DNA of 28,087 nucleotides from a virus, in IMG/VR virus record IMGVR_UViG_3300024520_000399, positions 1 through 28,087 of that record; one strand, written 5' to 3'. A model generated the notes under the pieces. It was not told the origin of the DNA, did not search any database, and saw only the letters and a list, made by a program, of their open reading frames with translations. Both the position numbers and the translations under genes were made by a program. Positions 1 through 28,087 of this stretch are shown piece by piece. Numbering within the stretch: position 1 is the stretch's first letter; the number at the start of each line of letters is the position of its first letter.

Positions 1-119
1 CCGAAATAAGCGGATAATCCAAATAAATCAGCATTCATCTTTATACCGTATATCCCAAATAGCACCCATACTAAGAGTACTACGTAAGCCAGGTTAGCTC
101 TTTTAGATTTAGTTAACAT
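1..119 (-). CDS. Small membrane protein of the lysis group, cut by the window edge
   Basis: About 39 codons are visible before the window ends. The start ATG (119-117) shares its A with the TGA stop of the endolysin gene (121-119), a TGATG junction that implies translational coupling. The visible protein begins MLTKSKRANLAY and runs into a strongly hydrophobic stretch (about residues 11-27), so a membrane segment after a short basic N-terminus is clear. Its position directly after the endolysin suits a lysis accessory protein, either an inner-membrane spanin or a second holin-type protein. The C-terminal part that would distinguish these is outside the window. Confidence 0.6.
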   Translation of the reverse strand, partial: MLTKSKRANLAYVVLLVWVLFGIYGIKMNADLFGLSAYF

Positions 120-502
120 CAATGACCCTTCCATCTTGCGTTGTACCCCCTAATGTCCACATGAACAAAGGTCTTGTATTCTCCAACTCCACCTTTTGTT
201 ATCTTACCATCCTTCATCAGTTGTCTAACGGCTGCAGCTATCGCAGAAGACTTAACGCCTTTAATTCTTATATCAGCAGCCCTGCCTTGTACGTGCTGAG
301 ATTTTGTAACTCCGCCCACTTGTTTGTTATAATTAACAGTTCTAAAGCCTGAATTAATTGTAATTGGTTTTCCAAAGAAACCTCTGATCTCTTCCAATGC
401 TTCACATAGAGGCCTTAATCTACTCTCTGACCACTCAGTCGGATAGGCCGTTCCATCACGACAAGCGAATTCCTTTGAATCAAAATTAAGGGTTATCTTC
501 AT
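119..502 (-). CDS. Endolysin: M15-family peptidase (D-Ala-D-Ala carboxypeptidase/endopeptidase type)
   Basis: The 127-residue protein is a single Peptidase M15_3-type domain. The zinc-binding pattern is visible: SxHxxGxAxD at residues 68-77 (H70, D77) and HVD at 114-116 (H114). SGFRT at 51-55 is the usual upstream motif of this family. Such enzymes cut peptidoglycan cross-bridges and act as phage endolysins, or occasionally as virion-associated hydrolases. There is no signal peptide, so it probably needs a holin to reach the wall. The start ATG overlaps the stop of the upstream holin-like gene (ATGA) and the stop overlaps the next membrane-protein gene. Function as endolysin rests on family plus context. 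Confidence 0.88.
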   Translation of the reverse strand: MKITLNFDSKEFACRDGTAYPTEWSESRLRPLCEALEEIRGFFGKPITINSGFRTVNYNKQVGGVTKSQHVQGRAADIRIKGVKSSAIAAAVRQLMKDGKITKGGVGEYKTFVHVDIRGYNARWKGH

Positions 503-810
503 CCCTTACCTGCTAACTTAACTATATAAAGCCAACTACCTGTGAGGGCAGTAGACAAAAACCCAACCAGGGACACATACATATTACTAAATCTCTTTGC
601 GGTGGTTTTCTCTATATTAGTATCAGCAGCGATTCGTTCTTCTCTCTCTGCCCCTATCTTTTCACAAGCGTCCTCTAGCTTCTGAGTCAGATAGACAAAC
701 CTAGTATCGAACCTATCATGGTGCTTTAGAATCCTATCGCAGACATGATTGCAGTCGTTCATAGCTAACGTTAGCTTAGTTAATGATGCGAGTATTGTCT
801 CTTCATCCAT
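499..810 (-). CDS. Holin-like protein with C-terminal membrane segment
   Basis: The start chosen is the ATG at 810, which has GGAG five bases upstream; an in-frame start five codons earlier lacks this. The 103-residue product has a charged, helical N-terminal two thirds (probable coiled coil with many Glu, Arg and Lys) and one hydrophobic segment at about residues 74-94, followed by a short GKG tail. This is the layout of XhlA-type haemolysin/holin proteins. It lies between a structural gene and the endolysin, and its stop overlaps the endolysin start. I see no diagnostic sequence motif; the holin role is inferred from topology and position. Confidence 0.6.
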   Translation of the reverse strand: MDEETILASLTKLTLAMNDCNHVCDRILKHHDRFDTRFVYLTQKLEDACEKIGAEREERIAADTNIEKTTAKRFSNMYVSLVGFLSTALTGSWLYIVKLAGKG

Positions 811-812
811 AG

Positions 813-2162
813 TTACTCCGGACACTGTGTTCTTGCTTTATAGGGCGAATCGGTTATCCAATCCGCCCCTGTTATTGTGCTGTCTCCATCCTCTGTACCA
901 CTTCCCTCTGTTGTAGGGAGTCTATAAACATATCCGTCTGGCTGGACGTTCTCGTAATATTCGGCCTTAATCTGTGCGTTTGTTAACGCTGAACCGTAGT
1001 GGATAGGATCAGCCATATGAGCCCCCAAAGATAGGCTAAAGCTTTTATTAGTTCCGTATACCACCTCAGCTAAATTGGCCGTTGCTGTAAAACTAGCTGT
1101 TGCGCTTATTAGTAGCCCATTAACGTACAAACACAACTCACTGGCGTCTTTGTCGTATCTAAGGCAATACCTGTTCCAATTGCTAGACATAGGGTAATAC
1201 CCCAAAGCCTCCGCTACCCCTGAATCCAGAGAAGTCTCCAACTCCCCTGATGTATTAACCCTTAATATGCTCCGCCCTGTGCCTGTGCCGTTGGCGTGCT
1301 GGACTATCACCCGATTAGACCCTGTTGGGCCACCCACCAACCTCACCCATATAAATGCAGTGAATGACTCTCCAAAATCTACAGTATCGTCAGTAACAAC
1401 TCGGTCCCCTGCTGAAACATAATCAAGACTATAAGGCATATCCCTATTCTGGATTCTCTGCTTAACTCGTGTGAGTGTAGACCATACTAAAGCAGAGTTA
1501 ATAATTCCTGTGTTCCCGTTCCCACTTGTGTCCTCTAATGTGAACCCGGTGCCCTCACTAAACAAATACTCAGCAACCAGATTAGTTCTTGGGTATTCTC
1601 TTTTGAAGTGCAAATCAAAAATCTCATCAGCGTCCAGAGCTTCTGTCATTAATACAACAAAATCGTGCTTCCCAGCGCATTGGTTCCCGTCAAGCCTAGA
1701 CGCCCCTATGTTAATGGCTCCGGCCCCCACGGAAGCAGTCCTAGTAAGAGACCCTATTAACGCCCCATCAACATAATAAGATATTACCCCGGCCGAATGA
1801 TCGTATGAAATAGTGAACCCGTGATAGTTTAAATCCGTTATTTGGAAACCATTAATAGTGGTGTTAGCCCCGCCAAATGATGTCTTAAGCTCGTTAGCAG
1901 TACTAATGCTCAAGGTGTTATTCCCAGCCCCAGTCCCCAATGCTTGAGAATAAATCATTTGGGTAAACCCAGCATCAGAAGATTTCAAATCAAGAGCGAA
2001 CTCTGAATGGAGCGTAAAGTCTTGGGACATATCAAATGCGTTAGTCGTAGCAATGAAATCCCCAGTAGTACCATCCATAACAACGGAATAATCAGAGTTC
2101 GTTATAACACTAGGCCTAGCATTAGATATAGCTGTCCTACTCGATATTGGGGTCCTAGACAT
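813..2162 (-). CDS. LamG/concanavalin A-like protein, two domains (probable adhesin or tail appendage)
   Basis: The 449-residue protein contains two beta-rich lectin-like domains, roughly residues 23-185 and 190-405. Both show hallmarks of the LamG/pentraxin jelly roll: a YxxDG or LYVNG turn in front of a strand, a GSGxxxxDxSGNxN-like segment (about 204-217), and a late LGA/IGA strand. Such domains bind carbohydrate or other surface ligands. Position at the end of the structural block and before the lysis genes fits a receptor-binding or head/tail decoration protein. A C-terminal extension of about 45 residues follows the second domain. It could instead be a capsid-surface adhesin; the sequence does not tell. 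Confidence 0.7.
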   Translation of the reverse strand: MSRTPISSRTAISNARPSVITNSDYSVVMDGTTGDFIATTNAFDMSQDFTLHSEFALDLKSSDAGFTQMIYSQALGTGAGNNTLSISTANELKTSFGGANTTINGFQITDLNYHGFTISYDHSAGVISYYVDGALIGSLTRTASVGAGAINIGASRLDGNQCAGKHDFVVLMTEALDADEIFDLHFKREYPRTNLVAEYLFSEGTGFTLEDTSGNGNTGIINSALVWSTLTRVKQRIQNRDMPYSLDYVSAGDRVVTDDTVDFGESFTAFIWVRLVGGPTGSNRVIVQHANGTGTGRSILRVNTSGELETSLDSGVAEALGYYPMSSNWNRYCLRYDKDASELCLYVNGLLISATASFTATANLAEVVYGTNKSFSLSLGAHMADPIHYGSALTNAQIKAEYYENVQPDGYVYRLPTTEGSGTEDGDSTITGADWITDSPYKARTQCPE

Positions 2163-2171
2163 ACTTATCCT

Positions 2172-2393
2172 TTATGCTACTAACACATCACCTGCGGTAC
2201 ACTCAGTCCCTGCGCACTCTTTGTCTTCACAAAATGCGTACTCAATCGAAAGACCTTTCGCACATGCCTTGATGTAGTCATCGATTGTCCCTACGTATTG
2301 CGCAGGGATGTTTCTAGTGACTGATTCTCCATCAACGTCAAAAGTTACTTTCCTATTTGTTTCATCTATACTTTTAAAAGTTACTGTAGCCAT
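2172..2393 (-). CDS. Small structural-block protein with Cys-rich tail
   Basis: 73 residues, not recognised. The first half is beta-prone (MATVTFKSID, then a VTFDVDG strand). The C-terminus carries four cysteines, at about residues 44, 54, 59 and 65, the last three in CEDKECAGTEC. The start ATG follows the AAGGAGAAAAGA Shine-Dalgarno region. It sits between two structural genes with gaps of about ten bases, so it is probably co-translated with them. Closely spaced cysteines could bind metal or form disulphides outside the cell. No function can be assigned. Confidence 0.6.
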   Translation of the reverse strand: MATVTFKSIDETNRKVTFDVDGESVTRNIPAQYVGTIDDYIKACAKGLSIEYAFCEDKECAGTECTAGDVLVA

Positions 2394-2403
2394 TCTTTTC
2401 TCC

Positions 2404-2826
2404 TTATCTGTAAGATAGTGTTACGTTTACATCGGCAGTTGTTGTGAATCCAACATACAACCCAGTCCCAAAAGATCTGTTCAAAGGGATTGAAATCGGT
2501 GTGAAAGCTGTTGCCGCGACTGCCCATCTGAAAATCTCAGTTCCTGACTCTGCGGTGTTGTCATAAACAACTATCGTACCAGCCGTAGGCACTGCGTCGT
2601 TAGGCGCAAACTCAATAGAGTAAACAAGCCCAGAACTAGCCTTCACCTGAGTGTCTGCTGTGATCACTGATTGGTAAGTCCCTTGAAACTCCACCTTCGT
2701 TACATCGTTAGTGGTGTCCTCACCTGCAAGCAAGGTCCCTTGAGTTACACTCTGGTTCCCATTTGAATCTGCGGTCCCTGCGACCCATTGCGTACCATTA
2801 TGATACATGTTTTCACTATCTGCCAT
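2404..2826 (-). CDS. Virion protein sharing an N-terminal module with the upstream gene
   Basis: 140 residues, almost entirely beta-prone, ending in a strand pattern (TGLYVGFTTTADVNV) typical of small phage structural or fibre proteins. Residues 1-25 (MADSENMYHNGTQWVAGTAD...) are nearly identical to those of the protein encoded at 2866-4143. Shared N-terminal modules in phage appendage proteins usually dock the proteins to the same virion site; that is the likely meaning here. The Shine-Dalgarno AAAGG lies about eight bases before the ATG. The body of the protein is not recognised. Confidence 0.7.
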   Translation of the reverse strand: MADSENMYHNGTQWVAGTADSNGNQSVTQGTLLAGEDTTNDVTKVEFQGTYQSVITADTQVKASSGLVYSIEFAPNDAVPTAGTIVVYDNTAESGTEIFRWAVAATAFTPISIPLNRSFGTGLYVGFTTTADVNVTLSYR

Positions 2827-2865
2827 TTTATTGCCTTTCTTTAATTAAAATATATAAACCACAAA

Positions 2866-4143
2866 TTATAAAGCTTCCGTATAAGTAATACTCCCGTGTA
2901 CGTCTAAATTAATTTGCAAGGGAGAAACGGCCAATATTATCTCGTCTCTTGTGCCGTCTATAGCTGCGCCTATTTTTAAAGCTGCCTTAATATCCAAATC
3001 AGCTGATCGGTTTCCTTGAATGAATCCACCTGCTATTACTGTCCCACCAGTTAGTGTAGTAGTAGAAGGGCTTGAAGCATTAGCTGTACCTTCTTGGATA
3101 GATGAATTAGTGACATCGCTCCAAGTCAAATCAACGGCCTTTGTAGGGTTCAAGATTAAAAACCACTCGTAATCATCATTTGTTAACCCTAACAACGATC
3201 CCCCTATAGGAGTTATAACTCCACCTATATGAGTTGTTTTTAATCTAATCCCTTTAACGGCATAAATCGTTCCCACTGAGTTAGCGTCAACTTTAGTGCC
3301 ATTAGTAGAGACCGTCCTATTAAGATGCTCTTCATGCCCTGCACCCTCAGAAATAATAGTAGAGCAAAGATGTTGCATACTAGCTGCGCCGCCAGTCCCG
3401 TCGTTCTCAATGCTATACCTAAGAGGCAAGTTAGGCGTACTCATGTAAACAACTTCTAAAACATTCGCATGATCAAACTCATGGCAAAAATGAATTTTCC
3501 CATGATAAAACCAACCCATTCTAACTCTTCCAACACCAAGCCATTCGTAATCAAAAACAAAAATCTGAGTCTTAGTAGGGTCTAGTTCAACCCCTGAAGG
3601 GCCGTTCCCGTCAAAGGTGTCTAAATTCCAATCTTCCTGTGGAACAGGGTTATCTACTGCTGACCCGGAGGTTGACGATCTAATTACAAAGTTCACAACA
3701 CCGTCTATAGCGCTTGCAAAGAGGCCGTTATCGTCATTGAATTGCCCCATGCTGGCTGTGATCCCAGTGCCAGCGCCCACTAAGGAGCCTGTCATCATTA
3801 CTTGCTGTGATTTCCCAGGATGGTAATCGAAGGATTGAAAGGTCTGTCTAACCCTTTTACCTGCTGTTAGGTTAGATACAGCCATTGTAGAAGATGCCTG
3901 GTCCTTAGACCAAGTAGAAGTTGTGCCAGATCCAGAAACTTCCTGGTCATCCCAAAACAAAGGGAGGTTATCAAAGACCTGCTTTGAATCAAATGTAGTT
4001 GCAGGGCTAGACACTCTTAATCGATTAAACGCATCCAACGAGTCCGAACTTGGAGAAGAAACAACTTTGATATTCCCATCAGCATCAGACTGACCAGCTA
4101 CCCATTGCGTTCCATTGTGGTACATGTTCTCTGCATCACCCAT
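2866..4143 (-). CDS. Virion structural protein with shared N-terminal docking module
   Basis: 425 residues. The N-terminus (MGDAENMYHNGTQWVAGQSD...) matches that of the 140-residue protein downstream. After it come an LDAFNRLRVSSP motif, often seen near the N-terminus of phage structural proteins, and a large beta-rich body. The C-terminal third is rich in Gly, Thr and Ser. There is no signal peptide or membrane segment. The gene begins two bases after the stop of the ejection-type gene at 4146-5528. Likely an appendage or capsid-fibre protein; the exact role is not visible. Confidence 0.7.
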   Translation of the reverse strand: MGDAENMYHNGTQWVAGQSDADGNIKVVSSPSSDSLDAFNRLRVSSPATTFDSKQVFDNLPLFWDDQEVSGSGTTSTWSKDQASSTMAVSNLTAGKRVRQTFQSFDYHPGKSQQVMMTGSLVGAGTGITASMGQFNDDNGLFASAIDGVVNFVIRSSTSGSAVDNPVPQEDWNLDTFDGNGPSGVELDPTKTQIFVFDYEWLGVGRVRMGWFYHGKIHFCHEFDHANVLEVVYMSTPNLPLRYSIENDGTGGAASMQHLCSTIISEGAGHEEHLNRTVSTNGTKVDANSVGTIYAVKGIRLKTTHIGGVITPIGGSLLGLTNDDYEWFLILNPTKAVDLTWSDVTNSSIQEGTANASSPSTTTLTGGTVIAGGFIQGNRSADLDIKAALKIGAAIDGTRDEIILAVSPLQINLDVHGSITYTEAL

Positions 4144-4145
4144 CT

Positions 4146-5528
4146 TTACCTACCCTCCGTAGCTTTAATTAACTCTTGGGACCCTAATGCGTTAAATAAT
4201 ACTTTTCTTAACTGCGGTTGTTTAAGGAATAGCTGTAATGTTTCACCGCTTCCTGGCTTCCCAGCGGATACTAACAAGGAGGCTAATGCTGTCCTGACAG
4301 GGAATATTTTAGAGGCTTTCTGTGCCACCGCGCCAGTAGCTGCTAACACTGGCCCACCCATTACAGCTCCTGTGCCTGCTGCTGTGGCTGTACTAAAACT
4401 AACCGGAGCGGAACCTCTAGCGATAGCTTTCCCCAAGTCTTGAGCTAGAGACTTCTCAACATCAATCCAGAATGCCAAATTTTTGTTTAGTTCCTTGGAC
4501 CCAGGGGCTAGGGTTTCTATCTGTTTTCTAAGCCCTCTGGAAACAAATTTAGCATAAGTCTTCATTGCGGATTCTGGAGTACCGCTTGCTACTGCCCAGT
4601 TTGCCATTTTACCAAAGCCCTTTTTAATTTCGTTAGCTTCAGTTAAAGTAATTCCGCCAGTTTTAGCGTGTTTTGCTAAAAAATCAGCTTTCATTTTATT
4701 TATTTGCTTTATAGCCCCCGACTGTTGAGTCCTGTCTAAAGTTTTAGCAACATCATCTAATGAAGACATAACTTTTACAGGGTCAACTTTAGATCCTTTT
4801 TTCTCCATCTCGATTAATAGATCATCAAGCTGGCCACCAAGGTCTGAAAGGTTCTCTGTTGCTAATTTATGTACGTTTTTCTTAAACCCCCAAACACCTC
4901 TCTTGGCGAGCTGTTGCCCTAACGAATCAGCCCCGGACCTGAATGTTTTAATGCCTTCTTTTACTGATGTCCCTAGTGTTGACCCTGCTATTTTAAGACC
5001 AGTTTCTTTAGCTAGGTTTTTTACGGCCTGGCCTGCTGGGGTTCCTGCCAAAGCTGTACCTGCCTTACCAAGACCGGCGGTGCCAAGATTGAATGCAGTA
5101 GTTGTAGCCCCCTCTTGTATAGGGCTAAGATAAGACTCTTGCGCAGTTAGCTGAGGTCCGGTGCCTGTTAGGTTGTTTATAATATTCTGTAACGCCTTAC
5201 CTCCTGCTGCGCCGATACCTGCGCCAATTAAAGGGCCGCCGACTAATGAAGCGGGGGCTCCTGCAACACCACCGGCCAAAGTCCCTATCAAGGGGAGTTG
5301 GTTAACTAAATCTTGTGGCTCCAGGGGACCTCGGCCAAGCATCTGTGGGACCGGAGAGCTTTTCAACAAAGCTTCAGGGGTCAACGACTCTTTGAGTTGT
5401 TTCTGCCCCCCACCGTTAAAATAACCCCTAGCTTTAAGCTCTTTAATGATGTTTTGTTGCTTGTCAGAAAGCTCCCCCTTGGACGCTCTTCTGGTAAGCT
5501 CTGATAATATTTCCTTTTTTGAAGCCAT
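4146..5528 (-). CDS. Probable internal virion (DNA ejection) protein with hydrophobic Gly/Ala stretch
   Basis: 460 residues. The first 40 residues are a charged helical region (MASKKEILSELTRRAS...). Residues about 76-115 form a Gly/Ala-rich hydrophobic stretch (LAGGVAGAPASLVGGPLIGA and on), and a second such stretch lies at about 380-405 (TAAGTGAVMGGPVLAATGAV). Between them is a long helical region rich in Lys, Leu and Ala. This pattern, with potential membrane-inserting segments in a large helical protein next to Gln-rich proteins, is typical of podovirus ejection proteins (compare P22 gp7, gp20, gp16). No catalytic motif seen. Role inferred from composition and position. Confidence 0.6.
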   Translation of the reverse strand: MASKKEILSELTRRASKGELSDKQQNIIKELKARGYFNGGGQKQLKESLTPEALLKSSPVPQMLGRGPLEPQDLVNQLPLIGTLAGGVAGAPASLVGGPLIGAGIGAAGGKALQNIINNLTGTGPQLTAQESYLSPIQEGATTTAFNLGTAGLGKAGTALAGTPAGQAVKNLAKETGLKIAGSTLGTSVKEGIKTFRSGADSLGQQLAKRGVWGFKKNVHKLATENLSDLGGQLDDLLIEMEKKGSKVDPVKVMSSLDDVAKTLDRTQQSGAIKQINKMKADFLAKHAKTGGITLTEANEIKKGFGKMANWAVASGTPESAMKTYAKFVSRGLRKQIETLAPGSKELNKNLAFWIDVEKSLAQDLGKAIARGSAPVSFSTATAAGTGAVMGGPVLAATGAVAQKASKIFPVRTALASLLVSAGKPGSGETLQLFLKQPQLRKVLFNALGSQELIKATEGR

Positions 5529-6395
5529 CTATTCCCCTGCCAGTTGTTTAAGTAAATCCTCTGTTGATGATTCTTTTAACCCTCTGTTGGCATCCTTTAA
5601 ATTCCGATTTTTCCACCTCTTAAACTCTGCTGGTGGCATCACTTCTTTCAGAATCTTTTCATTCAAAATTGTACTAGTCACATCCCTGAATTGGTTAGGG
5701 CTCAAAAATATCTTCTTAAGTGCTGCTTTAGAAGATATAGCGTTATTAAATGACCTAAAAATCTGATCGCCAAATTCTTGCCAGTTTGAGAATTGATCTG
5801 GCAAAGTTTCCTTGAACTGTTGGATCAATTCAAAAGCTGGTCGGTTTGTACCGGCTGCCACCTTTGCTAATGAAGTCGCGACCTCGGTCATCAAACCTTT
5901 ATACGATCTTGAAACCTCGTTTACACCCAAAGGCCCTGTTATAGTCTTCCTAAGCAACCCACCAACACGGCCAGCTCCTTCTTTTTTTACCAAGTCCCTA
6001 AAAGCGTCTGCTGTGTTTGATAATTTGTTTAATGCGCCAAAAAACTGGCCGTCTAATAGAGCTGAAGCTTTACCAGTCTGAGTCCCAATCTCTTTTTGGA
6101 TTGCTACATTCGCAAGAGCTGCGGCCCTACTTACTGCTATTTCCTCATCCCTTTGTGGTTTATCAACAGTGATACCTTTGATTTTAGCACCCTTAATGCC
6201 TTGCTTTTCAATATCCGGTGACAATTCAGGACTTACTTTGAAATCACCTCCGGTTGACTTGAAAGGGTCAAACCCTAACTCCGAACTACCAATGTTTTTA
6301 GGGAGCAAATCTTGGACATTAGTTTGGGTGGGCTTATCTCCTGTTTTTTGGAGGCCTCTTTTTCTAGGTTGAATTTTATCAGGTACAAAAGGCAT
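5529..6395 (-). CDS. Probable internal virion or tail-associated helical protein
   Basis: 288 residues, not recognised by motif. It starts MPFVPDKIQPRKRG, a basic Pro-rich N-terminus, and from about residue 85 is mostly alpha-helical with alternating Lys, Ala and Leu. It contains no membrane segment. The stop codon directly abuts the start of the neighbouring gene at 4146-5528, and it lies two bases from the Gln-rich gene upstream, so these genes are one translational block. Context suggests an ejection or internal core protein. Confidence 0.6.
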   Translation of the reverse strand: MPFVPDKIQPRKRGLQKTGDKPTQTNVQDLLPKNIGSSELGFDPFKSTGGDFKVSPELSPDIEKQGIKGAKIKGITVDKPQRDEEIAVSRAAALANVAIQKEIGTQTGKASALLDGQFFGALNKLSNTADAFRDLVKKEGAGRVGGLLRKTITGPLGVNEVSRSYKGLMTEVATSLAKVAAGTNRPAFELIQQFKETLPDQFSNWQEFGDQIFRSFNNAISSKAALKKIFLSPNQFRDVTSTILNEKILKEVMPPAEFKRWKNRNLKDANRGLKESSTEDLLKQLAGE

Positions 6396-6397
6396 TT

Positions 6398-6823
6398 TTA
6401 TTCACCAATCCTTTCATATTTTGCAGAATCAAACTCGTTCCAAGGGATACGCCCTGTAGCACCGGTTCCCTTGTCTTTAACCCTAACAGTGTTGCCACCG
6501 CCGCCTCCATCAAGCTGACCGGTCAGCATTGTCATTAGTAGATTTGTTAATGGGTTTCCACTACCACCACCTTGCAAAGGTTGAGCTAAACCTAAAGCTC
6601 CTAGTCCTTGTCTCCCAAGACCTTTAACCGCGTCCTGTAGTTGCTGCGCTTGTGGCACTGCCCCTGTGAGAGCCTGGAGCTTATTCCTCATAAGCTGAGA
6701 TTGTAAGTCCTGGCCTTGCTGGCTCTGAGCTAACCGCAGTTGTTGTTGCTGTTGCAAATGAGGCATGGCCCCTGCCGTGAACCCTTGGCCTAAGGCCGCT
6801 CCTAATGATCCGAATCTACCCAT
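6398..6823 (-). CDS. Gln/Gly-rich small virion protein
   Basis: 141 residues. The first 70 residues are helical and Gln-rich (MPHLQQQQQLRLAQSQQGQD), then a Gly-rich low-complexity part (GGGSG, DGGGGGN) leads to a short C-terminal segment (TVRVKDKGTGATGRIPWNEF) that looks folded. Composition matches the two neighbouring ejection-type genes. Such Gln-rich proteins occur in the ejection and core clusters of podoviruses. No function can be read from motifs. Confidence 0.6.
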   Translation of the reverse strand: MGRFGSLGAALGQGFTAGAMPHLQQQQQLRLAQSQQGQDLQSQLMRNKLQALTGAVPQAQQLQDAVKGLGRQGLGALGLAQPLQGGGSGNPLTNLLMTMLTGQLDGGGGGNTVRVKDKGTGATGRIPWNEFDSAKYERIGE

Positions 6824-6841
6824 AATTACTCCTTAAAATTA

Positions 6842-7855
6842 TTAAGACCCCATCCCCTGAGTCGCTCCACCTAACATCCCGCCAAAGGCCGCTCCAACCG
6901 GGCCGCCTAAAGCCGCTCCTGCTATCGGAGCCACTGTCTGGAATAACCCTGGAGACCCTGGATTTGCTGGGGTAGCTCCTGTTGAGAGGCTGAACAATCT
7001 CAACAAATCTTCCTGAGGTTGACGACTTAGTATATTACCAAATTGCTGTGCTTGTAATGATTGGTTAGCTAACTGAACTGCCTGTTGGTCCGTAGCTCCT
7101 GCTTGTCTAAACAACTCTTGTGCTTGTTGTGATTGACGTTGCTGCTCCATTTGAGCTGCGAACTGCTGTGCTCCCAATTGCTGCTGAGCCTGTTGACCTG
7201 CGAGCTGTCCTGCTATCTGGCCCAAAGTAGCTTGTTCAGCTTCCCTTTGCTGACCCAAAGCCTCAGTAGTAGCACCTGCCGTTAACAACCCTCTACGATT
7301 CAAATCTTCTGTTATATTCCCACGCTGTTGGACTCCTTGTCTTCCGATAGCTGCTTGAGCTGCTTCGAGCTGAGGAGTAAACGCATCACCAACTGCTGTG
7401 GTAGGATCGAACGCACTCTGTTGGAATTGGAAGGGAGATCTTGATTGAAATGACAATTCAGGGATTTGACCTAGCTGGTTTTGGAAGGCTTGGCCTGTTC
7501 CTAAAGAACCTTGCAAAGACGCTATCTGTCTATCCAAATCCGAGATCTGGCTGCCTAAAGCTCTTTGTTGCCCAGCAGAAGTTCCACCACCTCCACCAAG
7601 ACCTATATCACCTCTTCGGCCAGGTGTTGACCCAGGACCAGTTGGTTGCCCTTGGAGTCCTGTTAAGGTGTCCTGGAGTCCAGTTCTTTGCCCTGTAAGG
7701 GCGTCTATCTGAGACTGTAGTCCAGACTGTAACCCAGGGTTAGACCCTAAGACTTGCCCTGTGAATAATTGGTTAAGAAGCTCGCCTTGTTTCTCAAACC
7801 CTGGTGCGCGGAACGCCTGAGCGTCATTACCGCTACTACCAAATAAAAAATCCAT
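6842..7855 (-). CDS. Gln-rich ejection/core-type virion protein
   Basis: 337 residues. The centre is a long Gln/Ala-rich helical region with many repeated GQQ/AQQ segments (about 175-285). The C-terminus has a Gly/Ala-rich hydrophobic stretch (PIAGAALGGPVGAAFGGMLG, about 309-328), a recurring ending among phage core and DNA-transfer proteins. A Gly-rich linker (RRGDIGLGGGGGTSAG) lies near residue 80. The ATG start is supported by the GGAGCATGG context. It is first in the group of four ejection-type genes, just after the acetyltransferase gene. Role inferred. Confidence 0.6.
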   Translation of the reverse strand: MDFLFGSSGNDAQAFRAPGFEKQGELLNQLFTGQVLGSNPGLQSGLQSQIDALTGQRTGLQDTLTGLQGQPTGPGSTPGRRGDIGLGGGGGTSAGQQRALGSQISDLDRQIASLQGSLGTGQAFQNQLGQIPELSFQSRSPFQFQQSAFDPTTAVGDAFTPQLEAAQAAIGRQGVQQRGNITEDLNRRGLLTAGATTEALGQQREAEQATLGQIAGQLAGQQAQQQLGAQQFAAQMEQQRQSQQAQELFRQAGATDQQAVQLANQSLQAQQFGNILSRQPQEDLLRLFSLSTGATPANPGSPGLFQTVAPIAGAALGGPVGAAFGGMLGGATQGMGS

Positions 7856-7861
7856 GCTCCA

Positions 7862-8419
7862 TCATTTATGACCTTCGACGTGGTCTTTCTTTCTTCGACT
7901 TTTATACTTCTTATTAAACATCCCTTTGGTGATCTTCATCCGAATTACATCGTGGAACTCACCATCGTAATAAACGTCTTGTTTGAGCAATGCTTCCTCT
8001 TCAAACCCTACCTCAATTGAGCCTTTTTTTGAACTCAAATTTTTAGGGTCCACTCTAGCTATCACTTTAAACATATTATCATAATTCAAAATCCTGTTGA
8101 CTATCATTATAGTCGCTTCAACGCCTATCTTCTTACCTTGGAACGCCTCATCTATCATAATCCCGTAATTGCAATTTCTATGCCGTTCCTGGATGTCTGT
8201 AACAGAAGCAACCCCTATTACCTTACTAATGTCTTTTGCATCAGTAATTACGTATTTCTGGCCATTATTACCGTAATTAGCCGCCATTGATGAATCTACC
8301 ATCTGTGTGTTCCCAAAGAAATAATCATACTTCCCTGAATGATACCACTGGTAAATATACGCCCAATGGGAATCGTGCTCATAGGGCAACACCCTAATGC
8401 TTTCGTTAAACATCTTCAT
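7862..8419 (-). CDS. GNAT-family N-acetyltransferase
   Basis: 185 residues. The acetyl-CoA pyrophosphate-binding loop QGKKIG is visible at residues 94-99, preceded by the YGIMID strand. A typical GNAT strand pattern follows (KVIARVDPKNLSSKK...GF), as in RimJ/RimL-like enzymes. The last 17 residues are very basic (KKYKSRRKKDHVEGHK). AGGAG lies three bases before the first ATG, and a second ATG two codons later is also possible. It lies inside the virion block, between a fibre-region gene and the ejection proteins. It may modify a virion or host protein; the substrate is unknown. Confidence 0.75.
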   Translation of the reverse strand: MKMFNESIRVLPYEHDSHWAYIYQWYHSGKYDYFFGNTQMVDSSMAANYGNNGQKYVITDAKDISKVIGVASVTDIQERHRNCNYGIMIDEAFQGKKIGVEATIMIVNRILNYDNMFKVIARVDPKNLSSKKGSIEVGFEEEALLKQDVYYDGEFHDVIRMKITKGMFNKKYKSRRKKDHVEGHK

Positions 8420-8440
8420 AAGCTCCTCTAGCTTAAAGTT

Positions 8441-8950
8441 CTAGCCTAGATCCTTTATCTTAGCGGCCAATTTCTTTCTAATGACTGGCTTATCAGCTTT
8501 ACCATTAGACACTCTTTTATCTAAATTCTCTTCTGCCTGTTTATACCAGAACAACTCGTTATTCTCTGGTTTGCACTTCTCTAGGCACCTCTGAAGTTTA
8601 GCAACCTCTATAGCGTCTGGAGACTCTGAGTCTAACAACTCGTCTATCTCAGCGTTTAATGCCGTCATATGCTTCATTTTAATGTAGTTAGCAGGCATCA
8701 CTCCTTTCACCTTATCGGTGTCGATAGCTATTGTATCCCCATCGAAATAAAGTTGCTGGGCGTAATCATGTCCTTCAGGGAGAAGGGAGCTGTTGATAAT
8801 TTTAACGCTCATATCTGCCAAATGGTATGCCTTCTCGTGGTCAAGCTTGTCTTCATCAGTCAACATAACCCCAGAATTGAACCATTCTACACCGTGGATT
8901 ACATCGTCTTCATCATAGTAAACTCTAACTCTATCTTGTGTTTTTCCCAT
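8441..8950 (-). CDS. Uncharacterised structural-region protein
   Basis: 169 residues from the ATG at 8950, which has GGAG nine bases upstream and lies one base after the stop of the fibre gene; an upstream alternative start has no ribosome site. The N-terminal half (MGKTQDRVRVYYDEDDVIHG...) is beta-prone with an acidic loop. The C-terminal half is helical and charged, ending KKLAAKIKDLG. No catalytic motif or membrane segment. Placed between the fibre and acetyltransferase genes, it could be a fibre-assembly chaperone, but that is only positional inference. Confidence 0.65.
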   Translation of the reverse strand: MGKTQDRVRVYYDEDDVIHGVEWFNSGVMLTDEDKLDHEKAYHLADMSVKIINSSLLPEGHDYAQQLYFDGDTIAIDTDKVKGVMPANYIKMKHMTALNAEIDELLDSESPDAIEVAKLQRCLEKCKPENNELFWYKQAEENLDKRVSNGKADKPVIRKKLAAKIKDLG

Positions 8951-8951
8951 T

Positions 8952-10220
8952 TTATCTATCTCCAAAAATTGCAAATGAAAGCGAATATGCGGCTGCCCGT
9001 ATCGTCGCTGTGCTTAGATCGTAAGTGACTAGTGTTACCTGTGATCTTGTTGGGGTGCCGTAATTAGTAAAGACATCTGTTGAGCTGGCGTCAGCTTTGC
9101 CTGATGAAGCCAGAACACAATAAACTGTGTCAGCCATCTTGTTTGTACCCCAGGAGACTGTAACAGTCCCCCACCCAGCGGCTACAGCAGACACTGTATT
9201 GAAAGAGTCCAGAGTGGCTATGGTCGTTGCGGCTGTGATATTGTACATCGCCCAAATACTAGCACCTGACCTGTACACTAATTCATCAGAGGCTGGAGCG
9301 TCTATATCAGGTAACACCAACCCACCGTCTTCTCTAATCTCTACCACATCCGTACCAGAAGGATTTTGGCATGCGAAAGTAGTCCCAACCGCGTCCTGCC
9401 TAAGAGTTAAACACCTTGCCCCTGTAGCTGAAGTATTATCGTTGTGGAACTTAGCAAGGTTTCTTGCTGTAGCGTCCGAAGAATTAGACTTAAGATTAAT
9501 CAACGCCCCAGATGTTAAGGCATCTGCATCATCAATTTGAACCGCAACACCACTTGTTAACGTGTTGGCTTGTAAATCTATAACACCGCCAATTGTCGTA
9601 GCTTCAGAGTCTATGAATATTGATTTTGAATCCCCATTCATATCAATGGATAAAGCTGCTTGTGCTGCGTCTTGTATGATTTTTACTGCTGCAGTTCCTG
9701 ATGCCGAAGTATTGTCATTGTGGAACAGAGACATAGATCTCGTAGTGGCGTCGGATGAATTGCTGTAAATATGTAGCGCATTCGCCGTAGTTAAACCATC
9801 TGCAACAACTTTTATCCCATCTACTGTAGTCCCAGAATGCTCTAAAAACACTCCAAACCCATCACCGTTTTGGTCGATATTCACTGCCGTTTTATCGGCG
9901 GCCTGAATAACCTCAAATGCTGTTGCGCTAGATGCTAGAGCGCTGGTCTGCCTTACAGAAACTATCGTTCTAGCTCCTAGGTCGGCTGAGCTGCTGCTGA
10001 CCAAAAGAGCCTTTCCAGTAGTCAGACTGTCAGCAGTCAGTGTCAAACCAACAGTAGTAGTGACTGTGGAAGTCCAGGCAAACGCTGAAGCTGTGTCCAT
10101 GTTCGCATCATCTATATTCCCATTAACTAATGTATAAAGAGTGTTTTCGTTCGTGTTCACCTCTGTAGCGTCGGCCACTGTGCCGTTTGTAAACGTGAAT
10201 CCTCTTGTTACTAATCCCAT
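8952..10220 (-). CDS. Tail fibre/head fibre protein with internal repeats
   Basis: 422 residues, Ser/Thr/Ala/Asp-rich and beta-prone throughout. The N-terminus (MGLVTRGFTFTNGTVADATE) and the following NTNENTLYTLVNG are characteristic of phage fibre proteins. The body has three degenerate repeats of about 80-90 residues, starting near residues 74, 152 and 244. The last two share SNSSDATxRxxxxFHNDNTSA. The C-terminal 130 residues form a different domain, probably the tip. GGAG lies five bases before the ATG. Likely a trimeric fibre; the receptor is unknown. Confidence 0.72.
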   Translation of the reverse strand: MGLVTRGFTFTNGTVADATEVNTNENTLYTLVNGNIDDANMDTASAFAWTSTVTTTVGLTLTADSLTTGKALLVSSSSADLGARTIVSVRQTSALASSATAFEVIQAADKTAVNIDQNGDGFGVFLEHSGTTVDGIKVVADGLTTANALHIYSNSSDATTRSMSLFHNDNTSASGTAAVKIIQDAAQAALSIDMNGDSKSIFIDSEATTIGGVIDLQANTLTSGVAVQIDDADALTSGALINLKSNSSDATARNLAKFHNDNTSATGARCLTLRQDAVGTTFACQNPSGTDVVEIREDGGLVLPDIDAPASDELVYRSGASIWAMYNITAATTIATLDSFNTVSAVAAGWGTVTVSWGTNKMADTVYCVLASSGKADASSTDVFTNYGTPTRSQVTLVTYDLSTATIRAAAYSLSFAIFGDR

Positions 10221-10228
10221 ATCATCTC

Positions 10229-10495
10229 CTAAGTATTAAGGGTCCATGTCCCATTAATGTTCTGGTAAACCGAAGTATTCGCCCCGTTCACCCTATAATA
10301 CCAATCACCGTCTTGCCCACCTGTGGGGACTCCGATTCCTGCTGTGACCGCCAAATCCCCTATGTCCAAAAACTTCAGCTTACTCCAAACCTCTTGAGTC
10401 CAGATCTCCAACTCGTTCAGATACTCTTTTAACTGAGGAGCTTCTTCTAATACCCCCAAGTTAAGAGGGATCTCTGGTGGTCGTCTTAAACTCAT
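10229..10495 (-). CDS. Short fibre-like/tail needle-type protein
   Basis: 88 residues. An N-terminal Pro-rich part (MSLRRPPEIPLNLGVLEEAP) leads to a helix (QLKEYLNELEIWTQEVWSKL) and a small beta C-terminus, GxDGDWYYRVNG ending NGTWTLN. The GDWYYR...GTW pattern recurs at the ends of phage fibre or collagen-like proteins. The start overlaps the stop of the propeller-like gene upstream by ATGA. In position it corresponds to where P22-like phages place the tail needle, but the sequence does not prove that. Confidence 0.6.
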   Translation of the reverse strand: MSLRRPPEIPLNLGVLEEAPQLKEYLNELEIWTQEVWSKLKFLDIGDLAVTAGIGVPTGGQDGDWYYRVNGANTSVYQNINGTWTLNT

Positions 10496-12054
10496 ACGTC
10501 TACAAACTCCGGTTGTATTCCCAAGCTGGATACACTTATAACCAACTCGTTTATATTCAATGTCTGGCTAGCAGTGGTGTGCTCGATTAAAATCTGCATG
10601 AAACGGCCGATTAAACCTCTGTCATTATCAGGTGTCATTCTAAGCCTTGAGTAAATAGACGTGGATTTGACCCACTTCATTGTTCCCCAAAGCCCTGTTC
10701 CCCAAAGACCTCCCGCTATACTTATTGAAGCTGTACCAGTTGACCCGCCTGTCAAAAGAGTGACGTCTATATCAGACCCTGAAGCCTGAGTGGTCAACAT
10801 ATGGAAGTCGGCCAACAACTTAACCACTTCAACCGAACCAAACCCCAACCTCCCTGATTGCCAAATAGAAGAGATTGTATTCGCATCCTCATCTAGAAGA
10901 CCGAAATCCTGTCTTAGTGCGAACCCGTTGTAATCTCCGGTCACTAATAACTCTAATCCACTGGAGTCGAATACCGCCATAGAATTGGCGTTAATGCCAT
11001 CGTGCCGTAATATAGAACTTAGCTGGCGTCCTGTCTGGGAGTTGAACACATCATTCCGGTAGTCATAAAGAACTATAACGTCGCTCGTAGTCCCTGACCC
11101 TTCTATTAGGGAGAGCCAATACTGGCCTAGTGTTCTGTAGTTCCCGCTTGTTGCTTGATTGCCAGCAGAAAGATTCTTTGTCTTAAAGAGAGGGATGGCC
11201 GGCTCACCTAACTGGAGTAAGTTCTTAGAACCGTTAAACCCTTTAACAACACCGTCTTTAGCTAGGAAGATTAATATGTTCCCGTATCGTCTAGACTCAA
11301 CCTCTTGGAGAGAATACCCGCTGATACACCCCTCACCAGTAACAACTGTCTGTACGAATAAATCCCTATTGCTAGACCCGGAGATAGCGTAAATCCTTGT
11401 CTCTTGGAATACTATGACTCTATCGTTATAAACCGCTAGGCCTGTGATCTCCTCACCGTTATTCTGGAACCTAACTAAGTCGTTTGCTAAATCCCAACTC
11501 TCACCGTTTCTCAAAGCAGAGAAGTAAACTATATCCCCAATTGACACCCACAACTTATTCTTATGGACTACTTGGAACTTAAAATTCCCTGGAGGAGTCG
11601 CTAGTGCATTGGCGTTCCCTATCCCAGTCCATTTAATCGGAGGGTTCACTCCGTTACTTGCAATTATTACTTCGGCCACCGCTCCGTCTAGGAAAGTACT
11701 GAAAGTCCATTTAGATGTAGCGTCACTGGTTATAGTTACGGACCCGGTAATATCGTTCCACGTGGAACTATTTTCTCGAATCGCATCTCCACCTATCCCT
11801 ACTGTTTCCGATGAACCGTTTAATAAAGTCTGGTACATCCCCGTAATAGGTACCGGAGTAGTAGAGGTCTTCTCTTTGAAAGCGGTAGAGTTTAACTTAG
11901 TCGAACCTTTGCGTCTCTCTAATGCTTCATCAGTAATATTATAATTGGTCTCGTCAACACACTCCTTAGGATCGATTTCAATCTGATCGATGCGTTGGTT
12001 AATACCTAGGAACTTTCCGATACGAACGGTTGTGCTTGTTAACTCATCTCCCAT
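10492..12054 (-). CDS. P22 gp10-like tail stabilisation (hub) protein, propeller-type
   Basis: 520 residues. The N-terminal part, GKFLGINQRIDQIEIDPKE then NYNITDEALERRKGS, is the recurrent opening of phage head-closure/stabilisation proteins that form a beta-propeller. Repeated blade-like strands follow (for example VVHKNKLWVSIGDIVYFSA, then YNDRVIVFQETRIYAISG). Length is close to that of P22 gp10. It directly follows the adaptor gene, with the ATG sharing its first base with the adaptor stop codon region (12054). It probably closes the portal after packaging and carries the fibres. Assignment is by pattern and gene order. Confidence 0.72.
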   Translation of the reverse strand: MGDELTSTTVRIGKFLGINQRIDQIEIDPKECVDETNYNITDEALERRKGSTKLNSTAFKEKTSTTPVPITGMYQTLLNGSSETVGIGGDAIRENSSTWNDITGSVTITSDATSKWTFSTFLDGAVAEVIIASNGVNPPIKWTGIGNANALATPPGNFKFQVVHKNKLWVSIGDIVYFSALRNGESWDLANDLVRFQNNGEEITGLAVYNDRVIVFQETRIYAISGSSNRDLFVQTVVTGEGCISGYSLQEVESRRYGNILIFLAKDGVVKGFNGSKNLLQLGEPAIPLFKTKNLSAGNQATSGNYRTLGQYWLSLIEGSGTTSDVIVLYDYRNDVFNSQTGRQLSSILRHDGINANSMAVFDSSGLELLVTGDYNGFALRQDFGLLDEDANTISSIWQSGRLGFGSVEVVKLLADFHMLTTQASGSDIDVTLLTGGSTGTASISIAGGLWGTGLWGTMKWVKSTSIYSRLRMTPDNDRGLIGRFMQILIEHTTASQTLNINELVISVSSLGIQPEFVDV

Positions 12055-13013
12055 TAATTGGTCCTCGGAAAGTTAGAAGGGAAAACACCTAGGGGGATTG
12101 AGTCGTCTGAGTCAGACCCAACACTCCACACTGAACTCGGCTGAACATGGTCGTTCTTCATATCCTCAATCCTAAGTAAAAACTCCTGCAGTAAAGCACC
12201 CGCCATCTGGGGGTTGTTTAAATGATTGTAACATCTGTGTTTAGCGTAGAGCTCCGGCACATCATGGTATTGCTCTGGCAAAAGAGAGATGTCGTTATCA
12301 TTAACGATATTCTGCATCTTCATGGTGAAATCATAAGTAATCGTCTTCACACTGTCAGGGATGGAGAAGAGCTTAACTATAGGGTGGCTTATAGACCTTG
12401 AAGAAGCTGAAATTTCTACGTTGGTCACAACCCCTGCGTTACTCGTGCAAGTCACAGCCCCTACCGTAGCCGCACTCTTTGAGAGTGACATCACCTTGGC
12501 AAAAGACTTTGTAGAAGGGACTGAGGACGTTCCGTTCAACGTGACTGTCTCCTGGATGAACACATCACTAGAATCTCTTCCTTGTATCCGGATTAATTGG
12601 TTGTCTGAGACGCTGTCAGAAACAAACGTCAACACTGACGCTGATGTGGGCTGGTTCTGTACTGGGCTAAACCCCACCACTCTGTATATGTAAGAATCAC
12701 CCGTAGCCGTTGGGCCAGGCTCAAATGACCTGAAATACTGATCAGTCATATTGACGATCATCCGAGGGACTTCCTCGTCACGGAGCATGATTATCTTTGA
12801 AGTATCTACTAAAGGACTTAAGGCGTATTCGTCATTCTCTGAAGTTGTCGCAAAGGTGTAGTCGAACTGACGCAGCCAAAACCACCCGTGCTTAGGGGCT
12901 TTAGACGCAACTATCTTCTGGCCGGCGTTCAACCACCTCTTAATCGAGGTATCAATTACTGTGTTCGGGTGGCATTCAACATTAACATTCTCCACCATCT
13001 CCGCTAGGTTCAT
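12054..13013 (-). CDS. Head-tail adaptor protein (P22 gp4-like) with an inserted beta domain
   Basis: 319 residues. The start (MNLAEMVENVNVECHPNTVI, then IKRWLNAGQKIVASK) and the late motif LLPEQYHDVPELYAKHRCY are typical of phage head-to-tail adaptor proteins, with a helical bundle split between N- and C-terminal parts. Between about residues 110 and 215 there is a Ser/Thr/Val-rich beta region (QLIRIQGRDSSDVFIQETVT) that looks like an inserted Ig-like domain. The protein would attach to the portal as the first tail ring. Its start overlaps the upstream zinc-finger gene by 32 bases; AGGTGA lies just upstream of the ATG. Confidence 0.72.
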   Translation of the reverse strand: MNLAEMVENVNVECHPNTVIDTSIKRWLNAGQKIVASKAPKHGWFWLRQFDYTFATTSENDEYALSPLVDTSKIIMLRDEEVPRMIVNMTDQYFRSFEPGPTATGDSYIYRVVGFSPVQNQPTSASVLTFVSDSVSDNQLIRIQGRDSSDVFIQETVTLNGTSSVPSTKSFAKVMSLSKSAATVGAVTCTSNAGVVTNVEISASSRSISHPIVKLFSIPDSVKTITYDFTMKMQNIVNDNDISLLPEQYHDVPELYAKHRCYNHLNNPQMAGALLQEFLLRIEDMKNDHVQPSSVWSVGSDSDDSIPLGVFPSNFPRTN

Positions 13014-13296
13014 CTGTCACCTCTTCTTTAAAATCATAAACTGTTTCTTCAGCCTCTTTAGGCTTACAGGTCTTGACGTGCTCTTTAATGACTTCTTCGT
13101 CTTCACTCGATTCGTCGCACAAGTTGCACTTAAAAACTAAAGGCGCTTTAACCTCTTTAACCTCTGTGGCCGACTTATCTACCGTGCCATCTTCGTTCTC
13201 TACCCAAAGCGGGTTCCAATACTCATAGCCTCTAGAGTTTCTTGGGGCCAAATCTTCCTCACTAGGATTCTTAATGTAATCTAACTTTACTGCCAT
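12982..13296 (-). CDS. Small protein with a CxxC...HxxxC zinc-finger motif
   Basis: 104 residues, acidic. C57 and C60 (FKCNLC) and H73 and C77 (KEHVKTC) form a C2HC zinc-finger-like pattern with a 12-residue spacer. The N-terminus contains a run of aromatic residues (GYEYWNPLW) and the C-terminus is Glu-rich. It lies between the capsid genes and the head-tail adaptor and overlaps the adaptor start. Many head-tail regions carry a small connector or sheet-like protein at this position. A nucleic-acid or protein contact role is possible; it is not a recognised family to me. Confidence 0.65.
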   Translation of the reverse strand: MAVKLDYIKNPSEEDLAPRNSRGYEYWNPLWVENEDGTVDKSATEVKEVKAPLVFKCNLCDESSEDEEVIKEHVKTCKPKEAEETVYDFKEEVTDEPSGDGGEC

Positions 13297-13318
13297 AAAC
13301 TACCTCTTAGTTATGTGT

Positions 13319-13345
13319 TGAAAAGAAGGGCAGAGGCTATTGCCC
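13319..13345 (-). terminator. Candidate rho-independent terminator after the capsid/decoration genes
   Basis: On the minus strand GGGCA (13345-13341) and TGCCC (13332-13328) form a stem around an eight-base loop, followed by TTCTTTT. It lies just after the decoration-type gene that ends at 13360. The stem is short, so this may only partly reduce read-through into the tail genes. Confidence 0.4.
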
Positions 13346-13359
13346 CCACCCTCAAAGTA

Positions 13360-14139
13360 TTAAATTGTTGTGGCTCCAATTTTCCAAGCTGGTCCGCAAA
13401 ACAAGTTAATCATTGCTTTACGTACTACTTGGTCACTGGCAACTGCTGCCATATTGTAACCGATTAGCATTTCGTTCTCTGCTCCAGCACCGTCTGTTAA
13501 TAGAGCGGTACCTGCAATCAACGACTCATCCGTAGGGAGAGCTGTTCCTGCTGCCACAATATCAACTGAAGGGTGGATGCCGTAGAATTGGACCCAACCA
13601 TAATCGTATTGATCTTGGTCAACCATTACTACACCGGCAACTTGCCCAACCTCGTCATTGGCTGCTGAATCTTCAACGGCCCAAGGGTAAACAACAACGA
13701 AATCATCGTTAACCGCTGGGGCTACGCTGAAAGCATCGTCTGTTGCTACTGTAATAGTAGTAGTGGTGTTAGCTACAATCAGGCCAATTTCTCCTTCAGG
13801 AGCCGCGCCTGCTGCACCAGCATCGTCAATACAAACTAAGTAACCACCAACATATATATCAGCAGTCAAACCAGTAGTTGTAATAACAGTGGTTGTTCCT
13901 GATGTAATGTTAGCAACTGACAAGTTTGCTTTGAACGATTGTACCTGGCCTGCAGTAGCGCCACTGGCTTGATCAAAACGAACATATTTGAACTTACGAA
14001 GTCCGAATTCATCCGTTAGATCTTCCCTAATCGCACCCAATTTTTCGAGTGCTGTTGTACTTGTAGTGTCAAGTTTTGTGTCCCAAGACTGCTGGTTCAA
14101 CCCACCTAACTTTAGTTTTGCATTTGTACTAATAGTCAT
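13360..14139 (-). CDS. Probable head decoration/structural protein
   Basis: 259 residues directly downstream of the major capsid gene. The first 50 residues look helical (MTISTNAKLKLGGLNQQSWD, then TALEKLGAIREDLTDEFGLR). The rest is Ala/Thr/Val-rich beta sequence with SGTTTVITTTGLTAD and an YGWVQFYGIHP segment, and no charged catalytic motif. Position next to the capsid gene and composition suggest a capsid-stabilising or decoration protein made in high amounts. The start is preceded by an AAAGGATCG Shine-Dalgarno region. Confidence 0.65.
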   Translation of the reverse strand: MTISTNAKLKLGGLNQQSWDTKLDTTSTTALEKLGAIREDLTDEFGLRKFKYVRFDQASGATAGQVQSFKANLSVANITSGTTTVITTTGLTADIYVGGYLVCIDDAGAAGAAPEGEIGLIVANTTTTITVATDDAFSVAPAVNDDFVVVYPWAVEDSAANDEVGQVAGVVMVDQDQYDYGWVQFYGIHPSVDIVAAGTALPTDESLIAGTALLTDGAGAENEMLIGYNMAAVASDQVVRKAMINLFCGPAWKIGATTI

Positions 14140-14153
14140 GATTCGATCCTTTC

Positions 14154-15101
14154 TTAAGCTGAGAAGCCTGATAGAACCCAGTTTGCTTCACGTCGAGATG
14201 TACCCATTTGGGCAAGTAGCTCGATTTTAGCAGACATGATGTTCTGGTTAGCTGGCTCGATAAACTTGCCAGTCACAAAGTTAACGTTCTCGTGGATGAA
14301 AAAATGAGTCCAACGAGTGTTAACACCATACATTCTATCAGCAGTAATGTTATCGTCGTAAATAACATCAACACCATGGAAACGTAGAGCCTCGAAACCT
14401 AACTCGGCTAGCTTTGCGTTTGTGAATTCAGCTCGGCCATTAGCCACTGACTCCAAACGTCCAAAGTTAGTTGTGTCGGTTACAATGAGGTCTGTCTTAT
14501 CGGTTCCACGCTGTACTGTTCGCATGATTGTAGACATCTCTGTAAGTCCGTTTGAAGCGAAAGAACCAACAGAAGCGTTAGTAGCATTTCTCCAAAAAGA
14601 GTTAGTAGCAGAAGGAATCCCGCCCAATGAGTCATTGGTTGGATCTACTGCAATGATTGCCTCTAATCCCAACATCTCCTTGCCGGAAGTGCCGGTTCCA
14701 TCACCAAAGATCATCTCTGATACTTTGTTTTCAAGAGTTAGCTCTGCCTGCATGATTGTGGTGTCGATCAGATCGATTTCCTTAGAAGTTCCTGAGTTCT
14801 TTGCAGCTTCTACTTTCAAGTAGGTAGCTGGAGAAACAGTTTCCTTCCAATTGTACTCAGCAGCCGAAGGACCATCTTGAACACTAATATCGAACACTTC
14901 ACCACCGCTAATTGCTTGAGCGTTGCCGAACTTGTCCAATACCGGTAAAACAATAGATGTTCCGCCGTCTAATTTAATTGATCCCTTTTTCTTCATTAAA
15001 GCTAAAAAAGGAATGTGATTACTTACGTTATCCGCAAGCTTCTTACTGTAGTTCTGTAACGTCTGTGACGCTAGTCTGTCGAAATTTGGATTCGCTGACA
15101 T
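14154..15101 (-). CDS. Major capsid protein (HK97-fold type)
   Basis: 315 residues. Segments typical of a widespread phage capsid family are visible: FLALMKKKGSIKLDGGTSI near residue 32, AAEYNWKETVSPATYLKVEA near 84, LENKVSEMIFGDGTG near 125, and ILVTDTTNFGR-like DLIVTDTTNFGRLESV near 202, with LLAQMGTSRREANWV near the end. Length is normal for the family. It follows the scaffold gene and precedes the decoration gene, the usual order. AAAGG lies upstream of the ATG. This is the shell protein, assembled with the scaffold and portal. Confidence 0.88.
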   Translation of the reverse strand: MSANPNFDRLASQTLQNYSKKLADNVSNHIPFLALMKKKGSIKLDGGTSIVLPVLDKFGNAQAISGGEVFDISVQDGPSAAEYNWKETVSPATYLKVEAAKNSGTSKEIDLIDTTIMQAELTLENKVSEMIFGDGTGTSGKEMLGLEAIIAVDPTNDSLGGIPSATNSFWRNATNASVGSFASNGLTEMSTIMRTVQRGTDKTDLIVTDTTNFGRLESVANGRAEFTNAKLAELGFEALRFHGVDVIYDDNITADRMYGVNTRWTHFFIHENVNFVTGKFIEPANQNIMSAKIELLAQMGTSRREANWVLSGFSA

Positions 15102-15124
15102 GTTTTTTTACCTTTCAGCAATTC

Positions 15125-15859
15125 CTACAAACTGTTTTTAGCCTGTTCATAGGCTTCTCTAACAGTCTGGGCGTGGCCCTGTCCTGTGGACTGTGGTTGG
15201 GCGTTGGAAGCGGCTGCAGGTGTGTTGATCTGTTTCTGATTGATCTCAGCGTAGGCGGCATCTGTCGCTTTCTGCTGAATCTGCTGTGAGTTATTAGGGT
15301 TGGCTGCTGCCCATGCCTGTTCAAGAGTCAAGCTCTGTCCAGTCAAAGGGTTAGTAGCTAATCTTAAATCCATCACTGCATTCTTCATCTGACCAGTGGT
15401 CTTATCCACGTAATTGTGTTTGTCCCACTCTTCACCGTACTTTTGCTTCCCGTTACCCTCTTCTTGTCCATAGAGCATTTGGAATTGCATATTGTTAAAT
15501 TTAGACTCAAGAGCTTGGTTTTGCTGTTTCATCACCTGGGCACCCTCGTAACCAAACTGATCGACCAATTGCTGGTCGTTCATTTGGGACAGAGACTGCG
15601 CAACTTGCTGTGGCTGTTGGGTATAGCCCTGCTGTTGGTTTTGAGACTGCTGCTGATAAAATGCCTGCTGTTCCTCTTGGAAAGCTTTGACGTTATCAGC
15701 GTGTTCTTTAGTCTTCCTTGTGTAATCCGCCTGCATCATCTCACCAGATGACTGCTGTGCGGGTTCTGTCTGCGTGTCTGGAGATTGTTCTACTTGGGTT
15801 ATTCCGGCTTCTGCTTCTGCTTGGCCTGAGTCCTCTTGAGAGTTCTGTTCGTCACTCAT
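15125..15859 (-). CDS. Scaffolding protein
   Basis: 244 residues. The N-terminal 45 residues are acidic and Gln-rich, then comes the motif MMQADYTRKTKEHAD, which recurs in phage scaffold proteins, followed by a Gln-rich coiled-coil-like region (about 55-110) and a helical C-terminal region. There is no protease motif. It lies between portal and capsid genes, the expected position. It would form the internal core around which the capsid protein assembles and then leave. The start is one base past the portal stop codon. Confidence 0.8.
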   Translation of the reverse strand: MSDEQNSQEDSGQAEAEAGITQVEQSPDTQTEPAQQSSGEMMQADYTRKTKEHADNVKAFQEEQQAFYQQQSQNQQQGYTQQPQQVAQSLSQMNDQQLVDQFGYEGAQVMKQQNQALESKFNNMQFQMLYGQEEGNGKQKYGEEWDKHNYVDKTTGQMKNAVMDLRLATNPLTGQSLTLEQAWAAANPNNSQQIQQKATDAAYAEINQKQINTPAAASNAQPQSTGQGHAQTVREAYEQAKNSL

Positions 15860-15860
15860 A

Positions 15861-17864
15861 TTATTGTCCTATGCCGTTTATTCCGGCTATTGGGGGTTGA
15901 ACTGGACCGGCTCCTCCTAATGGAGGAACTCCTGGCCCGCCTGGTTGTTGAGGCTGTTCGGCCCCTACAAAACTTTGCCCGCTTAGTTCTGGGGCTTGAG
16001 ACACTTGTGTTGCTGCCTTAGCTTCTCCCAATCCTTCTATCTGCTGCTTGAACTTCTGGTGCATAGCGATGTGAAGGACTTCCTCTGGCGTTCCTTTTGA
16101 TTCTTGTTGGTGGACGTGTAAGTGAGAGTCGTGGTCCTCATTCATCATTGCCGGTATAAATACCCCCGACCCTAACAAACGACTCTCCTGCATTGGGTTC
16201 TCTTTGCGCTTAAGCAAATTATCATTGCGCACATCGAACACCTTCACTCCCTCTTTCATCAATTCTTCGTAATCTATTTGAGCCAGTAACTTAGGGTCGG
16301 TAGCTGCAAATCCAACAAAGCCCTGGAGTTTAGAAGCTCTAGCTTGCTCTGAGTCTCTTAAGGTAGACCCTGCTTGGATTCTTGTTGATACGTCCTCTGG
16401 TAGGTCTTTTTTAGTAATGACTAGGAATGATCTTTTAGCGTCCCCTTGTAAGCGCTCTTTCCCAATTCTCTCTTGAGTGTTTAAGAAAGCGTTATCTGTC
16501 ATCTCAGTTAAACGGACCGTGCGGGTTGAAGAGTAATTCTCCTTCATTAAGATAATCCACTTACGTGCTATCTGACCCATCACCTCTTCTAAAATCTCTA
16601 ATTGCTCGCTTGAAACTTCTCTAGCCGCGAACTCAACCGCCTTTACCTCTGTGGCTGTCTTGTCTCCACCGGACTGGCGGGGGGCTTGTTTAGATATAAT
16701 CTGAATGTCTTGTCTAGCGGCGGCCTCACCTTGGAATGTCGCTGCCCCTACTGGTGCGTGGATCAAAGGCTCAATGTCCTGGTTTGCATCCAACTCAACC
16801 ACAGCTCCATCAATAGAAGACTTAAGCTGTGCTTTCTGATCCTCTGTGAAGTTACCACCCCTGCCCTTATACTTAGCAGCGGCTTTCTTGGCGTTGCGAG
16901 CTAGCATTGTCCTGTATTTAGACACTTCTCTTAGTTGTTTGTCCCAGAACTGGTAGTCACTTTGCGGGTTTGGCCTATCGGGGATCGCATTATAGGCTAG
17001 GAAGTCGTACATAGAGTCGAACTTCTTAAACATAGGCTTACGGTCGAAGACTTTATTGTTAATGCCTGTGACTAGAGTGAATATCTCCCCACACGCTCTA
17101 TTCTCTATCTCGATATACTCACCGAACTGGAATTCAGGTCTGACCGCTTCATTGAAGTCAGCGGAGCCTGAGGAAGACTTCTCAACACTTATATCTTTCT
17201 TGTTCTTAATACCAAACTTGCTGGCGATGTTATTAATGGTGTCAGATACTTGATGCCCTATCCAACTAGAAGACTCATAGCTTGTAGCATCTGGGTCCCT
17301 TAATAGAGCCTGAAGGGGGATTCTCTGTGTTCTGACCTCATCGTTCTTCTCAGAATCGTCATAAACAGTAGGTTTGAAGTTCTTCTCGTTCATAAAAGAA
17401 GTCTTAAACCCGCATACCCCGTAGAACTTAGAAGACAGTATACCAGATCGCATACGCTCCTTCATCTTCAGAGATTCCCACTTAGCATTGACTAGAATCT
17501 CTGAAACCTCTGCCTCTGCTTCTGTACCTGGTGTCTCGTTGTCTGCAAATATCTTGGGGTTCTTAGAATACATCCCCGGGATTGACTGCTTTATGTCTAC
17601 GTAGATTAAATTGACGTAAACAGCGTCATCGTCTGAATCTTTTAGAAAGTCTGGGTTGTTCTCGTAAGCTCTGACATGCTTATCGCCGGCCGCAAGCATA
17701 TCTTCACGGTCCTTCTTAGCTAAGGATACGCGCGCCTTCCACTTCTCTATATGGATGGGCTTTTTTCTCTTGGTCTTGTCTTCTTGAGGGTTTTTGTCGT
17801 CTTCTACTTCTTTATGAGGCAATTCAGGACTCAAAGCTTCGACTAAGCTATTTCTTCGACACAA
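15861..17864 (-). CDS. Portal protein (P22-type, large)
   Basis: 667 residues if the TTG at 17864 is the start. No in-frame ATG occurs until about codon 57, so a TTG start is likely, though the exact codon is uncertain. Features typical of portals: a charged N-terminus with RVSLAKKDREDM, then ENNPDFLKDSDDDAVYVNLI, a barrel region, SGGDKTATEVKAVEFAAREV (about 397-416), a conserved-looking motif of large portals, and a Pro/Gly/Gln-rich tail. A dodecameric ring through which DNA is packaged. It follows the terminase gene across a 283-base gap. Confidence 0.85.
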   Translation of the reverse strand: MCRRNSLVEALSPELPHKEVEDDKNPQEDKTKRKKPIHIEKWKARVSLAKKDREDMLAAGDKHVRAYENNPDFLKDSDDDAVYVNLIYVDIKQSIPGMYSKNPKIFADNETPGTEAEAEVSEILVNAKWESLKMKERMRSGILSSKFYGVCGFKTSFMNEKNFKPTVYDDSEKNDEVRTQRIPLQALLRDPDATSYESSSWIGHQVSDTINNIASKFGIKNKKDISVEKSSSGSADFNEAVRPEFQFGEYIEIENRACGEIFTLVTGINNKVFDRKPMFKKFDSMYDFLAYNAIPDRPNPQSDYQFWDKQLREVSKYRTMLARNAKKAAAKYKGRGGNFTEDQKAQLKSSIDGAVVELDANQDIEPLIHAPVGAATFQGEAAARQDIQIISKQAPRQSGGDKTATEVKAVEFAAREVSSEQLEILEEVMGQIARKWIILMKENYSSTRTVRLTEMTDNAFLNTQERIGKERLQGDAKRSFLVITKKDLPEDVSTRIQAGSTLRDSEQARASKLQGFVGFAATDPKLLAQIDYEELMKEGVKVFDVRNDNLLKRKENPMQESRLLGSGVFIPAMMNEDHDSHLHVHQQESKGTPEEVLHIAMHQKFKQQIEGLGEAKAATQVSQAPELSGQSFVGAEQPQQPGGPGVPPLGGAGPVQPPIAGINGIGQ

Positions 17865-17984
17865 AGAGCCTACTAGAGTTCGTTGATTTGCACAAATAAA
17901 AAGTTAAGGGCTAATACGCTACACCAAAACCTAATTTCACTTCACTGGAAACGGGCCACAAAAGCCCACAAACTAAACTGGGAC

Positions 17985-17999
17985 ACTTTTAGTAAAAGT
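17985..17999. promoter_or_regulatory. 15-bp palindrome in the terminase-portal gap
   Basis: ACTTTTAGTAAAAGT is a perfect inverted repeat with seven-base arms around one central base. It sits about 120 bases upstream of the portal start and could be an operator or an mRNA element. No protein can be assigned. Confidence 0.4.
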
Positions 18000-18034
18000 A
18001 ATTCTTTTTGGTCACTGACTAAAAGCCTCATATT

Positions 18035-18061
18035 AGAATAAAATACAGTGATTAATTTCAA
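18035..18061 (-). promoter_or_regulatory. Weak candidate promoter for the portal/structural operon
   Basis: On the minus strand TTGAAA (18061-18056) and TATTCT (18040-18035) are separated by 15 bases, shorter than the ideal 17. It lies in the only sizeable non-coding gap of the leftward arm, upstream of portal. The match is modest and may be chance. Confidence 0.25.
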
Positions 18062-18080
18062 TTGCAGGCGAGTTAACAGC

Positions 18081-18110
18081 GCCTTGGGGGTTGTCGAGTC
18101 CCCCCAAGGC
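18081..18110. other. Perfect 10-bp stem-loop between terminase and portal
   Basis: GCCTTGGGGG (18081-18090) is exactly complementary to CCCCCAAGGC (18101-18110) around a ten-base loop. No U-run follows on either strand, so it is not a standard intrinsic terminator. It starts 38 bases after the terminase stop. Possible roles: mRNA processing or stability element, or a DNA structure linked to packaging. Confidence 0.6.
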
Positions 18111-18147
18111 AAGTACCAGCGGTTCATCCGCACCGTTTGTTAACAAC

Positions 18148-19542
18148 TTAGAAAGTATTCGCTCTCGCTGCCCTATCTTCTCGCTCCGACTGAGCACGGG
18201 CTGCTTCCATATCCGTCTTGTATATAACTTTTGTCTCTAAGTGCGGAGATTTCCTAGACATTAAGTATAACCTGCAAGATTCTAGGCCGTGATCTGAAAC
18301 CTTATCACTTATATCCTCAGGCTTATTCTTGTGTCGCACCGCACTTGATAGCTCTTCAATTAAATTAACACAGTCATTTGAAATGTGCCACTTGGATTCT
18401 CTTCCTACTACAACGCCTTTTGAATCTAGCACGTCGATAGGCTTTAAGAACTCCCGCATATGACTCCAACCAGCCACTCTAGAGGAATCCCCCATTATTA
18501 AAGGAACACCTTCATCAGCCCATATTTCTTTTCTCTGAACACTCATTATCTTACCAAACTTGTAATGAGCTATGTGAACTGGGAACGATTGGGGATCGCC
18601 AATAGAATAATCTATGACCTCATCACCTGTTATTTCTTTAATTTCTCTAGCTGCGTCTATATCTAAGTAATTAGTCTTGTACCACTCTCGGTATGTCCAG
18701 ATATGATTGTCCGGAGCAATAGCGTGCCAATATACTGCCATCGGTGCTCCGTAACCCCAATCCACCGAGATACACCGCTTCCAATGCTTATTAATAACTA
18801 CGTCGTTAGGATTGTAAACAGTGAGATCTCTTGAGAACTTATCAAAGAACATTCCCTCGAGAACATCCCATGACCCATCCCTCCAAGCCTTCCTTAACTC
18901 ATCCGGTAATCCGTCGAGCCACTGCAGGTATCCAGGGTCTTTCTCTATTAAGGTAGGGTTGTCGTCTACTGTCCCAGGGATGAACATTCTACTTCTACCA
19001 GTCTTAGGGTCTGGGAACTTAGTCATTGCTGGGGCTGGGGAGACAAATCGCTTCTTTACCCAAGTATGACCCGGGCCTGTTGGGTTTGTAGTAGCGAACA
19101 TCCGAGCGTCTAATCCGTCTATTGTGGAACGACAACTCCCTAAGAGCTTTAAGTAGTTAAGTTCACTGTCAATCTGAGTCAGCTCTTCAATCAACATCCG
19201 CTGATACTCATGGCCCAAGTACTTCCCCAAGGCCTTCTCATCGTTCAAATGTCCTGTGATTATCTTAGCACCAGTGTCAAAGCGGAACTCTGCTGGCTTC
19301 CCTACTACCCGGCATCCAAGGCTTCGGTACATATGCTCAGCTCTATCTACCCAATCCTTTAAATCCTCTGAGTTCTGCCGAATTACCAGCCCTCGGTATC
19401 TAGGCTGGTGAATGCCCTTGAGCATCCAGACTATCCCACAATCAGTCTTCCCAGGCCCACGGGCTCCACCATACAGGATCTCAAAGCATCTCTGCTTCAA
19501 GGCAAACTCTTGCTTGGGCCAGGGCTTCCAGAATTCAGTCAT
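18148..19542 (-). CDS. terL: Terminase large subunit (packaging ATPase/nuclease)
   Basis: 464 residues from the ATG at 19542, which has GGAG seven bases upstream; a GTG 12 codons earlier has no ribosome site. The ATPase domain shows Walker A GGARGPGKT (25-33), Walker B MLIEE (116-120) and a coupling motif ATTNPTG (150-156). The RNase H-like nuclease domain shows SVDWGYG (D261), SIGDP (D316) and SDHGLES (D417) as acidic residues. Together these identify the motor that packages DNA through the portal and cuts concatemers. The start overlaps the 38-residue membrane-protein gene by eight bases, so expression is coupled to it. Confidence 0.95.
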   Translation of the reverse strand: MTEFWKPWPKQEFALKQRCFEILYGGARGPGKTDCGIVWMLKGIHQPRYRGLVIRQNSEDLKDWVDRAEHMYRSLGCRVVGKPAEFRFDTGAKIITGHLNDEKALGKYLGHEYQRMLIEELTQIDSELNYLKLLGSCRSTIDGLDARMFATTNPTGPGHTWVKKRFVSPAPAMTKFPDPKTGRSRMFIPGTVDDNPTLIEKDPGYLQWLDGLPDELRKAWRDGSWDVLEGMFFDKFSRDLTVYNPNDVVINKHWKRCISVDWGYGAPMAVYWHAIAPDNHIWTYREWYKTNYLDIDAAREIKEITGDEVIDYSIGDPQSFPVHIAHYKFGKIMSVQRKEIWADEGVPLIMGDSSRVAGWSHMREFLKPIDVLDSKGVVVGRESKWHISNDCVNLIEELSSAVRHKNKPEDISDKVSDHGLESCRLYLMSRKSPHLETKVIYKTDMEAARAQSEREDRAARANTF

Positions 19543-19651
19543 CAAACATCTCCGATACAAAACGGATAACAACGTCACTAGTAAACAAAACAGCGTAAAT
19601 AATTCCTATTACAACCGCTACAAATATAGCGCTAATCAACAGAGTTCCCAT
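19535..19651 (-). CDS. 38-residue single-pass membrane protein, coupled to the terminase gene
   Basis: A small ORF, M-G-T-L-L-I-S-A-I then a hydrophobic stretch (about residues 4-24, VAVVIGIIYAVLF) and a short tail ending SEMFDD. AGAGGA lies about six bases before the ATG. Its stop lies within the terminase start (ATGACTGA), giving an eight-base overlap. Third of three consecutive membrane-protein genes ahead of the terminase. It may be a holin, antiholin or membrane anchor; the sequence gives no family. Confidence 0.65.
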   Translation of the reverse strand: MGTLLISAIFVAVVIGIIYAVLFTSDVVIRFVSEMFDD

Positions 19652-19665
19652 ATTAAATCCTCTTC

Positions 19666-19776
19666 TCAATCTCCATACTTTACCCATACCATTAGAATTA
19701 TTGATAATACTATAAATGCTATTACTGTGGGGATATATACAAACTGCCCCCAGGTTATTGGGTCATTCCAGCCCAT
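19666..19776 (-). CDS. 36-residue single-pass membrane protein
   Basis: Begins MGWNDPITWGQFVYIPTVIA, continues as a hydrophobic segment to about residue 32, and ends WVKYGD. GGAG lies six bases before the ATG. The ATG shares its first base with the preceding gene's TAA stop (TAATG), so translation is coupled. The next gene follows after 14 bases with its own ribosome site. The layout resembles tiny phage holin-region proteins, but no family is recognisable. Confidence 0.65.
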   Translation of the reverse strand: MGWNDPITWGQFVYIPTVIAFIVLSIILMVWVKYGD

Positions 19777-20147
19777 TAAAGACTCCAAACATAATAAAGA
19801 ACAACTAAGCAAGCAGCACCAGCAGCTAGAGACAACCCCCACCTTCGCTCTCTTGCCCTAGATTCCGCCAATATAACATCTATCTGATCTCTAATTGCCT
19901 TATCCTCATAACCAGCATTCAACCTTTCAGTCACAAGCGAGTTGTATGAAGGGTAAGCGTCAAAGTCCTCACCGCATTCCTGGCAAGGAGCCATCCAATC
20001 ACCATTTTCATCTTGGTCTATAATACTACCGACCTTAGCCGAACATATGTGTGTTGGGAAAGTCTCAGGGTCATTGACCTTACTGAAATACACCGTTCTA
20101 TCTTGCTTAACACCTTCAACTAATGCTGAACATCCGTCCTCATTCAT
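19776..20147 (-). CDS. Tail-anchored membrane protein with a CxxC motif
   Basis: 123 residues. A soluble domain contains CQEC (C55, C58) with a third cysteine at C35, suggesting metal binding. A basic stretch (SRARERRW, 97-104) precedes one C-terminal hydrophobic segment (about 105-122, ending YYVWSL), so the N-terminus is probably in the cytoplasm. The start overlaps the preceding gene by ATGA, with the purine-rich GGGGGAAGA before it, and the stop overlaps the next membrane gene (TAATG). Function unknown. Confidence 0.7.
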   Translation of the reverse strand: MNEDGCSALVEGVKQDRTVYFSKVNDPETFPTHICSAKVGSIIDQDENGDWMAPCQECGEDFDAYPSYNSLVTERLNAGYEDKAIRDQIDVILAESRARERRWGLSLAAGAACLVVLYYVWSL

Positions 20148-20320
20148 TCTTCCCCCCTTGTAAGATAATCTGTACCGTCTTCTTTCTCAGCCATATCCAC
20201 CCTCGTTAAATAATCTGTCCCTGGTATCCAAACTGTGTCATTCTTATCAAATTCTATCTCGATACCATTAAAAAGAACCTTCTCTGTTAATTCTTTAATG
20301 TCAGGTTCTATTGTTGCCAT
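20144..20320 (-). CDS. Small protein with a duplicated DGTDYLTR-type element
   Basis: 58 residues from the ATG at 20320, which has AGGA six bases upstream; a TTG two codons before is a weaker choice. Residues GTDYLTR occur twice, near residues 34 and 50, separated by VDMAEKED. The second copy could also be read as a 16-codon peptide from an internal ATG with a GAGGG site before it. Ends GEE with the GAAGAATGA junction into the next gene. No family recognised. Confidence 0.6.
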   Translation of the reverse strand: MATIEPDIKELTEKVLFNGIEIEFDKNDTVWIPGTDYLTRVDMAEKEDGTDYLTRGEE

Positions 20321-20406
20321 ATCCAATCCTCAAAGTTCCATTTCTCTATTATAGCCCAATAACACATCTCTTCTAGTAGCTGGTTGTAGTCAGTCTTTGT
20401 CATCAT
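20308..20406 (-). CDS. 32-residue ORF, Trp-rich
   Basis: A short reading frame beginning with two ATG codons (MMTKTDYNQLLEEM) and ending WNFEDWIWQQ. The first ATG overlaps the TGA of the upstream gene (ATGA) and the TAG overlaps the next gene by 13 bases. Overlap at both ends fits the operon's style. The Shine-Dalgarno is weak, so translation would depend on coupling. It may be real; it is too short for certainty. Confidence 0.4.
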   Translation of the reverse strand: MMTKTDYNQLLEEMCYWAIIEKWNFEDWIWQQ

Positions 20407-20612
20407 AGGTCGCCATGCTTCATCATATCTTCAGCTAGCTCCTTGAAGTACTTATCCTGTTGTTTCGGTGACAAACCACTTATTTGTATAGCTTTAGGAC
20501 ATTCCTTCTCCCCAAACAACTCACCTAAAGACTTATACATCTCTTTGGCTTCTTCGACTGTCACCCTCCAGTCTTTGTTGCCTGCTGAAATAATTATGTG
20601 TCTAATCATCAT
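20403..20612 (-). CDS. Small uncharacterised early protein
   Basis: 69 residues from the ATG at 20612 (MMIRHIIISAGNKDWRVTVE), or one codon shorter from the second ATG, which is nearer a good distance from GGGAG. It overlaps the end of the upstream gene by 11 bases. The protein has a short beta hairpin then helices rich in Lys and Glu, with FGEKECPKAIQISG. Not recognised. Confidence 0.6.
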   Translation of the reverse strand: MMIRHIIISAGNKDWRVTVEEAKEMYKSLGELFGEKECPKAIQISGLSPKQQDKYFKELAEDMMKHGDL

Positions 20613-20835
20613 ACTCCCAACCAAATTGCCTGAATCCGTACCATCGCTCTACTGGAACATCCACACTCATTGCCTCTGTTGCTGACCCACTTATGTTGTA
20701 TTTCTTGCTCTCATCGCCAACAAACCCACACTCACCAACCCATTTGACCTTAACCACCCAGCCCCATTCCTTGTAATGAGAGTTGGTTAGCTCTTTACCC
20801 ACTAAGCTTTGATCGTTTGGTTTTATGTTAATCAT
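20602..20835 (-). CDS. Small beta-rich early protein
   Basis: 77 residues, Trp/Val-rich (GWVVKVKWVGECGFVGD), ending FGWEYDD. The start overlaps the upstream gene by ATGA and has a strong GGAGG upstream formed by that gene's last codons. No family recognised; the composition suggests a compact beta-fold. Confidence 0.65.
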   Translation of the reverse strand: MINIKPNDQSLVGKELTNSHYKEWGWVVKVKWVGECGFVGDESKKYNISGSATEAMSVDVPVERWYGFRQFGWEYDD

Positions 20836-21065
20836 TCTTCCTCCAGCATGTCATTAAAAAGAAGGAATGCTTGTTCATAAGCTCGAACTATCTTCTTAAC
20901 ATTCTCAATGCCACCACAGGCCTCTACGTCATTTTGCAGTAAGCTCATATCAAACCCTATGAATTTAAAATCTGGATGCTCTACCGACAGCTTCAACCGA
21001 GATACCCAGACGGCTTGATGCTTCATCTTCTTGAAATCTTCAAATTCTATCTCTTTTACGTTCAT
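20832..21065 (-). CDS. Small helical early protein
   Basis: 77 residues starting MNVKEIEFEDFKKMK, acidic overall and ending MLEEE. The end region carries GAGGAAGAATGA, which acts as the ribosome site for the next gene. Overlap with upstream gene by ATGA. No motif recognised. Confidence 0.65.
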   Translation of the reverse strand: MNVKEIEFEDFKKMKHQAVWVSRLKLSVEHPDFKFIGFDMSLLQNDVEACGGIENVKKIVRAYEQAFLLFNDMLEEE

Positions 21066-21256
21066 TCTTCCCCATCTGCCATAACATTTTTAGAGTACGA
21101 GCCTTCCGCATAGTCCTCGTACCACATCAAAAGCCGTTCTTTTTTCCCCGAAGCATCTATGTAGTAACCCATTTGATACTTCCAAAACATCAAGCTCCTT
21201 AGGTAGAACGACCAAAAGGTCTGGTCTCGTCTGAGGTGTATACATCTAATCTTCAT
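21062..21256 (-). CDS. Small aromatic-rich early protein
   Basis: 64 residues, basic and Tyr/Trp/Phe-rich in the first half (FWSFYLRSLMFWKYQMGYYI), acidic at the end. It might associate with membranes or nucleic acid but has no clear membrane span. Joined to both neighbours by ATGA overlaps, with GGGGGAAGA as ribosome site. Not recognised. Confidence 0.6.
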   Translation of the reverse strand: MKIRCIHLRRDQTFWSFYLRSLMFWKYQMGYYIDASGKKERLLMWYEDYAEGSYSKNVMADGEE

Positions 21257-21627
21257 TCTTCCCCCTTAGGTGCTGGATTGGCGCCGGTCTGCTTTGGGTT
21301 CTCATTCCAAACTTTCTCGAATGCCCGCTTAAACTCTGTGTTATCCCACACAAAGTCCAACTCACCCTCATCTATACTCACGTACTTCTCTTCTCTATCG
21401 TCATTAATCCAGAAGATTAGTCCTGCATACTCCCTAGTTCTTACCTTATCACCTATAAATACCTTGGATTCTACTCTAGGGCCCTTAGATACTATTATGC
21501 CCTCACAAGGAGTAATCTCCTCTATTTTAGCTAAGATAATGCCATGATTAGCTCTGTTATCCCACTTATCTAGCTTAATTATGACTTTCTTGCCTAATGC
21601 TCTTAGGTCTTGTGGTTTATAGTTCAT
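21253..21627 (-). CDS. GroES-like co-chaperonin
   Basis: 124 residues; residues about 11-95 follow the GroES (Cpn10) pattern. GKKVIIKLD (12-20) matches the first strand, HGIIL (28-32) sits where the mobile-loop hydrophobic tripeptide that contacts GroEL should be, EGIIVSKGP (42-50) and FIGDKVRTREYAG (57-69) match the GxVVxVGxG and VGDxVLFxKYAG segments, and EEKYVSIDEGEL (79-90) the final strand. A helical extension of about 30 residues follows. Phage homologues (T4 gp31) adapt host GroEL to fold the capsid protein. Start overlaps the upstream gene by ATGA. Confidence 0.75.
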   Translation of the reverse strand: MNYKPQDLRALGKKVIIKLDKWDNRANHGIILAKIEEITPCEGIIVSKGPRVESKVFIGDKVRTREYAGLIFWINDDREEKYVSIDEGELDFVWDNTEFKRAFEKVWNENPKQTGANPAPKGEE

Positions 21628-21854
21628 TTTACCGCCGTAGTAATATCGCTTATCAACTTAATAGTTGCGTCCTTTAGCTCCTTTGAAAGAATCACCAACT
21701 CTTCATTCTTTTCTATCAATTTGATGATGGATTGGCCGAAGTCTCTAGCCATTGATGGGTTCTCAAACATATCCACTAGCCTTGAATCAAGCTTGGTTCC
21801 CTCTACTGCCACTGCAAAAGGATCAGCTAGCCATCTTAGTTCTGTATTAGTCAT
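21624..21854 (-). CDS. Small helical early protein
   Basis: 76 residues from the ATG at 21854 (MTNTELRWLADPFAVAVEGT), which overlaps the preceding stop as ATGACTAA; a GTG one codon earlier is less likely. The second half is an amphipathic helix rich in Lys, Glu, Ile and Leu (IIKLIEKNEELVILSKELKD). It immediately precedes the GroES-like gene. Not recognised. Confidence 0.6.
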   Translation of the reverse strand: MTNTELRWLADPFAVAVEGTKLDSRLVDMFENPSMARDFGQSIIKLIEKNEELVILSKELKDATIKLISDITTAVK

Positions 21855-22083
21855 CACTAAATATCCGATCTGTAATTTTATGTGCGGCGAAAAGTATTAT
21901 ACTCATGACTGAAATTGCGAACAAAACAGACCCAAATAAGTCCCCTTTTAATTTAATGGTAACCATAATAGCTAAATATAACCAAGCTGCACACACAGAA
22001 ACCAGAAGCCCCCACAAAACAGTCAGCTCAATCCTCTCTGAGCTGCTATAATCATGCCATCTTTGCTTTTTGTTATCCACCAT
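21847..22083 (-). CDS. Small protein with two membrane segments
   Basis: 78 residues from the ATG at 22083 (MVDNKKQRWHDYSSSERIEL); a TTG five codons earlier is less likely. Two hydrophobic segments: VLWGLLVSVCAAWLYLAIMV and VLFAISVMSIILFAAHKI, joined by a short loop KLKGDLFG. The start overlaps the preceding gene by 11 bases. Both termini probably face the cytoplasm. Function unknown; could be a holin or a superinfection-exclusion membrane protein. Confidence 0.6.
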   Translation of the reverse strand: MVDNKKQRWHDYSSSERIELTVLWGLLVSVCAAWLYLAIMVTIKLKGDLFGSVLFAISVMSIILFAAHKITDRIFSDD

Positions 22084-22438
22084 CACCCTTACTAACAAAC
22101 TCTATTGTTGTTGCTGTGTTTATAACCTTTTTACATTTGTATGTTAGTCCGCTCAGAAAACCTCCATTAGCCCGTGTAGATGAACAGGGTACTTCTTCCA
22201 CCCATTCTTTTAACCTCTGGTAAGTATTACCGTCCATCAACACCAATTCAGGTGCCATGCCCACCAACAGCTTGAACTCACTGAAATTCTTCTCCATAAC
22301 CGCCATTAAATCATCATCTTCTGCCACTACTGTCACTCTGGAGTATGCCTTAGTCCTTAGCTCTTTAGCCTGACGCTTAAGGACCTCTAGCTCATTCTCT
22401 GCTAGCTCTATCTGAAACTCTATGCTCTTAAGATTCAT
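22073..22438 (-). CDS. Uncharacterised early protein, N-terminal coiled coil
   Basis: 121 residues. Residues 1-30 form a Glu/Leu/Lys-rich helix with a likely coiled coil (LAENELEVLKRQAKELRTK). The second half contains PELVLMDGNTYQRLKEWV and a beta-prone segment ending FVSKGDGG. The gene overlaps both neighbours. Not recognised as a family. Confidence 0.65.
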   Translation of the reverse strand: MNLKSIEFQIELAENELEVLKRQAKELRTKAYSRVTVVAEDDDLMAVMEKNFSEFKLLVGMAPELVLMDGNTYQRLKEWVEEVPCSSTRANGGFLSGLTYKCKKVINTATTIEFVSKGDGG

Positions 22439-22764
22439 CCCACCACCTCATAGTTCTCTTCGAAATAACCCTTAGATTCCTTATGGTACCCTGCACTAGT
22501 AGTTACTACATAATCACCTGGGCAGACAAGATTACCACTCTTATTCCCAAAATCTATCCATCCATGTTGTAGTTTGATTTTACCGCAGACTTTACACTCT
22601 TCTAGGCCATCCCTCTCTGGGCTCTGATAGTATCTTACTACCTTCCCTTCTCCTTGGTATGGCCCTAGTCTTGAATCACCAACGACTAGATTGTCGTCTT
22701 CTGGATGATCTCCGTTGACCCACCATTGTGTAGCCTCGATGATCTCTTTCTTCTGGTACTTCAT
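22435..22764 (-). CDS. Conserved phage protein of the PGDY/PGDW family
   Basis: 109 residues. It begins MKYQKKEIIEATQWW, and after a CKVCG...HGW region has VCPGDYVVTTSAG and ends YFEENYEVV. This is the pattern of a very common small phage protein (KYRKKP..IEAxQW ... PGDWIIxG...FExTYE). The inserted part (CKVCGKIKLQHGW, C and H residues) looks like a small zinc knuckle. The AGGGGG before the ATG is a clear ribosome site. Function of the family is unknown. Confidence 0.7.
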   Translation of the reverse strand: MKYQKKEIIEATQWWVNGDHPEDDNLVVGDSRLGPYQGEGKVVRYYQSPERDGLEECKVCGKIKLQHGWIDFGNKSGNLVCPGDYVVTTSAGYHKESKGYFEENYEVVG

Positions 22765-22771
22765 CTAACCC

Positions 22772-22969
22772 CCTATGAGTTATTCTTCGTCTTGAGGGAT
22801 GTCAGCGACTCTTTCCCAGCCATCCCTTTCATAAGTCCACACTGTGCCATCATCACATAATACACATAAATGCTTAGTGAAACTGTCTGTCACCTGGAAC
22901 TGTATATCAACTATTTTACGTTTTCTATCTACAATTGAAGTCACTTAAACCTCCTATGAGTTATTCTTC
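22772..22969. repeat. 17-bp direct repeat at two adjacent gene junctions
   Basis: CCTATGAGTTATTCTTC occurs at 22772-22788 and 22953-22969. On the minus strand each copy contains the last Glu-Glu codons, the TAA stop and a GAGxTAxTCATAGG spacer that places a (G)GAGG or AGGGGG ribosome site before the next gene. The two copies flank the 54-residue gene, so that gene and one junction could have arisen by duplication or insertion. Confidence 0.7.
22780..22944 (-). CDS. 54-residue small early protein
   Basis: A short gene with a GTG start (22944) and AGGAGG at ideal spacing. Protein MTSIVDRKRKIVDIQFQVTD, then a short region with CVLCDDG (one CxxC) and WTYERDGWERV, ending PQDEE. Flanked by the 17-bp repeat. 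Not recognised; the ribosome site and clean reading frame support it. Confidence 0.7.
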   Translation of the reverse strand: MTSIVDRKRKIVDIQFQVTDSFTKHLCVLCDDGTVWTYERDGWERVADIPQDEE

Positions 22970-23167
22970 TTCAATCCCTTGTAATGGCTCTAGGTCCAAT
23001 AGCTCTGCGAACACACTACCTTTATGGCCCCGATAAGTCTTACTGTCGCCCACAGCTTCTATGCTCAACCTCTTAAAGTTAGCATTTAACTCTGCTTCCG
23101 CCTGTTTCTTGAAATGATCTAGAAGAGTCTTCGATAATCCTGCAGACTTGCTAGTTACTTTAATCAT
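22961..23167 (-). CDS. Small basic-then-acidic early protein
   Basis: 68 residues, starting MIKVTSKSAGLSKTLLDHF, helical and Lys-rich at first, then a beta segment (GHKGSVFAELLDLEPLQG) ending IEEE. The start overlaps the small-terminase candidate by ATGA, with GAGGAAGAAGA upstream as ribosome site. Not recognised. Confidence 0.6.
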   Translation of the reverse strand: MIKVTSKSAGLSKTLLDHFKKQAEAELNANFKRLSIEAVGDSKTYRGHKGSVFAELLDLEPLQGIEEE

Positions 23168-23541
23168 TCTTCTTCCTCAGGTAAATATACCTTCAAGTTA
23201 TTCTCTATCTTATCTCCGTCGGTTGTTACGTCCTGCCTATCAGTCCATTTAAACCGGTTCTTCATATTAAATATCCATGCTGAGGCGTTTAACTTTGGTC
23301 CTTTGTCTTCTGCAAATATTCCGTTAATCCCCGCTAACTCCCAAAACTCTTGCCCTGCAGCGAATGCCCTCTTCTTGGCTTCGGAGAATTCAGGGTGTTG
23401 TTTCTCCCATTCATATAGAGTGTCTACGCAACAATTACAATGATTACAGAAGGTTGTGTAAGATAAGCCTGTCTTCATATGGGCTATTAATGCTTCACAA
23501 TACTCTGGTCTGTACTTTGTTGGTTGTCCTGCCTTGCTCAA
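23164..23541 (-). CDS. terS: Terminase small subunit candidate
   Basis: 125 residues from the TTG at 23541, which overlaps the TGA stop before it (TTGA) and has GGAG five bases upstream; an in-frame TTG 11 codons earlier is also open. The opening GQPTKYRPEYCEALIAHMK and the HTH-like DTLYEWEKQHPEF (near residue 40) with SEAKKRAFAAGQEF are the signature of phage small terminase subunits, which bind the packaging site. The segment ASAWIFNMKNRFKWTDRQDV matches the common ending of that family. It is separated from terL by 16 small genes. Candidate role: packaging-site recognition. Confidence 0.72.
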   Translation of the reverse strand: MSKAGQPTKYRPEYCEALIAHMKTGLSYTTFCNHCNCCVDTLYEWEKQHPEFSEAKKRAFAAGQEFWELAGINGIFAEDKGPKLNASAWIFNMKNRFKWTDRQDVTTDGDKIENNLKVYLPEEEE

Positions 23542-23780
23542 TGTATCTCCATGTCTTTTAGCATCTCTGTGCAATCTAGTGTGTATGAGTCTCCGTCGTA
23601 TAAATCTTCTATATCTTCAGGGACTCTTGCTTCTTTTATTTCTAAGAGTTTTAGGGTTTCTAGTAAAATGTTATCTCGTAGTGATTCTGTTTCGTAGGCT
23701 ACTGTAGTTAGGCGGGCACAATTACTACACACTGCTACCTTTCTATCTGAGTATTCCTTTATTTCGAAGTTAAATATCAT
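23538..23780 (-). CDS. Small early protein with CxxC
   Basis: 80 residues. CSNC near residue 18 and a third cysteine in LDCTEM near the C-terminus suggest weak metal binding. The middle is helical and acidic. It overlaps the upstream gene by 11 bases and its stop overlaps the TTG of the small-terminase candidate. Not recognised. Confidence 0.6.
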   Translation of the reverse strand: MIFNFEIKEYSDRKVAVCSNCARLTTVAYETESLRDNILLETLKLLEIKEARVPEDIEDLYDGDSYTLDCTEMLKDMEIH

Positions 23781-24027
23781 TAGCGTCTCTGTCTTTTATG
23801 AGATGCCTCAGCCCGAGGAAACACTTCTTTAGCTTTTCAGCAAACAACTCTAACGCCTCCAAGCCCTTCAAATCCCCCAGTTTCTGTAGTTCTTCTGAGG
23901 AAAAAACTAAAGGGGATGTTAACGCACCACCATCAAACTCTAAATCAACCACTACTACATAAGCAGATAGCGACTCTAACAATTCTGGGCCGTAAGTCCC
24001 ATGTGCTCTTATTCCCTTAATATCCAT
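23770..24027 (-). CDS. Early protein, beta then helical
   Basis: 85 residues from the ATG at 24027 (MDIKGIRAHGTYGPELLESL), which overlaps the TAA of the preceding small gene (TAATG); the longer reading frame upstream belongs to that gene in another frame. The middle is a beta strand (YVVVVDLEFDGGALTSPLVF) and the end is helical. Not recognised. Confidence 0.6.
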   Translation of the reverse strand: MDIKGIRAHGTYGPELLESLSAYVVVVDLEFDGGALTSPLVFSSEELQKLGDLKGLEALELFAEKLKKCFLGLRHLIKDRDANDI

Positions 24028-24161
24028 TAATTGTCTCTCTCTTCGAACTCCTGTAGTATTTCTTTGTCTGTAGGGGTGTTTACTGGAGGAACCGTGCTTA
24101 AGCCGGAAAGCCAACCTTGTATCCAGATCTTCTCCATCTCACTCAGTTCTTTTTCCTCCAC
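24027..24161 (-). CDS. 44-residue first gene of the leftward operon
   Basis: GTG start at 24161 with AGGTGG upstream; protein begins MEEKELSEMEKIWIQGWLSG and ends FEERDN. The TAA stop overlaps the next gene's ATG. As the most upstream leftward gene, it marks where leftward transcription must begin, in the divergent gap. Acidic, no known motif. Confidence 0.6.
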   Translation of the reverse strand: MEEKELSEMEKIWIQGWLSGLSTVPPVNTPTDKEILQEFEERDN

Positions 24162-24334
24162 ATCACCACCTTTCTTCTTTACTTTAGCCTACTTTCGTTA
24201 ACTTGTACAAACATTAAGATATAATAATAACGCAACCTCTTAATTTCTATAGTCTTTCAACTTATTTTAATTGTATTACACTTTTCTCTTGCTACAACTT
24301 GATTAATGTATTACATTGGTTCTAGGAGATACTT
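24162..24334. promoter_or_regulatory. Divergent control region between the leftward and rightward arms
   Basis: No gene fits here. It is AT-rich. A perfect TATAAT is at 24220-24225 on the plus strand, but the best -35 upstream is poor. On the plus strand TTGCTA (24289-24294) and TACATT (24312-24317) are 17 bases apart and could serve the rightward operon. Two copies of TGTATTACA, one inside a 13-bp palindrome, overlap that element. Promoters for both arms should lie here. Confidence 0.5.
24272..24317. promoter_or_regulatory. Operator-like pair: TGTATTACA twice, one in a 13-bp palindrome
   Basis: TGTATTACA at 24272-24280 and again at 24307-24315, centres 35 bases apart. The second lies in AATGTATTACATT (24305-24317), a perfect palindrome with a single central base. 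It overlaps the likely -10 of the rightward promoter, so a repressor bound there would block it. The basic ribbon-helix-helix protein at 24725-24916 is a candidate binder. Confidence 0.45.
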
Positions 24335-24553
24335 ATGAAACATTTAAAAGAAAAGTTTGAGAGAGAAGTTAGAGAGTCTTTTGACCAGGTAGGTTTGAGG
24401 CTCGTAAAGGCCGTTATAGAGGATAATGTCAGTCTACAGTACGATCATGTGGAAATAGATGACATCGTTGAATCAGCGTGGGCTGAGATCGTCTCAACGG
24501 GTAATGCTGCTCAGTGGGTAGATGAGATAACCAGAGAATTGGAGGAATTATGA
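24335..24553 (+). CDS. Acidic early protein, first gene of the rightward operon
   Basis: 72 residues, beginning MKHLKEKFEREVRESFDQVG and ending TRELEEL. Strongly charged and helical, with DDIVESAWAEIVST. GGAG lies about six bases before the ATG. It overlaps the next gene by ATGA. Not recognised. Confidence 0.65.
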   Translation: MKHLKEKFEREVRESFDQVGLRLVKAVIEDNVSLQYDHVEIDDIVESAWAEIVSTGNAAQWVDEITRELEEL

Positions 24554-24744
24554 ATAGTTATAATAATGGGTACCTTGATGCGGTTGTTGCTTTGAGGGCT
24601 CTCCTTGAGACTAAAGAGTTTATGCTTAGTAAAGACGACTTCTATATGACTGACGATAGTCTGGGAATTGAAGTTAAAACCCTTAAAGAAGCTATAGAGT
24701 TTCTTAAATTGAAAGTAGAAGATAATGAAAAAAGTGAAAACTAA
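24550..24744 (+). CDS. Small acidic early protein
   Basis: 64 residues, MNSYNNGYLDAVVALRALLE, helical, with a DDFYMTDDSLG acidic loop. GGAGG lies five bases before the ATG, which overlaps the upstream stop. Ends inside the next gene, overlapping it by 20 bases. Not recognised. Confidence 0.65.
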   Translation: MNSYNNGYLDAVVALRALLETKEFMLSKDDFYMTDDSLGIEVKTLKEAIEFLKLKVEDNEKSEN

Positions 24745-24916
24745 ACACGGTGGTAAACGTAAGGGGGCGGGGCGTAAACCTGAGGACCTTATCAAAGACA
24801 AAGCTGTGATTGTTAGGGTTGATCCTAATGAGCATAGGGCTGTTAAGTCTGCAGCTAAAGCTGAAAAACTAAGTATCTCTGATTTCTTGAGAGCTTTAAT
24901 CTTTAATCAGAGGTAA
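24725..24916 (+). CDS. Basic ribbon-helix-helix DNA-binding protein (regulator candidate)
   Basis: 63 residues. The N-terminus is very basic, with GGKRKGAGRKP (residues 9-19), a tail often found in small DNA-binding phage proteins. Residues about 26-60 (AVIVRVDPNEHRAVKSAA, then LSISDFLRALI) follow the beta strand-helix-turn-helix pattern of CopG/Arc-type proteins. These bind DNA as dimers on palindromic operators. It overlaps the upstream gene by 20 bases and is co-transcribed with it. It may autoregulate the operon through the palindrome at 24305-24317; this is inference. Confidence 0.65.
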   Translation: MKKVKTKHGGKRKGAGRKPEDLIKDKAVIVRVDPNEHRAVKSAAKAEKLSISDFLRALIFNQR

Positions 24917-24918
24917 TT

Positions 24919-25110
24919 ATGAAGGTTTTACTTGTTCTACTAATGCTTGCTGGGTGCTCTGGGGAGATTGAAACTATTACTTTCCCTGAACTACTCCAAC
25001 ATAATGACTGCTTTAGATATACCAGGGACGAAGTTTACATTAACGAGACACAAGAATGTATCGATCTTATGTGTGAGATTGATGATTCTTACTGTGAGGA
25101 GTTAATATGA
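24919..25110 (+). CDS. Small Cys-rich lipoprotein
   Basis: 63 residues. MKVLLVLLMLAGC is a short lipoprotein signal with lipobox LAGC (lipid-bearing C13) followed by Ser-Gly. The mature part is acidic and Cys-rich (five more cysteines in about 45 residues), suggesting disulphides outside the cytoplasm. AGAGG lies five bases before the ATG. In Gram-negative bacteria, Ser after the lipid Cys sends a lipoprotein to the outer membrane. Followed by two membrane-protein genes. Possible superinfection-exclusion or lysis role. Confidence 0.65.
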   Translation: MKVLLVLLMLAGCSGEIETITFPELLQHNDCFRYTRDEVYINETQECIDLMCEIDDSYCEELI

Positions 25111-25295
25111 AAGAATTTATTTTCTGCTTAATAACAGGGGGATTAACCACCACCGTCCTCCTTACTATAATGGCATTGCTTTGTAAATGGATGGGAGGGG
25201 AAGCACTCTCAGGTCTTATATTGCTCTCAGTGCTTATAATAATATCCGCTATTCTTGGAAGGGCAATCAGAGATTTATACAAGGAGTTAATATGA
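25107..25295 (+). CDS. Small two-span membrane protein
   Basis: 62 residues. Two hydrophobic segments: FIFCLITGGLTTTVLLTIMA (4-23) and LSGLILLSVLIIISAILG (34-51), with a short loop KWMGGEA. A basic end, RAIRDLYKELI. The start ATG overlaps the lipoprotein stop (ATGA) within the GGAGTTAATATGA module. No family recognised. Confidence 0.65.
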   Translation: MKEFIFCLITGGLTTTVLLTIMALLCKWMGGEALSGLILLSVLIIISAILGRAIRDLYKELI

Positions 25296-25408
25296 AAGAG
25301 GGTTTAGGAATAATTGGAGCCATCATAGGTGCCTTTGTTGTATCCGGCATGATTTGGGCCTGGATATGGGATGGCATTCAGTGTGTTGGTAGATCAGTAT
25401 GTATTTAA
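25292..25408 (+). CDS. 38-residue membrane protein
   Basis: The longer open frame that starts upstream has no ribosome site; the module AGGAGTTAATATG supports the ATG at 25292. Protein MKEGLGIIGAIIGAFVVSGM, one hydrophobic segment (5-27) with several Trp near its end, then CVGRSVCI with two cysteines. It follows the two-span protein by ATGA overlap. It completes a cassette of lipoprotein plus two membrane proteins. Confidence 0.6.
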   Translation: MKEGLGIIGAIIGAFVVSGMIWAWIWDGIQCVGRSVCI

Positions 25409-25418
25409 GGGAGTTAAT

Positions 25419-25727
25419 ATGACACTATCACAAGCTATTAAAGAACGAGATCGCCTCACTAAGCTTATTAAAAAGCTACAGAACAAGAAACTTGAGGGGA
25501 AGAGCTACACTAATCAAGCCAAGAAACATGGCATGACACGTGTCTACCTCCGTAAATCTATGGACTACAGGAAAAACCCACCCAAGTTGTATGAGTCTGT
25601 CTGCACTCACTGGCGTGTAAATGGTGTGAAACGAGCTTCTACCTTCAGTGTTATTAAGTACGGTAGAGCTAAAGCTATTGAACTAGCTAAGAAGAAACAA
25701 CGTCAGATGGTTAAGAAAGGGTATTGA
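25419..25727 (+). CDS. AP2-like DNA-binding protein
   Basis: 102 residues from the ATG at 25419, chosen because the GGAGTTAATATGA module lies there; the frame extends upstream without a ribosome site. The N-terminal part is helical and basic (RDRLTKLIKKLQNKKLEG), followed by a zinc-free region and the C-terminal AP2-like segment (about 60-97): VCTHWRVNG, then FSVIKYGRAKAIELAKKKQR. AP2 domains in phages often accompany homing endonucleases, but here no nuclease is fused. Likely a DNA-binding protein. Confidence rests on pattern only. Confidence 0.55.
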   Translation: MTLSQAIKERDRLTKLIKKLQNKKLEGKSYTNQAKKHGMTRVYLRKSMDYRKNPPKLYESVCTHWRVNGVKRASTFSVIKYGRAKAIELAKKKQRQMVKKGY

Positions 25728-25728
25728 T

Positions 25729-26211
25729 ATGGGATGTGATATACACGAAATGATTGAGGTTGAGAGTACCTACAGGTGGTTAAACGCCGGGGACCCGAAC
25801 TCTGACAGAAACTACACCATATTTTCGGTGCTTGCTGATGTCAGGAACAGTGACGGTGTACCATTTATTTCTTCTCCCAGAGGAGTGCCTGAAAACTGTT
25901 CACAAGAGTTTGAGGCCCTGGTTGAGTATTGGGGAGCTGATGCACACTCGTTGTCTTGGGTCACATTAGAGGAAATGAAAGCCTATGATATTAACCAGAA
26001 ATACACATCAACCAGAGTTATTACAGGCAAGGACTCAGATGGTAAGATTACCGGGACATGTGCTTGGACAAAAGATAAACACCTTGGTCCTATAGGTGAA
26101 ACTACTATCTTTGGTGTGTGGGGCCCTCATTCATGGAACAACCTAATAGCTAAGATGGAGAAAGCCTCCGAAGGTAGGCCGACTAGGCTCTGCTTCTTCT
26201 TTGATAACTAA
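25729..26211 (+). CDS. Conserved phage protein of the MGCDIH family
   Basis: 160 residues. The opening MGCDIHEMIEVESTYRW, the RNYTIFSVLADVRNSDG segment (27-43), and DAHSLSWVTLEEMKAYDI (71-88) are typical of a widespread but uncharacterised phage protein family beginning MGCDIH. The frame starts two bases past the preceding stop. The conserved Cys-Asp-x-His start suggests a metal or catalytic site, but no reaction is established. Length is normal for the family. Confidence 0.75.
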   Translation: MGCDIHEMIEVESTYRWLNAGDPNSDRNYTIFSVLADVRNSDGVPFISSPRGVPENCSQEFEALVEYWGADAHSLSWVTLEEMKAYDINQKYTSTRVITGKDSDGKITGTCAWTKDKHLGPIGETTIFGVWGPHSWNNLIAKMEKASEGRPTRLCFFFDN

Positions 26212-26224
26212 CTGAAAGGAACCA

Positions 26225-26374
26225 ATGAGAATACTACCAATATTCAACGCAATACTAGAGTTCTTTACACCTAAAGCAACGATTCAACCTAAAGCACAGA
26301 CTATAGATGTGTACGAGTTGGCCTATAAGACTGACCCATATCTACTGACTATGCTAGAAAGCGGGATGTTATGA
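26225..26374 (+). CDS. 49-residue small protein
   Basis: Short gene, MRILPIFNAILEFFTPKATI, with an amphipathic or hydrophobic start and TDPYLLTMLESGML at the end. AAAGGAA lies about four bases before the ATG. Its TGA overlaps the next ATG (ATGA), supporting it. Not recognised. Confidence 0.55.
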   Translation: MRILPIFNAILEFFTPKATIQPKAQTIDVYELAYKTDPYLLTMLESGML

Positions 26375-26658
26375 AACTACTACTAACACTACTAACTGCA
26401 TGCGATAACGGAGAGAAGTCTGAACCACCTCGCTGCCAAGAAGTTAACAAAGGCAAGGATAAGTTCATTATGTGTGAAGCTGATGGGACCTTTAAGAAAC
26501 CTCAGATCCTTCCTACTCCTGTGCCAATCCCTGAACCTAATCCACCTGCTGATTGCTTTCGTCTTTTAGAAAACGGTGAGTGCTCTGAGACAGTACCCCG
26601 TGATCGTGATGGTGAGACCTTACCACACTATAAAGGGAACCCTGGGGAGTTGTTATGA
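26371..26658 (+). CDS. Proline-rich lipoprotein with Cys-Asp-Asn signal
   Basis: 95 residues. MKLLLTLLTAC is a very short lipoprotein signal with lipobox LTAC (C11) followed by Asp-Asn. In E. coli, Asp at +2 with Asn at +3 keeps a lipoprotein in the inner membrane. The mature part has a Pro-rich segment (PTPVPIPEPNPPAD, about 49-62) and further cysteines (C22, C35, C62, C70). It could be a spanin-like or exclusion lipoprotein. Both ends overlap neighbours by ATGA. The lipoprotein call rests on the short signal. Confidence 0.6.
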   Translation: MKLLLTLLTACDNGEKSEPPRCQEVNKGKDKFIMCEADGTFKKPQILPTPVPIPEPNPPADCFRLLENGECSETVPRDRDGETLPHYKGNPGELL

Positions 26659-26798
26659 AAGTGATCTCACCCCCACAAACAACAGCAGAGCAAGTGAGTA
26701 TAGCATACCGAGAAGGTGAGAGAGTAGGTGAAACTGCCAAAGAAGCTTTAACTAAATGCAATGAACTGGAGAAAGAACAACTTAAACGAAAGGAATGA
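26655..26798 (+). CDS. 47-residue helical protein
   Basis: MKVISPPQTTAEQVSIAYRE followed by a charged helix ending LEKEQLKRKE. The ATG overlaps the lipoprotein stop (ATGA). It ends three bases before the next gene. Possible coiled coil. Not recognised. Confidence 0.55.
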   Translation: MKVISPPQTTAEQVSIAYREGERVGETAKEALTKCNELEKEQLKRKE

Positions 26799-26801
26799 AA
26801 A

Positions 26802-27170
26802 ATGAACATAGATGAACTGACATTAGGTCAGATTAAAGAAATCAAAAGTATGTACGGAAATAGTCAAAGCTCTAACCACCCAATGCTTGGGAGAAGATGT
26901 TTAATTAGGACTTATTCTGCCGGTGTCCATATTGGAGATGTGGCATGGATAAACCCTGAAAATTCAATGGAATGTAAATTAGACAATGCTCTAAGACTCT
27001 GGAAGTGGTCAGAAGGTGGGCTCTCATTAAGCAAGGTTGCAAAATACGGGATAGAGGGCGGTCGATTGAATGAAACCGGTGAAGTGGGGCTTACAAATGT
27101 AATTGAATACATACCCACAACGTCTGAAGCGGAGGAAACATATGTTAAATTTATCGAAGATAAAAAATAG
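26802..27170 (+). CDS. DUF6948-like conserved phage protein
   Basis: 122 residues. MNIDELTLGQIKEIKSMYGN, then SNHPMLGRRCLIRTYSAGVH, the DVAWI strand and NVIEYIP are the pattern of a common phage family (MNIDELTIGQ..., HP...G..YFIRTVT, ...AWIADTGR). The late part contains an insertion compared with the family. AAAGG lies upstream of the ATG. The role of the family is not known. Confidence 0.65.
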   Translation: MNIDELTLGQIKEIKSMYGNSQSSNHPMLGRRCLIRTYSAGVHIGDVAWINPENSMECKLDNALRLWKWSEGGLSLSKVAKYGIEGGRLNETGEVGLTNVIEYIPTTSEAEETYVKFIEDKK

Positions 27171-27459
27171 GCATCATGGCGATGGTTCTGGTGATGGTTC
27201 TGGTTCTGGTTCTGGCGATGGTTCTGGCGATGGTTCTGGTTCTGGTTATGGTTATGGTTCTGGTTCTGGTTCTGGCGATGGTTATGGTGATGGTTCTGGT
27301 TCTGGTTATGGTTATGGTGATGGTTCTGGTTATGGTGATGGTTCTGGTTATGGTTCTGGTTCTGGTTCTGGTTCTGGTTATGGTTCTGGTGATGGTTATG
27401 GTGATGGTTCTGGTTCTAGTTCTGGTTATGGTTCTGGCTGTGGCGATGGCTCTGGCTGA
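27142..27459 (+). CDS. (Gly-X)n repeat protein, X = Ser, Asp or Tyr
   Basis: 105 residues from the ATG at 27142, which has GGAGG at good spacing (GGAGGAAACATATG); an in-frame upstream ATG has no ribosome site. After a 12-residue basic start (MLNLSKIKNRHH) the remaining residues are strictly Gly-X alternation with X mostly Ser, Asp or Tyr, one exceptional Ser for Gly near the end, and a Cys near the C-terminus. No signal peptide or membrane span. It would be flexible, acidic and perhaps phase-separating or adhesive. It overlaps the DUF6948-like gene by 29 bases. Confidence 0.7.
   Translation: MLNLSKIKNRHHGDGSGDGSGSGSGDGSGDGSGSGYGYGSGSGSGDGYGDGSGSGYGYGDGSGYGDGSGYGSGSGSGSGYGSGDGYGDGSGSSSGYGSGCGDGSG
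27177..27459 (+). repeat. Hexamer-type DNA repeat (GGT TCT / GAT / TAT) in the Gly-X gene
   Basis: The DNA is a run of codon pairs GGT/GGC plus TCT, GAT or TAT over about 280 bases. This gives a degenerate six-base periodic tract, likely unstable by slippage in multiples of six, so length changes would keep the frame. Confidence 0.8.
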
Positions 27460-27488
27460 AGTGTTTTGACTTAAACGAAAGGTGAATG

Positions 27489-27647
27489 ATGAGTGAAATA
27501 GCAGATATGATTTTGGAAGGTGAGCAATGTTCGCACTGTGGGGTTGTGTTTCTTGAAGAGCATGGGTTCCCTGTTCTTTGTGAGGATTGCTTCAAAGAAG
27601 AGACAAAAGAAGAGCGAGCCGGGCTACCAAAGGCAACCAATGACTAA
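27489..27647 (+). CDS. Small zinc-ribbon protein
   Basis: 52 residues, MSEIADMILEGEQCSHCGVV, with C14-C17 and C31-C34 as two CxxC knuckles 13 residues apart, a zinc-ribbon layout. Such tiny proteins are common in phage early regions. AAGGTGA lies before the ATG; an ATG one codon earlier is also possible. Ends within the next gene. Function unknown. Confidence 0.65.
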   Translation: MSEIADMILEGEQCSHCGVVFLEEHGFPVLCEDCFKEETKEERAGLPKATND

Positions 27648-27891
27648 AATATTCTGCGAGAACTGCGCCAGTATGCAGCCTATGCGAATCGATAAGATGT
27701 CTAGTGATAATTTGAATGGAGAAATTATGGGTAATAGCGACAATTTTTTAATAAAAATAATAAAACACATACTTTTACTAAGGTGGTTGAAACAAGACGG
27801 CAAAGAATATCTAAAAGTAAAAGTGAACAAACCTATCAAAAAGGGGGAACTAGTTTCCCTGGATGATATAGAATCCGTAGAGGATGATTAA
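27640..27891 (+). CDS. Fusion-like protein: half zinc knuckle plus basic segment
   Basis: 83 residues from the ATG at 27640, overlapping the zinc-ribbon gene by eight bases. C6 and C9 (IFCENC) form one CxxC knuckle, and the SMQPMRIDKMSSDNLNGE that follows resembles the middle of a common phage zinc-ribbon protein, but the second CxxC is missing. Instead the frame continues into a helical segment (IKIIKHILLLRWLK) and a basic KVKVNKPIKKGE motif. A second ATG at 27727, with GGAG five bases upstream, could start a separate 54-residue protein. Possibly an in-frame deletion fusion. Confidence 0.55.
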   Translation: MTKIFCENCASMQPMRIDKMSSDNLNGEIMGNSDNFLIKIIKHILLLRWLKQDGKEYLKVKVNKPIKKGELVSLDDIESVEDD

Positions 27892-27937
27892 ACGTGAAAA
27901 GGTTATGCCTTAAAGGAGTTATAATTAAACTTTGAAT

Positions 27938-27990
27938 GGACGGGTGGCGGAATAGGTAGACGCTAATCCTTAGGCTGTGACCGTAATGGG
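27938..27990 (+). tRNA. tRNA-Leu-like 5' half with a broken anticodon arm
   Basis: GGACGGG (acceptor-like), TG, GCG GAATAGGTAGA CGC (D-arm with a perfect three-base stem) at 27938-27963 is the canonical start of a bacterial tRNA-Leu. The anticodon arm expected next, of the type CTAAGGAxTTAAAATCCTTAG, is reduced to CTAATCCTTAG. Nothing that pairs as an anticodon stem and no T-arm (GGTTCAA) is seen before the window ends. So it is a remnant, a processed or interrupted tRNA, or another tRNA-like RNA. Confidence 0.35.
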
Positions 27991-28087
27991 CAGGCACACG
28001 ACAGCTATGCAGGGTGACTATACGAGTACTTTCTCCATGATGTTTATGGTGGCTGGTGACATCAGCCTTAATTGATAGTCGTCTCGG

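Follow-up and report, generated by a model that had tools for sequence, protein, structure and literature searches.

A phage gene pair comprising DUF6948, with a predicted Sm-like fold, and an overlapping (Gly-Ser/Asp/Tyr) polymer

Towards one end of the window (the whole 28,087-nt stretch analysed here, from IMG/VR virus record IMGVR_UViG_3300024520_000399) lies an open reading frame whose product is almost entirely glycine alternating with serine, aspartate or tyrosine, which raises the question of whether so monotonous a sequence is a gene and, if it is, what a phage might use it for. An earlier note on this DNA had described a near-pure alternation built on a hexamer DNA repeat and preceded by a good ribosome site, and both observations are confirmed. 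The 105-aa product consists of a 12-aa leader, MLNLSKIKNRHH, followed by 93 residues in strict (Gly-X) alternation, in which the Gly positions hold 46 Gly and one Ser and the X positions 24 Ser, 11 Asp, 10 Tyr and one Cys. Tandem Repeats Finder reported the array with a period of 6, 42.5 copies and a score of 286, far above every other array in the window. The start codon is preceded by a GGAGG ribosome site and sits within the preceding gene (Table 1).

Table 1 Features of the tract locus in the window
Feature	Position	Strand	Basis
Partner gene DUF6948, encoding 122 aa with a predicted Sm/LSm-like fold	26802..27170	+	PF22253 match, AlphaFold2 model, PDB fold matches
GGAGG ribosome-binding site of the tract gene, within the DUF6948 gene	27131..27135	+	Sequence; 6 nt before the ATG
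Gene for the 105-aa (Gly-Ser/Asp/Tyr) tract protein, read in frame +1 with respect to DUF6948; ATG at 27142, TGA stop at 27457-27459	27142..27459	+	Arrangement shared with L121, L122 and L123
Overlap of the DUF6948 and tract genes, 29 nt	27142..27170	+	Comparable overlap sizes across the family
Leader of the tract protein	27142..27177	+	(R/S)HHG part lies 3' of the DUF6948 stop; kept in L121, L122 and L123
Hexamer array GGY-[TCT/GAT/TAT], 46.5 dipeptide units	27178..27456	+	Sequence, Tandem Repeats Finder

Near the contig end, positions 27940-28087 of the window resemble the 5' half of a tRNA-Leu (GGGTGGCGGAATAGGTAGACGCTAATCCTTAGGCTG), a sequence for which neither ARAGORN nor Rfam made a call.

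Linkage of the tract to DUF6948

The earlier note missed the near-obligate partnership of the tract with the preceding gene, the overlap between the two genes and the predicted Sm-like fold. The product of the preceding gene belongs to the Pfam family DUF6948 (PF22253, E = 5e-17, 62.2 bits, cut-off 27). The same family matched above its cut-off in 8 of 9 tested relatives, spanning very distant branches, and in 30 of the 30 members of our alignment A2.

We measured the linkage in two directions, using counts that are non-independent samples because the phages are related. A search of viral contigs with the DNA pattern (GGNKMY)10, which admits Ser, Asp, Tyr and Ala and is blind to neighbouring genes, returned at least 120 stretches. 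Ordinary microsatellites, in the form of pure GAGAGA or GSGSGS runs, were left out of the count; 79 of the matches listed were mixed Ser/Asp/Tyr tracts for which 300 nt or more of upstream sequence was available, and in 73 of these a DUF6948-like gene immediately precedes the tract, on the same strand. A protein search for DUF6948 in viral contigs and in bacterial and archaeal genome contigs, queried with the closer alignment subset A3 (every row of which comes from a tract-linked locus), yielded 137 loci, 120 of them with a strong (Gly-Ser/Asp/Tyr) array behind DUF6948. The other 17 comprise 5 loci at a contig border, about 7 with short or degenerate Gly-rich tracts and about 5 without any. 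Across 1.06 Mb around DUF6948 genes, 126 long Ser/Asp/Tyr hexamer runs lie directly behind DUF6948 compared with 3 elsewhere, so the position of the tract is not due to chance. GT/GP matches among the DUF6948 loci were rejected as a shifted frame of GGG-TAC/TCC/GAC arrays.

The occurrence of the pair across very diverse phages is well supported. Both genes are found in isolated phages (Dickeya phage Setonix, seven phages of Pectobacterium, Vibrio phage IKEMa6-1, Iodobacter phage PhiPLPE, CV-1-33 of Chlorobiaceae and two genomes of Manatee Spring phages), and the earlier view of such a protein as unusual in an early phage operon gives way to that of a common one. The order is reversed in ctRVW222, where the tract lies upstream of DUF6948, and locus L021 encodes an in-frame DUF6948-tract fusion with the tract at the C-terminus. 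Isolate phages and contigs binned with a wide range of bacterial phyla have kept a near-perfect dipeptide polymer, nearly always beside one small partner, which strongly suggests a conserved phage function missed by annotation. DUF6948 is rare in cellular genomes: it was present in 1 of 398 Pseudomonadota genomes, namely the seed genome, and absent from all 14 well-known control genomes. Neisseria genomes (loci L269, L273 and L283, in records named N. sicca and N. gonorrhoeae) carry the pair, with Asn-rich tracts in L269 and L273; DUF6948 matched in two N. gonorrhoeae records, and in all at seven places over three plasmid-collection records. Behind a DUF6948 relative in L124 (5250-5580) lies another hexamer repeat, readable as an alternation of Ser with Arg, Trp, Met, Cys or Gly.

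Annotated or recognised neighbours of the pair are often early replication or recombination genes (ERF, SSB, RecE/Bet, RusA, YqaJ, RecT, Gp157); ERF, RecT, YqaJ, SSB or Gp157 lies within about 5 kb in 27 of 63 loci with full flanks, a count that comes without a background rate and is suggestive only. In Pectobacterium phages a tail fibre gene adjoins the pair on the opposite strand.

Neither the tract partner nor the Sm-like fold of DUF6948 is recorded in the sources searched. We found no description of the pair in a literature search that had most subscription papers outside its reach, so an earlier description is possible; the searched papers make no mention of DUF6948, its Pfam entry names no function, and no phage paper was found to carry the peptide motifs of the tract. 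In PHROGs, neither the tract nor the DUF6948 protein of the window has a family. One PHROGs entry, phrog_18306, seems to include a tract followed by DUF6948, although low complexity may explain the match to the tract. Hits of the tract to Pfam TrAA12 were of low complexity, nearly all below the cut-off, and were discarded.

Reading frame, composition and length of the tract

The tract frame is +1 relative to DUF6948 in 20 loci, +2 in 52 and in frame in 1, and its start mostly lies 4-29 nt 5' of the DUF6948 stop, with ribosome sites of its own in many loci. In most of the family, the tract ATG is formed by the last base of one codon and the TGG codon of the C-terminal Trp of DUF6948, so that the base before the terminal TGG reports on the start codon. 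Among 153 distinct DUF6948 genes this base was A in 118 and G in 24, whereas the same residues elsewhere in the same genes predict 29% A and 24% G (binomial P ~ 1e-34 for A); where the preceding residue is Ile, its codon was ATA in 25 of 25 cases. The excess of A reflects selection to keep a start codon for the overlapping gene, and computation on the sequences thereby shows that the tract is translated. The window's own clade uses another start site, at Tyr-Val/Ala (TATGTT/TATGCC), which is kept in 4 of 4 members. A second frame, MALAM, is open in many arrays, starts within the array and has no conserved leader, and we rejected it. Published genomes omit the tract or call the wrong frame (MAMALAM), as in CV-1-33, gene25 (L136), and ctRVW222 (L137).

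The composition of the tract points the same way. Over 120 arrays the tract contains 49% Gly, 19% Ser, 14% Tyr and 11% Asp, and in 88% of units X is Ser, Tyr or Asp, with an array scoring that slightly favours those residues. Ala is nearly absent, although a single base change separates it from either Ser or Asp and the (GGNKMY)10 search admitted it. Within arrays, units mismatch at rates of 0.42 and 0.51 at the residue-determining bases compared with 0.088 at each of the two wobble bases; from phage to phage, the dominant wobble base varies freely. Varying Ser, Asp and Tyr codons alongside near-fixed wobble bases point to selection on the protein, and wobble bases that are uniform within an array and different between phages mean that arrays are homogenised in each phage with the Ser/Tyr/Asp mixture kept. 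Asp-Asp and Ser-Ser neighbours are depleted (z ~ -5) and Tyr-Tyr neighbours occur at chance level; slippage of single units would have the reverse effect on Asp and Ser neighbours. At the level of sequence computation, the composition is thus shown to be held at the protein level, in agreement with the earlier treatment of the tract as coding. The polymer is acidic, with a median net charge of -7.5 compared with about +1 for DUF6948, and is a low-complexity Gly/Ser sequence with regularly dispersed aromatic residues, the pattern of a sticker-spacer polymer. Low-complexity domains of the FUS type carry Tyr stickers within Gly/Ser spacers. Like them, the tract has Tyr (about 14% of residues) set in Gly/Ser; unlike them, it has a strict dipeptide period, Asp in place of Gln and no RNA-binding domain in the same chain.

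The earlier note also proposed, from the window alone, that the tract can change length in six-base steps while keeping its frame and may be hypervariable, a proposal that comparison of related phages upholds. In eight related Pectobacterium and Dickeya phages whose DUF6948 genes are 88-100% identical, the tract frames measure 162, 204, 222, 222, 222, 252, 258 and 270 nt and always differ by multiples of six, and Ymer and Amona have identical DUF6948 genes and tracts 18 nt apart. Computation on these sequences thus shows the tract to be hypervariable in length in six-base steps. The earlier note had named relatives that lack the frame, or keep the repeat only as non-coding DNA, as the outcome that would count against it; related phages keep the frame. 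Two loci, L106 and L112, are identical up to the array and diverged behind it, and among the Pectobacterium phage loci L133 and L277-L282 there are phages whose DUF6948 genes are 91.7% identical and whose sequences behind the array are 100% identical. Such mosaic break-points suggest that the repeat may also act as a crossover point.

Predicted fold of DUF6948 and known systems

The AlphaFold2 model of DUF6948 (pLDDT 89) shows the helix and five-stranded barrel of an Sm fold, as a prediction only. Almost all of its best 50 PDB fold matches by Foldseek were Sm/LSm proteins, and the VIA comparison with Sm/LSm chains gave a best Z of 9.2 with an rmsd of 2.0 over 67 residues. DUF6948 is therefore predicted, on the basis of its model, to adopt an Sm/LSm fold. 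A PDB profile search with DUF6948 matched no Sm chain, and the SM-ATX domain (the SM domain of Ataxin-2) matched L016 at E = 0.0063, below the cut-off, the only one of 30 members to do so at E 0.1. Relatives of DUF6948 in a viral structure library are phage proteins.

Among the closest parallels is the Hfq protein of Acinetobacter baumannii, in which an Sm core is followed by GGFGGQ repeats and an acidic tip and in which repeat number matters for function (PMC11617691). Both systems combine an Sm-type core with a long Gly-rich, aromatic-containing disordered part and acidic residues. They differ in that DUF6948 is not detectably Hfq by sequence, and in that the Gly-rich part is here strictly (Gly-X)n, with Ser, Asp or Tyr as X, and is encoded by a separate overlapping gene in the window and nearly all relatives instead of forming a same-chain tail, the fusion in L021 being the one exception.

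A repeat of the same hexamer class has been published in Iodobacter phage PhiPLPE, where a GC-rich (KMGCCG)35 repeat at 46,046-46,255 was reported as a repeat and possible novel attachment site, not as a gene (PMC3391216). On its coding strand this repeat (L135, EU876853.1) reads (GGC-TCC/TAC/GAC)35 and lies directly behind gp84, which is a DUF6948 gene. Judged by its sequence, it is an unannotated tract gene, an alternative to the published attachment-site reading.

Possible roles of the gene pair

The best-supported reading of these data, though a tentative one, is a two-gene cassette in which a phage Sm-like protein is paired with a separately encoded, disordered sticker-spacer partner. The acidic polymer would be intrinsically disordered and multivalent and would partner the Sm-like protein; Tyr would serve as its sticker, Gly and Ser as flexible spacer and Asp as a source of charge and solubility. 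Acting in trans, it might take the part played in cis by the Gly-rich acidic C-terminal tails of Hfq, tuning the binding and release of nucleic acid, or it might draw the Sm-like protein and its RNA or ssDNA together to form a condensate early in infection, or both; slippage of the hexamer array would set the valency, as tract length, and allow it to change quickly. We infer the function of the pair, including DUF6948-tract binding, nucleic-acid binding by DUF6948 and tuning or condensation by the polymer, from analogy with A. baumannii Hfq and with Tyr sticker/Gly-Ser spacer polymers. The condensate-forming protein suggested by the earlier note is compatible with the data. In favour of the cassette, the L021 fusion links the two parts physically, with the tract placed where some Hfq proteins have a Gly-rich acidic tail. 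Against the cassette stand the sequence of DUF6948, which has no significant match to Sm or Hfq, and its charge, which is not strongly basic.

Other explanations place the function elsewhere. The pair could be an anti-host factor that blocks a host defence or nuclease, its acidic Asp/Tyr polymer acting as a decoy or nucleic-acid mimic and varying in length for escape. Its short, hypervariable and phage-borne nature (DUF6948 being so rare in cellular genomes) and the net negative tract would suit such a role; however, the composition is strictly conserved over very distant phages, unlike that of a typical arms-race protein, charge density is low at about 11% Asp, and the neighbour survey gave replication and recombination genes and not known anti-defence genes, which makes this reading unlikely. 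We consider a structural, adhesive or ion-binding virion protein very unlikely. Gly/Tyr/Ser-rich polymers do exist in silks and cements, but the leaders seen carry no secretion signal, the partner has a predicted Sm-like fold and annotated neighbours include early genes (ERF, RecT, YqaJ, SSB and RusA); the adhesive or ion-binding role proposed in the earlier note found no support.

The hexamer array could also act as DNA, as an attachment site or recombination hot spot in which the open frame is incidental, in line with the suggestion made for the PhiPLPE repeat (PMC3391216) and with the mosaic break-points at the array in L106/L112 and the Pectobacterium phages. Selection on the tract's start codon, a ribosome site of its own at many loci, conservation of residues with wobble bases free between phages and long arrays without frameshifts make this highly improbable, and recombination at the array can be a by-product. 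That the tract is the C-terminal half of DUF6948, reached by programmed frameshifting, is hinted at by the L021 fusion and the overlapping gene ends, yet is barely credible given that the tract lies in both the +1 and the +2 frame in different loci, begins at a start codon of its own, often behind a ribosome site, and precedes DUF6948 in ctRVW222.

Extending the cassette reading, we can imagine a widespread, undescribed phage organiser in which an Sm-like protein and a trans-encoded, length-tunable (Gly-Ser/Tyr/Asp)n scaffold would condense around the RNA or ssDNA of the phage at an early stage of infection and the array would serve as an evolutionary valency dial; we hold this fuller picture to be doubtful. 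If condensates do form with the phage Sm-like protein, the pair would offer a minimal, natural, length-variable system for studies of bacterial phase separation.

Tract variants bear on the cassette as well. A conserved C-terminal domain of 150-170 aa lies behind the tract in L011, L048, L049, L073, L092, L095, L242, L245 and L259 (motif FAHGET...LTGSCxxGR...NLTxNxYGG, with no Pfam name), and further loci carry other C-terminal extensions. The polymer can therefore be the N-terminal arm of other domains, and in the several phages concerned the tract may be a mere spacer. This domain has a confident structure model, for which Foldseek found no convincing PDB fold match, and it also occurs in Riemerella phages CRP5 and CRP6, in genes annotated as 'ribonuclease inhibitor'. 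In L176 (5267-7402), the tract frame continues as one open frame into a ParB-type gene with ParB_N and HTH domains.
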